Shown here one piece after another: positions 1 to 64,000 of a stretch of DNA of 64,000 nt. Every line of letters starts with the position of its first letter. The stretch's first letter is position 1. Source of the stretch: Anabaena subtropica FACHB-260. GTDB lineage: Bacteria; Cyanobacteriota; Cyanobacteriia; Cyanobacteriales; Nostocaceae. A program made the translations under genes and the position numbers. The notes below the pieces were generated by a model. That model did no database searches and was not told the DNA's origin. It saw only the letters and a list, made by a program, of their open reading frames with translations. The stretch covers positions 1-64,000 of the forward strand of contig NZ_JACJRF010000018.1 in the NCBI RefSeq assembly GCF_014697105.1, written 5' to 3'.

Positions 1-161
1 GTAATGAGTAATGAGTAATGAGTAATGAGTAATGAGTAATGAGTAATGAGTAATGAGTAATGAGTAATGAGTAATGAGTAATGAGTAATGAGTAATGAGT
101 AATGAGTGACGAGTGATGAGTAATGAGTGACGAGTGATTAGTGATGAGTGATGAGTTGTGA
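1..161. repeat. Heptanucleotide tandem repeat (STRR), 23 units
   Basis: Fifteen perfect head-to-tail copies of GTAATGA fill positions 1-105. Eight diverged copies (GTGACGA, GTGATGA, GTGATTA, GTTGTGA) follow to 161. The array begins at the window edge, so its left end is not seen. Short tandemly repeated heptamers of this kind are typical of heterocystous cyanobacteria. No ORF of note crosses it. Confidence 0.95.
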
Positions 162-668
162 TTCCTAATTCACATTAGGCATAAATTGGGATCTGGGGAA
201 TAGGGATCTCACAGGTGTAAGTTTTTACCCTTTGTTTGTACCTAAAATATGGTTTTAGGGTGTAGGGGTTGATAAAACTATGATTCTGTAGTTGGTTTTA
301 TAGTCATCACTCATTCCTTAGTTAAAAACTTGTCAGAGCATGGGGAGTTGAGAATAAGAGGTTTTGTTAAATAAGATGCGTTTTAAATTTTGATAGTAGT
401 TAATTGAAATACAGTTTTTCATGAATTTAGCTTATATCCTGATGACGATGTTTGCATGAATCATTAGTGATTGCTCATTTTCCCCTCTCCCCACTTTATG
501 AACCAAATTTATTCATGGTTTTTTGCCTGTTGATGGTTAACTCCACCCGTAAAGGGAAAATAAACTATGCACTCTTGGGATGAGGGGGTATCAGAAAATT
601 AACCACAGAAGTCCTAAAATTAGTTATTCTTTTGATATCCTGGCAAAACTACTCGTGGTTTTTGGCTG
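162..668. other. Intergenic region without recognisable gene
   Basis: AT-rich DNA between the heptad array and the DUF92 gene. It has short fragments of further heptad-like sequence (for example near 305) but no convincing ORF, RNA gene or long inverted repeat. It presumably holds the promoter of the downstream gene. Confidence 0.6.
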
Positions 669-1466
669 ATGTTGTCATTTATTAGCTCTGCAAATCCTTG
701 GTTAGTGGGAGTAGGACTAAATACAATTTTATTGAGTTTAGTCTGGTTCGCTCCTAAAAAACTACTGACCCCTGCTGGTGTGTTTCACGCTTGGTTATTG
801 GGCATACTGATTTGGGGTATTTTAGGCTGGCAGGGATACGTAGTAGTGATGTTCTATTTTCTTGTGGGTTCCGGTGTCACACGCATTGGTATGGCACAAA
901 AAGAAGCCCTTGGGATTGCTGAAAAGCGTTCGGGAGCAAGAGGCCCGGAAAATGTTTGGGGTTCTGCTTTAACTGCGGCGCTGTGTGCTTTAGGTATAGG
1001 AATTATTAATGCTGAACTTTTCTCACTTAGTCCCCAATCTCTAGTTCCTAGTGTCCAGTCCCTATTATTATTAGGTTACGTCGCCAGCTTTAGCACAAAA
1101 CTTTCTGACACCTGTGCCAGTGAAGTGGGTAAAGCTTACGGTAAAAGCACTTTCTTGATTACTACCTTGCAACCGGTTCCCAGAGGTACAGAGGGTGCTG
1201 TGAGTTTAGAGGGGACTTTAGCTGGTGTGGTGGGTTCAGTGGCGATCGCTATTATAGGTTGGGGTGTCGGTTTAATTTCACCCTTGGGAATTGTTTGGTG
1301 TGTGCTGGCTGCTTTGATTGCCACTAATTTAGAAAGTGTGATTGGTGCAACCCTACAATCAAAATATACCTGGTTAACTAATGAAATTGTTAATATTCTT
1401 AATACCTTAATTGGTGCGATCGCTGCGATGTTAGTTGCCTTTATTTGGGCAAGCTCTTTTAGTTAG
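669..1466 (+). CDS. DUF92 / TIGR00297 family integral membrane protein (phytyl-phosphate kinase-like)
   Basis: A 265-residue hydrophobic protein with about six membrane segments. It carries the DUF92 hallmark sequence near residues 140-180 (TKLSDTCASEVGKAYGK, then PRGTEGAVSLEGT). The family is universal in cyanobacteria. Its plant member VTE6 phosphorylates phytyl phosphate to phytyl diphosphate, recycling chlorophyll phytol into tocopherol and phylloquinone. That role for this gene is inferred from family membership. The ATG start leaves a full-length family protein. It stands alone, with about 290 bp before the next gene, and shows no anomaly. Confidence 0.8.
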   Translation: MLSFISSANPWLVGVGLNTILLSLVWFAPKKLLTPAGVFHAWLLGILIWGILGWQGYVVVMFYFLVGSGVTRIGMAQKEALGIAEKRSGARGPENVWGSALTAALCALGIGIINAELFSLSPQSLVPSVQSLLLLGYVASFSTKLSDTCASEVGKAYGKSTFLITTLQPVPRGTEGAVSLEGTLAGVVGSVAIAIIGWGVGLISPLGIVWCVLAALIATNLESVIGATLQSKYTWLTNEIVNILNTLIGAIAAMLVAFIWASSFS

Positions 1467-1760
1467 GGAGTAGAAGAGGCAGGGGAGCAGGGGGAAATCA
1501 AAAGAATTATTTTACTCCTAAACTCATCACAGGCTGAACGCGCCGCCACCGCTAACAAACAGGACTCAGATTACTAACGATAACTATGCTTCAAGTCGCT
1601 TTCAACTTCATATCTGGAGTTGAAAACTATAGCCATGTAAATTAATGTCAATTGAAATAGAAAATTCAATTATTATTAAATATTTTTATTTCTGAAAGTT
1701 GCCATTACTTATTTCTAGTCAATAGAATTTTATTTTTAGCTGTTTTTACCAGGTGATCTC

Positions 1761-2519
1761 ATGGAAACTCTATCCTTTTTGAGTATTGATGACCAACCAA
1801 TTTCGATTGAACAAACCATAAAATATCTGCAATCTTCAGGGAAGTTGGGTCAATTCATTAGTGATGTCCTCCGTCAGTATGTCATTGAGCAAGAAATCGC
1901 AGGGCGAGAGGATGTAGAAATTAATCCAGCCTTAACCGAACAAACAGTGATTGATTTTCGCCTCAAAAATCAACTAGCAGACCCCCAAGCTTTTCAGGAA
2001 TGGTTAACGAAAAATGGTACAGACTATCCCAGGTTCCATGCTTCAATTAGTTTCAACTTTAAGTTAGAAAGATTAAAAACTTTGGTGACAGAAACCAAAC
2101 TACCAGAATATTTTATTGAACAGAAGATTTTTCTGGATCGGGTGGTAATATCGCGGATTGTAGTGGATAGTCGAGAATTGGCAGAAGAATTACAACTGCA
2201 AATTGCCGAAGGAGGTAGTTTTGAACAATTAGCTAAAGAGTATTCTGTATTAGACGATCGCCTCGTTAATGGCATGATGGGGCCAATTAGTCGGGGAACT
2301 ATGCCAGATAAATTGCGGGCGACTGTTGATGCGGCTAGTCCTGGTCAATTAGTCGGGCCTATAGAAATTGATGGACGTTATGGTTTGTTTCGAGTAGAAC
2401 AATTTTTACCAGCGTCTTTAGATGATATTCAGCTCAAGCAAGCATTACAAAACGAATTATTTGAAAAATGGTTAGCAGAGAAAATTCAAAAGCTGACAGT
2501 GAAATTACAAGTGAGTTAA
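1761..2519 (+). CDS. Parvulin-type peptidylprolyl isomerase (PpiC/SurA-like)
   Basis: A 252-residue protein. Residues 1-120 are a helical SurA-like chaperone region. Residues about 125-220 form a rotamase domain (RVVISRIVVDSRELAEE, GGSFEQLAKEYS, GPISRGTMP, GPIEIDGRYGLFRVE). No signal peptide is visible, so it probably acts in the cytoplasm. AGGTGA lies 5 nt before the ATG. Its 3' end overlaps the ABC exporter gene by 52 bp in another frame, which indicates translational coupling. Cyanobacteria often pair such isomerases with type I exporters, where they may help prepare the substrate. That role is inference. Confidence 0.85.
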   Translation: METLSFLSIDDQPISIEQTIKYLQSSGKLGQFISDVLRQYVIEQEIAGREDVEINPALTEQTVIDFRLKNQLADPQAFQEWLTKNGTDYPRFHASISFNFKLERLKTLVTETKLPEYFIEQKIFLDRVVISRIVVDSRELAEELQLQIAEGGSFEQLAKEYSVLDDRLVNGMMGPISRGTMPDKLRATVDAASPGQLVGPIEIDGRYGLFRVEQFLPASLDDIQLKQALQNELFEKWLAEKIQKLTVKLQVS

Positions 2520-5152
2520 AACTTCTGGATAATGAATCACTAAAAATCAAAGTGCTAGCTGCCATACCTTGGAATCAACCTCCCCTAAATTGGCTCACTC
2601 CTGAGCAAAGATCCCTCTTAGAGGAGCGTTTAGAAATCCGTCGTTATCGACTGGGAGAAAAAATCTGGTCAAGCGAAGCGGGTGGTTATCAGTTTTTCCT
2701 TGTGACTGGGAAAGTCCGTTTGCGGGAGGAAGGAAGCGGTCAATCCTTAGCAGCCATCCAGATGGGTGATTGGTTTGGTGATTTACAAAAGCTACCCGGA
2801 GAATACAAAGCCGTAGCTGCTAGTAAAGAAGTGATAGTAGCTTGTTGGGATACACATCTGTGGGCAGAAATATCCACCCCAGCAATGGAGGATTTCTGGT
2901 TGGGATTGGCTCAACAGGATAATACAGCAATTGAGAATGAGGTGACATCTGTTCAGTCTCCCATTTTGCAACAACCTCCTACTCCTCCAGAACAGACAAC
3001 TCCGCAAATTCCTACACCTGTCACACTCAGTTATCCTTTTGTTAGCAGTTGGAATACAGGTGCGGCTTGTTTAACAATGGCATCTCAGCACCTGGAAAAT
3101 CCTGTGAACTTGGAATGGGTACAACGCCAACTCAGGGGTCAACGTCCCAAGCAAGTTGTAGAAGCGGGAGAAAAGTTAGGTTTAGTTCTGCGAAGAGTGC
3201 AAATAACTTGGGCTGAGTTGCGACAGCTAACCTTCCCAGCTTTGTTGCAGTTGCAAACCGAGTCAGTTCCTCAACCTTCTTGGGTTATTGCCTATGGGAT
3301 AAAAGGCGATCGCTTAATTATTGCTAATCCCTTAAATCCTGATAATCTTTGTGAAAGTGTACCACAATCGATCATAGAGCAATGCTGGGATGGTCAGTTG
3401 TGGCAAGTAGAACTGATATCCAAACAAGAAAAATTTAACCTGAATTGGTTTACCCCAGCAGTTTGGAAATATCGCAAGCTGTTAACAGAAGTATTATTAG
3501 CGTCTTTTACATTGCAGCTATTGGGTTTAGGAACGCCACTAATTACCCAGGTGGTTATCGATAAAGTCATGGTACAAGAGAGTTTACCAACTCTCGATGT
3601 CATGGCGATCGCACTTTTGTTAATCGCTGTATTTGAGTCGATACTGGGGATTCTGCGGTTATTTATCTTTACCCACACAGCCAGGCGTCTAGATTTAAGC
3701 TTATCAGCACAATTATTCCGCCATCTGATGCGCCTACCCTTGGCTTATTTTGAGTCACGGCGTGTAGGTGATACAGTAGCTAGAGTCCAGGAACTGGAAC
3801 AAATTCGCCAGTTTCTCACAGGTACAGCATTAACTGTAATTTTAGATAGCATCTTTGCCGTCGTCTATTTGGCATTGATGTTTTATTACAATATTCCTCT
3901 GACTTTTGTAGCCTTAGCAGTGTTACCCTTATTTGCCACACTGACTATAGTTGCCACACCAATTTTACGTAACTGGCTAAACGAAACCTTTAACCGCAGT
4001 GCTGACAGCCAATCATTCTTAGTAGAAACAGTTACAGGTATCCATTCTGTCAAAGCTCATGCAGCTGAATCAGTAGCACGCGATCGCTGGGAAGGTTTAT
4101 TTGCTCGTTTTGTGCGTACTGGTTTCAAAGCTTCGACCACATCTAACATTAGCAGTAATATTGGTGACTTTCTCACTAATTTTTCTTCCTTACTAATTCT
4201 CTGGTTTGGTGCAAAATTAGTTATTGACCAAAAACTGACAATTGGTCAATTGGTAGCCTTTCAAATGCTTTCTGGCAGGGTTACAGGGCCACTTTTGCGC
4301 CTAGTACAGTTATGGCAAAACCTGCAACAAGTCCTACTTTCTGTAGACCGGATTGGTGATATTCTCAACGTTGCCCCTGAAGCAGAGATGGGGACTGGTT
4401 TAGTTTTACCACCACTGAAAGGTCAAGTTAACTTTGAGCAGGTGTTTTTCCGTTACAAAAGCAATACAGAACCAGTCCTGCGAGGCATTTCTTTTAATGT
4501 GGAACCAGGGCAATTTGTGGGAATTGTTGGACGCAGTGGTTCTGGGAAAAGTACCCTGTCTAAGTTGCTGCAAAGACTTTATCAAATTGAATCAGGACGC
4601 ATCCTCATTGATGGTTTTGATATCAAGAGCGCAGATTTAGCGTCCTTAAGACAACAAATTGGCGTAGTTCTCCAAGAAGACTTTTTATTTAATGGTTCCG
4701 TCTTGGAAAATATCACCCTTGGTAATCCTGATATTACTGCCGAGCAGGTAGTAGAAGCCGCTAGACTAGCCGTAGCCCACGACTTTATTAGTCAATTGCC
4801 GTATGGTTACGAAACTAACGTAGGAGAAAGGGGTACAGCTTTATCTGGCGGACAAAGACAACGCATTGCTTTGGCGAGGTTGTTTCTCTGCGACGCACCG
4901 ATTTTAGTGTTAGATGAAGCTACCAGCGCCTTAGATAGTGAAACTGAACAACAAGTTTTGCAAAATCTGCAAACAATTTCCGCCAACCGGACTGTATTCC
5001 TGATTGCTCACCGCTTTGCACCCTTGAAAAGAGCAGATCAAATTTTAGTTTTGGAACGAGGTGTGATTGCTGAACGGGGAACCCATCCAGAACTCTTGCA
5101 ACAAAAAGGTTTGTATTGGTCACTGTATCAACGTCAACAAGCCAACGTGTAA
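2468..5152 (+). CDS. Type I secretion ABC exporter: cyclic-nucleotide-binding-like domain, inactive C39-like domain, permease, ATPase
   Basis: An 894-residue fusion. Residues about 40-145 form a CRP-like cyclic-nucleotide-binding fold. Residues 185-310 form a C39 peptidase-like domain, 335-610 the ABC exporter membrane domain, and 650-890 the ATPase (Walker A GRSGSGKST, signature LSGGQRQR, Walker B ILVLDEATSALD). All three C39 catalytic positions look substituted: Cys to Thr197, His to Trp272, Asp to Asn287. The domain is therefore probably a substrate-docking C39-like domain, as in HlyB, and not a leader peptidase. The architecture resembles HetC-type exporters. It overlaps the isomerase gene and precedes a subtilase gene. 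No HlyD-type adaptor lies nearby. Confidence 0.88.
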   Translation: MVSRENSKADSEITSELKLLDNESLKIKVLAAIPWNQPPLNWLTPEQRSLLEERLEIRRYRLGEKIWSSEAGGYQFFLVTGKVRLREEGSGQSLAAIQMGDWFGDLQKLPGEYKAVAASKEVIVACWDTHLWAEISTPAMEDFWLGLAQQDNTAIENEVTSVQSPILQQPPTPPEQTTPQIPTPVTLSYPFVSSWNTGAACLTMASQHLENPVNLEWVQRQLRGQRPKQVVEAGEKLGLVLRRVQITWAELRQLTFPALLQLQTESVPQPSWVIAYGIKGDRLIIANPLNPDNLCESVPQSIIEQCWDGQLWQVELISKQEKFNLNWFTPAVWKYRKLLTEVLLASFTLQLLGLGTPLITQVVIDKVMVQESLPTLDVMAIALLLIAVFESILGILRLFIFTHTARRLDLSLSAQLFRHLMRLPLAYFESRRVGDTVARVQELEQIRQFLTGTALTVILDSIFAVVYLALMFYYNIPLTFVALAVLPLFATLTIVATPILRNWLNETFNRSADSQSFLVETVTGIHSVKAHAAESVARDRWEGLFARFVRTGFKASTTSNISSNIGDFLTNFSSLLILWFGAKLVIDQKLTIGQLVAFQMLSGRVTGPLLRLVQLWQNLQQVLLSVDRIGDILNVAPEAEMGTGLVLPPLKGQVNFEQVFFRYKSNTEPVLRGISFNVEPGQFVGIVGRSGSGKSTLSKLLQRLYQIESGRILIDGFDIKSADLASLRQQIGVVLQEDFLFNGSVLENITLGNPDITAEQVVEAARLAVAHDFISQLPYGYETNVGERGTALSGGQRQRIALARLFLCDAPILVLDEATSALDSETEQQVLQNLQTISANRTVFLIAHRFAPLKRADQILVLERGVIAERGTHPELLQQKGLYWSLYQRQQANV

Positions 5153-5161
5153 TCAATCTTG

Positions 5162-5197
5162 TGGGTTGGGGTGATAGTCGAACCTAACCCCAACCCA
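5162..5197. terminator. Hairpin after the ABC exporter gene
   Basis: A perfect 11-bp inverted repeat (TGGGTTGGGGT at 5162-5172, ACCCCAACCCA at 5187-5197) with a 14-nt loop starts 9 nt after the exporter stop. No clear T-run follows, so it may be a terminator or an mRNA-stabilising hairpin. Confidence 0.6.
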
Positions 5198-5563
5198 TTC
5201 CTCAATAACGTTCGGTTAAGGTTATGGGTGAGCAGAAACGTTGCCTTGATTTATGTATTGCCAAGATTATTCAGGCCTTGAATAGTTTGATATTTAATGT
5301 GTCTTCCATTGTCATAAAAACCTCAATATTATAATTTTATTTTCGCAAAGTAAATACTCTCAAAAGTATGTTTTTGAGCAATCATAAATAAATAATTAAA
5401 ATGTCCAAAGATATTTTTGGTAAAGAAAAAGGCATTTTACAAAATTAATTCATAGTAGTTATTGACTAGGAGGGCAAAGTCATTTACTGGAAACCTTAAT
5501 TTTAAGGTTTTAACAATTAAAGCTGCAAAAAAAAACTTATATTTAGTTGAGGAGCAAATACCT
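5198..5563. other. AT-rich leader of the subtilase gene
   Basis: About 370 bp of AT-rich DNA. The subtilase frame stays open upstream to a TTG at 5462, but the residues there do not look like protease sequence. A 15-codon ORF at 5401 has no ribosome site and is not called. I see no RNA gene. Confidence 0.5.
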
Positions 5564-7030
5564 ATGCCCACAAATCAGAATCATCAAAATCCACTTTCAA
5601 TTGACGGGCAAAATTCTCCTTACCTCTCCTCATCGGATGCTTTTAATACAGAAAATAATTATACTTTTAACTTAGGTTCTCGTAGTAGCTACACTTCAGA
5701 TGTAGATGATAATACTATAGCTACCAGCACTAGCACTTATAACTCTACAGATGGTTATGGCTTAGTTAATGCTGGCGCAGCTGTATCTGAAGCGGCTGGA
5801 CAGAATCCTTACGGTGATGTTCCTAACCTTGGCGGGAATAATTGGGGATTAGATATGATTAAAGCCCCAGAAGTCTGGGAAAATGGACATACTGGCCAAG
5901 GTGTGATTGTGGCGGTGATAGATACGGGCGTAGATATCAACCATCAGGATTTAGGCAATAATATCTGGACTAATACTAGAGAAATTCCTGGTAATGGCAT
6001 AGATGATGATGGGAATGGCTATATAGATGATGTCCACGGTTGGAATTTTAACAACAACAATAACAACACCCTAGACAATAATGGACATGGAACTCATGTT
6101 GCGGGGATTATTGCTGGATCAAATAATGGTGTGGGTGTGACTGGTGTTGCTTATAATTCCCAGATTATGCCCATAAAAGTTTTGGATGAATCTGGCTCTG
6201 GTTCTTATAGTGCGATCGCTAACGGAATTTACTATGCTGTAGATAATGGTGCAAACGTCATTAACCTCAGTTTAGGTGGTAGTTTCTCCAATCGTACTCT
6301 CAAGTCTGCAATTGAATATGCCAGTAGCAAAGGGGTAGTTGTTGTTATGGCCGCAGGTAATAGTGGTGGTTCAACACCAGACTACCCTGCTCGTTATGCT
6401 AATCAAACAGGAATTGCCGTTGGCGCTGTAGATGCAAATGGTAATTTAACTAATTTCTCGAACCGTTCTGGTAATACAGAAATGGCTTATGTCACAGCCC
6501 CAGGACAAGGTATTTATTCCTCAGTACCAAATAATCAATATGCCAGTTATAACGGTACATCTATGGCAGCTCCTTATGTTGCTGGTGTAGTAGCTCTCAT
6601 GCTGAGTGCTAACCCTAATTTAACTGAAGCCCAAGTACGTAATATTATTACCAGAACAGCAGGCAATAACAACAGCAACAGTACGCCCACAACCAACCCT
6701 GGCTTTGATTTTGGCCCTATTCTAGATGAATTCTTTGGCGGTTCAAGTGCAAAAAACACATTAACTAGTACCTCTAGCTTTAAGTATCAGTCTTTTGAAC
6801 AGAACAACACTCTCACTGAAAGCTCAAATATCCCATCTGTAGTGTCTAATAATCAAACATCCACTATTTCCAACGTGGAGGTTACACGCCGATATTATCA
6901 AGACTCTGTAGCCAATAGCCTAGCCAACAGCCCAACTGATATCAATGACGATAATAATCTTGATTTTGGACAGTTAATCAATCAAATCGTTCGACAACTT
7001 GAGGAGTATCAAAGATTTTTAGGTATATGA
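5564..7030 (+). CDS. Subtilisin-like serine protease (S8 family), probable exported substrate
   Basis: A 488-residue subtilase. The catalytic triad is visible: Asp in VIDTGVD, His in NGHGTHVAGI, Ser in NGTSMAAPYVAG. A calcium-loop-like segment (GIDDDGNGYIDD) lies between the Asp and the His. The ATG at 5564 is preceded by GAGGAG 9 nt upstream and is preferred over a TTG 34 codons earlier. There is no Sec signal peptide. The first ~75 residues are Asn/Ser-rich and low in complexity, and a ~110-residue Asn/Ser-rich tail follows the protease domain. Lack of a signal peptide and its place after a type I exporter suggest export by that system, but this is inference. Confidence 0.88.
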   Translation: MPTNQNHQNPLSIDGQNSPYLSSSDAFNTENNYTFNLGSRSSYTSDVDDNTIATSTSTYNSTDGYGLVNAGAAVSEAAGQNPYGDVPNLGGNNWGLDMIKAPEVWENGHTGQGVIVAVIDTGVDINHQDLGNNIWTNTREIPGNGIDDDGNGYIDDVHGWNFNNNNNNTLDNNGHGTHVAGIIAGSNNGVGVTGVAYNSQIMPIKVLDESGSGSYSAIANGIYYAVDNGANVINLSLGGSFSNRTLKSAIEYASSKGVVVVMAAGNSGGSTPDYPARYANQTGIAVGAVDANGNLTNFSNRSGNTEMAYVTAPGQGIYSSVPNNQYASYNGTSMAAPYVAGVVALMLSANPNLTEAQVRNIITRTAGNNNSNSTPTTNPGFDFGPILDEFFGGSSAKNTLTSTSSFKYQSFEQNNTLTESSNIPSVVSNNQTSTISNVEVTRRYYQDSVANSLANSPTDINDDNNLDFGQLINQIVRQLEEYQRFLGI

Positions 7031-7070
7031 TTTAGTTGGAATTGCTAAATCACGATATTATCTTATCCTC

Positions 7071-7089
7071 GCGGGGGCGAAGCCCCCGC
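7071..7089. terminator. GC-rich hairpin between convergent genes
   Basis: A perfect 8-bp stem (GCGGGGGC, loop GAA, GCCCCCGC) lies between the subtilase gene (+) and the oxygenase gene (-), which converge. It could end transcription from both sides. It may also be a copy of a dispersed palindromic repeat. Confidence 0.6.
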
Positions 7090-7099
7090 ATCAGACTCT

Positions 7100-7690
7100 C
7101 TAATAGATTCTCGACTGTTGACGATACATGACATCTGACCGTAAAACATACTTTCGCCCTTGAATAACAGGAACACCTTCATGCACCAGCTCATGAACAA
7201 AACATAAAGCCATACCTGTGACTGGAACCACAGTAATATTAGATAATTCTTCATAGTAGCGAGGCGAAAGATGAAAACGGGTTTCACCACCTTCAAAACC
7301 TTCATTTAGGTAAATCATGAAAGTTAACAGACTTTCCTCCCCATTCGGTCGTCGATAACAACCGTCATGATGTATTGCAAATCTCTGCCCTGGATCATAG
7401 CGATAAAAACGAAAACGCTCATTTAATCCGACTGCTTGCCACCTGCCAATGGTCTTAGGAATATAATCTGACACACGCTGCCATAAGTCAAAAGCCCGTT
7501 GGTGATCATCGAGGATAACGCGCTCATTATTGCGGATATCAGGACGTATTTGCACACCTCGAATAGTATTGATCGGAGCCTTTGTATAACCAATACTTTC
7601 AGTTAAATTAATATACTCAGCACACTCTTGTGGTAGAAGAATATTGTCTAAAGTAAAAATTTCGTTGTTAAGCAGATTTTTTTTGATCAT
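7100..7690 (-). CDS. 2-oxoglutarate/Fe(II)-dependent oxygenase (prolyl 4-hydroxylase-like)
   Basis: A 196-residue protein counted from the ATG at 7690. The open frame continues to a TTG at 7756, but those residues look non-coding. The iron ligands are visible as HHDG (H-x-D) after RFAI and a distal His in VHELVHEGVP. The 2-oxoglutarate-binding Arg is probably in GRKYVLRSDVMY. This matches the P4H-type double-stranded beta-helix of about 190-220 residues. Related enzymes hydroxylate protein prolines, but the substrate here cannot be read. It follows the three kinase genes on the same strand, 109 bp downstream. Confidence 0.82.
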   Translation of the reverse strand: MIKKNLLNNEIFTLDNILLPQECAEYINLTESIGYTKAPINTIRGVQIRPDIRNNERVILDDHQRAFDLWQRVSDYIPKTIGRWQAVGLNERFRFYRYDPGQRFAIHHDGCYRRPNGEESLLTFMIYLNEGFEGGETRFHLSPRYYEELSNITVVPVTGMALCFVHELVHEGVPVIQGRKYVLRSDVMYRQQSRIY

Positions 7691-7799
7691 GGTTACAGCA
7701 GTTTGTAAACCAGTTTTTTGAATGTTCGGGGTCAACCAAATTGAGTGTAATAGCAATAAGAATTTGAAACAAGCAGAATAATCTTACTTTTGGTGTTTC

Positions 7800-9599
7800 C
7801 TAACATCGTTTTGCTGATGCAGGATTGACAAAATCATGTAAATCTGCTTCCCAAACACTGATGTAAATTAAATCGCAGTTCTGGCGCACAATTTGACCTT
7901 TAACTCCACCTGCGGTAAATCTAAAGTTATCTGACTGACGTTGTTGTATCTGTTCCAAACCCTGCTGGATTTTTGTACTAGATTGACCGCCTAACATCCC
8001 ATTTAACGTAGCTTGCATGACTTCAGGGTCTACCGACTGAGCAAAAGATACCTCAGTTTGGCGTAGAACTCCAGAGTTGCGATCAAATAAGTAGCCTAAG
8101 TCAACTTGGTTTGGGATTAACCTATAAACTACAGCACGGGTATTGCCCCACAAGCCTCGTAAATCTCTATTTGGCTTGCCGAGTGAGGCTTCCACCGTGC
8201 TTCTTGCTGTGCCTGTGGGAAATGCGGGAACGCTTGGCCTAGTTGTATTGGCTTTGCTTGGCTGTGGTGGTTTTGTTTCTGGTAATGAATCTGGCTGAAT
8301 TGGGGGTTCGGGAACAGGTTGATTTTCTGGTTCTGTTGTTGAGCTAGGTTGTGGTGCTGGCGTATCAGTGGTTATGGGTGTGTTGTCTGGTGTTGGTGTA
8401 AATGCTTCTGGGGAATTGGCGTTATCTTGGCGATTTTCCTGAGTTCTCGTGTCAGAAAAGACTGGTGGCTGAGTGGGAGTAGGAACACTAGGGGTGATAG
8501 GGGTGATGGGTTCAGGAATGGAACTCGGAGAGACTGGTGAGGGGAGAGGATTACTAACAACAGGTGTTTCCGATGGTGACTGGCGTGTAAGAGTAGACAT
8601 TGCAACTCCAGCCATTAAACCACCGACTAATAAACTACCAAAGACCAAAATAGATTTTTGGCGATCGCTCTCTATCCACGGTAGGCGATCGCCTTGAGGT
8701 TTAATAGAGGGAACAGATAAGGCTTGGGTTTGTTGGGTTGGTGCAGTGGTGGGAGATACGCTAGGTTGAGTCGTCAAACCAGATGATAAAGCATACAGCA
8801 TTTTACTAGCAGTACTGAAGCGATCGCCTGCCTGTGGTTTAATAGTTTGATTCAACACTGTTACAAATTGTGGCGAAACATGAGGAGCAAAGTTTTGCCA
8901 AAGAATTTCTCCTGTTTGCGGGTGAGTTGGCAATTCTTCAGGACTTTTACCAGTTAATAAATAAATTGCTGTCAAACCTAAGCTATAAATATCCGTGGCG
9001 TAAACAGGTCTACCTACAGCTTGTTCGCTCGGCATATATCCAGGTGTACCAATGACGAGCGATTGAGTAGCATATTTTGGAGAACTCACCACTGAACGAA
9101 TCGTTTCCTTAACTGCACCAAAATCAATCAAAACTGGCTTTTGGTCAACATCACGGAGAATAATATTATCCGGCTTAATATCTCTGTGAATAATACCCTT
9201 ACTGTGGACGTAATCTAAAACTGATAGCAGACTCAACAAAATTGCCCTAACAGTGCTTTCATTCTGATACCCTGTGGCTTCAACAAGACTTCTCAGGGTT
9301 TGACCATGAATCCATTCTTGCACAAGGTAAAACTGCCCATTTTCGGAGAAGTAAGCATGGAGTCGGGGAATTTGGTCACTGTGTTCGCCCAAAAACTCTA
9401 GAGTTGCTGCTTCCCTTTCAAACCGTTGTTGAATTATCTGATAAGTTTGTGGGTCATTGCTTATCGGTTTGAGTTGCTTAATCACGCAGCAACGACGAGA
9501 AGGCATATGAGTATCTTCCGCCAACCAGGTTTCTCCAAACCCCCCAGCACCGAGTACCTGAATAACTTGATAGCGATTGTTCAGCAGAATAGATGTCAT
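7800..9599 (-). CDS. Membrane-anchored Ser/Thr protein kinase with cyanobacterial C-terminal domain (kinase 1 of 3)
   Basis: A 599-residue PknB-class kinase. The kinase domain spans about residues 9-270 (glycine loop GAGGFGET, Lys in VIKQL, HRDIKPDNI, DFGAVKE, PSEQ in place of APE). One membrane helix follows at about 315-335 (LVFGSLLVGGLMAGVAM). Then come a Pro/Thr/Ser-rich linker to about 455 and a C-terminal domain (460-599, FPTGTARSTVEASLGKP) that I recognise only as common in cyanobacterial kinases. The tail is probably outside the cytoplasmic membrane and may sense something there. It is last in a run of three paralogous kinase genes. Confidence 0.9.
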   Translation of the reverse strand: MTSILLNNRYQVIQVLGAGGFGETWLAEDTHMPSRRCCVIKQLKPISNDPQTYQIIQQRFEREAATLEFLGEHSDQIPRLHAYFSENGQFYLVQEWIHGQTLRSLVEATGYQNESTVRAILLSLLSVLDYVHSKGIIHRDIKPDNIILRDVDQKPVLIDFGAVKETIRSVVSSPKYATQSLVIGTPGYMPSEQAVGRPVYATDIYSLGLTAIYLLTGKSPEELPTHPQTGEILWQNFAPHVSPQFVTVLNQTIKPQAGDRFSTASKMLYALSSGLTTQPSVSPTTAPTQQTQALSVPSIKPQGDRLPWIESDRQKSILVFGSLLVGGLMAGVAMSTLTRQSPSETPVVSNPLPSPVSPSSIPEPITPITPSVPTPTQPPVFSDTRTQENRQDNANSPEAFTPTPDNTPITTDTPAPQPSSTTEPENQPVPEPPIQPDSLPETKPPQPSKANTTRPSVPAFPTGTARSTVEASLGKPNRDLRGLWGNTRAVVYRLIPNQVDLGYLFDRNSGVLRQTEVSFAQSVDPEVMQATLNGMLGGQSSTKIQQGLEQIQQRQSDNFRFTAGGVKGQIVRQNCDLIYISVWEADLHDFVNPASAKRC

Positions 9600-9778
9600 G
9601 CAATGTTAAAAGTATCCGCCCTTTCTCAATTTACATCACGACGCGGCGATAGGTTATGTTCCTGCAATTTGGGGGTTATTTTTAAACGCAGAGGTACGCA
9701 AAGAAGTTACAAGAGAAATTCGCTTTGTCTGACTGACTGCATCGCTGGGCTAAACTTAGACTCAGATTACGAATTAAC

Positions 9779-11440
9779 CTATCTAGCACCACTCACAACC
9801 CATCTGTTATTTCCTGCATCCCATAATAGGGAGAAACGCACAGAACTAGGTGATTGCTTGCCATTCTTCATAAAATATCGCAACTTGGCGTTAACTGTTG
9901 CTGTGTCTGCATTAGCTTGTTCCAAGGTTACTTGTTCAATATCTACATTTTGCACTTGTCCACCCCACCAATCAACATAGGAAAGATAACCTTTGGGGTG
10001 CAGCTTTCTATTATTTTGGAAACTGGGAGCTAACAGATTCCAGGCGGTATTATATTCACCTTGATTGATAGTTTCATAATAGTTTTGTACGGCTTCTTCT
10101 GGTGAAGGTCTATTTACTTCCGGTTGGTTTGCAACAGGAGTTTGTGATGGTGTAGTGGGTTCTGTGTTAATGGAAGTTTGGGAATCTAGGGGTGTGGTAA
10201 AAGGGCGTAAATTTCTGGGAAATTGGGAAGATTCTTGTGGTGTGGGGTTTTGAGTTGTATTTTGATTGGTGGATGTTTCAGATGGAGATGGTTCTACAGT
10301 CTGGGTGACATTGCTGTTAAGAGTGGATTCATTAGACGATGCCGTTGACTGGGTTACAGGCTGATTTGGTCTAGTGAGGGCAAAACCAACGACTACAGAA
10401 GCCCCAATCAAACCACCAGCAATTAGACTACTGAGGAGGATTCCTTTACTACCATTGTTTTGGGTTATGGGTTGAGGTGTTGGTGCAGTCCCTGGACTGA
10501 CAGCAACTGTATTAGGTAGGTTTACAGCAGGCGATGCAGTTGCTACAGGTGGTTGTTGATAAGGAACTGTGGGCAATGATTGTGGTTGCTGATAAGCGAC
10601 TGTGGGAGGGAAACTGACTACTCCTAATTGCAAGGCTTCGAGCATTTCTCTGGCCGTGGCGAAACGTTCTCGTGGGTGGTAGGCGATCGCTCGATCAATC
10701 ACACCTGCTAATGTAGGACTTACACTCAAGGCGTGTCTATGCCAAATAATTTCTCCACTGCGGGGGTCTGTTTCTAATTCCTGTGGCTGTTTCCCTGTCA
10801 GCAAATAAATTGCTGTCATGGCTAAACTATATAAGTCACTCGAATAAACTGGTCTACCTGCTGCTTGCTCACTGGGCATATATCCGGGTGTTCCAATCAC
10901 AATCGAGCTGGTAGTATTCCCTTGGGAATTTACGACTGTTCCCATCGATTCCCGTACTGCACCAAAATCAATTAGTACAGGCTTACCATCACGATGACGC
11001 AAAATAATATTGTCTGGTTTGATGTCGCGGTGAATGATGCGTTTAGAGTGGACATATTCTAATACAGGTAACAAATTTATCAAAATTTCCCGGACTGCAC
11101 TTTCACTTAGTACTCCTTGCTGCCGGACTTTATCTGTGAGTGTATCCCCTTCAACCCACTCTTGGACTACATAAAATTGCGTATTAGATTGAAAATAAGC
11201 GTACAAGGTAGGGATTTGGTCTGCGTAGCTACCCAAATCTTCTAAAATTGCCGCTTCTCGTTGAAAACGCTCTTGTACTAGTTGGTAAATCTGGGGATTA
11301 TTTTGAATCGGTCTGAGCTGTTTTACTACACAGCGACGGTTGGAGGGCATTTGGCTATCTTCTGCAAGGAATGTTTCCCCAAATCCACCACCACCTAAAG
11401 TCCGAATTACCCGATAACGATTATCTAACAGCGTTTCCAT
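9779..11440 (-). CDS. Membrane-anchored Ser/Thr protein kinase with NTF2-like C-terminal domain (kinase 2 of 3)
   Basis: A 553-residue kinase. The kinase domain covers about residues 8-270 (GGGGFGET, VVKQL, HRDIKPDNI, DFGAVRE). A Pro/Gln-rich linker follows, then a membrane helix near 333-355 (GILLSSLIAGGLIGAS) and a Ser/Thr/Asn/Gln-rich spacer. The C-terminal ~105 residues (EEAVQNYYETINQGEYNTAW to RWVVSGAR) look like an NTF2/SnoaL-type fold. The kinase half is nearly identical to kinase 3 around the activation segment, while the tails are unrelated. Its partner substrates are unknown. Confidence 0.9.
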   Translation of the reverse strand: METLLDNRYRVIRTLGGGGFGETFLAEDSQMPSNRRCVVKQLRPIQNNPQIYQLVQERFQREAAILEDLGSYADQIPTLYAYFQSNTQFYVVQEWVEGDTLTDKVRQQGVLSESAVREILINLLPVLEYVHSKRIIHRDIKPDNIILRHRDGKPVLIDFGAVRESMGTVVNSQGNTTSSIVIGTPGYMPSEQAAGRPVYSSDLYSLAMTAIYLLTGKQPQELETDPRSGEIIWHRHALSVSPTLAGVIDRAIAYHPRERFATAREMLEALQLGVVSFPPTVAYQQPQSLPTVPYQQPPVATASPAVNLPNTVAVSPGTAPTPQPITQNNGSKGILLSSLIAGGLIGASVVVGFALTRPNQPVTQSTASSNESTLNSNVTQTVEPSPSETSTNQNTTQNPTPQESSQFPRNLRPFTTPLDSQTSINTEPTTPSQTPVANQPEVNRPSPEEAVQNYYETINQGEYNTAWNLLAPSFQNNRKLHPKGYLSYVDWWGGQVQNVDIEQVTLEQANADTATVNAKLRYFMKNGKQSPSSVRFSLLWDAGNNRWVVSGAR

Positions 11441-11608
11441 AACTTAGCGCCAAGCAGTACAAGAATAATTTTTATATACTTTACGTTTTACCGATTGTCA
11501 GTACTTGCTTAAAAATTGTTACTCAAATCTTAAGTTGAGCATTTCTCAAGCAGTCAACTAAATCAGGAGTGTTTAATCATGTAATAACTACACACATATC
11601 AGAGATGA

Positions 11609-13078
11609 TTACTTAAAATGTCTCAGATTATAACGTTTTTGATATGCGGCAATATAGTCTACATTTCTCTGCTCTACTCTTGTGAGTAATCTTACAGGAA
11701 AATCTTTAGGTGAATATCTGGGGTTATACCAAGGTTGATTATTAAAGTAATTCTGTAAACCCTGAGTATCAAAACGGCGACCATGACGAGCGAAGATACT
11801 ATTTCGCATAATATCTAAGGCGTAACCATTCTTACCATTTAAATCTGCGTCGGTTACAGCCCTTTGCGAAAGCCAAAAATAATTATTGTCAGTTGTGTTT
11901 ACATCTATTGGTGTGGATGTAATAGAGGGAGAGGTTGGAGGGTTAATCTTTTGTATGGGAGGTTGGACAATAGGTGGTGTAGTGACTGGAGATTGAGACA
12001 CCACAGAATTTGGTGTAACTACTGGTGTGACAGTTATTGATTTTACTGGAGAGGTGATATTCTGTTCAGCTACAGGTTGAGATGGTCTTGTAAAGACCAA
12101 GCCAGCAATTACCGATGCACCGATTAAACCGCCTGCAATCACACTACCTAAGAGGATACCTTTTTGATTGTTACCTGAAACACTCACTTGGGGAGCTACG
12201 GGAACAGTCGGCTGTGGTGGTGCAAAATAAGGCTGCGTGGGCGCAACAGGAGTGTTGATGCTTTGTAAACTATCTAACATGACTCTAGCAGTGGAGTAGC
12301 GATCGCGGGGATGATAGGCGATCGCTCGATCAAGTACACTGGCTAAAATAGAACTAATGTGACTGGCGTATTGTCGCCAAATCATTTCACCAGTCTGAGA
12401 GTCTATCTCTAATTGTTGTGGCTGTCTTCCAGTTAACAGATAAATTGCTGTCAGACCTAAACTATATAAATCACTAGAATATACTGGTCTACCAGCCGCC
12501 TGCTCACTGGGCATATATCCGGGTGTTCCAATCACAATCGAGCTGGTAGGATTACCTTGGGAATTTACGACTGTTCCCATTGATTCCCGCACTGCACCAA
12601 AATCAATCAGTACAGGTTTACCGTCACGATGACGCAGAATAATGTTGTCTGGTTTAATATCCCGGTGAACAATGTGCTGAGAATGGACGTATTCCAAAAC
12701 AGGTAACAAATTTATCAACAGTTCTTGAATAGCACTTTCCGTCAATAACCCTTGCTGTTGCAATTTTGCTGTGAGAGTATCCCCTTCAATCCATTCTTGC
12801 ACTAAATAAAATTGATCATTAGCTGAAAAGTAAGCATACAAGGCAGGAATTTGGTCAGTTGTACCACCCAGTTCTTCTAAAATTGCTGCTTCCCGTTGAA
12901 ACCGTTCTTGTACTAGCTGGTATATTTGTGGGTTATTTTGAATCGGTCGTAATTGTTTGACTACACACAGCCGCTTGGAAGGCATATAACTATCTTCTGC
13001 AAGATAGGTTTCACCAAACCCACCAGCGCCGAGTGTGCGGATAACTTGATAGCGATCGTTCAACATCTGTATGCTCAT
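11609..13078 (-). CDS. Membrane-anchored Ser/Thr protein kinase with C-terminal YARHG domain (kinase 3 of 3)
   Basis: A 489-residue kinase counted from the ATG at 13078 (an upstream TTG and a downstream ATG at 13066 are also possible). Kinase domain at residues 5-265 (GAGGFGET, VVKQL, HRDIKPDNI, DFGAVRE). A membrane helix lies near 305-328 (GILLGSVIAGGLIGASVIAG). A Pro/Thr/Val-rich linker is followed by a YARHG-type domain (YALDIMRNSIFARHGRRF, NNQPWYNPRY). YARHG domains are extracellular modules thought to bind cell-wall material. The gene starts 35 bp after the GIY-YIG gene, so the two may be co-transcribed. Confidence 0.9.
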   Translation of the reverse strand: MSIQMLNDRYQVIRTLGAGGFGETYLAEDSYMPSKRLCVVKQLRPIQNNPQIYQLVQERFQREAAILEELGGTTDQIPALYAYFSANDQFYLVQEWIEGDTLTAKLQQQGLLTESAIQELLINLLPVLEYVHSQHIVHRDIKPDNIILRHRDGKPVLIDFGAVRESMGTVVNSQGNPTSSIVIGTPGYMPSEQAAGRPVYSSDLYSLGLTAIYLLTGRQPQQLEIDSQTGEMIWRQYASHISSILASVLDRAIAYHPRDRYSTARVMLDSLQSINTPVAPTQPYFAPPQPTVPVAPQVSVSGNNQKGILLGSVIAGGLIGASVIAGLVFTRPSQPVAEQNITSPVKSITVTPVVTPNSVVSQSPVTTPPIVQPPIQKINPPTSPSITSTPIDVNTTDNNYFWLSQRAVTDADLNGKNGYALDIMRNSIFARHGRRFDTQGLQNYFNNQPWYNPRYSPKDFPVRLLTRVEQRNVDYIAAYQKRYNLRHFK

Positions 13079-13113
13079 AGCAGACTTCAAAAACTAGCTA
13101 GTTCAATATAATC

Positions 13114-13659
13114 TCATTTCAAATCTAGTAATCCTTCTTCCTTTAATTTTGGATGAAAACGCAATGGAGTTTTTAAACCACGTAATTCTAAAGCCGCTAA
13201 AATTTCCGCTTCCACTCGTCGAGCTACATTTTTGATAATTTTAATTTGTGTTAATTCATCATTGGTAGGTTTTTGATAATTTGCTTGTTCTTCATCTGTC
13301 ATCAATGTTTTCACGTCTACAGGTTGTGACCATTTATCTTTTTGTTCTCCATTCCCCACAGGTATAGCAACATTTTCAGCCATCCAAGCTTTTTCAATAT
13401 TTTCTAAAACTGTCCGACTAGGACGTTCAATGGTTTGAACTTTCACCCAGTAACATTGTTGTGGTTGACGGACTAAATGCTGTCTCAAACTCAAGTAAAC
13501 ATCACGGGAATATCCCACAAATTGCAATGTTTTTGCTTGGTCGAAAATTGCATATACTCCTATCTTTCCCTGATAATTTTCAGGTAATTGACCGTTTTCA
13601 TCAATGTAGGGTATATATTCAAGATTGGCTAAATTATGAATATTAATTTCAGTCATCAT
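13114..13659 (-). CDS. GIY-YIG nuclease family protein
   Basis: A 181-residue protein. Residues about 33-95 resemble a GIY-YIG core: GVYAIFD stands for the GIY strand, LQFVGYS for the YIG strand, then an Arg in SRDVYLSLRQHL and a Glu in LENIEKAWMAEN. The signature is degenerate (YIG reads FVG), so nuclease activity is uncertain. The rest (100-181) is a charged helical extension found in cyanobacterial and plastid relatives. ATG ATG at the start gives two equivalent initiation sites. It precedes the kinase array on the same strand, but no functional link is known. Confidence 0.7.
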   Translation of the reverse strand: MMTEINIHNLANLEYIPYIDENGQLPENYQGKIGVYAIFDQAKTLQFVGYSRDVYLSLRQHLVRQPQQCYWVKVQTIERPSRTVLENIEKAWMAENVAIPVGNGEQKDKWSQPVDVKTLMTDEEQANYQKPTNDELTQIKIIKNVARRVEAEILAALELRGLKTPLRFHPKLKEEGLLDLK

Positions 13660-13987
13660 AAATTTACTAGTTTACTTTTTTGTGCAAAACCCAAGCATTT
13701 CTCTACACGGGTATTCGATCAACTTATCATGACCTGCGATCGCCTGCTATGGTAGCACGGGACAAATCAATTCAAAATTACAAAACTCTTGGAGACTATT
13801 AACTAATCACCAGTCACCAATTAAGCAAGTCGGCGAGAAAAATCCAACTGATATGAAGAAATGTAAATGGTTGGTAGGGTGTTTTATGCCGTAGGCTAAC
13901 GTACCTTGAATTGTTGACGGTGTGTTGCGCGACAACACTCCCTACATGAAAATTTCTTAACTATTGACTATGGACTATTGACTAAAA
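13660..13987. other. Intergenic stretch between GIY-YIG and ProA-like genes
   Basis: About 330 bp with no gene. It holds one HIP1-like site (near 13738), the inverted repeat at 13874-13945, and short TTGACTA/TGGACTA heptad repeats at the right end. Confidence 0.5.
13874..13945. repeat. Dispersed inverted repeat element
   Basis: GTAGGGTGTT (13874-13883) is nearly complementary to AACACTCCCTAC (13934-13945), enclosing about 50 nt. Elements of this look are scattered through Nostoc-type genomes. It is followed by heptad-like TTGACTA repeats to about 13985. It lies just downstream of the ProA-like gene and may also act as its terminator. Confidence 0.5.
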
Positions 13988-15253
13988 CTAAAACCTGCCA
14001 TTTCCCTGGATAATATGCTTGGCAGTAGTCAAGGTTTCTAAGCTGATAAATCCCCGGCGATGACCTTTTTGGTTAGACATACCTAAAAACACTGAATCAC
14101 CTCGTGAAGGGTTGCGAGAGAAGCGGGGAGATGTGTTGATATAGGTGGAGGCGCTATTCACTCCTAAGGCAAACTGGCGACTTTCTTGATATGATTCAGT
14201 GGCGATGGAATCAGCATGACCGCTACTGTATTGATTTATCCAGGCGATCGCCCCATCTAAGCTATCTACCAGTTTAAATGCTACTGTTTTAGTTAAATAA
14301 GCGTTGCCCCATTCGTTATCTTTTGCCAACTGCAACTGAGGAAAAGCTTCTACTAGTTCCTCGTCGCCTTTAATCTCGAAACCTTTTTCTTTTAAGCTGT
14401 TCCATAATACGGCTAAAGATGATGGCACGGCTTGGCGATGAATTAGCACTTTCTCAATAGCGTTAACGGGATCGGGTTCGCTTTCATGGCTATCGAGAAT
14501 CATCCAGCGTACCATCTCTAAGCTGCTATTTAACGACCAGTAGAGGTAACAGTTACCCATTGCTGACTTTAACACTGGACAAGTCGCTTGCCGCATGACC
14601 TGCTGTACTAAGCTGGTACGTCCATAGGGAATCACCAAGTTCACATATTGGTCTTGGGTGATTAAATCTCGCAGTGAACCTCCATGTTCTGTGGTGACTA
14701 GTTCTACACAGCCTGATGGTAGTCCAACTTCCACAATGGCATTTTGTAATGCTTCAACGATCGCTGCGTTAGAATGACTAGCTTCGGTACTACCCTTAAG
14801 GATGATACTATTACCAGTTTTAATACACAAACCTGCGGCGATCGCTCCTAAATCAGGAAACGCTTCATAAATAAAGCCAATTACTCCCAATGGCATTAAC
14901 TGAGAATAACTCTGAGAATCTTCTGGTTGATAGTCGGCGTTTCTCACCCGGCGCAAGGGGTCGGATATTTCTCCCAACCTTTGGAGGATTTCTACTGTCG
15001 TCTCTAACCTAGTGGGGGTTAGCTTTAGCCAATCTAAAATCAAGTCTGGTACTGCCATTTCTCGACTGGCCTCTAGATCCAACGTATTGGCTTCTAAAAT
15101 GTCGTCAAATGCCTGTTCTAGCGCCTGCGCCATTGCCAAAACAGCGCGACTACGGTCTACTCCCTTGGTAGTGCCTAACTTCAGGGAAGCTTGAAAAGCA
15201 CGTTTGGCGCTTTTCATGGGTTCGGGATAATCTTCTAAAACTGCAACGGTCAT
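13988..15253 (-). CDS. ProA-like protein (glutamate-5-semialdehyde dehydrogenase family) lacking the catalytic Cys
   Basis: A 421-residue aldehyde-dehydrogenase-fold protein of the gamma-glutamyl phosphate reductase family. It shows MPLGVIGFIYEAFPD, LCIKTGNSIILKGS, NLVIPYGR and the C-terminal SPRFSR region. In ProA the catalytic Cys sits in a V-C-N-A motif after the QRP segment. Here the equivalent reads EPDPVNAIEK, with Val (codon 14465-14467) at the Cys position. Proline synthesis activity is therefore doubtful. Cyanobacteria often have two ProA paralogs, and this looks like the divergent one. The ATG at 15253 lies 4 bp after the preceding gene's stop, so the longer open frame to 15346 is rejected. 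Confidence 0.78.
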   Translation of the reverse strand: MTVAVLEDYPEPMKSAKRAFQASLKLGTTKGVDRSRAVLAMAQALEQAFDDILEANTLDLEASREMAVPDLILDWLKLTPTRLETTVEILQRLGEISDPLRRVRNADYQPEDSQSYSQLMPLGVIGFIYEAFPDLGAIAAGLCIKTGNSIILKGSTEASHSNAAIVEALQNAIVEVGLPSGCVELVTTEHGGSLRDLITQDQYVNLVIPYGRTSLVQQVMRQATCPVLKSAMGNCYLYWSLNSSLEMVRWMILDSHESEPDPVNAIEKVLIHRQAVPSSLAVLWNSLKEKGFEIKGDEELVEAFPQLQLAKDNEWGNAYLTKTVAFKLVDSLDGAIAWINQYSSGHADSIATESYQESRQFALGVNSASTYINTSPRFSRNPSRGDSVFLGMSNQKGHRRGFISLETLTTAKHIIQGNGRF

Positions 15254-15257
15254 TGAG

Positions 15258-15680
15258 TTATCGTCTGTAAGTAAGCCAGACCATGAGTGCTGGCAAAATC
15301 GCCAACAATACTGCCACCATTGCCCAAGCGATGATACTAGAACCATTGGCCAATCGCAGTGCTAATGGTAGCCATATAATCACTAGCACGAAAATAATGC
15401 CTAAGGCTATAGGTAAATAGCTTTCTCCCAATTTTGGGTGGACAACGTGCCAATTACCCCCTGTCCAACGCCAAGCACGTTTGTAGGGATAGGTTGTGGA
15501 AAGCTGTTCTAACACATGACCATTATCTTCTACGACAAAGATTTGCTGACAGCGATCGCAACCAAAGGCTTCTGTCAGCGTAATCGGTACTAACCGTCCT
15601 CGACGACGGCAAGGACACGGATATTCGGTGTTGAAGTCGATTTTTTCCGGTTTTTTAGATTGCACAAGCTTTATCAGCAA
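15258..15680 (-). CDS. Zinc-ribbon protein with two C-terminal membrane helices, function unknown
   Basis: A 140-residue protein. CPC (residues about 22-24) and CDRC (about 41-44) could form a zinc ribbon. Residues 90-137 make two membrane helices (YLPIALGIIFVLVIIWLPLAL, IIAWAMVAVLLAILPALMVW). The start is uncertain: a TTG at 15680 opens the frame and a GTG at 15665 is equally possible, while no ATG precedes the Cys motifs. Four bases separate it from the ProA-like gene, so the two are probably co-transcribed. I do not recognise a function. Confidence 0.7.
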   Translation of the reverse strand: MLIKLVQSKKPEKIDFNTEYPCPCRRRGRLVPITLTEAFGCDRCQQIFVVEDNGHVLEQLSTTYPYKRAWRWTGGNWHVVHPKLGESYLPIALGIIFVLVIIWLPLALRLANGSSIIAWAMVAVLLAILPALMVWLTYRR

Positions 15681-16337
15681 TTCAAAATTTAAAATTTAAA
15701 ACTGTCGCGTAGTGTCCCGCAAGGAAGAAACCCATACATGGTAATTAGTTTGAATTGTATGTATATGCGGATTAAAACTACGTTAACTTCTTGTTTAAAA
15801 TTTTCTGCATTTTCATATCTAAGTTACACAATTAATGTATTGCTCTTCATTAGGCATTGATAGTGCAGGCATAAGGGGTATATTTTTAAGCTTACGTGGC
15901 GAACTCTCTGAAGACAACCCATTATGGCAAGCTGTGCTTAAATAAGTGCTTATTTAAGTTGCTCTTTAGTAACTAGCGACCAGACTCTGCCCCGCTTTTT
16001 CTGTGGAAAAATTCACAAATGGGCATCGCTATTCTTTTAAGGATGAACAGGATGATTCATTTACATCTTTGCAGCCATCTTTCCAGTATCAGGATTTCGT
16101 TCGAGCAGAAAACTATGGGTGCCTTTTCTTGGCGATCGCCAAGAGACAATCCTCAGTTTCCCTGACTATTCCTCGAAGTTTTTAGGCTGATTATGCACCT
16201 GATAACACCACTATCTACCTACCTACTATCTAGTGTAGTCCACCCTCTACAAAAACGATCCACTCAAACTACCAGCTATGGCAGTTATTTTCCTACATCG
16301 TTTTCCCAAGAGCTATGCTGACTTTACTTTTCTCACA
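15681..16337. other. Long intergenic region with a perfect palindrome
   Basis: About 650 bp with no convincing gene. A 60-codon frame from a GTG at 16003 has no family resemblance. The clearest structure is a 22-bp palindrome at 15937-15958, listed separately. One HIP1 site (GGCGATCGCC) lies near 16131. Confidence 0.5.
15937..15958. promoter_or_regulatory. Perfect 22-bp palindrome (operator-like)
   Basis: CTTAAATAAG, a 2-nt centre TG, then CTTATTTAAG: two perfect 10-bp arms. It is too AT-rich for a usual intrinsic terminator. Its symmetry suggests a dimeric regulator site, but no adjacent gene start makes the target obvious. The nearest genes are the zinc-ribbon gene (start 15680, reading away) and tRNA-Gly. 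Confidence 0.4.
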
Positions 16338-16409
16338 AGCGGGTAACGCGATTCGAACGCGCGACATTCACCTTGGCAAGGTGACGCTCTACCACTGAGC
16401 TATACCCGC
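16338..16409 (-). tRNA. tRNA-Gly(GCC)
   Basis: On the minus strand the sequence folds as a 72-nt tRNA. It has a 7-bp acceptor stem (GCGGGTA/TACCCGC), a D-arm (GCTCAGTGGTAGAGC), an anticodon arm CACCT-TGCCA-AGGTG with anticodon GCC, a T-arm with GTTCGAATC, and discriminator U. CCA is not encoded. Confidence 0.97.
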
Positions 16410-16574
16410 AAACTTCACTATATTTAACTATGCCAGATTAATTTTTATTTGTCAACTGTTTAAACTTAGAAATTTTGTTTGCTGAGTGCAAAATCTGGGA
16501 AGTGGGGACTAATTAATTCAAAATTCAAGAATTTCTTACTCAGCACTCATCACTCATCACTCAGCACTTTTTAC

Positions 16575-17150
16575 TCAAACTACTTCTTCAGACTCTGCGG
16601 TTAAGTCGCCGACGTTAGCATTGGGGAATGCGGCTGGTAAGGATTGGGTGCGCGAGTAGGGATCACTCAAATTAGACCGCAATTGGCGCATAAGGCTAGC
16701 CATTTCTAGAGCATTCATAGCATAGTCCCAACCATGATTAGCCTTAATACCTGCCCTTTCTAAGGCTTGCTGCATAGTATCCACTGTCAAAATCCCAAAA
16801 ATTACGGGTACTCCAGTCTGAAAACTAGCAGCCGCAATCCCTTTGGCTACCTCTGAAGATACGTAATCAAAATGGGGTGTTTGACCACGAATAACTGCAC
16901 CAAGACAAATTACTGCGTCGTAACGATGGGTAAGGGCTAGTTGACGGGCAACCAGAGGCACTTCAAAACTCCCCGGAACCCAAACATAATCTACCTGACT
17001 TCCTTGGGGATCAGGATCTACACCGTGACGTTTTAAGCAATCTTGACATCCTGCTAGCAGCTTTGCAGTCACCAGGTCATTGAATCGACCAATCACTACC
17101 GCCAAGCGCAAAGGTTCTGTTTGAGTAAAAGTTCCCTCGAAAACTGCCAT
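16575..17150 (-). CDS. ribH: 6,7-dimethyl-8-ribityllumazine synthase
   Basis: A 191-residue lumazine synthase, the penultimate enzyme of riboflavin synthesis. It condenses the pyrimidinedione intermediate with 3,4-dihydroxy-2-butanone 4-phosphate. Family motifs are [33 protein letters not shown] (with the catalytic His) and [11 protein letters not shown] followed by [19 protein letters not shown] ~35-residue polar C-terminal tail exceeds the usual ~155 residues, as in other cyanobacterial copies. It lies downstream of psbZ on the same strand. Heptad repeats (CACTCAT) follow its stop. Confidence 0.95.
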
Positions 17151-17343
17151 GACTCTACCTGAAATCTACTATACTTCTTGTCAATATACATTTGTTCTTT
17201 AAATGTTGAAGAGCAGGAGAACACAATTAGGTAAGAACAACAAGAAAAAGAGTGAATTTCTCTTGTATCGTTTACCTGTGTTGGTGGCTCTCCTGCCCTT
17301 GTAGTCTTGATATTATTTATCTGATCTAAGACAAAGCGATCGC

Positions 17344-17532
17344 CTAGACCACAAAAAAGTTTAACAGTCCGACTAACAGCACCAAGGCGATCCAAACACC
17401 AGAACCAACCCAGAGTAGCTTTTTCGATTCAACCCAGTTTTGCGGAGTGGCGTAAGCAACAGGCACACCCACGACTAGGACAAAAGACACAAACACAAGC
17501 GCTACCAAAGCAAATTGGAATATTATGGTCAT
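17344..17532 (-). CDS. psbZ: Photosystem II reaction centre protein Z
   Basis: A 62-residue thylakoid protein with two membrane helices ([20 protein letters not shown] and [21 protein letters not shown]) joined by the conserved loop [12 protein letters not shown]. PsbZ (Ycf9) sits at the edge of the photosystem II core and helps hold the antenna and the dimer together. The ATG at 17532 gives the standard length and has GGGAGAAG about 6 nt upstream. The frame's earlier codons are not used. ribH follows on the same strand after about 190 bp. Confidence 0.96.
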
Positions 17533-17727
17533 TTTGACTTCTCCCAAGACAGCAACATACTAAAGAAAGTACTAAAAATAGAATATCGTAACTGGCGACA
17601 CTGACAGTTTTTCCTTAATTGTAAGCTAGCAGAAATTGCGTCACTATAGTCAATAGTGAGTTGTCAGTTGTCAGTTGTTTGTTGTCGCTGCTGACCACTG
17701 ACCATTGACTACTGACTATTGACAATT

Positions 17728-20460
17728 ATGGATCTAATTCTTTGTCACACAACAGCTGATTTTGATACCTTGGGCGCAGCCGTAGGGTTAACTTGCCTAC
17801 TACCCGGAAGTAAGATTGTGTTGACTGGTGGCGCACATCCACCTGTGCGCGATTTTTTGGCGCTGCATCGGGATGAGTATCCTTTGATTGAAAGACGTTC
17901 AGTAAATTCCGAAAAGATTCGTTCGCTGACAGTGGTGGATGCACAACAGCGCGATCGCTTGGGTAAACCGGCTGAATGGTTCGACTTACCTCAAGTTAAG
18001 ATAATTAAGGTTTACGACCATCACACCGGACAAGTATCAGATATCCCAGCTACCGAGTTTCATATTGCCCCAGTGGGTGCAACCACAACGCTAATTGTGG
18101 AGGAACTACAACAGCAGCAAATCACTCTCAATTCTGCTCAAGCAACTGTCATGGCTTTGGGTATTCATGTAGACACGGGTTCCCTGACTTATGACCAGTC
18201 CACACCACGGGATGCTTTGGCTTTAGCTTGGTTGATGGAACAAGGCGCTAGTTTATCGGTAATTTCTAGTTACCGTGACCCTGGCTTATCTCCCCAATTA
18301 CAGAAGCTATTAACGGAAGCATTGGAAAAATTAGAATATCTTTGTTTGCGTGGTTATACTATTGCTTGGGTGACATTAACAACAAATAGTTTTGTCCCTG
18401 GGTTATCAAGTTTAGCCTCCCAGCTAATAGAGTTAACAGAAATTGATGCTTTGTTGTTGGCGAATGAACACCCCTCAAATAAAGATGATTCCCGCTTCAC
18501 AGTAATTGGGCGATCGCAAATTCCGGGTCTGCATCTTAACCAATTATTTCAACCCTTTGGTGGTGGTGGTCATTCCCAAGCAGCATCACTCAATTTACGT
18601 GGCGTTGATACCCAAGATATTCTTCAACAACTCCTAAAAGGTATCAAAGCTGCTATTCCCCATCCCCCCACAGCCAGGGATTTGATGTCTTCCCCAGTCC
18701 GCACAATTCGCCCAGAAACCACAATTGCCGAGGCACAACGCATTTTATTACGCTACGGACACTCTGGTTTATCTGTAGTTGATCCCCAAGGGCAATTGGT
18801 AGGGATTATTTCCCGCCGTGATTTGGATATCGCCCTACACCACGGATTTAGTCATGCGCCTGTCAAAGGCTACATGACTACTGATTTAAAAACCATCACC
18901 TCAGACACGACATTGCCACAAATTGAGTCGTTGATGGTGACGTATGATATTGGTCGCTTGCCAGTGTTGGAAAATGGGCAGTTAGTGGGTATCGTCACTC
19001 GGACTGATGTCTTGCGGGAATTGCATCAAAATAGTGCTGAATTCCCAGATATCAGACCTGATTTTAAAACCTCACTCAGCACTCAAAACTCAAAACTCAG
19101 TACTGAATTGAATAGGCATAGTCCGCCGCAGACATCGCGCCTTACTCCCCAACTCTGGCAATTACTCACCACCGCTTCCCAAGCCGCCGAGAAACGGGGT
19201 TGGCATCTCTATTTGGTGGGTGGTGCGGTGCGAGATTTGCTGTTAGCTGAAGCCACAGCAGGCACTCTCATGATTACAGATATAGATTTAGTAGTTGATG
19301 GTTTCCACAAATCAGCAGATGTGGGCGCAGGTGTGGAACTAGCAAAAGCACTCCAAGAAATGTACCCAGCCGCCCGTTTAGAAATCCACGGCGCTTTTCA
19401 AACGGCTGCTTTGTTATGGCATAAAGACCCCGACTTAGATTCCTTGTGGGTGGATATCGCCACCGCCAGAACAGAATTTTATCCTTACCCAGCCGCCAAT
19501 CCCGAAGTTGAAGCCAGTTCCATTCGCCAAGACTTATATCGCCGTGACTTTACCATCAACGCCCTCGCCCTGCGCCTCACCCCTCCCCGTGCTGGTGAAT
19601 TACTCGATTTCTTCGGCGGTTTATTAGATTTAAAAGCCAAGCAAATCCGAGTGCTGCACGCCAATAGCTTTATCGAAGATCCCACCCGCATTTATCGTGG
19701 TGTACGCTTTGCAGTGCGGTTGGGATTTGCCATTGAACCGCGCACCGAAGAATATATCCGCTATGCCATCAACAGTGGCGTTTACGATCGCACTGCCCAA
19801 ACTAACACCAAAACCCCAGCCCTACAAACTCGACTCAAAACTGAACTCAAACACATTTTAGAAGCACCCTACTGGCGATCGGCTTTGCAGTTACTCGACG
19901 ATTTAGGGGCGTTGCAGTGCATCCACCCTACCCTGAAACTAGATAGTGAACTCACACGACAACTGCGTTTACTAGAACGTTGTTTGCGGCGATTTGATCC
20001 GCAACAAAATTTAATTCATTGGCAAATGCGCTTAGAAGCAATTATTGCCCACCTCGCACCAACCCATCGGGGTAAAGTCGCCAAAAACCTGCAATTACAA
20101 GAAGATAGCATTAAGCATTTGCAAAACTTAGCTACAGCTAAAACTGAGATTATAGGGTCTTTACTTAAATATCAACACCACAGCCAAGTAGTTAAACTAC
20201 TACGCAATTATGACTTAGAAATATTAATTTTAATTGCCTTACAAAGTCAGCAAAAAATTAGGCGACAGATATGGAATTACTTGACAGTTTTGACTAACAT
20301 TCAGCCAATTCTCAACGGCAATGACCTCAAAAAGTTAGGATACAAGCCAAGTCCGCAGTATAAACAAATGCTAGATGATTTACTCGCGGGTACTTTGGAT
20401 GGAGATATTACCAATCAAAGAGAAGCAGAAGAGTTTTTAGCCAAACAATATCCTAAATAA
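17728..20460 (+). CDS. DHH-CBS-tRNA nucleotidyltransferase fusion (CCA- or A-adding enzyme)
   Basis: A 910-residue multidomain protein. An N-terminal DHH/DHHA1 phosphoesterase-like part ([28 protein letters not shown]) covers about 1-310. Two CBS domains (about 315-440) may bind adenine nucleotides. A class II nucleotidyltransferase head ([19 protein letters not shown]) and an RNA-binding tail complete it. This architecture is known for bacterial tRNA 3'-end A- or CCA-adding enzymes. The linker at 19068-19110 is made of ACTCAAA/ACTCAGT heptads, apparently STRR DNA turned coding. The ATG at 17728 is chosen over a TTG three codons earlier. Confidence 0.9.
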
Positions 20461-20878
20461 TTAAAAGGGCAACTAATTTATGATATGCCAAATTTGCTGT
20501 GTATTAAGCAAATATACTTAAGTTATCAGGAGCAGTTCGATTAATCAATGTTTATCAACCACAGAAGCACAAAGAGAATTTGTTAACGTTGCGAAATTCT
20601 TTTGTGTTACACTCTAGTTTATATTCAAACCTCTATCGAGATAGCTGCAATGAAGTAGTAACGAAGTAATGTTGCGTCTCGGCAACAAATGTCAAACCCA
20701 AATCAGCAAAACATATTTGACAGGTTACTTCCCCATAGTCATGAGCTAAAAATTTTCATTACTCAATATCTACATTTGGCTGCTTGATAAGTTGTTGCGG
20801 CTAGTTTTTTGTTTGCCTGATCTACCCGTATTTTTTGGCAGAGACAGGTGGATTTTTGTCAATAGAGGTTTGATAAGA
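20461..20878. other. Leader region of the ABC-F gene
   Basis: About 420 bp without a long ORF. A 12-codon ORF (20548-20586) overlaps the left arm of a 7-bp hairpin (20575-20581/20594-20600) followed by a T-rich run. This resembles a leader-peptide attenuator, but the sequence also resembles a common cyanobacterial dispersed repeat. The open frame of the ABC-F gene extends upstream to 20792 without convincing protein similarity. Confidence 0.4.
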
Positions 20879-22489
20879 ATGCAGAAAAAATCAATATTAG
20901 TAGCTGAGAATCTAACTTATGAACTCAGCTTAGAGAAAACTTTGTTCCAAGGGATTAATGTAAGTGTTGAAGAAAGTCACAGGATTGCTTTAGTTGCTAG
21001 CAATGGTGTCGGTAAATCAACTTTGCTGAAAATACTGGCAGGTCAACTCCATCCAGATGCAGGTTCAGTATCACAGCATAGTTCTATCTACTATTTGCCT
21101 CAAATTAGTACTATTAGGGAAGAACTTAATACAGATACAGTATTGAATTTCTTAAGTTCTATATCTGATGAATGGTGGCAAATTCATGAGATTTTACAAA
21201 CAAAATTCCATACAGAGATTGACTTATATCTACCAGTCAATAATTTAAGCGGTGGCGAACTGACAAAACTATTTTTGGCTATTGGTTTAGCTCAAGAACC
21301 AGATTTGCTGTTACTTGATGAACCAACTAATCACATGGATTTACAAGCATTAGAGAGCTTGAGGGAATTTCTAGTAAATTTCTCAGGTGCATTTGTGATT
21401 GTTTCTCATAAGCCATTTTTTCTAGACCAGGTGACAGATATTACCTGGGAACTAACACCTAATGGGTTGAAGGTGTACGGAGGTAATTTTTCCTACTATC
21501 GGCAACAGAAGGGGATAGAATTAGAAGCAGCATTGCGATCGCACGAAGTCGCTAGAAAGGAACTTAACCGCGTCCAAACTACAGCGATGCAAGAACAGCA
21601 ACGCGCAGCACAAGCGCACCGCAACGGTAGAACCAAGTTTCTTGATGGTAGTATCGACAGAATCTCAGCCGGACTGATTAAAACTAAAGCCGAAGCATCA
21701 GCCGGAACAGCTAAAAAGAAACATGAGGTGGCTGTAGCTAAGGCTAGTCAAAAAGTTGCAGATACTAAGGTAAAAACTCACAAGGTGACGAGTATCCAAC
21801 TAGAACAGAAAAGTCACAAGCGCAGGAATTTGATTAATATTCAGGGTGCAAATCTTTGGGTGTCAGAACGCCTACTGATTGAGAATATACAGTTAAATAT
21901 ACTCACTGGCGATCGCATCTCTATTATCGGTGCAAATGGTTCCGGTAAATCCAGTCTAGTCAAGGCAATTCTAGGAACAGACAAACAAACAACCGTTTTC
22001 CAGTCTGGTGAAGTTTCACTTGCATCTGGAATCAAAAGTGTATATCTTGACCAAAGCTATGAATTAGTCAATCGCCAGCAGACGATTCTGGAAAATATGC
22101 AGGCTGCTAACCCTAGTCTCAACTATCAGCAGCTACGTCAACAACTGGGACACTTTTTATTTAAATACGATGATGTCCACAAATCAGCATCCATATTGAG
22201 TGGTGGTGAATTAGCAAGACTAGCGATCGCTATTATTAGCATCTCAGAAATTGACCTACTAATTCTTGATGAACCAACCAATAATTTAGATATTGAAACC
22301 GTTGAGCAGATGATCTCAGCTATCAATAAATATCAAGGCGCTCTTTGGGTTATTTCCCACGATATTGATTTTCTCAGTAGGATTAACATCACCCACAGTT
22401 TTCAACTAAAAAAACAAGCCTTAAAAATGACAAATCATCTACCTAGTACACCAGAGAAATATTATCAAGAATTACAAGGAAGTAATTAA
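20879..22489 (+). CDS. ABC-F family ATPase (ribosome-associated, possible antibiotic-resistance type)
   Basis: A 536-residue soluble protein with two ABC ATPase domains and no membrane segments. Domain 1 has Walker A ASNGVGKST, signature LSGGELTKL and Walker B LLLLDEPTNHMD. Domain 2 has GANGSGKSS, LSGGELARL and LLILDEPTNNLD. A charged helical linker (about 220-310) joins them. ABC-F proteins act on the ribosome E/P site, either as translation factors or by displacing antibiotics. The short linker-2 architecture suggests the Msr/Vga/Lsa group, but this cannot be settled by eye. The ATG at 20879 has AGAGG upstream. Confidence 0.85.
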   Translation: MQKKSILVAENLTYELSLEKTLFQGINVSVEESHRIALVASNGVGKSTLLKILAGQLHPDAGSVSQHSSIYYLPQISTIREELNTDTVLNFLSSISDEWWQIHEILQTKFHTEIDLYLPVNNLSGGELTKLFLAIGLAQEPDLLLLDEPTNHMDLQALESLREFLVNFSGAFVIVSHKPFFLDQVTDITWELTPNGLKVYGGNFSYYRQQKGIELEAALRSHEVARKELNRVQTTAMQEQQRAAQAHRNGRTKFLDGSIDRISAGLIKTKAEASAGTAKKKHEVAVAKASQKVADTKVKTHKVTSIQLEQKSHKRRNLINIQGANLWVSERLLIENIQLNILTGDRISIIGANGSGKSSLVKAILGTDKQTTVFQSGEVSLASGIKSVYLDQSYELVNRQQTILENMQAANPSLNYQQLRQQLGHFLFKYDDVHKSASILSGGELARLAIAIISISEIDLLILDEPTNNLDIETVEQMISAINKYQGALWVISHDIDFLSRINITHSFQLKKQALKMTNHLPSTPEKYYQELQGSN

Positions 22490-22750
22490 TCAAAAATATC
22501 CGTTAATTTCCTTCCCACGAAAGTATTCTGATTTTTTTTGATGCGGACTGTAATAAATTGTTAAGTTTCCCGCCGCATAGAAATCATTTCTATCTCGCCA
22601 CAGCCATTCTAAACATTGCAAAAGTAGAATTATTTGTCTTAGATGTAGTTCTGTTTCTAAGGGAGGCTCATCACTATATAAATCACCAGGCGGAAATATG
22701 ACATCTGGGGAGATGCTTTCTTGAACATCTAATTCTTGAGCAATAGTCAT
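22490..22750 (-). pseudogene. Truncated Uma2 (DUF820) endonuclease-like fragment
   Basis: An 86-residue ORF matching only the N-terminal part of the Uma2/DUF820 family: PPGDLYSDEPPLETELH, then LTIYYSPHQKKSEYFRG. Family members continue after FRG into the PD-(D/E)XK-like nuclease core for about another 120 residues. Here 8 unrelated residues and a stop follow, next to the stop of the converging ABC-F gene. The catalytic core is absent, so this is probably a gene remnant. Its 3' part may have been lost when the ABC-F segment arrived. Confidence 0.72.
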
Positions 22751-22808
22751 AGAATCAATACGGCATCAATAGTTATGGGTTTATTTTAGCCACACTCGAG
22801 CAATGACT

Positions 22809-22836
22809 GACCGTCGGTCGGAGACCATCGCCTATG
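22809..22836. repeat. Small palindromic repeat element (copy 1)
   Basis: GACCG-T-CGGTC (22809-22819) is followed by GGAGACCATCGCC. A closely similar segment occurs at 52139-52171, pointing to a dispersed palindromic repeat family. Confidence 0.45.
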
Positions 22837-22982
22837 TCTAGGCTCAACTACAAATTGATGGACTCAGGCAACCCGAAGCAATATTAAGCCATGAGTAACG
22901 CCAAATTTCTCACTCTCCAATAGAAGCCGCAAAGCATACAGGCAAGTTATAATTCTCTTGCGGACAGACGTAACAAAAATTT

Positions 22983-23309
22983 ATGAGTAACCCCTTAGTA
23001 CAAGCTTTTTTCGTCGGTAGAGCTGTAGCCGAAGTCATCAATGAACGTATAGAGGTCGCTTTTACCGATGCTTTGAGTGAAATCGGTAAATTTGATGCAG
23101 AGGCTAGAGAACAGCTACGCCAATTCACAGACGAAGTGATAGAACGCGCAAACCGCGCCTCTGCTGCTGCTGAAGCAGGTCAAACAACTACAGGTGTGGG
23201 AACAACTCCTGCTGAATCAGTAGATTTACAAGCCACAATTGACGAATTACGGGCAGAAATTGCCCTATTGCGCAACGAATTACAACGTTATCGCAGCAGT
23301 TCTGTATAA
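22983..23309 (+). CDS. Conserved cyanobacterial small protein (DUF6825-like)
   Basis: A 108-residue soluble protein. Residues 1-60 are a conserved helical part (NPLVQAFFVGRAVAEVINERIE). A short Thr/Ala linker follows, then a C-terminal coiled coil (LQATIDELRAEIALLRNELQRY). It resembles a family shared by cyanobacteria and plastids, probably thylakoid-associated. No catalytic motif is visible and the role is unknown. STRR repeats (GTTGTCA) follow its stop and precede the ABC1 kinase gene. Confidence 0.72.
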   Translation: MSNPLVQAFFVGRAVAEVINERIEVAFTDALSEIGKFDAEAREQLRQFTDEVIERANRASAAAEAGQTTTGVGTTPAESVDLQATIDELRAEIALLRNELQRYRSSSV

Positions 23310-23362
23310 ATTTAGTTAGTTGTCAGTTGTCAGTTGTCAGTGAATAACTTGTTAACTGGCGA

Positions 23363-25132
23363 ATGGCACTTTATGAAAACAGTTTAGGGATCAGAGTGTC
23401 TTTTCTTCCAGGTGATTCAGTAATAACCCGACGGTACGCGCAGGATATGGAAACCAGTTATTCAGATAAGGCTTACCGTTGGAATCGGGAAAACTACTCT
23501 AGCAAGCGGCGTTTTGTGGACATTTGGTCTTTTGTCTTGACCTTAATGTTCAAGCTTTGGCGATACAACAAATCTTGGAGTTATCCTGGCGGTGTCACAG
23601 AAACAAAACAGGCTGCACGGCGCAAAGCTCAAGCAGTCTGGATTCGTAATACTCTGCTGGATTTGGGACCAACCTTTATTAAAGTCGGGCAGTTGTTTTC
23701 TACCCGTGCAGATATATTCCCTGGTGAATATGTCGAAGAGTTGGCAAAGCTACAAGACAAAGTGCCGGCGTTTAGCTATGAACAAGTAGAAAAAACAATT
23801 GAGCAAGAATTGGGTAAAAAAATTCCCGAACTCTTTCACAGTTTTGAGCCTATTCCGCTAGCTGCTGCTAGCTTAGGTCAAGTACACAAAGCTGTGTTAC
23901 ATAGTGGAGAATCTGTTGTTGTTAAGGTGCAACGACCTGGATTAAAAAAATTATTTGAGATAGATTTACAAATTCTCAAAGGCATTGCCCGCTATTTTCA
24001 AAGTCATCCAAAATGGGGCCGGGGAAGGGATTGGATGGGGATTTACGAAGAGTGTTGTCGCATTCTTTGGGAAGAAATCGATTATCTTAACGAAGGTCGT
24101 AACGCTGATACATTTCGGCGGAATTTTCGCGGCTACGACTGGGTGAAAGTCCCCAAGGTTTATTGGCGTTATGCCTCGCCACGAGTGCTAACTTTGGAGT
24201 ATCTCCCTGGCATTAAAATTAGCCAATACGAAGCAATAGAAGCCGCAGGGTTAGACCGGAAAATACTTGCTCGTCAAGGCGCTCAAGCCTACCTCCTACA
24301 ATTGCTGAATAATGGATTTTTCCACGCCGACCCCCATCCAGGTAATATTGCTGTTAGTGCCGATGGTGCTTTAATTTTCTACGACTTCGGCATGATGGGG
24401 CAGATTAAATCGAATATCCGTGAAGGGCTAATGCAAACTCTGTTTGGTATTGCTCAGAAAGATGGCGATCGCGTAGTCCAGTCTCTCATAGATTTGGGAG
24501 CGATCGCACCCGTAGACGATATGGGTCCAGTGCGGCGTTCTGTGCAGTATATGCTCGACAATTTCATGGATAAGCCCTTTGAGAATCAATCTGTGGCGGC
24601 AATCAGTGATGATTTATACGAAATAGCTTATAATCAACCATTTAGATTTCCTGCAACTTTTACTTTTGTGATGCGGGCTTTTTCCACCCTAGAAGGGGTA
24701 GGCAAAGGCTTAGATCCAGAGTTTAACTTTATGGAAGTTGCCCAACCTTATGCAATGCAGCTCATGACCGACATGAATGGTTCAGACGGCAATAGCTTCC
24801 TCAATGAATTAAGCCGGCAAGCAGTCCAAGTTAGCACCACTGCTTTTGGATTACCACGGAGATTAGAAGATACTTTAGAAAAATTAGAGCGGGGAGATAT
24901 GCGCCTACGGGTGCGTTCTATAGAATCAGAACGCCTGCTACGGAGACAGGGTAATATTCAAATAGGCATAGGCTACGCGCTGATAATCAGTGGATTTACC
25001 CTTTCAGCCACTATTTTGTTAGTTAATCATTATGTATGGTTATCACTACTGGCTGGTTTAATTGCCGCAGCAGTCTCAGTAGCACTGATTCGACTGCTTC
25101 TCCGTCTAGACCGTTATGACCGTATGTATTAA
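23363..25132 (+). CDS. ABC1/UbiB family atypical kinase
   Basis: A 589-residue protein of the ABC1K/ADCK/UbiB family. Visible are the KxGQ motif (FIKVGQLFSTR), the Ala-rich loop (AAASLGQVHKA), the catalytic Lys (VVVKVQRPG), HADPHPGN and the DFG-like YDFGMMG. Two C-terminal membrane helices (about 530-580) anchor it. In cyanobacteria and plastids these kinases regulate prenylquinone and tocopherol metabolism at thylakoids or plastoglobules. The start is uncertain: the ATG at 23447 (561 residues, METSYSDKAYRW) matches typical family N-termini better. The PP2C gene follows after 18 bp. Confidence 0.88.
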   Translation: MALYENSLGIRVSFLPGDSVITRRYAQDMETSYSDKAYRWNRENYSSKRRFVDIWSFVLTLMFKLWRYNKSWSYPGGVTETKQAARRKAQAVWIRNTLLDLGPTFIKVGQLFSTRADIFPGEYVEELAKLQDKVPAFSYEQVEKTIEQELGKKIPELFHSFEPIPLAAASLGQVHKAVLHSGESVVVKVQRPGLKKLFEIDLQILKGIARYFQSHPKWGRGRDWMGIYEECCRILWEEIDYLNEGRNADTFRRNFRGYDWVKVPKVYWRYASPRVLTLEYLPGIKISQYEAIEAAGLDRKILARQGAQAYLLQLLNNGFFHADPHPGNIAVSADGALIFYDFGMMGQIKSNIREGLMQTLFGIAQKDGDRVVQSLIDLGAIAPVDDMGPVRRSVQYMLDNFMDKPFENQSVAAISDDLYEIAYNQPFRFPATFTFVMRAFSTLEGVGKGLDPEFNFMEVAQPYAMQLMTDMNGSDGNSFLNELSRQAVQVSTTAFGLPRRLEDTLEKLERGDMRLRVRSIESERLLRRQGNIQIGIGYALIISGFTLSATILLVNHYVWLSLLAGLIAAAVSVALIRLLLRLDRYDRMY

Positions 25133-25150
25133 TTGTTGCAGTAAAAATTT

Positions 25151-25873
25151 ATGAAACTGAACTTCACGGGTCTTAGTGATCCGGGTCTGATTCGTTCTAA
25201 TAATCAGGATGATTATTATATCGACCCTGATGGACGATTTTTTATCGTTGCTGATGGTATGGGTGGTCATGCAGGAGGTGAACAAGCAAGTCGCATCGCC
25301 ACAAGCGAAATTAAAGCCTATTTGACGTCTAATTGGGATTCTCCCAAGTCCTCGGCTGAATTGATAGAACAAGCCTTATGGGAGGCTAACGAAGCCATTC
25401 TCCATGATCAGCGAAATCATCCTGAACGAGCTGATATGGGGACGACAGTCGTAGTCGTCATTTTCCGTGGTGAAGAGCCTTGGTGCGCTCACATCGGTGA
25501 CTCCCGGCTGTATCGTTTGCGAGAGACACAATTAGAACAAGTCACAGAAGATCATACCTGGGTGGCTAGAGCTATCAAAATTGGCGACATCACCAGTGAA
25601 GAAGCACGAGTCCATCCATTTCGCCATGTATTATCCCGTTGTTTGGGTCGAGAAGACCTACACCAGGTTGATGTGCAACCATTAAACGTGAAAGTTGGAG
25701 ATCGCCTTTTGTTATGCAGTGATGGTTTAACAGAAGAACTGGCCGATCAAAACATCGCAGATAACTTGCAAGTTACTCATTTGTTAGAGAAATCTGCTCT
25801 TTCCTTAGTGGAAGCCGCCAAAGAACAAGGCGGACACGACAACATTACCGTTGTCATTGTCGCCCTTGAGTAA
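25151..25873 (+). CDS. PP2C-type Ser/Thr protein phosphatase (bacterial PphA/Stp1 group)
   Basis: A 240-residue single-domain PPM phosphatase. Metal-binding motifs are RSNNQDDYY, VADGMGGHAGGE, AHIGDSRLYR, CSDGLTEEL and GGHDNITVV, all with their Asp residues present. It removes phosphate from Ser/Thr and needs Mn or Mg. The start lies 18 bp after the ABC1 kinase gene on the same strand, so the pair is probably an operon. Whether the kinase is its substrate, or whether it opposes the four Ser/Thr kinases in this window, is inference. Confidence 0.93.
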   Translation: MKLNFTGLSDPGLIRSNNQDDYYIDPDGRFFIVADGMGGHAGGEQASRIATSEIKAYLTSNWDSPKSSAELIEQALWEANEAILHDQRNHPERADMGTTVVVVIFRGEEPWCAHIGDSRLYRLRETQLEQVTEDHTWVARAIKIGDITSEEARVHPFRHVLSRCLGREDLHQVDVQPLNVKVGDRLLLCSDGLTEELADQNIADNLQVTHLLEKSALSLVEAAKEQGGHDNITVVIVALE

Positions 25874-26100
25874 GAGACTGCCAAATAAAAAATAATTAAG
25901 CACTCTGTAATTAGTGGTGCAGGGAGCGGGAGAGAATGACTTTTGACGGTTGACTAATGACTATTGACTTTTTAGTAAATATACTCAGCAATTTGTTCAA
26001 CCTGAGCATTTTTCCTATTTACAACTTGATACAAATATTTTTAGTCAATCAATTTCCCAATTGGCTGTTTAGTTTAACTAAATTTTGTCGGTTGACATCT

Positions 26101-26129
26101 TGCACATAATAATGTAAGACGCATATAAT
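26101..26129 (+). promoter_or_regulatory. Candidate sigma-70-type promoter upstream of nblA
   Basis: TATAAT at 26124-26129 is a perfect -10 hexamer, with TGCACA as a weak -35 at 26101-26106 (17-nt spacer). TTGACA at 26092-26097 is too far upstream to pair with it. The resulting leader to nblA would be about 340 nt. Confidence 0.3.
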
Positions 26130-26414
26130 GCGATCTTATTACCCTTAATTTACTATCTAGCCCTTAACCTCTCCCGCCAAGAGAAGTTTTTTGGCTAAAA
26201 AAGTGAATTATGGTATTGAACCTACTGCAAGTTCACAAAATTAGTGAATTTACCCGAAATCGCCTTTGGCAGACTTGGGTTGTATATCAGTAGGCTCAGA
26301 TGCAAAACAACAAAGCAAAATTTTTACCTATTAAGGATATAGGCAATCTGTCAAATAATTGTTATCTTTCTTAATACGGATAAACAATATAAGGCAGGTA
26401 CTAACTAAAGTCCT

Positions 26415-26428
26415 ATTCCTATAGGAAT
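26415..26428. promoter_or_regulatory. 14-bp palindrome upstream of nblA
   Basis: ATTCCTATAGGAAT is self-complementary and lies 46 bp before the nblA start, within the expected 5' leader or promoter. It could be a regulator site controlling phycobilisome degradation on starvation. No binding protein can be named from sequence alone. Confidence 0.35.
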
Positions 26429-26474
26429 TCTGTAACCGACATCACTTTTACGCGTTGTCTTTTAGGAGTCTGTT

Positions 26475-26672
26475 ATGAACCAACCAATTCAACTGTCCTT
26501 GGAACAACAATTCAGCATTCGCTCATTCTCCACTCAAGTGCAGAACATGAGTCATGACCAAGCAAAAGATTTCTTGGTCAAACTATACGAGCAAATGGTT
26601 GTCCGCGAGGCTACTTATCAAGAGTTACTGAAGCATCAGTGGGGCTTAGATTCAGGTTCCACTCCGGCATAG
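26475..26672 (+). CDS. nblA: Phycobilisome degradation protein NblA
   Basis: A 65-residue protein with the NblA features: LSLEQQFSIRSFSTQV at the N-terminus, then SHDQAKDFLVKLYEQMVVRE and a terminal helix QELLKHQWGL. NblA binds phycobiliproteins and a Clp chaperone and delivers phycobilisomes for proteolysis under nitrogen or sulfur starvation. GGAG lies about 8 nt before the ATG. It is monocistronic, with about 460 bp of non-coding DNA downstream. The long upstream region suggests strong regulation, as is known for the family. Confidence 0.97.
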   Translation: MNQPIQLSLEQQFSIRSFSTQVQNMSHDQAKDFLVKLYEQMVVREATYQELLKHQWGLDSGSTPA

Positions 26673-27131
26673 AGTAACTATGTGTCGCAGTGGGCGACCT
26701 CCTTCTCTTGCTAAGTTCCTGGGAGGAAAAGAGCTGGGGATGCTGGGGCGTCAACTTTCGACCAAATTAACTGCACATAACTAAAAGTGAATGACTCAAA
26801 ACGAGACATGGCATCTACTTTAGCTGTAAAGCAATATTTACCTTTAACTTGTCTAGATTTTCGCCTACCAGGCTGATAGTGTTAGCAAATTTCGCCTATT
26901 GAATGACTCTTGACTAGGTTGCACTTGTGTACATTTAACTTTCAAATGCCATAAGTATAATGAACACTTTGCTTTACATTGAACCAGCAGCGCCTTCTCC
27001 ACTCGCACTGATGATTATTATATTTACTACCAATAATAGTTACAACTAGTTATATATATTATTTATAAAAGTTTACATATTTAGACGAGGTTGAATACTA
27101 CAGAGACTACACATAACCTCATCAATCTACT
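26673..27131. other. Intergenic region after nblA
   Basis: About 460 bp without a supported gene. A short stem (GTCGC/GCGAC near 26683-26697) just after the nblA stop could be part of its terminator. A 29-codon ORF at 26960 has no ribosome site and matches nothing I recognise. Confidence 0.45.
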
Positions 27132-28694
27132 CTAACCAGAAAGATCAATTGGAGAATCTGTGTCAATAGCTGACAATTTTGCTAGAATTTGAGGCTTAAT
27201 CTTTTCGTATTCTCCTTTGAGTAGGTTTTTGCTTAATTGGGGATCAGTGCTTGAGACAAACGTTCTTGCGGTCATTATCCACTGTTGTAGTCGTTGGCAT
27301 TGAACAGAGGCGACACTAGCAGCTAAGACATGAGAACAGCGATTTGGTGATTCCCTCGCAAAGAATAGTAAACGATAGCCACCTGTTTTTACCAACAAGC
27401 TAGCTATCTCTTGTCCAATATTAGTTTTGAGATCAAGATAGTAAGGCAACCATTTAGCTCCATATTTACGGTTATGGATGACAGTTATCCATAACAGCAT
27501 GGGGTGAGGCGCTGTGATGAACAAAAATTGATTGTAACGACTACAAATTATGCGTTTGAAAATTTCCCGTTCTGGCAACATTACCCATAGCGCAGGTAAG
27601 ACTTCTCTATTAACTTGGATAGACTGAGGAAAAACAATATCAGCGATGGGTTTATTTTGAGGCCAGGAAGTATTGTAAATGATGTCATTTTTAGGTAAGG
27701 ATAACTGTAAATCAGATATTGTCTTGTATTCAGGTACAGCGTTAATTGTTAGAGTAGCCGTAGATTGATGGTTTTTGTGATTGCTCTGCCTCAATGAGTA
27801 TTGACTACGTTGTTGTTCGACAGACTCTAAAATTTGTAATACTTCCTTAATATGTTGCGGTCGGTCTTTCGCTACCTTAGCTAAACATCTCATAACTAAA
27901 TCCTCTACTTCTTGAGGAATTGCTAATTCCGGTGCAACCTCAGCAAAAGTCCGTGGTGGTTGGTGGTGATGAGTTTTGTACCATGAGCCAAAAGAATGAG
28001 TAGGTGCGACTAGTGGCATCTTGCCTGTGAGCATTTCAAACATCATCACACCCAAACTGTAAATATCAGCGCGATTATTTAATTCTTTACCCTCCATCTG
28101 TTCAGGAGATGAATAAGCAAGTGTCCCCAAATAAAATTTTGTTTGATCGCTATTTGACTGTAGTAACTTAGCAATACCAAAATCTAAAACCTTAACTAAT
28201 TCTCCAAAACTGGGGTCTTGAATCACCAAGATATTGCTAGGCTTAATATCACGATGAATAATTGGGTAGACCGTGCCATCAACGGGAATGCCATCATGAG
28301 CGCACTGTAAACCCAAGCAAATCTGACGTGCCATACTCACAAATCGGGACAAAGAGATATTTTGCTGCCGAATTATTTGGTTGAGGCTTTGTCCTTGTAA
28401 ATATTCCATGACATAAAAAGGAATTTTATTTTCATCTACGCCATAGTCCATGACTCGCACAACATGGATACTTTTTTGCCCCAGTAAAGCACAGGTTTTT
28501 GCTTCTCGCTCAAAGCGTTCTTGTAAACGCATTTTTTCATTTTGCATCGATAAGGCGAGAAACTTTACCGCAACAGGTACACCTCCCAACAAAACATCCT
28601 TAGCACGGTAAACTCTCCCCATTGCTCCAGTACCAATTAATTCCTGAAGCTGGTAGCGTTTAGCAAGAAAACGACCTATGTTGGGGTCTGACAT
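27132..28694 (-). CDS. Soluble Ser/Thr protein kinase with cyanobacterial C-terminal domain
   Basis: A 520-residue kinase from the ATG at 28694 (GGAG upstream; the frame extends 10 codons further). The kinase domain covers residues 14-285 (GTGAMGRVY, VAVKFL, HRDIKPSNI, DFGIAKL, SSPEQ). The C-terminal ~200 residues, from VLPALWVMLPEREIFKRII on, form a domain I do not recognise. No membrane helix is visible, unlike the three kinases at 7.8-13.1 kb, and the kinase sequence is of a different subgroup (SSPEQ, not PSEQ). It lies alone on the minus strand. Confidence 0.9.
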   Translation of the reverse strand: MSDPNIGRFLAKRYQLQELIGTGAMGRVYRAKDVLLGGVPVAVKFLALSMQNEKMRLQERFEREAKTCALLGQKSIHVVRVMDYGVDENKIPFYVMEYLQGQSLNQIIRQQNISLSRFVSMARQICLGLQCAHDGIPVDGTVYPIIHRDIKPSNILVIQDPSFGELVKVLDFGIAKLLQSNSDQTKFYLGTLAYSSPEQMEGKELNNRADIYSLGVMMFEMLTGKMPLVAPTHSFGSWYKTHHHQPPRTFAEVAPELAIPQEVEDLVMRCLAKVAKDRPQHIKEVLQILESVEQQRSQYSLRQSNHKNHQSTATLTINAVPEYKTISDLQLSLPKNDIIYNTSWPQNKPIADIVFPQSIQVNREVLPALWVMLPEREIFKRIICSRYNQFLFITAPHPMLLWITVIHNRKYGAKWLPYYLDLKTNIGQEIASLLVKTGGYRLLFFARESPNRCSHVLAASVASVQCQRLQQWIMTARTFVSSTDPQLSKNLLKGEYEKIKPQILAKLSAIDTDSPIDLSG

Positions 28695-28862
28695 AGAAAA
28701 TTGGACTCCAATATACAACAGCACTTGAATTTTGTTGTAGTTTTAGTTTGCCCAATTTCTCTGCACTAGATAACTTAGGGTATGTCAAAATTTGGGGGAT
28801 TGGTTAATAGTCAAGAGTCATTAGTCAATATTTTTGAATTTTGAATTGACTTCTCTGCTGCT

Positions 28863-29303
28863 TCATTGACGCTCTAGGCTGGCTTCCATTGTGCTGCTTA
28901 GAAAATGTCCTGACATAACGCCGCTACTTAGATAATAGGCATCGTCAGAAATTCGGTGCATGGTTTCAAATCCGCTACGACGTTGCCGATCGCTCATGAC
29001 CCAGTAACGTTGCACAATTGTATCTAGACCAATCCAGCCCTCGCCTTCAACCTGCCCTAAAAGACTATGTTGGAGTAAAAAAGTATATTGGCGTTCTTCT
29101 TGATGTAAACGCCCTTTATACTGTAGTGAAATTTCCGGGCGATCGCTACCCGGAAATATTAGCTTTGCTGCCATTGTGAACCAGTTACCTCGATTCCAAG
29201 CCACCAAGGTCATACCCTTAACGCTGATTGGCAGACCATTACGTTCTAGCCAACTGCCTTGTATTGTCCAGCGTCCTGGTTCCAATAAAAAAGTGTGAGC
29301 CAC
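28863..29303 (-). CDS. Conserved hypothetical cyanobacterial protein
   Basis: A 146-residue soluble protein, rich in beta-strand pattern and Trp/Tyr (GRWTIQGSWLERNG, MTLVAWNRGNWFTMAAKLIF, QYTFLLQHSLLGQVEGEGWIG). The layout looks like a small lipocalin-like or calycin-type barrel, but that is only an impression. It has no signal peptide, membrane helix or catalytic motif. It is separated from its neighbours by about 130-170 bp with STRR repeats on both sides. I do not recognise a function. Confidence 0.65.
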   Translation of the reverse strand: MAHTFLLEPGRWTIQGSWLERNGLPISVKGMTLVAWNRGNWFTMAAKLIFPGSDRPEISLQYKGRLHQEERQYTFLLQHSLLGQVEGEGWIGLDTIVQRYWVMSDRQRRSGFETMHRISDDAYYLSSGVMSGHFLSSTMEASLERQ

Positions 29304-29379
29304 CTTGTATCTTCCTTGCCTTGCCTTGATCGAGTAGTCATCAGACTATAAACATATATTCTGCAAAGCAAAAATGTCA

Positions 29380-29413
29380 TTAGTTATTGGTCAATAGTCA
29401 ATGGTCAATAGTT
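29380..29413. repeat. STRR-like GTCAATA/GTCAATG repeats
   Basis: Several heptads of the form GGTCAAT/AGTCAAT lie between the small hypothetical gene and anmK. Similar short arrays occur near 17650, 23316, 25950, 28800 and 62212. Confidence 0.6.
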
Positions 29414-29434
29414 TTCTCGCTCGGTTCCTCATTT

Positions 29435-30613
29435 CTATACTTGATGAATTTCTCCCAACAATACTTCGTGAGGTGCGCCTGTAGCTGTTGGTAGATTGCC
29501 TGGGATGCCTAATTGTCGCCAGTGGGCTAACACAGCAAAAGCGATCGCTTCTTTAAAGTCTGCACTCAAGCCTGCTTCATCAGTGGTCACGACTCGTATT
29601 GTTTCTAAGGCTAATTGTAATCTTTGCTTTAAGTACAAATTACGGCTACCACCACCACATAAAAATACACGCTGTGGCATTTGTGGTAAAAAAGTCCGAT
29701 AACTATGAACAATCGAAGCCACAGTTAGTTCTGTGAGTGTTGCCAGCATATCGGCTGGACTAAGTTGGTATGGTTCAGCATCTTGGAAACATTGGTGTAC
29801 GTAAGCGACACCAAACAACTCCCGACCAGTAGATTTAGGTGGTGGGAGATGAAAATATTCTTGAGTGAGCCATTTTTCTACTAAGGGATAACAAGGAGTA
29901 CCACTGGCTGCCCATTTACCATCTTCATCATAAGTTTTAGCACCAGCAGTTAGATGTTCGACCGCTAAATCTAACAGGCTATTACTTGGCCCTGTATCCC
30001 AACCACGAATTTGCGAAAGCCAGTTATCAGTACGAGGTGGGATGTAGGCGACGTTGCCAATACCACCCAAATTCTGAATACAACGACTCTCCTGGGGATG
30101 ACTCAGTAAAAAGGCATCTACTCTGGGAACAAGCGGTGCGCCATGACCACCAATGGCAATATCAGCAGCACGAAAATTACTGACAGTAGTAATTCCTGTC
30201 AAATAGGCAATCAAGTCACCACGACCAAGTTGGAGAGTATAGCCAAGGGTTTTCTGATCCACTCCCGATTCTTTAGGTGGTCGATGATACACAGTTTGAC
30301 CGTGGGAGCCAATTAAAGTTGCTGGCTGATGATCTATTTGAATTTTTTGGGCGGCTTGAGTAAAAGCTAGAGCGATCGCATCATCTATCTGTGCTAGTTC
30401 CAACATGGAGATGGCTTCTCCTGCACAAACTGCCAATATACGTTCTCTTAAGTCTGCGGGGTACGGATATGTTTCTCCTGCTAGCAACTCAACTTTCAGA
30501 TCCAAATCTGTACCAGTAATCTCTACTAAGGCGGCATCTATACCATCTACAGATGTGCCACTAATTAAACCGATGACGCGGGTGGGGAGGGTAGATGCTT
30601 GAATCGAAGGCAT
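29435..30613 (-). CDS. anmK: Anhydro-N-acetylmuramic acid kinase
   Basis: A 392-residue sugar kinase that phosphorylates and opens 1,6-anhydro-MurNAc to MurNAc-6-phosphate during peptidoglycan recycling. Motifs are [17 protein letters not shown] at the N-terminus, [36 protein letters not shown] and FLCGGGSRN. The ATG at 30613 is chosen. The frame continues 9 codons to a TTG at 30640 that adds no conserved sequence. It is monocistronic. Confidence 0.95.
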
Positions 30614-30782
30614 GAACAAAGGCTCTTTTGTTACTTGCAAGGGGTAATTTAGTTCATGTTATCGCTCATGTCAAAAAATAATCACCTATTTTTGGTAATC
30701 AATTTTTCTTTATTTACTAATAATTTACAATATCTCTGGCAATAGTTACCTTTAATTTTAATTTGACACAGGGTTTTATATT

Positions 30783-31271
30783 ATGAGTCTTTTTAAGAAA
30801 GGGGAGCGTGTAGTCTTAAGAACTAAATGGAATGAATATAGCAAAGGAGAGGAAGGAAGAATAAAATTTGTAGGTGGAGATGGTATGACTGTTTTGGGTG
30901 GTTCTTGTACATACAGCGTCACTTTTAGTAATGGAGTGGCTGAGGGTATACCAGAAGGAGATTTAGAATCCGTTGAAGAACAAAAGTGTTGGCAAGAAGA
31001 AGTAATTGAGAAATTATCAAAGATTGAGTCATTATTAAAAACATATCCAAATCTAAAAGAACCTGAGAGTAAGAAAATATATAATTATTTGGAAGTTACC
31101 CAACAAGAATCTAAAATTACTAACTTAAATAAGAATAAACGATTAATAGCTGGTAATCTCTATTGTATAGTTGCAATACTTAACAATACTTTAGATCAGG
31201 AAAAAGAAATAAAATCTTTAATACAAGAATTAGCTAAACCACTAGGTGTTGGTGAGAATTTTTTTAAATGA
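30783..31271 (+). CDS. Orphan hypothetical protein, AT-rich, SH3-like N-terminus
   Basis: A 162-residue protein. Residues 1-65 (KKGERVVLRTKWNEYSKGEEGRI, TYSVTFSNGVAEGIPEGDLE) look like a small SH3/KOW-type beta barrel. Residues 70-160 are helical and charged. It is noticeably more AT-rich than its neighbours and uses many AAA, ATA and TTA codons. It sits on the opposite strand between anmK and the kdp operon, ending 13 bp from the kdpD stop. This suggests a later arrival. No function is recognised. Confidence 0.65.
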   Translation: MSLFKKGERVVLRTKWNEYSKGEEGRIKFVGGDGMTVLGGSCTYSVTFSNGVAEGIPEGDLESVEEQKCWQEEVIEKLSKIESLLKTYPNLKEPESKKIYNYLEVTQQESKITNLNKNKRLIAGNLYCIVAILNNTLDQEKEIKSLIQELAKPLGVGENFFK

Positions 31272-31284
31272 TTGTTATGAATAT

Positions 31285-32379
31285 TCAGCGCTTGGCTAAT
31301 GGTGTTTTTTCCGTAGCGATGATGTGTAAATCAATGTTTTTCAGTAAGCGGACTAATTTTTGAGTTAAAGAACCTTTGACGAGAATTTGCCAGCGCGATC
31401 GCTGACTTTCGCCGATGACTATTTGCGTAATGCGATATTTTTCTGCGACTTGGGCGATCGCTTTAGCTATATTACTGTCAGTCACTCGAATAAAAGTGCC
31501 TTCAAATTCTTTACACAATTTCTCACAAGTGTCTATGTGTAAGCTTTCTTCTTTAGTCAGAAAGCGTTCAGGATGAGCAACAAACACAACATATAGAGGC
31601 GCATTCATGTAGCCAGCCAACCTAGCACCCCGACGCAAAAGTTGTACTGAATTGGGATAGGTGGATACGCAGACCAAAACCCGTTCGTGAATATTACAGA
31701 ATTTTCCATTGGGAGTAGAGGCGGCTTCTTCTTCTACGCTGTCTGCTACTTCACGTAAAGCCAATTCCCGTAAAGCGATCAGGTTACGACGTTGAAAAAA
31801 GTTATCCAGGGCTTGTTGGATTTTTTGTGGTGCGTAAATTTTCCCTTCTAATAACCTTTCTTGTAAAGTTTCCGGTGTAACATCTATAACCACTACTTCA
31901 TCAGCTTCTTCTAGAATCCTGTCGGGTAGGCGCTCCCTGACAACTACACTAGTGATTCTTGCTACTAAATCATTAAGACTTTCCAAATGTTGCACATTCA
32001 TTGTGGAATAGACATCAATCCCTGTGGCTAAGATCATTTCCACATCTTCATAGCGTTTTTCCCGTGGGGAACCAGGGACATTAGTATGGGCTAGTTCATC
32101 GACTAATACCAACTGGGGCGATCGCTTGATAATAGCGTCTGTATCCATTTCAGTTAGTGTTAATCCACCCCTGACAATTTGCTGACGAGGGATAATCTCT
32201 AGTCCTGTTGCTTTATCTGCTGTCTCTTTGCGTCCGTGGGTTTCTAATAGTCCAATAACAACATCGATTCCTTCTTGTTTAAGTGCGTGTGCTTCTTCTA
32301 GCATCCGGTAAGTTTTCCCCACACCCGGAGCCATACCAATAAAAATTTTATGTTTTCCTCGTCTTAATTCGTAATTCAT
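31285..32379 (-). CDS. kdpD: Truncated KdpD: N-terminal KdpD and USP domains without histidine kinase
   Basis: A 364-residue protein matching only the cytoplasmic N-terminal part of E. coli KdpD (~894 residues). It has the KdpD ATP-binding domain (Walker A GMAPGVGKT, LVDELAHTNVPGS) and a universal-stress-protein domain (ERVLVCVSTYP, IVIGESQRSRW). The four membrane helices and the histidine kinase are missing, and there is no kdpE nearby. Short KdpDs of this size are known from Anabaena. It is last in the kdp operon, 18 bp after kdpC. Confidence 0.92.
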   Translation of the reverse strand: MNYELRRGKHKIFIGMAPGVGKTYRMLEEAHALKQEGIDVVIGLLETHGRKETADKATGLEIIPRQQIVRGGLTLTEMDTDAIIKRSPQLVLVDELAHTNVPGSPREKRYEDVEMILATGIDVYSTMNVQHLESLNDLVARITSVVVRERLPDRILEEADEVVVIDVTPETLQERLLEGKIYAPQKIQQALDNFFQRRNLIALRELALREVADSVEEEAASTPNGKFCNIHERVLVCVSTYPNSVQLLRRGARLAGYMNAPLYVVFVAHPERFLTKEESLHIDTCEKLCKEFEGTFIRVTDSNIAKAIAQVAEKYRITQIVIGESQRSRWQILVKGSLTQKLVRLLKNIDLHIIATEKTPLAKR

Positions 32380-32397
32380 CTTGAATAGTCAACAATT

Positions 32398-33000
32398 TTA
32401 TTGATTTTGTTGACGATTAATATCTTGTAAGTCGAGAGCATAATTTAATCGCAGAACATTGACTCCTGGCTCACCAAAAATCCATAAAAATCTGCCATCA
32501 ATGTACTTATTAATTAAACTGAGAATTTCATCTTGTTGGACACCACGGGCGCGGGCTACTCTCTCTAACTGTTGTCTTGCTGCTTGAATAGAAATGTGGG
32601 GATCTAAGCCGGAACCAGAAGTATATATTAAATCAGCAATAGGTTGAATATTCTCATCGCTGAGTTGATTTGCTTCTTCAACCACGCGGTTGAGTAGTGC
32701 AGGGTTGCTGGGAGCCAGATTGCTACCACCCGATATACCAATTGGTCTAGCTCTTCTACCTTGACTATATCTAACTGCACTAGGACGACTATGAAAATAT
32801 CTTTCGGAAGTAAATACTTGACCGATTAAAGCTGAACCAATTGGTTGTGCTTCTATATTTTGCATGATGCTACCGTTAGCTTGAGAAGGAAATAAACCTT
32901 GACCAATTACTAAAATAGCGAGAGGATATATTATGGCTGTGATTAACCAAAATACTAAAGTAATACGAATTGCTCTAAAAATTTCTTGAATAAAAAACAT
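32398..33000 (-). CDS. kdpC: Potassium-transporting ATPase subunit KdpC
   Basis: A 200-residue single-pass membrane protein. It has an N-terminal helix (ITLVFWLITAIIYPLAILVIGQ), then QANGSIM, IGSALIGQVF, YFHSRPSA, SGSGLDPHISIQAA and NVLRLNYALD, all KdpC features. KdpC stabilises the KdpA-KdpB complex and may help ATP binding. It lies between kdpG and kdpD on the minus strand. Confidence 0.96.
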   Translation of the reverse strand: MFFIQEIFRAIRITLVFWLITAIIYPLAILVIGQGLFPSQANGSIMQNIEAQPIGSALIGQVFTSERYFHSRPSAVRYSQGRRARPIGISGGSNLAPSNPALLNRVVEEANQLSDENIQPIADLIYTSGSGLDPHISIQAARQQLERVARARGVQQDEILSLINKYIDGRFLWIFGEPGVNVLRLNYALDLQDINRQQNQ

Positions 33001-33078
33001 ATAAAATTTTCCAGATAGTGTAAAAATTGAATTTTTAATTTATTTAGATGTAGATTTCCCTTAGTTTATTTTGAATTG

Positions 33079-33390
33079 TCAAAAGCGCTCTGGCTGAAAA
33101 ATGACGGCAAATAAGTAAATGACAAGTGCTGCAATCACTACTCCTAAAATACCAAAAGCCCAGGCGGCGCTCTGATTTAATGTAATGCTAGTAGCTGCAT
33201 AGACGACTGGATTAATGATGAGATGTAAACCCAAAATAATAGCGATCGCTAATAGTAATTGTTGTTTACACAAGCGTGACCAAATATAGGCGATCGCTTG
33301 CTTAAAATCCATCATAAAAAACTTGACATATTCATTAATTTCTTTTTTCATACTTTTTTTGACATAACAGCTTAAATAGTCATTAGTCAT
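33079..33390 (-). CDS. kdpG: KdpG / KdpF-like small membrane subunit
   Basis: A 103-residue protein with two membrane helices (LLLAIAIILGLHLIINPVVYA and WAFGILGVVIAALVIYLFAVIF). The C-terminal helix plus QPERF resembles the 29-residue KdpF of other bacteria, so this looks like KdpF with an added N-terminal helix. It occupies the kdpB-kdpC gap where Anabaena kdpG is described. The start at 33390 has GGAGA 6 nt upstream. ATGs at 33405 and 33351 are alternatives. Confidence 0.78.
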   Translation of the reverse strand: MTNDYLSCYVKKSMKKEINEYVKFFMMDFKQAIAYIWSRLCKQQLLLAIAIILGLHLIINPVVYAATSITLNQSAAWAFGILGVVIAALVIYLFAVIFQPERF

Positions 33391-33423
33391 TAGTTTTCTC
33401 CCCATATTCCCCAAGTCCTTTGT

Positions 33424-35529
33424 TTAAGCCAACCCGACAACTGTAATTAGCACATCTATCAATTTAATAGCGATAAATGGTGCAATCACTCCACCTAAAC
33501 CATAAATTAAAATATTGCGTTGGAGTAACTGATTAGCGGTGAGAGGTCGAAACTGTACACCTTTCAAAGCTAAGGGTATCAGAGCCGGAATAATCAAGGC
33601 ATTGTAAATCAACGCGGACAGTACGGCAGAGTTCGTACTGGTCAAATTCATAATATTGAGACTTTGCAGATTAGCCGCCGCAAAGATGACCGGAATAATC
33701 GCAAAGTATTTAGCAATATCATTAGCAATGGAAAATGTGGTCAAAGCTCCACGGGTGATCAGCAATTGTTTACCAATACTGACAATATCAATAAGTTTTG
33801 TGGGATCTGAGTCCAAATCCACCATGTTGGCGGCTTCTTTGGCGGCTTGAGTTCCCGTGTTCATAGCTACACCGACATTGGCTTGAGCTAAAGCTGGTGC
33901 ATCGTTGGTTCCGTCTCCTGTCATGGCTACGAGTTTGCCTTGTGCTTGTTCTCGTTGAATTACGGTGATTTTATCTTCTGGTGTGGCTTCGGCAATAAAG
34001 TCATCAACTCCGGCTTCTTGGGCAATTACAGATGCGGTGATATGGTTGTCACCAGTCAGCATAATGGTACGTACCCCCATGCGGCGCAACTGGTCAAAGC
34101 GCTCTCGAATACCTGATTTCACAATGTCTTTGAGGTAGATGACACCATAAATTTCGTTATCTAAACAAACTGCTAGGGGTGTTCCTCCCTGTTGAGAAAC
34201 TCGTTCATAGGCTGCATCTAGTTCTGGGGTAGTTTGTCCATTACGAGAACGCACAAACCCTTTAATTGCTCCCACTGCTCCCTTACGTGCCTCACGTCCA
34301 CCGGGTAGATTAGTTCCACTCATACGCGTTTTGGCAGAAAAATCTACTGCTTCCGCTAAGTTGGGATCGAGGTCATATCTGATACCTAATTTCTCAGCTA
34401 GGCGGACAATTGATTTACCTTCTGGGGTATCGTCAAAGACACTAGCTGCCCAAGCAACACTGGCTACTTCATCGATTGAGTGTCCGTTGATGGGAATAAA
34501 CTCTTCTGCCAAGCGATTACCCAAGGTGATTGTGCCTGTTTTGTCTAGAACTAAAGTATTAATATCACCGCAGGCTTCGACTGCTCGTCCAGAGGTGGCG
34601 ATGACGTTAAATTGGGCGACTCTATCCATACCAGCAATGCCAATAGCACTAAGTAAACCGCCGATGGTGGTGGGGATCAAGGCTACTAACAGAGCGATTA
34701 AAATCGGCACGTTGACTGGAGTATCCGCATAGTAAGCAAATACAGGTAAGGTGGCGACAACAAATAAAAATACCAAGCTCAAAACAGCCAGCAGGACTGT
34801 CAGAGCTACTTCATTGGGTGTTTTGCTGCGTTCTGCACCTTCTACCAAGGCAATCATCCGGTCAATAAAACCTTTACCAGGGTCAGCCGTCACCCTGACA
34901 ATTAGTTCATCGGAGATAATGCGTGTACCACCAGTAACGGAACTGGCAATATCTGAGCCTGATTCTTTGAGGACTGGGGCTGATTCTCCCGTAATTGCTG
35001 ATTCATCGACTGAGGCGACACCCATAATTACTTCCCCATCGGCGGGAATAATATCGCCAGCCACTACATATATAGTGTCGCCTTGTTTGAGACTACTGGA
35101 AGGGACTTGTGTAATTGTGCCATCAGGAGAGAGTTGTTTAGCGATCGCTTCTAACTTTGTTGCGCGCAATGTATCAGCTTGGGCTTTACCTCTACCCTCG
35201 GCTATTGCTTCGGCAAAGTTGGCAAACCAAACGGTGAAGAACAAAATCCCTGTTAATATGCCGTTGAAAAGTTGGGGATTTTCCTGTTGGGTGGGGCCGA
35301 ATAAATTGGGATTAATTGTGACTGATAAGGTGATGAGTGTTCCCACCCACACCAAAAACATTACAGGATTTTTAATAGCAGATTTGGGATTGAGTTTGAC
35401 AAAAGCATCCCTAATTGCCCGCAGGTAAATTCCTTTGGTTTTAATTTTAGCTTTCTTGCGTGCTTGACGGCGATCGCTGGGACGAGTACGGGGGGATTTA
35501 GTTTTTGGGGTAGGTGCAACTGGATTCAT
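33424..35529 (-). CDS. kdpB: Potassium-transporting ATPase ATP-binding subunit KdpB
   Basis: A 701-residue P-type ATPase, the energy-coupling subunit of the high-affinity K+ pump. Visible are the phosphorylation motif LVLDKTGTITLGNR, the TGES loop (ITGESAPV), MLTGDNHITA and MTGDGTNDAPAL. The first ~50 residues are Pro/Lys-rich and basic, longer than in E. coli. The ATG at 35529 is chosen because upstream codons are translated STRR repeats (GGGAGTG). Confidence 0.97.
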   Translation of the reverse strand: MNPVAPTPKTKSPRTRPSDRRQARKKAKIKTKGIYLRAIRDAFVKLNPKSAIKNPVMFLVWVGTLITLSVTINPNLFGPTQQENPQLFNGILTGILFFTVWFANFAEAIAEGRGKAQADTLRATKLEAIAKQLSPDGTITQVPSSSLKQGDTIYVVAGDIIPADGEVIMGVASVDESAITGESAPVLKESGSDIASSVTGGTRIISDELIVRVTADPGKGFIDRMIALVEGAERSKTPNEVALTVLLAVLSLVFLFVVATLPVFAYYADTPVNVPILIALLVALIPTTIGGLLSAIGIAGMDRVAQFNVIATSGRAVEACGDINTLVLDKTGTITLGNRLAEEFIPINGHSIDEVASVAWAASVFDDTPEGKSIVRLAEKLGIRYDLDPNLAEAVDFSAKTRMSGTNLPGGREARKGAVGAIKGFVRSRNGQTTPELDAAYERVSQQGGTPLAVCLDNEIYGVIYLKDIVKSGIRERFDQLRRMGVRTIMLTGDNHITASVIAQEAGVDDFIAEATPEDKITVIQREQAQGKLVAMTGDGTNDAPALAQANVGVAMNTGTQAAKEAANMVDLDSDPTKLIDIVSIGKQLLITRGALTTFSIANDIAKYFAIIPVIFAAANLQSLNIMNLTSTNSAVLSALIYNALIIPALIPLALKGVQFRPLTANQLLQRNILIYGLGGVIAPFIAIKLIDVLITVVGLA

Positions 35530-35535
35530 ATCTTC

Positions 35536-35570
35536 GGGAGTGGGGAGTGGGAAGTGGGGAGTGGGGAGTG
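35536..35570. repeat. Five GGGAGTG heptads in the kdpA-kdpB gap
   Basis: Five near-perfect copies of GGGAGTG (one is GGAAGTG) sit between the kdpA stop and the kdpB start on the transcribed strand. An open frame runs through them into kdpB. Confidence 0.8.
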
Positions 35571-35642
35571 GGACAAGGCGCAAAAAGAAAAGAGGGAAGC
35601 TTTCTCTAAGTTTTTCCCCCTGCTCCCTGTCCCCTAACTCTT

Positions 35643-37328
35643 CTAGCTACCAGAGGCTAGTTTAAAACCTTCGGCGATGGGGCCTAAGGCTAGGACGGGA
35701 AAGAATGTCAAAACTCCCAATATCAATACGATACCGGCGGTAACGGTGGTAAATAACAAGGAATCTGTTTTCAGTGTTCCTGCGGTTTGGGGTACTATTT
35801 GTTTACGAGACATACTATCAGCCAACAACAGCATGGCAATAATAGGGATGTAGCGACCGATGAGAATGCTGACACTGGTACTGAGATTCCACCAGAGGCT
35901 ATTATCTGTCAGTCCTTCCAAACCGGAACCATTGTTGGCACTAGCTGAAGCATACTCATAAACTACTTGGGAAATACCATGAAAGCTGGGGTTGGTAATG
36001 CCGGAGAGGGAAAAAGGATAAGCTAGCGCAATGGCGCTGGGAATTAATATTGCTATGGGGTGAATTAGTAATATCAAGCTAGCTAGAACAATTTCGCGCT
36101 TTTCGATTTTGCGCCCAAAAATTTCTGGCGTACGTCCTACCATCAGTCCTGTGAGGAAGACGGTGAGAATTAGGTAAATGAATAGGTAAGCAGTTCCAGT
36201 TCCCTGACCACCCCAGATAATTTGCAAGAATAAGTTAAATAACGTCGCAAATAGTCCTTGAGGCATCAGGGAGTCGTGCATTCCGTTCACCGCACCGCAC
36301 ATGGTAGCGGTTGTCATAACTGCCCACAGTGCTGTTTCTGCCCAACCAAAGCGGACTTCCTTGCCTTCTAAATTGGGCTGTTCTACGCCTAAAGTGCCAT
36401 TAACTAGGGGATTTCCTTGTAGTTCTCCGCCTGCGGCTACCCACACAAGAATGACAAATACAATAAATACCATCCAGAACAATAGCCAAGCTTGCTTGAT
36501 GTTTTTCGCAAATACACCATAGGTATAAATCATGGCTGCGGGGATCGCAATCATGGCAATCATTTCGATGAAATTAGTAGCACTGTTAGGATTTTCAAAG
36601 GGGTGGGCGGAGTTAGCCGCAAAAAAACCGCCACCGTTTTCACCCAACATTTTGATCATCTCGAAGGATGCTACTGGCCCTCTAGCGATGTACTGTGTTC
36701 CTCCCTCTAGGGTAGTAATAGTCAAGCTTTCCTCTAATGTTTGCGGTACACCTAATAAAACTAAGGCGATCGCACCCACTACCGAGATGGGCAATAATAT
36801 TCTAGTGATCCCACGGGTGAGATCAATATAGAAGTTCCCCAGTTTTTTGCCTGTTAAGCCGCGAATGAAGGCAATACCCACTGCTAAACCAGTGGCTGCG
36901 GAAGTAAACATCAAAAATCCCAAAGCTGCTACTTGCGAGAAGTAACTGAGGGTAGTCTCGCCGACGTAGTGTTGCTGATCAGTATTGGTGACAAATGAAA
37001 TTACTGTATGTAGTATGATATCCCAGTTAGGTATACCTAAACTATTAGGATTCCAAGGTAATAACCTCTGAAAATATATCAGCAAATATACTAAAATTCC
37101 CATGAATAGGTTGGTGTATAGTATTGCGCGTATATACTGCCAACCAGTCATATCATCCTTAGGACGAACACCAATTAATATGTAGATGCTCCGTTCTATG
37201 GGATTCATTAAAGGATCAAGTATTGTTCTTTCTCCCAAGAACACCCGTGCTATATATCTACCTAAAATAGGTGTAATTGTGATGACAATACATAGCGTTA
37301 AGCCAATTTGTAACAAACCTTGTCCCAT
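35643..37328 (-). CDS. kdpA: Potassium-transporting ATPase potassium-binding subunit KdpA
   Basis: A 561-residue membrane protein with about ten helices, the K+ channel-like subunit of the Kdp pump. Selectivity-filter-like segments are recognisable ([66 protein letters not shown]). The start ATG lies at the head of the operon kdpA-B-G-C-D. Expression is probably induced by K+ limitation, as in other Anabaena. Confidence 0.97.
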
Positions 37329-37833
37329 TTATTTCCCGCCCAATTCTAATTGAGTGCTACGAAGCTAATTATTAGATATAAAAAATAACCTGTTTACTTA
37401 TGAGAGTGTGAGCAATTTGGCAACTTCTCCGTTAACCACAATTAACTCTACATAATTTACTTGTTTCAGCCATTACTATTTTTTAGATACTGTTTAAAGT
37501 CTCTATTAAGAATATTTAAATTTTACTTTTATTCATATATTTTGACTGTTATTACCTCTGTTTATACAACACATCTTCAATATTGGCTACTTTATAATCT
37601 GTAAGATTTACTTTATTGTCAACAGACTTTTAGTATAATATTACACTTTTTCGCATGATTGTACTTAATAAGAAAATATTATAAAAAATGAAGTTGTATA
37701 TTTTAAAATTTCACCAACATTTTTGATCAGCAAATCAATAAATTAATCTAATACCAAAAATAGTATCTAATTTTTGATAGTTTTGAGGATTAATATATGA
37801 AAAATACTAGCTGATACTAAAGTTAAGCCGAAT
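37329..37833. other. Divergent promoter region, kdpA and FAD monooxygenase
   Basis: About 500 bp of very AT-rich DNA between divergent genes. It holds a candidate kdp promoter at 37594-37622. No ORF or RNA gene is supported. Confidence 0.5.
37594..37622 (-). promoter_or_regulatory. Candidate kdp operon promoter
   Basis: Minus-strand TTGACA (37617-37622) with a 17-nt spacer to GATTAT (37594-37599). It would give a leader of about 260 nt to kdpA. This is a consensus match in AT-rich DNA only. Confidence 0.35.
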
Positions 37834-39360
37834 ATGTGTGCAAAACCATCATTTATAGCGGATGAGCCTCAGTATTTTCATAAAAGTATTTTAATTGTGG
37901 GCGGAGGCCCCGCAGGATTAGCTACCGCATTAATGCTAGCTAAACGTGGTTGGTCAAATATTACTATATTGGAACAACGGGCGACAGCAGATTATTATGA
38001 GCCTGATAAATCATTTAATTATTTAATAGATGGTCGTGGTCAAAAGTTCACAGATTATCTGGGAATTACGCCTAATCTTGCAGAAATTGGTGTTTCAACT
38101 CAAGAATTTTATTTGACCAGGATGGCACCTAATGGCAGCAGAAAATCATCAAAATTGCCTATTGTAGACCCCAAAAGAAAAACTGCATATTGGATAACAA
38201 GAAAAGCTTTTGTAAGGATGTTGTATGAAGAAATTGAACGGAATTGGCAAAATTGTATAAAAGTCTTGTTCGATGCTAAGTGTGTCGAAATTAACAAGAT
38301 ATCTATCAATAATGAAGAAGATAAACTAGATGTTGTTGCTCAGGTGGGTAACGATCATGTTGTCAGATTTGAGCCTAGTTTATTAGCTGGGTGTGATGGT
38401 CTGCGCTCAGTTGTTCGCAATACCTTAGCAGAGTGGGATACTTCTGGATTAAACAAATTTCAGATGCAGCTTTTCCCATCTGCCAGTGCAGGTTTGAGGT
38501 ATAAAGTATTAAGCTTGCCACCTAAACCACCTTTGGCTCATAGTGGTGAAGAATATGCCGTGAGTGAGATGGCTTATATTATCCTTGGAGCATTGCGTAA
38601 TCGCCAGCGTTATTTACGTCTTGGTTTACTACCCGTGAAAAACCCAGAGGAACCACGGACGGCCAATGTTATTACCCCACCAGATCATGAGATATGGGAA
38701 TTAAAGGATGGTGAGGCAATCTACAGCTTTTTTGAGAAATCTTTTCCCCAGTTACCCATACGTAAAATATTATCGCCCGAAGAGGCAGACAGATTTGCCA
38801 AAAGTGAAGGCGGTTATTTTCCAAAACCTCAATACTGTCCTAGATTGCAATTTTTATTGAGACACAAGCCGAAAAGTAAGGATTCCTCTGCTCTTGGGGT
38901 AATGCTGTTAGGTGACACTATCCATTGCTTTCCGCCAGATATCGGACAGGGGGTAAATGCAGCTTTAGAAGATGTTTGTGTTCTAGATGAAGCACTCTCC
39001 CAAAGTAATGATGATATCTCACAAGCACTACCTTTATATGAATCCTTGCGGGTTGCTGATGTCAAAGCTTTGATCAGACTTGCCCAAATCGCCTTTCCCT
39101 GGCAATACGGTCAAGCCCCCTTCCGCACTAAGCTATGGAGTATCAACTTTTTTCTCAGACTTGTACTCAGTCGCCTGTTACCCTTCTTATTTAATCCCCC
39201 AGCATTTTTTCTCATCCAAAATGATCAGCTTTCTTACCAAGAAATTTTGGCTAAAGTCAAACGTACCACCCAGATTTTATACGTACTTGGCCTACTACTA
39301 ATGTGTGGATTGTTAGTTGCAGGCGATCGCTTACTATTTGCTTCATCACATAATATTTAA
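37834..39360 (+). CDS. FAD-dependent monooxygenase (kynurenine 3-monooxygenase-like) with C-terminal membrane helix
   Basis: A 508-residue group A flavin monooxygenase. It has the dinucleotide motif ILIVGGGPAGLATALML, the DG motif (LAGCDGLRSVVRN) and the GD motif (VMLLGDTIHCFPPDIGQGVN). A hydrophobic C-terminal segment (VLGLLLMCGLLVAGDRLLF) could anchor it to the membrane, as in eukaryotic KMO. No other kynurenine-pathway gene is near, so the substrate is unknown. Its last 15 bp overlap the 3' end of priA, read convergently. Confidence 0.83.
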   Translation: MCAKPSFIADEPQYFHKSILIVGGGPAGLATALMLAKRGWSNITILEQRATADYYEPDKSFNYLIDGRGQKFTDYLGITPNLAEIGVSTQEFYLTRMAPNGSRKSSKLPIVDPKRKTAYWITRKAFVRMLYEEIERNWQNCIKVLFDAKCVEINKISINNEEDKLDVVAQVGNDHVVRFEPSLLAGCDGLRSVVRNTLAEWDTSGLNKFQMQLFPSASAGLRYKVLSLPPKPPLAHSGEEYAVSEMAYIILGALRNRQRYLRLGLLPVKNPEEPRTANVITPPDHEIWELKDGEAIYSFFEKSFPQLPIRKILSPEEADRFAKSEGGYFPKPQYCPRLQFLLRHKPKSKDSSALGVMLLGDTIHCFPPDIGQGVNAALEDVCVLDEALSQSNDDISQALPLYESLRVADVKALIRLAQIAFPWQYGQAPFRTKLWSINFFLRLVLSRLLPFLFNPPAFFLIQNDQLSYQEILAKVKRTTQILYVLGLLLMCGLLVAGDRLLFASSHNI

Positions 39361-41889
39361 GGGGTCTACATCTATAGTTAAGTTGACCCCATCGGCACAA
39401 AGTAAGCGTACTTCGTCCCAGTCTGGTAGTTGTGGTAAAGCTTCGGGGGCAAATTTTAACAATATCTGCCAGCGATAACGGTTTGCTACCCGCATTACAC
39501 TAGCTGGTGCTGGGCCTAATAATTCAAATCCTGGGTTAGCACTTAATACTGTGGCGATCGCTTGCGCTGTATTCTGTACTTGAATAGGATCAAAACTACT
39601 CAGTCGCAATAAAATTAACCTGCCATAAGGTGGATAATTGAGGACTTGTCGTTGTTCTAATTCTGCTTCCACAAAAGATTGATAGTCGTGAAATCTGACT
39701 GCTTCAATTACCGGATGTTCTGGGGTGTAAGTTTGCATAATCACCCTACCGGGATCATCACCTCTGCCAGCCCTACCAGCTACCTGAGTCAGGGTTTGAA
39801 ATGCCCGTTCACTGGCGCGATAATCTGATAAGTTCAACAGCCCATCGGCAGCAACAACACCTACTAGTGTCACTTGTGGTAAATCTAAGCCTTTGGTGAG
39901 CATTTGTGTACCCACTAATAAATTCGCTTCCCCATTAGCAAACCGAGTCAACAGGGTACGGTGTGCGCCTTTGTTACGGGTGGTATCGCTATCAAAGCGA
40001 ATGTATGTCAAATCGGGAAACTGTCGGCTTAATTCTTGGGCGACGCGTTGAGTACCGCTACCAAAGAATTTTAAGTAAGGTGAAGCGCATTCAGGGCAGT
40101 TTTTGGGATGTACACTCACATAATTACAGTAATGACAGCGCAACAATTGCGGCGCACCTGCTTCTGTCTGGTGATAGGCTAGAGACACATCGCAGTGGGG
40201 ACACTCCACTACATACCCACAACTACGGCAAGACACAAAGGTACTGTGTCCCCGACGGTGGATAAATAAAATTCCCTGTTGTCCTGTCTGTTGCAGGTGT
40301 TGTAAAGCTTCTTGTAGCGACCGACTAAATATAGAACGATTTCCCTGTTGTAATTCCTGCCGCATATCTACTATCTCTACTGGCGGTAGAGGGCGGGAGT
40401 TGATGCGTTCGGGTAGGGGGGAGTAGTGCGTTGCGGAGAAATTTTGATGTTCTTCTTGCCCCCTGCCCCCTGCCTCCTGCCCCCTGCCTCCTGCCTCCCT
40501 CCTCACACTTACCCAACTTTCCAAGGAAGGTGTGGCGGAACCTAAAACCAAGGGGCAGTGTTCTAGTTCTGCACGCCACTGGGCGACAGTGCGGGCGTTG
40601 TAGGTGGGGATGGGGGAGTCTTGTTTAAAACTGGAGTCGTGTTCTTCGTCGAGGATAATCAAGCCCAAGTTGGGTAAGGGTGCAAAAACGGCGCTGCGCG
40701 TGCCGATGACAATTTGGGGTGTGCCTGTCAGCATTTGCCTCCAGGTGTCGTAGCGTTCACCGTCGGAGAGGGCGCTGTGATAGACGCTGATTTTATTGTT
40801 ACCAAAGCGGGCGCGGAAACGGTCTGTGAGCTGGGGTGTGAGTCCGATTTCCGGGACTAAAACTAGGGCTGATTTACCTTGTGCGAGTAGTGGGGCGATC
40901 GCTTGCAAATATACTTCTGTTTTACCGGAACCTGTGACTCCATGCAACAATACTTGAGCAAATCCATCTAGCTGTTGGATAGTTGCTAAGGCATTTCCTT
41001 GAGCAATATTTAATGACTTTGGTGTATCTAAATCTAATACTTGTCCCTGTTCTGTTCGTAATACTTCTCGTTCTTCAATAGCAATATAACCCTTTTGTTC
41101 CATCGTCTTCAGGGTAGAAGAACTGGTACTACAAATTTGCAACAACTCACTATGCCACAACTCACCGCCACGTCTTCGCAGTACTTCCAAAATCTCCCTT
41201 TGGCGGTTCGTTAAATCACGATCAATTGTGTCAATTAATATCACTGCTTTTTGCAGTTTTGGGCGAGTTGTACGGGGTGGTTCTAAGTAGCTCTCTACTA
41301 AACCTATACGCAATAATTCCCGAACTCCTCGATAGGTCGCTTTAACTTTTTGTTGCAAATAAGCGAAACTATAATCCCCAGATGGTTGAGATTGTAATAG
41401 TTGGAGAATTTGCTGGGCTGAGGGACTTAAAAAGGTAATAGGTAATTGGTCTTTTTGTTTTTTTACCAAGCGGACGCGACGTTGCGATCGCCCTAATAAT
41501 CCCGGTGGTAAGGCCACACGAATTACCTGAATCAAAGGCGTGTAATAATATGCAGCCACTCGATTTAATAATTCCCAATAAGCACTAGCAAAAAACCCAG
41601 AAGTTACTACATCTTCTACTTCGCGGATTTTTTCTGGTGCTAAGTCAATATTGGGTTCTGCCAACAACCGAATGGCGATCGCTCCCAACATTTGGGAGCC
41701 AAAAGGTACACTTAATACGTCTCCTGGTTTGATTTCTAACTGACTTGGCACTCGATAGGTAAATAATCCTGAATTACCAGGAAAGTCTACTAATACTTCA
41801 ACGTAGTGATTTACATTTGTTGTTGTTCGGTATAATTCCTTATTTTCATTAACCACTAAATCGAGCGAATTGATGTCATTAATATACAT
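39346..41889 (-). CDS. priA: Primosomal protein N' (replication-restart helicase PriA)
   Basis: An 847-residue superfamily 2 helicase that reloads the replisome at stalled forks. It has an N-terminal DNA-binding domain, Walker A GVTGSGKTEVYL, the DEEH box (ILDEEHDSSFKQD), paired zinc-binding Cys clusters (CRSCG, CPHC, CHYC, CPEC) and the GRAGRGDDPG motif. Between the helicase motifs and MRQELQQGN lies a ~40-residue insert containing EAGGRGQEAGGRGQ, encoded by heptad repeats at about 40456-40498. The insert is absent from typical PriA and is probably a surface loop. Confidence 0.95.
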   Translation of the reverse strand: MYINDINSLDLVVNENKELYRTTTNVNHYVEVLVDFPGNSGLFTYRVPSQLEIKPGDVLSVPFGSQMLGAIAIRLLAEPNIDLAPEKIREVEDVVTSGFFASAYWELLNRVAAYYYTPLIQVIRVALPPGLLGRSQRRVRLVKKQKDQLPITFLSPSAQQILQLLQSQPSGDYSFAYLQQKVKATYRGVRELLRIGLVESYLEPPRTTRPKLQKAVILIDTIDRDLTNRQREILEVLRRRGGELWHSELLQICSTSSSTLKTMEQKGYIAIEEREVLRTEQGQVLDLDTPKSLNIAQGNALATIQQLDGFAQVLLHGVTGSGKTEVYLQAIAPLLAQGKSALVLVPEIGLTPQLTDRFRARFGNNKISVYHSALSDGERYDTWRQMLTGTPQIVIGTRSAVFAPLPNLGLIILDEEHDSSFKQDSPIPTYNARTVAQWRAELEHCPLVLGSATPSLESWVSVRREAGGRGQEAGGRGQEEHQNFSATHYSPLPERINSRPLPPVEIVDMRQELQQGNRSIFSRSLQEALQHLQQTGQQGILFIHRRGHSTFVSCRSCGYVVECPHCDVSLAYHQTEAGAPQLLRCHYCNYVSVHPKNCPECASPYLKFFGSGTQRVAQELSRQFPDLTYIRFDSDTTRNKGAHRTLLTRFANGEANLLVGTQMLTKGLDLPQVTLVGVVAADGLLNLSDYRASERAFQTLTQVAGRAGRGDDPGRVIMQTYTPEHPVIEAVRFHDYQSFVEAELEQRQVLNYPPYGRLILLRLSSFDPIQVQNTAQAIATVLSANPGFELLGPAPASVMRVANRYRWQILLKFAPEALPQLPDWDEVRLLCADGVNLTIDVDPLNIM
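40456..40498. repeat. STRR heptads inside priA
   Basis: On the plus strand, CCCCTGC/CTCCTGC heptads repeat about six times. Translated on the minus strand they give the Gly/Glu/Arg/Gln-rich priA insert. Confidence 0.8.
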
Positions 41890-42723
41890 ACTTCCTGAAA
41901 ATTAAAGATAAATTTTCTTATTTCCTTAAAATAGGGCTAAAAAATTTACTTATCTTGCCAGACTTTGATTTTTCTCTTTGTAGAAGTAAATTGTAATTAA
42001 CAATACTTTCATTACTTATTATACTTGATAACTTTCTTCTTATGTAATCTACTAGACAAATTTATCTCAACCATACGTGCAATAAATATTTGAAGTACAC
42101 TATAAAGAATAAAACTATCTGCCTAGTTATTTCGGAAATAGTTCATCTAACTACTAAATAGGGAATAGCCTTTTTTCCGCCCATTGATAGATATTCATTC
42201 CTTTGTCTCTATGAGATGCTTTTATACAAACAATTTTTTTGACATAATCAATTGCCCAATTATTAGCATTCAGGAAAATTACTAAGTAACTCATAACACT
42301 AAACCAACAAATATTGTGATTCTTGTCATAACTCTCAACCGATAAAGCTAAAAACTTTATAAAAGTATATAATTATTAAGAATAAAGGAATATTTACCTG
42401 TTTTTTTCTAATTATTAAATTTGAAAAAGGTGGAGGGGGTTTGACAGACTAAAGGATTAATAAAAAAATAAGCAATATATCTGTTGGAAACTGAGAAAAT
42501 AAAATTTGGGTGCAAAACTAAATACTTCCGAGAACTGAAAAATAGTATTAGCTATAAACAGACGACTGGCAATTAATTTGAACTTCTAAAAAATAATTCA
42601 TGTAAATCTGTTTTTTTGCTGCTAAATAAGCACATCTTTATTTAGTGAAAATACTAATTCTCAGTAGTTAACAGATGTCATTAAATTATGTACCAAACAA
42701 AGCATAAATCCCTCAAGGAAACT
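41890..42723. other. Long AT-rich upstream region of the sigma factor gene
   Basis: About 830 bp with no ORF of note, rich in A/T runs. It separates divergent priA and the sigma factor gene and presumably carries both promoters. No long inverted repeat or recognisable RNA was found. Confidence 0.45.
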
Positions 42724-43857
42724 ATGAATATTGCTGAATTGGGAACAATGGAAATACTAGAAAATGTTGTTGAACATGAAGAACAATCTCTAGAAACTTT
42801 AGAGCTAATAATAGAGGAAGAACCCCCAATAGTAGAGAATCTGGATTCAGATGAACGTGATGGGGATGAAATGGCAGCAGCTCGCCCTTCAGGATACAAC
42901 AAAACAGAGCATGATGATGCAGTAGGTGCTTTTTTCAAAGAAATGGCCCGCTATCCACTGCTCAAACCAGATGAAGAGGTGGAGTTAGCCAGAAGAGTCA
43001 GATTTTTGGAAGAATTTAGAGATTTACAAGCAGCTTTGCAATTGCAATTAGGACAACATCCAACGAAAGCCCAAGTAGCTGCACAATTAGATGTAACAGA
43101 AAAGCAATTAGAAAATCGTTTGTATCAAGGTCGAGTAGCTAAACGAAAAATGATTCGCTCGAACTTGAGATTAGTAGTATCAATTGCCAAGCGATATCTC
43201 AATCGGGGAGTACCTTTTCTGGATTTAATTCAGGAAGGTGCAATGGGATTAAATCGGGCTACAGAAAAATTTGATCCCGATAAAGGATATAAATTTTCTA
43301 CTTATGCTTACTGGTGGATTAGACAAGCAATTACTAGAGCGATCGCTAACGATGCCAGAACCATCCGCCTACCCATTCACATTGTAGAAAAACTCAACAA
43401 ACTCAAAAAAGCCCAACGGGAACTCAAACAAAAACTCACCCGCAACCCTTCCGAAGCAGAAATGGCGGAAGCTTTGGAAATTAGCGTCCCCCAACTACGC
43501 CAACTCCAACAACTCCGGCGACAAGCACTGTCTCTTAACCATCGTGTCGGTAAAGAAGAAGATACCGAACTCATGGATTTATTAGAGGATGAAGACAACC
43601 TCTCTCCAGAAGCAAAAATGAACGAAAACATGATGCGTCAGGAGATTTGGGAAGTTTTGGGTGATGTCCTCACTCCCAGGGAAAAAGATGTAATTTCTTT
43701 ACGCTATGGTTTGACAACCAGTGAACCATGCACCCTTGAGGAAGTCGGGAATATGTTCAACTTATCTCGTGAACGAGTCCGACAAATTCAAAGCAAAGCC
43801 ATGCGTAAATTACGCCGTCCTCACATAGCAAAACGTCTTAAGGGTTGGTTGATTTAA
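42724..43857 (+). CDS. Group 2 RNA polymerase sigma factor (sigma-70 family)
   Basis: A 377-residue non-essential-type sigma-70 factor. Region 1.2 begins at DDAVGAFFKEMARYPLL. Region 2 contains LDLIQEGAMGLNRATEKFDP and FSTYAYWWIRQAITRAI. Region 3 follows, then region 4 with LTPREKDVISLRYGL and LSRERVRQIQSKAMRKLR. The acidic N-terminus is short, unlike SigA. The ATG at 42724 has AAGGAAAC upstream and is preferred over an ATG 12 codons earlier. Cyanobacterial group 2 factors (SigB/C/D/E) manage stress and nutrient responses, but I cannot assign which this is. Confidence 0.92.
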   Translation: MNIAELGTMEILENVVEHEEQSLETLELIIEEEPPIVENLDSDERDGDEMAAARPSGYNKTEHDDAVGAFFKEMARYPLLKPDEEVELARRVRFLEEFRDLQAALQLQLGQHPTKAQVAAQLDVTEKQLENRLYQGRVAKRKMIRSNLRLVVSIAKRYLNRGVPFLDLIQEGAMGLNRATEKFDPDKGYKFSTYAYWWIRQAITRAIANDARTIRLPIHIVEKLNKLKKAQRELKQKLTRNPSEAEMAEALEISVPQLRQLQQLRRQALSLNHRVGKEEDTELMDLLEDEDNLSPEAKMNENMMRQEIWEVLGDVLTPREKDVISLRYGLTTSEPCTLEEVGNMFNLSRERVRQIQSKAMRKLRRPHIAKRLKGWLI

Positions 43858-44038
43858 GACTAGAGATTAGGGGCTAATATTTTCACTCATCACAGGCTGA
43901 ATGACTCGCTACCACTAACAAGACTCAGGACTCAGAACTCATCACTAACCTGACCATTTTTTATTCTGCCATGAGTATTGAGTCAAAAAAACTACACGAT
44001 AAGCTCACTCCGTGGGAGGCGATCGCTTAGACTATTGA

Positions 44039-44563
<525 letters not shown>

Positions 44564-44710
44564 GGGGCAGGGGGAACCAATGACAACCGACAACTGACAA
44601 CTGACTAATGAAGTTTGACAGCCTGTCTTTTGACGCAGGTAATCCCTCAATTGACAATTGTTGAGGAAGATATTAGGCCGCATAAGCCTTATTTGCAAAG
44701 AGAACGCGAA

Positions 44711-45046
44711 ATGAAAAAGATTTTTTCCCTAGTACTGTTAGGCATAGCACTCTTCACTTTTGCCTTCAGTAGCCCTGTATTGGCAGCAGACAGTGTAAGT
44801 GGAGCCAAAGTATTCAGTGCTAATTGCGCTTCTTGTCATGCTGGTGGCAAGAATTTGGTTCAAGCCAACAAAACTCTGAAGAAAGACGCTTTGGAAAAAT
44901 TTGGGATGGATTCAGCAGAAGCAATTATTGCCCAAGTAACCAACGGTAAAAACGCTATGCCTGCTTTCAAAGGTCGCTTAAAACCTAACCAAATTGAAGA
45001 TGTAGCTGCTTATGTCCTAGACCAAGCAGATAAAGATTGGAAGTAA
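44711..45046 (+). CDS. petJ: Cytochrome c6
   Basis: A 111-residue precursor. Residues 1-25 are a signal peptide ([18 protein letters not shown], cleaved after VLAA). The mature ~86-residue protein has the haem-binding CASCH and the axial Met in NAMPAFKG. It carries electrons from cytochrome b6f to photosystem I in the thylakoid lumen as an alternative to plastocyanin. The ATG at 44711 is chosen; the frame is open back to 44615 with no similarity. A strong terminator follows. Confidence 0.97.
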
Positions 45047-45072
45047 ATTCCACCGCAATACTTAACTAAAAG

Positions 45073-45104
45073 ATAGCGGGGTGTTTGTCCCGCTATTTAT
45101 TTTT
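45073..45104 (+). terminator. Intrinsic terminator of petJ
   Basis: A perfect 8-bp stem (ATAGCGGG/CCCGCTAT) with an 8-nt loop, followed by TTATTTTT. It begins 27 nt after the petJ stop. Confidence 0.85.
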
Positions 45105-45187
45105 GTGATGGGAGTGATGTTAGGGATAGTGGGGCATTGAGCAGCGTGCTGATTAAGAATTTCCTCCCCTGCTCCCCTGCTTTTTCT

Positions 45188-45982
45188 TTAAGGACTACGC
45201 GGAATACGTTCTATTTCTGCATAGCCACTGAAAATCAACTTGTCTCCCTCAGTATCTAACCGATTGAGGCGCATTTTCACACCGTCAAGGTCAAAACGGT
45301 CTAAGTCAACCATATTATCTAAAATTTCCGCCAGTGCTAGGCTCAAGGTTTGGGATATTTCTCGTTGTGTTTCTGGAACTAGGTCAAGTTCAACTCTTGG
45401 GTCTTTAAAAGAAATTCGGCGGCGCTTTTCCACAGCCACACTTAAAGTCATGTTTAGTGGTATTAGTTCTCCACCACCCAAATCTGCCTGAGCCGAAATT
45501 CGGAGACTATTTTGAGGCAATAGTTGTACTTGAACATCGGTAAAAGAGACTGGTTTGCCATCAGATAATTCAGTTAAAGCAGGTACAACTAAATTAACTA
45601 ACCGCTTCTGCACCAGTTCAGCTTTAAAAGCTTTATTGATCCCAGCTTCAGATAAAATTATTTGAGCGATCGCCTGGGTTGGTTGCTTGAGATTCAACTT
45701 ACCACTCAAAACAGCACCAAAATCAATAGAAACAGCATCAGTCTCAAAAGACATCTCCTCAACCGCAAAATCTCTGCGGATGATTAAGCCACGACCGCTC
45801 ATTTTGAAGCTATCAATGCTGCCTTGCAACAGCTTGCTGGAGGGATAGCAGCGCACGAAGACTTCTACTGACTCGCTTTGGGTAAACAAGTGGCGAATCG
45901 TTTGGCTGGCTACTGTATTGAGCATTCTCTCGCCCCAATCAGTGCCTTTAGGATCTTGTAAACCAGTAAGTCCGCCGAACAT
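45188..45982 (-). CDS. DUF2993 (LmeA-like) phospholipid-binding family protein
   Basis: A 264-residue protein from the ATG at 45982 (MFGGLTGLQDPKG). The frame extends 14 codons to a TTG at 46024. It matches the DUF2993/LmeA family (VASQTIRHLFTQSESVEVFV, SIDSFKMSGRGLIIRRDF, VSFTDVQVQLLPQNSLRISA). No signal peptide is evident, unlike actinobacterial LmeA, which is a periplasmic lipid-binding protein. The cyanobacterial role is unknown. It faces petJ convergently. Confidence 0.78.
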   Translation of the reverse strand: MFGGLTGLQDPKGTDWGERMLNTVASQTIRHLFTQSESVEVFVRCYPSSKLLQGSIDSFKMSGRGLIIRRDFAVEEMSFETDAVSIDFGAVLSGKLNLKQPTQAIAQIILSEAGINKAFKAELVQKRLVNLVVPALTELSDGKPVSFTDVQVQLLPQNSLRISAQADLGGGELIPLNMTLSVAVEKRRRISFKDPRVELDLVPETQREISQTLSLALAEILDNMVDLDRFDLDGVKMRLNRLDTEGDKLIFSGYAEIERIPRSP

Positions 45983-46452
45983 TTGGTTGTGGGTCTCTAG
46001 AAGTTCTTTGTACTCTTGTAACAAAATGTGAAGATTTCAGCAAGTCTTTTGTGATTGATTGTGCTGATAGACAAACTTGAATTTACTGATAAATACTACT
46101 CAATAGTATTTAAAATCACTTTTTATCCAGTAAAAATACAATAGCTACACCAATTTTAATTTTTCATTGGTATTACTGATTTATGTAGTGCAAAGACGCT
46201 AATAACAACTTTGTGTCTTTGCGCCTTTGCGCGAAAATAGAAAATCTTTTCTACTCAGCTAACAATCTTTAAGACCTACCTAAGGCGATGGGCAACTTAG
46301 TCTTAAAACCCATCTCCATAGCTTGCTTTCCTTACGGAAGGCTACCGCAAACCCGCAGAGTGTCTCTCCTCTGCAAAGGCTTTGATTCTTGCTCCCCTTC
46401 TCTACAAGGGAAGGGGTTGGGGGTTAGGTTTGAGACAAAGCTTGACATGGCG
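45983..46452. other. Intergenic region with dispersed inverted repeats
   Basis: About 470 bp. GCAAAGAC/GTCTTTGC (46190-46197, 46215-46222) is a perfect 8-bp inverted repeat. Around 46395-46420, CCCCTTC and GAAGGGG form another hairpin of a type scattered in Nostoc genomes, possibly terminating the pentapeptide gene. No gene is supported. Confidence 0.5.
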
Positions 46453-46947
46453 TTACCTACAACCTAAAGATTCACGGGTATCAGCACCAGTTTTAGAATT
46501 CACTCCACTAGCCTTAACACAGAGTTTTTTCACCTCTGTCCCATCCAAAACCGCATTAGTAAAATCCGCCCCGGTCACATTAACATTATCAAAAAGAGAA
46601 CGTAACATCATGGCATCAGTCAAAACAGCATCACTTAAATCAGCATTCTTAAACTTCGCCAAATAAGCTATACCGTTACTAAAATCTACACCATGTAAAT
46701 TAACTCCCTCCAACACGGTACCGTTAAACACCCCACCCCGTAAGTCAGCATTGCTGAAGTTGGCATTTTCTAAATCCACATTGGTAAACTCAGCACCAAT
46801 TAAGCTTTGACCAGTGAAATCCTTAGCCTTCAATTCATCACCAGCCGAACGGGTGATACTAGAAGAACTTGCAGCTTCCGCCGAAGGAGGAAACAGAAAT
46901 AAAACCATAGTCAAAACAAGACTAGCTACTATTCGCCAATATTTCAT
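46453..46947 (-). CDS. Exported pentapeptide-repeat protein
   Basis: A 164-residue protein. Residues 1-25 are a signal peptide ([20 protein letters not shown]). About residues 45-135 are pentapeptide repeats of the A(D/N)LXX type ([24 protein letters not shown]), folding as a right-handed beta-helix. Two Cys near the C-terminus (LCVKAS, LGCR) may form a disulfide. Such proteins are abundant in cyanobacteria and lie in the lumen or periplasm. The role is unknown. Confidence 0.85.
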
Positions 46948-47112
46948 AATGTCTTCTTAATAAATCTCAATACTCCACCATTATTAAACATTACAGAAGA
47001 GTGGTGAGTGGAGATGAAAAACTAATTCCTCAACGCCACTTGCTCCCTATTAATTGAAGCCATCACGTAGGATATTAGATGTTGAAGTGCGATCGCAACT
47101 GCAAAACTATCT

Positions 47113-48243
47113 GTGGCTAATCAACAAGAAACTGCCGAAACCCTAGCGAGAACACCTTTATATCAACTGGGTGTAGAACTCAAAGCCCGCTTCACCAGCT
47201 TTGGTGGCTGGGAAATGCCAGTACAATTTACTGGTATTTCCCGTGAACACGAAGCAGTGAGAAACACTGCTGGGATGTTTGATATTTCTCACATGGGCAA
47301 ATTTACCCTCCAAGGTAAAAACCTGATTTCTCAACTCCAAGGTTTAGTTCCTTCAGACTTGAGTCGGTTGCAACCAGGTCAAGCCCAATACACTGTACTC
47401 TTAAATCCCCAAGGGGGAATCATTGACGATATCATTGTCTACTACCAAGGCGAAGACCGCACTGGTACACAACAGGCATTCATTATCGTCAACGCAGCCA
47501 CCACCAGCAAAGACAAAGCATGGATATTGCAACACTTAGACCAAAATCAGGTGCAATTCCAAGACCTTTCACCAGCAAAAGTCTTAATTGCCCTCCAAGG
47601 GCCAAAAGCTATCAACTATCTCCAACCCTTTGTCAAAAAAGACTTACAACCAATCAAAGCTTTTGCACATCTAGAGACAACAATACTAGATAAACCCGGC
47701 TTTATAGCCCGTACAGGTTACACCGGGGAAGATGGTTTTGAAATTTTAGTAGACCCAGAGGTAGGGATAGAATTATGGCGTAGTCTGTATGATGCGGGTG
47801 TCACTCCCTGTGGCTTAGGTGCAAGAGATACCCTCAGACTAGAAGCAGCAATGGCACTTTACGGACAAGACATCGATGACAAAACCACTCCCCTAGAAGC
47901 TGGGTTAGGGTGGTTAGTTCATCTGGATACCAAAGGAGATTTTATTGGTCGGTCAGTTTTAGAACAACAAAAAGCCACAGGAGTACAGCGCCGACTCGTA
48001 GGTTTGCAAACCCAAGGACGGAACATTGCCCGTCACGGCTACCAAGTTCTCTCAGAGGGTAAAGTAGTAGGCGAAGTTACTAGTGGTACTTTATCCCCTA
48101 CACTCGGTTATCCTGTTGCTCTAGCCTACGTCCCTAGCAAGCTAGCGAAAGTGGGTCAGCACCTAGAAGTCGAAATTCGTGGTAAAGCATACCCCGCATT
48201 TGTAGTTAAACGTCCCTTTTATCGTTCAAGCAAGAAAGGCTAA
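47113..48243 (+). CDS. gcvT: Glycine cleavage system T protein (aminomethyltransferase)
   Basis: A 376-residue folate-dependent aminomethyltransferase that releases NH3 from lipoyl-bound aminomethyl and passes the C1 unit to tetrahydrofolate. Motifs are TPLYQLGVELKARFTSFGGWEMPVQF, FDISHMGKF, GYTGEDGFEI, GARDTLRLEAAMALYG and SGTLSPTLGYPVALAYV. It starts at a GTG (47113). With gcvH and gcvP downstream it forms the photorespiratory glycine decarboxylase set. I saw no glycine riboswitch upstream. Confidence 0.96.
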   Translation: MANQQETAETLARTPLYQLGVELKARFTSFGGWEMPVQFTGISREHEAVRNTAGMFDISHMGKFTLQGKNLISQLQGLVPSDLSRLQPGQAQYTVLLNPQGGIIDDIIVYYQGEDRTGTQQAFIIVNAATTSKDKAWILQHLDQNQVQFQDLSPAKVLIALQGPKAINYLQPFVKKDLQPIKAFAHLETTILDKPGFIARTGYTGEDGFEILVDPEVGIELWRSLYDAGVTPCGLGARDTLRLEAAMALYGQDIDDKTTPLEAGLGWLVHLDTKGDFIGRSVLEQQKATGVQRRLVGLQTQGRNIARHGYQVLSEGKVVGEVTSGTLSPTLGYPVALAYVPSKLAKVGQHLEVEIRGKAYPAFVVKRPFYRSSKKG

Positions 48244-48564
48244 ATACTTAGTCCCCAATCTCTAATATCCATGTTGACCAACTGAATGTGTTGTAAGATA
48301 CTCAATCACAGTATGGTTAATTACTAAATATGGTCTTAAACCAATTCTGGAAAATTCGGTAACAGATTCAAAGCTATCAAGCCAGATTCTGTCCGACCCT
48401 CATCATTACGTGGCTTGCTTTGCTACACAACGCTACTGCTTTGGCGCAGCGTATCCGTTTGCGTAAGAGTCTCGTAAGAAAAGGATTCACTGCGTAGCAG
48501 TATTACGAATTGGTATTAATTACCTTTGGGACGCTAATTTTTTGAGATTTTAAGAGGAAAAGAA
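48244..48564. other. gcvT-gcvH spacer with palindromic repeats
   Basis: About 320 bp. It contains ACTGC-GTA-GCAGT (48489-48501) and GC-rich segments (GCTTTGGCGCAGCGTATCC near 48440) that resemble dispersed Nostoc palindromic repeats. No ORF or RNA family is recognised. Confidence 0.5.
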
Positions 48565-48957
48565 ATGTCGTCGTTTGAATACCCTCAAGATTTGCGATAT
48601 TTGGATACTCATGAATATGTGAGGCTAGATGGCGAAATTGCTACTATCGGTATTACAGAATTTGCTGTAGACCAATTAGGCGATGTGGTATTTTTGGAAC
48701 TCCCGGAAATTGGGGACTTACTGACTAAAGGAGATACTTTTGGCTCAATTGAATCAGTCAAAGCCGTCGAAGATTTGAATGCACCAATAACTGGAACAGT
48801 CGTAGAACGCAACGAACTTTTGATTGAATCTCCTGAAGCAATAGCAGATGACCCTTACGGTGAAGGGTGGTTTTTAAAATTACGCGTTAATGACCCTGAT
48901 GAAGTAAATGATGCTTTGACTGCGGACGAGTATCGCGCCGAAGTAGAAGGCGAGTAG
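48565..48957 (+). CDS. gcvH: Glycine cleavage system H protein (lipoyl carrier)
   Basis: A 130-residue lipoyl-domain protein that shuttles the aminomethyl group between the P, T and L proteins. The lipoylation Lys is in the conserved [47 protein letters not shown] is the family N-terminal strand region, cited here in two pieces: [15 protein letters not shown] and [22 protein letters not shown] precedes the ATG. Confidence 0.97.
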
Positions 48958-49161
48958 TTGGGTATTGGGGACTGGGAAGAGTTAGGAGACAGGGAGCAGG
49001 AAGAAAAGGAGACAAGGCAGAAAATTATTCCCCTACTCAGCACTCCCCATTTCCCTAAATGGATGATTTTTGATAAATCGTCCAAGCGTTGACAAATTGC
49101 TCCCACTTGTCAAGAATATTTGTTGCAAAATATTAAATAGTTACTTCTGGAGTTTAATTTA

Positions 49162-52104
49162 GTGGTATCTTATGCCCCTATTCCTCAGTCTAGCGATGGG
49201 ATACATTCTACTGTAGGTCACAGCCAACAGATAGAAAACAGAAAGCAAAATTTAAATCATTTTATACAAAGACATATAGGCCCATCATCAGCAGATATTC
49301 AACAGATGCTTGATGTGTTGAGATTTCCCAGCCTAGATGATTTGATAGAAAAAACAGTACCAACAGCAATTAGGCTGAATAAAAAGCTACATTTACCAGA
49401 AGCGCAAACCGAGTATGCAGCCCTGGCAAGGTTAAAACAAATTGCCTCTAAAAATCAGGTGTTTCGTTCATACATTGGTACGGGATATCACGATACCATA
49501 ACTCCTCCCGTCATTGGGCGTAATATTCTCGAAAACCCTGGTTGGTACACTGCCTACACTCCCTATCAGCCCGAAATTGCCCAAGGGCGGTTGGAAGCGC
49601 TGCTAAATTTCCAAACCATGATTATCGATTTAACTGGGTTGGAAATTGCTAACGCGTCCCTACTTGATGAAGCAACAGCAGCCGCCGAAGCTATGAGTAT
49701 GAGTTACGGTGTGAGCAAAAATAAAGCAAATGCCTATTTTGTTTCTCATGACTGCCATCCCCAAACGATTGACGTGTTACAAACACGGGCTAAACCCTTA
49801 GAGATTGAGATTATTATCGGCGATCATCAGACATTTGATTTTGATCAGCCAATTTTCGGCGCGATTTTACAATATCCCGCCAGTGATGGCACAATCTACG
49901 ACTACCGCGCTTTTATCGAAACAGCCCATGCCCAGGGTGCATTGGTAACAGTAGCCGCAGACCCTTTAAGCTTAACTTTACTCACCCCGCCTGGTGAGTT
50001 TGGTGCTGATATTGCCGTAGGTAGTACCCAGCGCTTTGGTATTCCCTTAGGGTTCGGGGGGCCTCATGCGGCATACTTTGCCACCAAGGAAGAGTACAAG
50101 CGGCAAGTTCCGGGGCGAATTGTCGGCGTATCTAAAGATGTTCACGGTAAAACAGCACTGCGCCTAGCCTTACAAACCCGTGAACAACATATCCGCCGGG
50201 AAAAAGCTACGAGTAATATTTGTACAGCCCAGGTATTACTGGCGGTGATGGCGAGTATGTATGCTGTCTATCACGGGCCGGATGGACTCAAACAAATCGC
50301 GGAGAATATTCACCAGCTAACTGTCACCCTGGCAGAAGGCTTAAAACATCTGGGTTACAAAATCAGTTCCGCAACTTTCTTTGATACCTTACGGGTAGAG
50401 TTGGGAATACAAAACCTCGAGACTATTCTCGCAGGTTGCCAAGCCCGTAATATTAACCTACGGATTTTTGATGAAACTGCTGTGGGTATCTCCTTAGATG
50501 AAACTACCACACCAGAAGACCTCATCGACCTCTGGCAAATCTTCGCTCTCCGAGATGAGTTACCCTTCACCCTAGAAGAACTAACTTCTCCCCCATCTCC
50601 CCACCTCCCCTTCCGCACCAGTAATTACCTCACCCACCCCGTCTTCAACCGTTATCACTCAGAAACTGAGTTGTTGCGCTATCTACACAGGCTGGAAACT
50701 AAAGATTTGTCGTTAACGACATCGATGATTCCTTTGGGTTCCTGCACGATGAAGTTAAACGCCACGGCTGAGATGGTTCCCGTAACTTGGGAAGAATTTG
50801 GTAGGATACATCCTTTTGCGCCGTTAACCCAAACGCGGGGTTATCAAATTCTGTTCCAACAACTGGAAGGGTGGTTAGCAGAAATTACTGGCTTTGCTGG
50901 GATTTCTCTCCAACCCAATGCTGGTTCTCAAGGCGAATACACAGGACTTTTGGTGATTCGTGAATATCATGAAAGTCGGGGGGAAGCACACCGTAATGTT
51001 TGTTTGATTCCTACCTCAGCACATGGGACAAACCCAGCGAGTGCAGTGATGTGTGGGATGAAGGTTGTAGCAGTTGCCTGTGATACGGAAGGTAATATTG
51101 ATGTAGATGACCTCAAAGCCAAGGCAGAAAAATATAGTCATGAACTTGCTGCGTTGATGGTGACATATCCCTCAACTCATGGCGTGTTTGAGGAAGCAAT
51201 TCAAGAAATTTGTGCTGTGATTCATAGTCACGGCGGTCAAGTTTACATGGATGGGGCAAATATGAATGCCCAAGTGGGTATTTGTCGTCCGGGGGATATT
51301 GGCGCGGATGTTTGTCACTTAAACTTGCACAAAACTTTCTGTATTCCTCACGGTGGTGGTGGCCCTGGTATGGGGCCAATTGGTGTTGCATCCCATCTTG
51401 TACCGTTTTTGCCTGGACATACTGTAATGGGGAATGGGAAGAAAACAATACCCAATACCCAATCTATCGGCGCTGTAGCTGCTGCGCCTTGGGGGAGTGC
51501 CAGTATTTTGGTGATTTCTTGGATGTATATTGCCATGATGGGGGCAGATGGCTTGACACAAGCTACCAAGGTGGCAATTCTCAATGCTAATTACATTGCC
51601 AAGAGATTGGAAGCTTATTATCCTGTGTTGTACAAAGGAAAAAATGGTCTAGTTGCCCATGAGTGTATTTTAGATTTGCGATCGCTTAAAAAATCAGCGA
51701 ACATCGAAATTGATGATATAGCCAAGCGTCTCATCGACTATGGTTTCCATGCTCCGACTGTCTCCTGGCCTGTGGCAGGTACAATCATGGTGGAACCCAC
51801 AGAAAGCGAATCTCAAGCAGAATTAGATCGATTCTGTGATGCGCTGATGGCTATTCGTCAAGAAATCGCTGAAATTGAAGAAGGTAAGGTAGATATTCAA
51901 GATAATGCCTTGAAGAATGCCCCCCACACCATCGAAAGCCTCCTTAGCGCCGAATGGCATCATCCCTATTCCCGTGAACAAGCCGCCTACCCAGCACCTT
52001 GGACACGGGAACATAAATTCTGGCCTAGTGTAGGTAGAATTGACGCAGCTTTTGGTGATAGAAATTTTATTTGTTCTTGTCTACCAATGGATGCTTATCA
52101 CTAA
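49162..52104 (+). CDS. gcvP: Glycine dehydrogenase (aminomethyl-transferring), P protein
   Basis: A 980-residue PLP enzyme that decarboxylates glycine and loads H protein. The PLP-binding Lys is in [20 protein letters not shown], and [10 protein letters not shown] and [10 protein letters not shown] are family motifs. It starts at a GTG (49162) with GGAG 9 nt upstream. Two short linkers look like STRR DNA turned coding: SPPSPHLP (about 50588-50612) and [11 protein letters not shown] (about 51428-51463, from TACCCAA heptads). Confidence 0.97.
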
Positions 52105-52138
52105 CTCAAGTTGTAGCTTTGGGAATTTTCAATAATGA

Positions 52139-52171
52139 GCCGATGGTCTCCAAGCAATCGGAGGTCATCGC
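52139..52171. repeat. Small palindromic repeat element (copy 2)
   Basis: CGATGGTCTCC and GGAGGTCATCG flank AAGCAATC. The arms pair except for two positions. GGAGGTCATCGCC resembles GGAGACCATCGCC at 22820-22832. Confidence 0.45.
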
Positions 52172-52332
52172 CTTTGACTATTTGAGAATAGGTTCTAGAT
52201 AGTCAAAATTACAGCTTCAAAGGTTCTGAAGCTAAAACTTGAGCCTTTGAAGCTGAAGCTTGAAGCTCTGACAAAGGGTAGTAGGTATTCATAAGAGGAA
52301 AACTGATTCCTTTGCCTAGCATCATCTACAAT

Positions 52333-54996
52333 ATGGAGGCAAACAAGATTACAGACCCAGTAGGAGAATTTTTGGTGGATTCCCGATATAACCCAGCAGC
52401 ACTTGAGGAAAAATGGCAAAAAACATGGTTAGAACTTGGTTTAGATAAGACCCCAACAGAGAGTAATAAACCAAAATTCTACGCTCTATCCATGTTCCCC
52501 TATCCATCGGGCAGCCTACACATGGGTCACGTCCGTAACTACACAATTACAGATGTGATTGCCCGCCTCAAACGAATGCAAGGGTATCGGGTACTGCATC
52601 CAATGGGATGGGATGCCTTTGGTTTGCCAGCAGAAAACGCCGCCATTGACCGTGGTGTACCACCATCCAAATGGACTAATCAAAACATTGTCCAAATGCG
52701 GCAACAGTTGCAGCGTCTTGGTTTATCAATTGACTGGGATAGTGAAGTTGCTACTTGTTCGCCAGACTATTACAAGTGGACACAATGGATTTTCTTACAG
52801 TTTTTGCAGGCGGGGTTAGCTTATCAAAGAGAAGCAGCCGTCAACTGGGATCCCATTGACCAAACTGTATTGGCAAATGAGCAAGTTGATAATGAAGGAC
52901 GTTCTTGGCGTAGTGGTGCTATAGTTGAGCGTAAATTACTGCGCCAGTGGTTTTTGAAGATTACCGACTACGCGGAAGAATTATTAAATGACCTGGATAA
53001 ATTGACTGGTTGGCCAGAAAGGGTCAAGTTGATGCAGGCAAACTGGATAGGGAAATCATCAGGGGCGTATTTGGAATTTCCCATTGTCGGCAGCACTGAC
53101 AAAATCGCCGTGTACACAACTCGTCCTGATACAGTTTATGGTGTTAGTTATGTGGTGTTAGCAGCAGAACATCCTCTCACTAAGCAAGTCACCACCAAAA
53201 CACAACAAGCAGTAGTAGACACCTTTATTCAAGAGGTGACAAATCAAAGCGAGTTAGAACGTACCGCCGACGACAAACCCAAACGCGGTGTAGATACTGG
53301 TGCTAAGGCAATTAACCCGTTTACAGGGGAAGAAGTACCTATTTGGATTGCTGACTATGTACTCTATGAATATGGTACTGGGGCTGTGATGGGTGTACCT
53401 GCTCATGATGCGCGGGATTTTAAATTTGCTCAGAGGTATGGTTTACCCATTGATTTTGTCATTGCCGACCCAGATGATGTGGCAGGTTTCGACTTAAGCC
53501 CGACATCAGAAACAGAAGAAGTTACACAAGTCGTTCAAATTGAATATAACCAAGCATACACAGAACCAGGAATTTTAATTAATTCCGGGGCTTTTACTGG
53601 CATGGTTTCCACGGATGCCAAGCAAGCCATAGTTAAATATGCCGAAGAACAAGGTTTTGGTAAAGAACGCATCCAATATCGTTTGCGGGACTGGTTAATT
53701 TCTCGGCAACGCTATTGGGGCGCACCAATTCCCGTAATTCATTGCCCCAACTGTGGCATAGTCCCAGTGCCAGAGAAAGATTTACCCGTAACCTTACCAG
53801 AAGAAGTGGAATTTACTGGACGTGGTGGTTCACCGTTGGCGCAGTTGGAAAGTTGGGTAAATGTTCCTTGTCCTACCTGTGGTACTCCTGCGAAACGAGA
53901 AACTGACACGATGGATACCTTTATTGATTCCTCGTGGTATTTCTTGCGATTTACTGATGCTAGGAACGAAGAACAGGTATTTGAGCCAGGAAAAACTAAT
54001 AACTGGATGCCAGTAGACCAATATGTAGGCGGCATTGAACACGCGATTTTACATTTATTATATTCCCGGTTCTTTACTAAAGTATTGCGCGATCGCGGCT
54101 TGTTGAACTTTGATGAACCCTTTGAGCGTTTGTTAACTCAAGGAATGGTGCAAGGTCTCACTTACATGAATCCCAACAAGGGTGGTAAAGATAAATGGAT
54201 TCCTTCAAATCTGGTTAACCCAAACGACCCTCGTGACCCTCAAACAGGTGAACCACTGCAACGTCTTTACGCCACCATGTCCAAGTCTAAAGGTAACGGT
54301 GTCGCGCCGGAAGATGTGATTGGTAAATATGGTGTAGATACAGCACGGATGTTTATCTTATTTAAAGCGCCGCCAGAAAAAGATTTGGAATGGGATGAAG
54401 CCGATGTTGAAGGACAATTCCGTTTTTTAAATCGGGTTTGGCGTTTGGTGACAGATTATGTTGCGGCTGGGGTATGTCGTAAGTCGGCTCAGCTTGCCGA
54501 TTTGAGTAAGCCAGAAAAGGAATTACGCCGGGCAATTCACACGGCTATCCAAGCTGTGACAGAAGATTTAGAAGATGAGTATCAATTTAATACTGCTGTT
54601 TCCGAGTTGATGAAATTGAGTAACGCTCTCACTGATGCTGACTGCCGCAATTCACCAATTTATGCTGAAGGTGTTCGCACTCTCGTGGTGTTATTAGCTC
54701 CTTTTGCGCCACATATTACTGATGAATTGTGGCAATTGTTGGGAAATAGTGAGTCAGTTCATACTCAAACTTGGCCTAATTTTGATCAAGCTGCTTTAGT
54801 TGCTGATGAGATTACTTTGGTAATTCAGGTTAATGGCAAAAAACGTGCTGATATTCAAGTTCCCGCGCAAGCAGATAAAGCTGAGTTAGAAAAATATGCT
54901 CGTGAGTCAGAGGTTGTGCAGCGACACTTGGAAGGTAAGGAGATTAAAAAGGTGATTGTAGTGCCTGGAAAGTTGGTCAATTTCGTGGTTGCTTAA
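52333..54996 (+). CDS. leuS: Leucyl-tRNA synthetase
   Basis: An 887-residue class I aminoacyl-tRNA synthetase. The HIGH-type motif is [16 protein letters not shown]. The CP1 editing domain follows ([29 protein letters not shown]), and the KMSKS-type motif is [10 protein letters not shown]. Zinc-type Cys pairs appear at CPNCG and CPTCG. The ATG at 52333 is used. A TTG at 52312 lies about 12 nt after AAGAGGAAA and could be the true start, adding 7 residues. Confidence 0.96.
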
Positions 54997-55000
54997 CCTC

Positions 55001-55038
55001 TGTGTGCCTGTGTGGTTGTTTTACCACACAGGCACACA
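55001..55038. terminator. Bidirectional terminator, perfect 16-bp stem
   Basis: TGTGTGCCTGTGTGGT (55001-55016) pairs perfectly with 55023-55038 around the loop TGTTTT. It lies 4 nt after the leuS stop and 19 nt before the end of the converging membrane-protein gene. Confidence 0.85.
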
Positions 55039-55057
55039 AACACGGAGGGATGTTTGT

Positions 55058-56785
55058 TTAAGTGATATTTTTGTTTTGCAAGCTGCTGAGGTTGCGGCTG
55101 GCTACATCGGCACTAATTCCCCAGAGAATTAATCCTAAATAGTCGGAGAAAGGTCTAGCACCAAAGGTGAGTCCGTTATCTACATAGAGTGAACCTATAC
55201 CAACTAAGGACAAGCCAATTAGTAGGGTGAGGGATAAAAATGGGCGGATGAGCCAAAATGTAGCGCCGATGCGGATATCATCAGACACGCCAGAGAGTAA
55301 TATGAGAAAATCTTGACAGCGAGTTTTCCATTTGGGTTGATTGATTGATATTGGCGCGACTGCATCAGCTTGAATTAAAAAACTACGTGCTGCATTAGCT
55401 AATTCTAGAGGTAGGAAAGTTTCATTTTGCATGAAATGTTTATCTACTGACCGCTTTTGATTGAGGTTGGCTAAACCTCTCATCACATCTTGCATAACCC
55501 TTTGGGCAACAGCATCATTTTTCTGCGCTAAAAAGGTACGAGTTTTAATAATATTTTGCTGCACCTCTTGAGCAATTTTATCTAAGCTATCTTGTCCTTG
55601 TATTTCAATTATTTGATTTTCTATTTGTCGCAGTTTGTTTAAGGCTTCTAACCGCGATTCAATAGCATCTATTTCGGCTAATGCTCTATCTATTTTTTCC
55701 CATTTAATTAATTGTTCTACCCATTCAACCATGTTGTTGAGTATATTTTGGTCTTCGGTATGTTCTACTTCTTGTCTAATTCTGGCTTTGAGGCGATAAA
55801 CTGCTTTAACAGTTCTGGTGATGTCACTACCAGACTCTTGCATATATTTGAATAATCGACCCAAAATAACGCCGAAGATTAACACCATCAGGGGCAAAAT
55901 CGGCCCAGACCGCATTTTTAAATCTACTGGGATGGCTAGTCTTTGAGTCTGTCCTGATAGGGTGAAGTATATAGCCCCTATGTAACGATCTGGGGGGATG
56001 GCAGAACGATTTAAATTTAATGGTAGAGTAATAATGCGATCGCGTTCCGCCCACTGTAGATGTTTGTCTCCGACGGACTGGAGGTCATTCATCACTAAAT
56101 TGACGGGACTTTGAACTACATTCAAAGATGTCTCTGTTAATTGATATCCTGTCTGTTCACCTTTGAGAATGACTTTGGCATCAACAATGGTTACAGGTAC
56201 TTGGCTCGGATTGTCAAATTGGAGTTGCCACTGATTTAAAAATGCACTGGCTGGTAGTAATCCTTTGGCAATTAAACAGTCAAAAAAACTCAAAACACCG
56301 TCACAATTCACGAGGCGCAGTTGAATTTGTTCTGTACCACCCAGAGGAATAAGGGTTGGTCTAGCTTTAGCGATTACTTGAATGGGAATAGTTTGCAGTT
56401 GCTGCTGACGCTGATTTGGCAACAATATCTGGAGTGTGCCTTCATAAGTGCCAGGTAAACGAATGTCTGTTACTTTTAATTGGAAATCTTGAGGAATACC
56501 TACAGAAAGTTTTGGTTCACCCACAATGGTTACTTGATGGCGGTTAATTATGCCATCACCTTCTTTTCGCCGCAAATCTGAGGGTAGAAAGACAAATTTA
56601 TCGATATTTTCTCCCTGAGCAGTTAATCGTAAGTTACCAACTAAAGCACTTTCTTCGCCTAACCAACCAGTGATATGTATAGATTTGTCACTAGAATCTA
56701 CTAGTATTTTGGGCGTGGCTTTTGCTGGAACAGCATGAACAACAACTATCACACATAGCAACAGGGATATTATTCGGTATTTCAT
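55058..56785 (-). CDS. Unknown membrane protein: exported N-domain, central helix, cytoplasmic coiled coil, C-terminal helices
   Basis: A 575-residue protein. Residues 1-22 are a signal peptide (ISLLLCVIVVVHAVPAKA). Residues 25-300 are beta-rich with Ig-like stretches and two Cys (VNCDGVLSFFDCLI). A membrane helix lies at about 305-325 (LPLMVLIFGVILGRLF). Residues 330-470 are charged and helical with coiled-coil character. Two or so helices follow at 510-565. It lies 133 bp after the coiled-coil/ParA pair on the same strand and may belong to that operon. I do not recognise the family. Confidence 0.7.
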   Translation of the reverse strand: MKYRIISLLLCVIVVVHAVPAKATPKILVDSSDKSIHITGWLGEESALVGNLRLTAQGENIDKFVFLPSDLRRKEGDGIINRHQVTIVGEPKLSVGIPQDFQLKVTDIRLPGTYEGTLQILLPNQRQQQLQTIPIQVIAKARPTLIPLGGTEQIQLRLVNCDGVLSFFDCLIAKGLLPASAFLNQWQLQFDNPSQVPVTIVDAKVILKGEQTGYQLTETSLNVVQSPVNLVMNDLQSVGDKHLQWAERDRIITLPLNLNRSAIPPDRYIGAIYFTLSGQTQRLAIPVDLKMRSGPILPLMVLIFGVILGRLFKYMQESGSDITRTVKAVYRLKARIRQEVEHTEDQNILNNMVEWVEQLIKWEKIDRALAEIDAIESRLEALNKLRQIENQIIEIQGQDSLDKIAQEVQQNIIKTRTFLAQKNDAVAQRVMQDVMRGLANLNQKRSVDKHFMQNETFLPLELANAARSFLIQADAVAPISINQPKWKTRCQDFLILLSGVSDDIRIGATFWLIRPFLSLTLLIGLSLVGIGSLYVDNGLTFGARPFSDYLGLILWGISADVASRNLSSLQNKNIT

Positions 56786-56918
56786 GAGTAATTCTCAAGA
56801 TTCAGCAACAGATTGATATCAATAGGAATTACGCATGAAAATAATTCAAGGGAGTTGGGGGAAAATGTAGAGAAATTATGCCTATTGTCCCCTGTCTCCT
56901 GCCTACTGCCTTATATCT

Positions 56919-57542
56919 TTAATCATACAACCAAGTATTTGAAGAAAAATCATCCTTAGTTTCAATCAGTTGTGTTGGGTACTTATCAGGAAGTCGGTGT
57001 GATTTTCTATAAGTTACTGGTTTATAGCTTTCTTTTTCTTGTTGGAGTTTTTCTTGCTGCTCTTTTTCTTGTTGGAGTTTTTCTTGTTGGAGTTTTTCTT
57101 GTTGGAGTTTTTCTTGCTGCTCTTTTTTTTGTGCTAAAGCTAATGATTTATGTTCTTCTATGAGTTGGGAGTTAGCTTCTGCCAGTTGTAGCGCAGTTTT
57201 TTTGGTTTCTTCCAGTTCTTTTGTAAGTTTTTTGACTGAAGATTTTTGCTCGGATAAAGCTGATTGCAAATCTTCTATTTTTTGCTGGAGTGATTTTTCT
57301 TGTAGTTCAGATTTTTTTAAAGTTGCTTGTAATTCTTGGATGGTAGCTTCTAAATCCGCTTTAGTAGGGACGCTACGTTTAGCAGTAGTTGCTTCAGGTG
57401 TCTGTTGTGATTCTTCTGGACTTGCAGCAGTTTCTTCAGCCACTTCTTGAGCGGTGACTTCAATTGCAGTTTCACCAGCAGAGGGTGTAAATTTTTGGGC
57501 TTCCTCTTGGATTAAATCGGAGAGGTTCTGTTTTCTAGGCAT
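56919..57542 (-). CDS. Coiled-coil Gln-rich protein, candidate McdB-like ParA partner
   Basis: A 207-residue protein. The N-terminus ([16 protein letters not shown]) is charged. Residues 60-130 form a coiled coil, and 130-170 are a Gln/Glu/Lys repeat built from 15-bp DNA repeats (QQEKL units). The C-terminus ends in NTWLYD, with a single Trp near the end. McdB proteins, which position carboxysomes together with the ATPase McdA, are Gln-rich, coiled-coil and end in a conserved Trp. The start codon overlaps the ParA stop by one base. The assignment is inference from layout and features. Confidence 0.6.
   Translation of the reverse strand: MPRKQNLSDLIQEEAQKFTPSAGETAIEVTAQEVAEETAASPEESQQTPEATTAKRSVPTKADLEATIQELQATLKKSELQEKSLQQKIEDLQSALSEQKSSVKKLTKELEETKKTALQLAEANSQLIEEHKSLALAQKKEQQEKLQQEKLQQEKLQQEKEQQEKLQQEKESYKPVTYRKSHRLPDKYPTQLIETKDDFSSNTWLYD
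57040..57122. repeat. 15-bp tandem repeats in the coiled-coil gene
   Basis: TTGTTGGAGTTTTTC-type units recur about five times, interrupted by CTTGCTGCTC. On the minus strand they encode repeated EKLQQ. Copy number could vary between strains. Confidence 0.75.
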
Positions 57543-58174
57543 TATTTCCTCCAGTCACGCTGTATCTCTTCAGCCACACGGTGGTAGTCTGATTCGGCTT
57601 CTCTAGCATTTTTTCCTCGCCATTGGTCGATAGCTACACCCTCCAAGGCTGCTCTTTCGTGGGCTTTATATATCCGAATAAAAGCCTTGCAAACAGGAAT
57701 TCCTAGCCGTTGAAGAGTATTTTGTGCTTCTATTGCTTCATTTATACTCCGGGTATCCACTTTTGTGAGTAGAACCCGATGGGGAACTCCGGACGGAACT
57801 ACTGCCGCTTTGACTGTCTCAATTAACACAGCCAAATCCATTGCTGATGGAGGTGTAGGTAAAACTAGATAATCTGCGATCGCTACCACTGTTGCTAGTG
57901 CTTCCGAGTGTAGCGCAGGTGGCGTATCTACTACTACTAAATCGTAACCTTTAATTGTTTGTAACTGACTTAAAAGTTCAGGATGGGTTTCTTGGGATAA
58001 ATCAAATCCCATCCCATTTTGATTTCTTCCAAACCACCAACTAGCAGAACCTTGTATATCTGTATCAATGAGAATGACTTTTTTTTTCTTCGCAAACTGA
58101 GCAGCTAAATTGATGGCGGTAGTCGTTTTGCCGACTCCCCCTTTACCGTTGAGAATAGTGATGATTTTTGGCAC
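57542..58174 (-). CDS. ParA family ATPase, candidate McdA (carboxysome positioning)
   Basis: A 210-residue ParA/MinD-type ATPase. Deviant Walker [10 protein letters not shown] has the signature Lys. Other motifs are [13 protein letters not shown], the Walker B-like [11 protein letters not shown] and [11 protein letters not shown]. It lacks a DNA-binding N-terminal domain, as do chromosomal orphan ParAs that move cargo on the nucleoid. Coupling (1-bp overlap) with a coiled-coil, Trp-ending protein fits a type 2 McdAB pair. Alternative cargo (chemoreceptors, plasmid) cannot be excluded. Confidence 0.75.
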
Positions 58175-58672
58175 TGCTTACTTCCGACCCTGCCATACTT
58201 GAATATACCGCTTTGTGTGACTGTCGCTACGTTTCGATGCAAAATTCAACAGTGAAGAAGGCACAGGGCAGAAGGAATTTATTTTTAGCGGTAGCTTGGA
58301 GGTTATGCTGATTAAGCGATCGCTCCTTGATTTGCTTGCTAATCAGTTAGAGCGATCGTCAGACTAAGGAAAATTTTTCAGTAATTCCTCGCTGCTGTTT
58401 TATTTGAGGATTGTAAAGATAAATCAGGGACTACAAATTTTCATTTCTGGAACGGGGGATAAAGCGATGAAGTGTGGTCTTGGGGGTTTTCCCCATGAAC
58501 AACTTCATCAATAAGCCTGTTGCCCAAGTGTAAGTAGGAGTCCTAGAGAACGCAAGAAATCTAATACTACGCTATCTGTTGGGCAGGAAGCCTACACTGA
58601 CGCTTCGCCTACAGGATGAGTAGTTCACTCCTCAAAATATCAATACGAACGTTCTTACTACAAACTTGGGGA
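58175..58672. other. Structured intergenic region
   Basis: About 500 bp with two HIP1-like sites near 58319 and 58353, and a strong secondary structure at 58466-58590 listed separately. The promoter for the ParA operon (minus) must lie here. A 62-codon plus frame at 58616 is not supported. Confidence 0.5.
58466..58590. ncRNA. Candidate structured RNA or regulatory element
   Basis: An outer stem GATGAAGT/ACTTCATC (58466-58473, 58502-58509) encloses GGGG-TTTT-CCCC (58483-58494). Downstream, CCTGTTGCCCAA (about 58515-58526) is nearly complementary to TTGGGCAGG (about 58581-58589). Two nested or adjacent hairpins suggest an RNA element, but no known family or strand can be assigned. It could also be a terminator or dispersed repeat. 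Confidence 0.35.
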
Positions 58673-59281
58673 TCAGTTGATGTCTGGAGGAATTTCACCA
58701 AGTTGCGGCTGTGGTTGATTCAAAAAGTTTGTGGGAGAGACTACAGCTGCTTTGGGAATTTCAATTACTGGGTTGTTCAAGGCTATCATTGGCAGTGCAT
58801 CTGACTTGCTGACACCTTGAGTAGTTTGTTCTTGTGATTGTTGGGCTAGTTGGGGTATTCCTATTTGCCGCCCTGGTAGCCAGCTAGAAACTGCGCCAAT
58901 CACACAAGCTGCAACAGCAGCACCACCAAATTTCCAAGCCAAACGAGAACGACGGTTGACTTTGGCAAATACTTGCTGGGCAGTAACTTCTGGTGGTTGC
59001 TGGGCTGTTGGTATGGGCATAGTTCGTATGCCTTGCCTTAACTTTAATAGTCGGGAATAGAGGCGTTGAACTGCGACATCGTTGGCTAACCAGTCTTCTA
59101 CTTGCCGACGTTCCGCAGCTGTCACCTCTCCATCGAGGTAAGCACTCAATAATTCAAAGCGATCGCGCTTCACCATATCCATAGCACCCGTTGCTTCATT
59201 GGTATGCCTAGCCATCTTTTTTGGTAAATCTCTCGAAAATTGCCGCCGACAACGCTTATTAAAATCAGAATCAGTAGTCAT
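58673..59281 (-). CDS. Membrane anti-sigma factor (partner of the ECF sigma factor)
   Basis: A 202-residue protein. An N-terminal RseA-like cytoplasmic domain (about 35-85, DRFELLSAYLDGEVTAAERRQVEDWLA) lacks the zinc-binding HxxxCxxC of ZAS anti-sigma factors. One membrane helix lies near 115-135 (WKFGGAAVAACVIGAVSSWL), with a ~65-residue outer domain. It follows the ECF sigma gene by 155 bp on the same strand, the classical sigma/anti-sigma order. Release of the sigma factor by proteolysis under envelope stress is a family-based inference. Confidence 0.85.
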   Translation of the reverse strand: MTTDSDFNKRCRRQFSRDLPKKMARHTNEATGAMDMVKRDRFELLSAYLDGEVTAAERRQVEDWLANDVAVQRLYSRLLKLRQGIRTMPIPTAQQPPEVTAQQVFAKVNRRSRLAWKFGGAAVAACVIGAVSSWLPGRQIGIPQLAQQSQEQTTQGVSKSDALPMIALNNPVIEIPKAAVVSPTNFLNQPQPQLGEIPPDIN

Positions 59282-59436
59282 ACTAACATTATTACCAATT
59301 CATCCACGGACAAAAGGAGGGCAACCCTGAGAGGTTAATTAATTCTTTTCCTGATAGCATAGGTACGATACAGTTTCCTCACAATTCTTAATCAATAGTT
59401 AAATTCTCCCATAGGGTAGATGAAAGATACTGTACA

Positions 59437-60093
59437 TTAGGCATCAAGATAGGTTTGCAACTGAGTTTGCAATCTGGATCTAGCCCTAGCAATTCTCGAC
59501 TTGACTGTTCCCAAGGATACACCTGTGATTTCGGCAATTTCTTCGTATGGCATACCTTCGATTTCCCTGAGAACAATGGTAGTACGGAATACTTCGGGTA
59601 AATCCGCGATCGCCTCCCGCAGTTGTTCGTAAAATTCTCTAGTTGTCAGTTCTTCCTCTGGCCCTGGTGTATCTCCAGCAATTTCCCAATCCATTTCGCC
59701 ATCATCAACAGAACGGGGAGCATCTAATGACAGAGGACTCACAACCCGTTTGCGTTTACGCAATTCGTCATAAAACAAATTGGTGGCAATGCGGCTTAAC
59801 CAGCCCCTAAATTTCGATGGTTCTTGCAATCGGTTAATATTCCGATAAACGCGAATCCAAACTTCTTGAGCCAAGTCGGCTCTGTCTGACCAATCAGGGG
59901 CTAGGTGGTACAGAACTCTATCAACCTGGGTTTGATAGCGGCGCAATAGCTCGGCAAACGCAACACGATCTGGACGCAGCCCTACTTGACAGCGCAAGAT
60001 TAAATCGTGGTTAGAGAGTTTGTCAACTTGCACCGATGCTTCTGAACACCTCGCATCAACCGTTGACCAGGATACAGTAATCGATTGACTCAT
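59437..60093 (-). CDS. sigG: ECF RNA polymerase sigma factor, SigG-like
   Basis: A 218-residue extracytoplasmic-function sigma factor. Region 2 has FAELLRRYQTQVDRVLYHL, DLAQEVWIRVYRNINR and FRGWLSRIATNLFYDELRKR. Region 4 has LPEVFRTTIVLREIEGMPYE and TGVSLGTVKSRIARARSRL. The ATG at 60093 begins MSQSITVSW; the open frame continues 46 codons further. The pairing with a zinc-less anti-sigma factor and the nearby ComFB/CdgR-like gene agree with my recollection of the Nostoc PCC 7120 sigG region, but I could not check this. Confidence 0.82.
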   Translation of the reverse strand: MSQSITVSWSTVDARCSEASVQVDKLSNHDLILRCQVGLRPDRVAFAELLRRYQTQVDRVLYHLAPDWSDRADLAQEVWIRVYRNINRLQEPSKFRGWLSRIATNLFYDELRKRKRVVSPLSLDAPRSVDDGEMDWEIAGDTPGPEEELTTREFYEQLREAIADLPEVFRTTIVLREIEGMPYEEIAEITGVSLGTVKSRIARARSRLQTQLQTYLDA

Positions 60094-60912
60094 AGATCGT
60101 ACTGGCTTTAATTTATCCCTATCTATTAGACCTGCTAATTGGCAGCTTGTTCCTGAATTAAGTGACGGATTTAGGACTGTAACACTGAGTTCTCCAATAT
60201 TGAGTGCATTTGTTCTGGCGCACAACGTCAATCTTGTTCTTCAGGGATTGTTTTGGTTTATCTCCCCCCAGTCAAGGCTATGTTACATATTGTTGTGGAG
60301 CTAACGATTAGTGACCACCTGTGATTGACAAATAAGACGATGTATGATTATGAGTAATGGTGTATCAAAATACAGCTATAGAGTGAAAACTGCTTTTTGT
60401 TCTCTACTAGTTAAGTTACTCTAGGAGTGGCTTTTCTCAATATTATAGAAAATAATCTATGTATCTTAACGATACAAGTGGGGGAAAATAATTTTGATGT
60501 AATTTTTGTGGAAAAATTTATAAGATTGATTTGATTAATTTTCTGCCTTATATTTGCTTTAAAAGCAAGTTATGATTCCAGAATTTTTGAACCTCATATA
60601 ATTATGATTTCATAAACATAAATAATTATGAAAATATCCCTTTTATTGATTCTATGCTCCATTTTTGATTTTCCATTTTAAAAGGACTTAATTTGCTTAA
60701 GATTAAATCAAAAACATAGTTATTTGGCACACAGAAACTGAATTGATTAGACTTTATTTTTAATGCTAGTACCAATTCACGAAAAAGAAGGCAAAAAATT
60801 GATGCACACAATATAGACCCAGGTTAATTTGTAGGATTCTTAATACTTACAGGTTAGAATTTGTTAAAAATCTAGTATCTGAGATTTCTGGGTCTGTAGT
60901 TAGTAGGAAATG
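60094..60912. other. Long intergenic region between sigG-like gene and small peptide gene
   Basis: About 820 bp, AT-rich. GTATC/GATAC inverted repeats lie near 60459-60473. A 61-codon minus frame at 60626-60811 has no ribosome site or family resemblance. The sigma gene's promoter should lie here. Confidence 0.45.
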
Positions 60913-61065
60913 TTATCTTTCCGGTATTTTTACTAAAATTGTTGTTGATCTATCTATGTGTTGTTGATAACTAGCACCAGAATTTCTTTGATCAGGGACA
61001 TGGACTTGAAAAAATAAATTGAGGGCAAATGTAATCGTGACTGCTAGCCATAGTTTTTCTAACAT
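60913..61065 (-). CDS. Small membrane peptide of 50 residues, unknown
   Basis: A 50-residue protein starting at the ATG at 61065, preceded by GGGAGAAAG 4-5 nt upstream, a strong ribosome site. Residues 1-17 form a hydrophobic helix (LEKLWLAVTITFALNLFF), followed by a polar tail (PDQRNSGASYQQHIDRS). It could be a single-pass membrane peptide or an exported one. The gene diverges from the L,D-transpeptidase gene across about 270 bp. The function is unknown. Confidence 0.55.
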   Translation of the reverse strand: MLEKLWLAVTITFALNLFFQVHVPDQRNSGASYQQHIDRSTTILVKIPER

Positions 61066-61338
61066 GGTCTTTCTCCCACCCACACCATTAATAATTGATT
61101 GCTGCACTTGCAGAGTGCTACAAGTAACGTCGATGTTAAAAATTCTTTCCTCAAGACTTCAGTTAAACAAATTTCTTTTCCAGAAATTGTCTAGCTGTAA
61201 TGCTTATATATCCTTAGTCTGCCCAAGAGCGTAGGTATAGTTATGAGGGAACAGATAAGAATTTATAAATTCTTGATAATTTAGAGAATAAAAATGTTCA
61301 ATTAGTCGGCTGAATATGTCAGGGATAAACAATAGGCG

Positions 61339-62157
61339 ATGGCAATGGTAAGAAATAAATCTGTAGGGCGTATGGTAATGTTTCTTTGCTTTGGCACAGC
61401 CATCTTATCGCTAGCTGTGCATTGGCGCATTACTACAGCACAGGGGCAGTTTAAAAAGTCAGTTTCCACCACATCAAGTCGCCCTGGAGGCACTTATAGA
61501 GGAGGTTTAGGTGAAATCGCTTTTGGTGCGCCTGCACCTGCTGGTGACTCTACATCAGATCAACTATCCCAACCACAGTCTTCGGCTATAAAGTCTAATC
61601 ATAAGTCGGATACTGTTAGCAAAAATGTAGCGATAGCAACTAACGTACCTAAAAAAACACAGTTATTAACACCAGAATCAAGAAAAAACTCTCGTTTATC
61701 TGCTCAAAGCCAGTCACAATCTTCTCCGCCTTCAGCCCACAAAAAAACATCTAATAAGCTAGAAAATGCCAAGAAGGAAGTAGTGGTTGATTTAAGCGAT
61801 CGCCGTACTTATGTTTATGCAGGGGGTATGGTTATAGCTAGTTACCCAATTGCTATAGGTAAGAAGGGTTGGGAAACGCCTACAGGTACTTTCAACGTGT
61901 CACATATGGAACACGATCCCATCTGGAAGCACCCTATCACAGGTAAAATATTTCCTGCTGGTTCTGATAGTCCTTTAGGGGAACGATGGATTGGTTTTTG
62001 GTCAGATGGCCGGAATAAAATTGGCTTTCATGGTACACCAGACACCCACCTCTTAGGAACAGCTATTTCTCATGGTTGTCTGAGGATGCGTAATTCTGAT
62101 GTCCGTTTGCTATATGACCAAGTAGATGTAGGTACACCCGTGGTAGTACAGGAATAG
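61339..62157 (+). CDS. L,D-transpeptidase (YkuD domain)
   Basis: A 272-residue envelope enzyme. The N-terminal membrane anchor is at residues 10-30 (VMFLCFGTAILSLAVHW). A Ser/Lys-rich linker is followed by the YkuD domain from about 147 (VVVDLSDRRTYVYAGGMVIASYPIAIGKKG, given in part). The catalytic motif is HGCLRMRN, with the upstream His in GFHGTPD. Such enzymes make 3-3 peptidoglycan cross-links or attach proteins to it. It converges on the ComFB-like gene with STRR repeats between. Confidence 0.92.
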   Translation: MAMVRNKSVGRMVMFLCFGTAILSLAVHWRITTAQGQFKKSVSTTSSRPGGTYRGGLGEIAFGAPAPAGDSTSDQLSQPQSSAIKSNHKSDTVSKNVAIATNVPKKTQLLTPESRKNSRLSAQSQSQSSPPSAHKKTSNKLENAKKEVVVDLSDRRTYVYAGGMVIASYPIAIGKKGWETPTGTFNVSHMEHDPIWKHPITGKIFPAGSDSPLGERWIGFWSDGRNKIGFHGTPDTHLLGTAISHGCLRMRNSDVRLLYDQVDVGTPVVVQE

Positions 62158-62249
62158 TCAATGGTCAAGAGCTATAGTCAAGAGTCCAGAACCTTCATTT
62201 TTAGCTTTTAACTGTTGACTGTTGACCATTGACCATTGACCGTTGACTG
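62157..62249. repeat. STRR heptads forming an inverted repeat between convergent genes
   Basis: TTGACTG/TTGACCA heptads run at 62212-62249. GTCAATGGTCAA (62157-62168) is perfectly complementary to TTGACCATTGAC (62222-62233), so the transcript can fold into a 12-bp stem. It may serve as a terminator for both genes. Confidence 0.65.
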
Positions 62250-62251
62250 AA

Positions 62252-62791
62252 TTATGAAAATTTTTGCTCAAAGCCAGGGGCATAGACTTGCAGTAAACTG
62301 CTAACCTGACGCAGGACTTCATTACCTGTTGTTTTTGTAGAAACGGGGGTTCTGTTGTCGTTTGGCTGGTCAAGATTAAGGTTGATTGCCTCACTTACCT
62401 GTTGGGAGATTAATTCTTGAAGTTCTGCTTTGGCGCGTATGCGTTGGTAGCTAGCACCTTCTTCTGTGGTGGCGTATAAGGGGGGCAATCGGTTAAGGGC
62501 GTAAGCGGCTATATCCCCGACATCGATAGAACTTTCGCTGGTAGCTTCAATTTCTGCTACTCTAGCGATCGCTTCAGTGAGTACCAATTCTTCCATAACG
62601 TTAATGAACTGTTTGCGAGGAACCGCCACTACCTCACCAGTTAATAACGCTCCCATCAATCGATCCAGCGCCATATACTCTTCTATGGAGAGTTCTGATG
62701 CGTTATCACAGATGCGTCCAACTTCTGCTTCCATTGCTGGCGTAAGATAACCATCCTGGAGAGCTTGTTCTACAATTTTCTCAATACTCAT
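62252..62791 (-). CDS. ComFB family protein, CdgR-like c-di-GMP receptor candidate
   Basis: A 179-residue protein. The central part (FINVMEELVLTEAIARVAEI, VGDIAAYALNRLPPLYATTEEG) is a late-competence ComFB domain. The N-terminal region (YLTPAMEAEVGRICDNASEL) and the C-terminal tail complete the cyanobacterial form. Cyanobacterial relatives (CdgR/ComFB) bind c-di-GMP and influence cell size or natural competence. The ATG at 62791 is chosen; one at 62800 is also possible. Confidence 0.8.
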   Translation of the reverse strand: MSIEKIVEQALQDGYLTPAMEAEVGRICDNASELSIEEYMALDRLMGALLTGEVVAVPRKQFINVMEELVLTEAIARVAEIEATSESSIDVGDIAAYALNRLPPLYATTEEGASYQRIRAKAELQELISQQVSEAINLNLDQPNDNRTPVSTKTTGNEVLRQVSSLLQVYAPGFEQKFS

Positions 62792-62919
62792 AACGCTCAT
62801 CTTAAATTTAAGCCACCCAAGCAAGGTAAGGACGGAACCAATTCAAACTTATTTTGCCTAACTCATTATCGACAAAAAATATACAAAGTCAACAATAGAA
62901 GCGATTAATCACGCTTCAA

Positions 62920-63858
62920 TTATTCAAAAGTTTTGCTTTTCCAAGTCATTGGGTCAATAGATTGACCATTAACATACAGACCCCAGTGCAAGTGTGGCCC
63001 TGTAGAAGCGCCTGTTGAACCCACTGTGCCGATTAATTGCCCAGCTTTGACAAAGTCACCTTCTTTGACATTAATCCGACTTAGGTGCAGGAAAATACTG
63101 ACAACTCCTTGACCGTGGTCAATGCCAACAGTGTTACCATGAACTCGAAATCCTTGGGCTACTGTGCCGACTAAAGCTACCTTACCAGCAGCTGGGGCAA
63201 CTACACGAGAGCCTGCCGCACCAGCGTAGTCAAGACCACGATGGAAGTAGCCATTGGCAAATTTCCCATTGTAGTAGCGACGTACACCATAAATTGTGCT
63301 GATGCGCCCGTTATTTGGTCTGAGGAATTTGCCATTCCAATATTTTTGTGGTGTTTGTATAGCTTTAAAAGCTGCGGCACGGTTAAGTTCGTATTGCGTC
63401 GCGCCATCGGCAGATTTGCCAGGTCGCAAAGTAATGCGCTGTACCGGGAACTTCCGAGTAGCTACCGCTAGAGGCAATTCTTTGACTTGACCATCACCAG
63501 AAACTCTAATTTTTCTAGCGCCTGGCTTTTCTAGAGGGGTTGTAGGTATAAATGCTCGATATTTATTTGGTGCTATTTCAAAAACTGGGTAAGTTTTCTC
63601 ACCAAAAGATACACTTGGGTTATTAATATTGTCTGGATTATCTAGATTGATCACCACAGAAACTGTATCCCCCAGACGGGGATTCTTGGGATTCACCTCT
63701 ACTTGCAAAGCTTCTACAGGTAATCCCAATGTCACAGGCAAAGTGGCACATAAACCAATCAAGAAGTTGATTGGCAGGAGATGATTCTTCTTCACTCCTC
63801 TAACATCAAAATTGAATTTGTTTTTTTGATTATTAATTGGGTTAACGTCGGTATTCAT
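62920..63858 (-). CDS. M23 family metallopeptidase (LytM-type endopeptidase)
   Basis: A 312-residue exported protein. A hydrophobic signal/anchor lies near residues 30-48 (INFLIGLCATLPVTLG). A beta-rich middle domain precedes the M23 domain from about 190 with zinc ligands in FHRGLDYAG and PHLHWGLYV. It cleaves peptide bridges in peptidoglycan, or activates amidases if degenerate; here the H-x3-D and HLH motifs are intact. The ATG at 63858 is preferred over a TTG at 63867. Confidence 0.92.
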   Translation of the reverse strand: MNTDVNPINNQKNKFNFDVRGVKKNHLLPINFLIGLCATLPVTLGLPVEALQVEVNPKNPRLGDTVSVVINLDNPDNINNPSVSFGEKTYPVFEIAPNKYRAFIPTTPLEKPGARKIRVSGDGQVKELPLAVATRKFPVQRITLRPGKSADGATQYELNRAAAFKAIQTPQKYWNGKFLRPNNGRISTIYGVRRYYNGKFANGYFHRGLDYAGAAGSRVVAPAAGKVALVGTVAQGFRVHGNTVGIDHGQGVVSIFLHLSRINVKEGDFVKAGQLIGTVGSTGASTGPHLHWGLYVNGQSIDPMTWKSKTFE

Positions 63859-64000
63859 AGAACTCAATAAGATTTTTTACTTCTTTTGAGAAACAGACTA
63901 GCTGATAGTTGCTAGTGTTTCCTGGCTGAAGCAAATTTTTTTGACCATAAAGTATAGTCTTCAGAAATGCTCTATGGACTAAACTATACTAACCGTAATG

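Follow-up and report, generated by a model that had tools for sequence, protein, structure and literature searches.

The minus-strand gene at 13988–15253 of the window (the whole stretch of 64,000 nucleotides of Anabaena subtropica FACHB-260 that was analysed, contig NZ_JACJRF010000018.1) appears to belong to an ancient cyanobacterial family of ProA paralogs that does not perform the ProA reaction and that, on balance, probably consists of pseudoenzymes working together with the membrane protein encoded directly upstream. The loss of the catalytic cysteine is fixed in this family, the family is under strong purifying selection, and a canonical proA is present elsewhere in the genome, which together argue for a role other than the ProA reaction, as had been proposed in the initial annotation of this locus. 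The hallmark of a pseudoenzyme, i.e., the loss of catalytic residues in a protein that is under selection, was thus found here.

The paralog and its former active site

The gene and the codons of the residues discussed below are as follows.
13988–15253, minus strand: Cys-less ProA paralog of 421 aa (NF001221, 337.9 bits; TIGR00407, 286.2 bits)
14465–14467, minus strand: Val263 codon GTT, aligned with the nucleophilic Cys of ProA (Cys255 in T. maritima)
14114–14116, minus strand: Arg380 codon; Asp in canonical ProA (D715 of Drosophila P5CS)
14087–14089, minus strand: Phe389 codon; canonical ProA has Glu (Glu383 in E. coli, Glu381 in T. maritima)
14858–14860, minus strand: Phe132 codon, in place of the Arg in the canonical motif (F/Y)E(A/S)RP
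14624–14626, minus strand: Tyr210 codon, in place of the Arg in the canonical motif IPRG

The open reading frame starts with an ATG at 15253, ends with a stop codon at 13988, and is homologous to ProA over nearly its full length (match to PDB 1o20, E 4.3e-70). Its best family is NF001221, the cut-off of which (289 bits) is passed, so that automatic annotation as a glutamate-5-semialdehyde dehydrogenase is to be expected; the score for TIGR00407 lies below the cut-off of 317.45 bits. Because an AlphaFold2 model built from 55 close sequences reached a pLDDT of only 42.1, the residue mapping rests on alignments. With phmmer, residue 263 of the paralog, within a gap-free block, was paired with residue 267 of the 1o20 chain, and Phe389 with residue 393. 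Judging from the chain length, the 12 extra residues of 1o20 would be a tag, in which case 267 and 393 would be Cys255 and Glu381 of T. maritima ProA, i.e., the catalytic Cys and a neighbouring Glu (PMC4271523). The Cys of ProA attacks the substrate (PMC8963878). The paralog motif reads D-P-V-N-A-I-E around Val263, and the earlier placement of a valine at the nucleophile position was borne out by this alignment to a ProA structure.

The 176 paralog loci collected (L003–L178, including the window as L083 and several species represented in two collections) yielded 168 distinct sequences. The Cys site is occupied by Val in 165 of these, by Ile in two, and by Ala in one, and every canonical copy viewed has Cys there (15/15 and a further 32/32, i.e., 47/47). 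Among five more diverged paralogs, the three from genus g62 (one of which is truncated) have Ala and the two from f27 have an unrelated motif; the most diverged members have lost some or all of the N-A-I-E motif. The Cys loss is conserved in orthologs and, judged from these alignments, is an old and fixed trait of the paralog family. No substitute Cys at the active site was seen across the family; an isolated Cys elsewhere in residues 256–269 occurs in two of the 168 paralogs (L118 and L177). Cys235 was considered as a replacement nucleophile and rejected, as it is also present in the 15 canonical copies, is Ser in 5/168 paralogs, and is Thr or absent in the deepest ones.

Four further replaced positions are invariant across the 15 canonical copies. 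The D715-type position is Arg (R380) in 168/168 paralogs versus Asp in 47/47 canonical ProA sequences, and the Arg named together with it (R712) is retained by 159/168. Both D715 and R712 of Drosophila P5CS are named as binding G5P (PMC11061531); the main text of the P5CS structure paper does not give the role of D715. At the Glu383 position, where 47/47 canonical copies have Glu, none of the 168 paralogs do (Phe in 151, Ala in 10, Tyr in 5, Leu in 1, and Cys in 1), and a Glu-to-Ala exchange at this type of position lowers ProA activity 190- to 2,100-fold (PMC4271523). The motif Arg residues at 132 and 210 are likewise found in 0/168. The nucleotide-binding half is retained (K145 in 163/168, N148 in 168/168, and G154 in 166/168), as is Asn264 (167/168), which adjoins the Cys site. 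The initial annotation had taken both the nucleotide- and the substrate-binding regions to be otherwise well conserved; this holds for the former, and was wrong for the latter because the D715-type Asp, the Glu383-type Glu, and the motif Arg residues are replaced.

The former active-site region is nevertheless strongly conserved in most paralogs, with the new residues in place (segments DSHxSEPDPVNAIEK, IPYGR, and FLGMSNQKG), which would suit either a binding site or some other catalytic function. That the rebuilt pocket (e.g., His256, Lys268, Arg380, and Tyr210) catalyses a different reaction on another substrate without a Cys nucleophile, perhaps with NADP(H), is a possibility that we consider rather unlikely. 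The retained K145, N148, and G154 agree with such an enzyme, and a precedent on a related fold exists in histidinol dehydrogenase, an enzyme of ALDH-like fold that works with zinc and without a Cys nucleophile. However, the deepest paralogs lose these segments yet keep the partner gene, and the gene context points to no activity or substrate.

Linkage to a zinc-ribbon-like membrane protein

The partner is described by the following features.
15258–15680, minus strand: partner gene, zinc-ribbon-like with two predicted membrane helices (open reading frame and family profile)
15531–15623, minus strand: four-Cys ribbon C22, C24, C41, and C44 in the 140-aa reading (53-row alignment and beta-strand model)
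15267–15431, minus strand: two hydrophobic helices, residues 84–110 and 115–138

The partner stop codon occupies 15260–15258 and the ATG of the paralog (15253) follows four bases after it; the family profile begins at the GTG at 15665, which is likely the real start of the partner. This arrangement is not restricted to the window. The partner lies upstream on the same strand at 61 of 66 diverse paralog loci versus none of 14 canonical proA loci, and at 58 of those 61 it is at most 100 bases from the paralog frame, the distances at the others being 187 (L175), 343 (L144), and 1,452 bases (L146). It is also upstream of the paralog in 110/110 of the loci L003–L112, and adjoins the five most diverged paralogs (5/5). 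The coupling to a zinc-ribbon membrane protein that was first noted from the window alone thus proved to be a deep gene-pair linkage. Other recurrent neighbours of the paralog are a ribH cluster (17/66 loci) and further clusters at 12 loci or fewer, and a natural fusion of paralog and partner was not present among the open reading frames of the sampled loci.

A search with the partner profile in 54 genomes showed that the linkage is strong and not absolute, the two genes being separable in some genomes. Six genomes have the paralog without a partner match (G211, G036, G093, G083, G076, and G058), three have the partner without the paralog (G085, G241, and G374), and G039 and G320 have a distant partner-like match only. 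The partner was found in none of the 17 genomes searched from family f25 (genomes of 1.6–3.7 Mb, probably the marine picocyanobacteria), and in none of seven genomes from other classes. In G183, the partner beside the paralog (C1, 2285498–2285905) contains in-frame stops and the reading frame of the paralog is open.

Among 53 aligned partner sequences (L145, which is without the third Cys, and L152 were excluded), C22, C41, and C44 and three Trp residues are invariant, and C24 is conserved in at least 90%; in the partner of L151 the second ribbon Cys is shifted. The resulting CxC...CxxC motif offers four Cys in two pairs as candidate metal ligands. The predicted structure, which comprises two helices and six short strands at a mean pLDDT of 69.6, had no PDB match with E <0.001 in a fold search. 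The copy in the window matched no Pfam, NCBIfam, or PHROG family, the family profile matched no PDB sequence, and Pfam searches with the 53 sequences gave scattered weak matches (DUF2207_C, DUF4181, DUF2396, and others) without agreement. Synechocystis sll0372 was dropped as a candidate partner, as it occurs in virtually all sequenced cyanobacteria (PMC2823733), whereas none of the 17 f25 genomes searched has the partner. A second, distant partner homologue of 169 aa, which has no Pfam match, is encoded in the same genome as the window (G000, contig C11, L232, 2019–2525, minus strand), and matches of similar strength occur in other genomes too; a link of such a second gene to DUF2396 was not confirmed.

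Distribution, descent, and the proline pathway

Distribution was counted by hand from a table of 386 genomes of the phylum. The paralog is present in 124 of the 186 genomes of the window's class, namely, in 43/43 of the window's family, 59/62 of the rest of the order, and 22/24 of the rest of the class outside f25, where five of the 22 are very diverged copies. It is found in 0/57 genomes of f25, and, by score, a paralog-like best match was obtained in 0/200 genomes of the other classes. The lone or low-scoring matches of 19 of the 57 f25 genomes, of G039, G320, G374, G085, and G241, and 12 copies from other classes were viewed, together with the second copies of G177 and G332, the rest being assigned by score alone; all those viewed are canonical and carry Cys, Asp, and Glu at the nucleophile, D715-type, and Glu383-type positions, respectively. 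More distant relatives of the paralog were not encountered in a scan of viral contigs.

The paralogs form one clade apart from canonical ProA. A tree of 46 selected sequences places 31 paralogs (including par_L175 as a long branch) on one side of a branch with support 100/99 and, on the other, 11 canonical copies of the class and four from other classes. They are under strong purifying selection: median pairwise dN/dS, comparing the window with 17 of 80 named loci, was 0.038 for the paralog and 0.052 for the partner, values of which only the order of size counts because dS exceeds 1 in 15/17 paralog and 5/17 partner pairs. Decay of a duplicate without function would agree with the lost catalytic residues, the strong divergence of the deepest lineages, and the copy of G179, which is cut short. 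With dN/dS at about 0.04, presence in every genome of the window's family, and an invariant R380, a decaying pseudogene was rejected, and we regard this explanation as highly improbable.

As the initial annotation had anticipated, a second, canonical proA was found in the genome of the window: a full-length homologue on contig C1 (L002) with 33% identity and the motif A-A-C-N-A-I-E. Besides the paralog and L002, a ProA family search of this genome gave only distant partial matches. Two genomes, G284 and G051, hold the paralog, proB, and proC and no canonical proA. TIGR00300, which we take to be the arginine-to-proline enzyme, was found in six of eight genomes tested and is absent from G051, so that the paralog becomes a suspect for the ProA step. 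In G284 and G051, the flanks of canonical proA from sister genomes match only scattered, repeat-like pieces among the matches listed, and because these flanks are missing too, real loss of proA and a missing stretch of assembly are indistinguishable. A real loss could mean that the paralog has a larger part than assumed here, and both genomes speak against a purely non-catalytic reading.

These two genomes would also suit a second or back-up ProA that makes GSA by an unusual route, as would the passed NF001221 cut-off and the treatment of sll0461 and sll0373 as two Synechocystis proA genes (PMC12386471). Such an activity is nonetheless quite improbable for proteins in which the Cys, the Glu383-type Glu, the D715-type Asp, and the motif Arg residues are absent in 168/168 sequences, and which, in the window, score below the TIGR00407 cut-off.

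Somewhat less improbable, though still unlikely, is a role in the ProB/ProA pathway as a scaffold or regulatory subunit, comparable to a non-catalytic GPR domain. The homology to ProA and the presence of proB in 21/21 genomes searched agree with such a subunit. However, proB is also present in genomes without the paralog (G039, G320, G374, G241, and G163), the paralog is retained in G284 and G051 without a canonical proA, and no proB was detected with one ProB query in the open reading frames of the 66 paralog loci. The complex with glutamate kinase suggested earlier consequently gained no positive evidence, given these 66 loci and the proB genes of paralog-less genomes.

Possible role, known systems, and neighbouring genes

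For the probable pseudoenzyme and its partner, the following arrangement can be envisaged. The basic residues at both ends of the two-helix hairpin suggest that the N-terminal ribbon would be cytoplasmic, and the partner may anchor the ProA-fold protein at the membrane. The retained nucleotide-binding half would still bind NADP(H) or a similar nucleotide, a ligand other than gamma-glutamyl phosphate would occupy the rebuilt pocket, and the complex of paralog and partner would serve in sensing or regulation, not in catalysis. A more specific version, which we put forward as speculative and rather doubtful, is a two-gene module that was ancestral to most of the class and was lost in the small-genome family, with the membrane-bound pseudoenzyme sensing a metabolite or NADP(H). 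The Asp-to-Arg exchange would then suit a ligand without an alpha-amino group (e.g., a 2-oxo or dicarboxylic acid), with the zinc-ribbon-like membrane protein relaying the signal.

Several known systems resemble this pair in part. With ProA (NF001221/TIGR00407; PDB 1o20, 4ghk, and 8zok) the paralog shares near full-length homology, K145, N148, G154, and Asn264; it differs in the replaced Cys, Glu381/383, D715-type Asp, and two motif Arg residues (168/168), in its separate clade, and in its linkage to the zinc-ribbon-like membrane gene. It is homologous to the GPR domain of P5CS (ALDH18A1), as judged from the PDB matches, but is without the kinase domain and has lost the catalytic residues. ALDH16A1 is a pseudoenzyme of the ALDH superfamily that, like the paralog, has lost the nucleophile on an ALDH-type fold (expected for the paralog from homology), whereas the paralog is bacterial, belongs to the ProA branch, and forms a conserved pair with a membrane protein.

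No paper describing the paralog family was found in the open-licence PMC literature, which leaves subscription journals mostly outside. A 2024 survey of ProA, ProB, and P5CS counts a single ProA gene for each of 27 cyanobacteria and describes ProA duplications as patternless (PMC11061531), and thus does not report the family. Synechocystis sll0461 and sll0373 are both called proA and are both raised under nitrogen deprivation (PMC12386471), and either could be the paralog. If one of them is not ProA, cyanobacterial proline flux models and expression studies misread that gene. Much of the class has retained the paralog–partner pair.

Some neighbouring genes in the window have features of their own. 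On the minus strand, 13114–13659 encodes a 181-aa protein whose match to GIY-YIG is weak and sub-threshold (16.6 bits against a cut-off of 22.6), and 7800–13090 holds three adjacent Ser/Thr-kinase-like genes with similar N-terminal domains, of which the one at 11609–13090 combines the kinase domain with a C-terminal YARHG domain. On the plus strand, 17719–20460 encodes a 913-aa protein that joins a DHH domain, two CBS domains, and poly(A) polymerase/tRNA nucleotidyltransferase domains in one chain.
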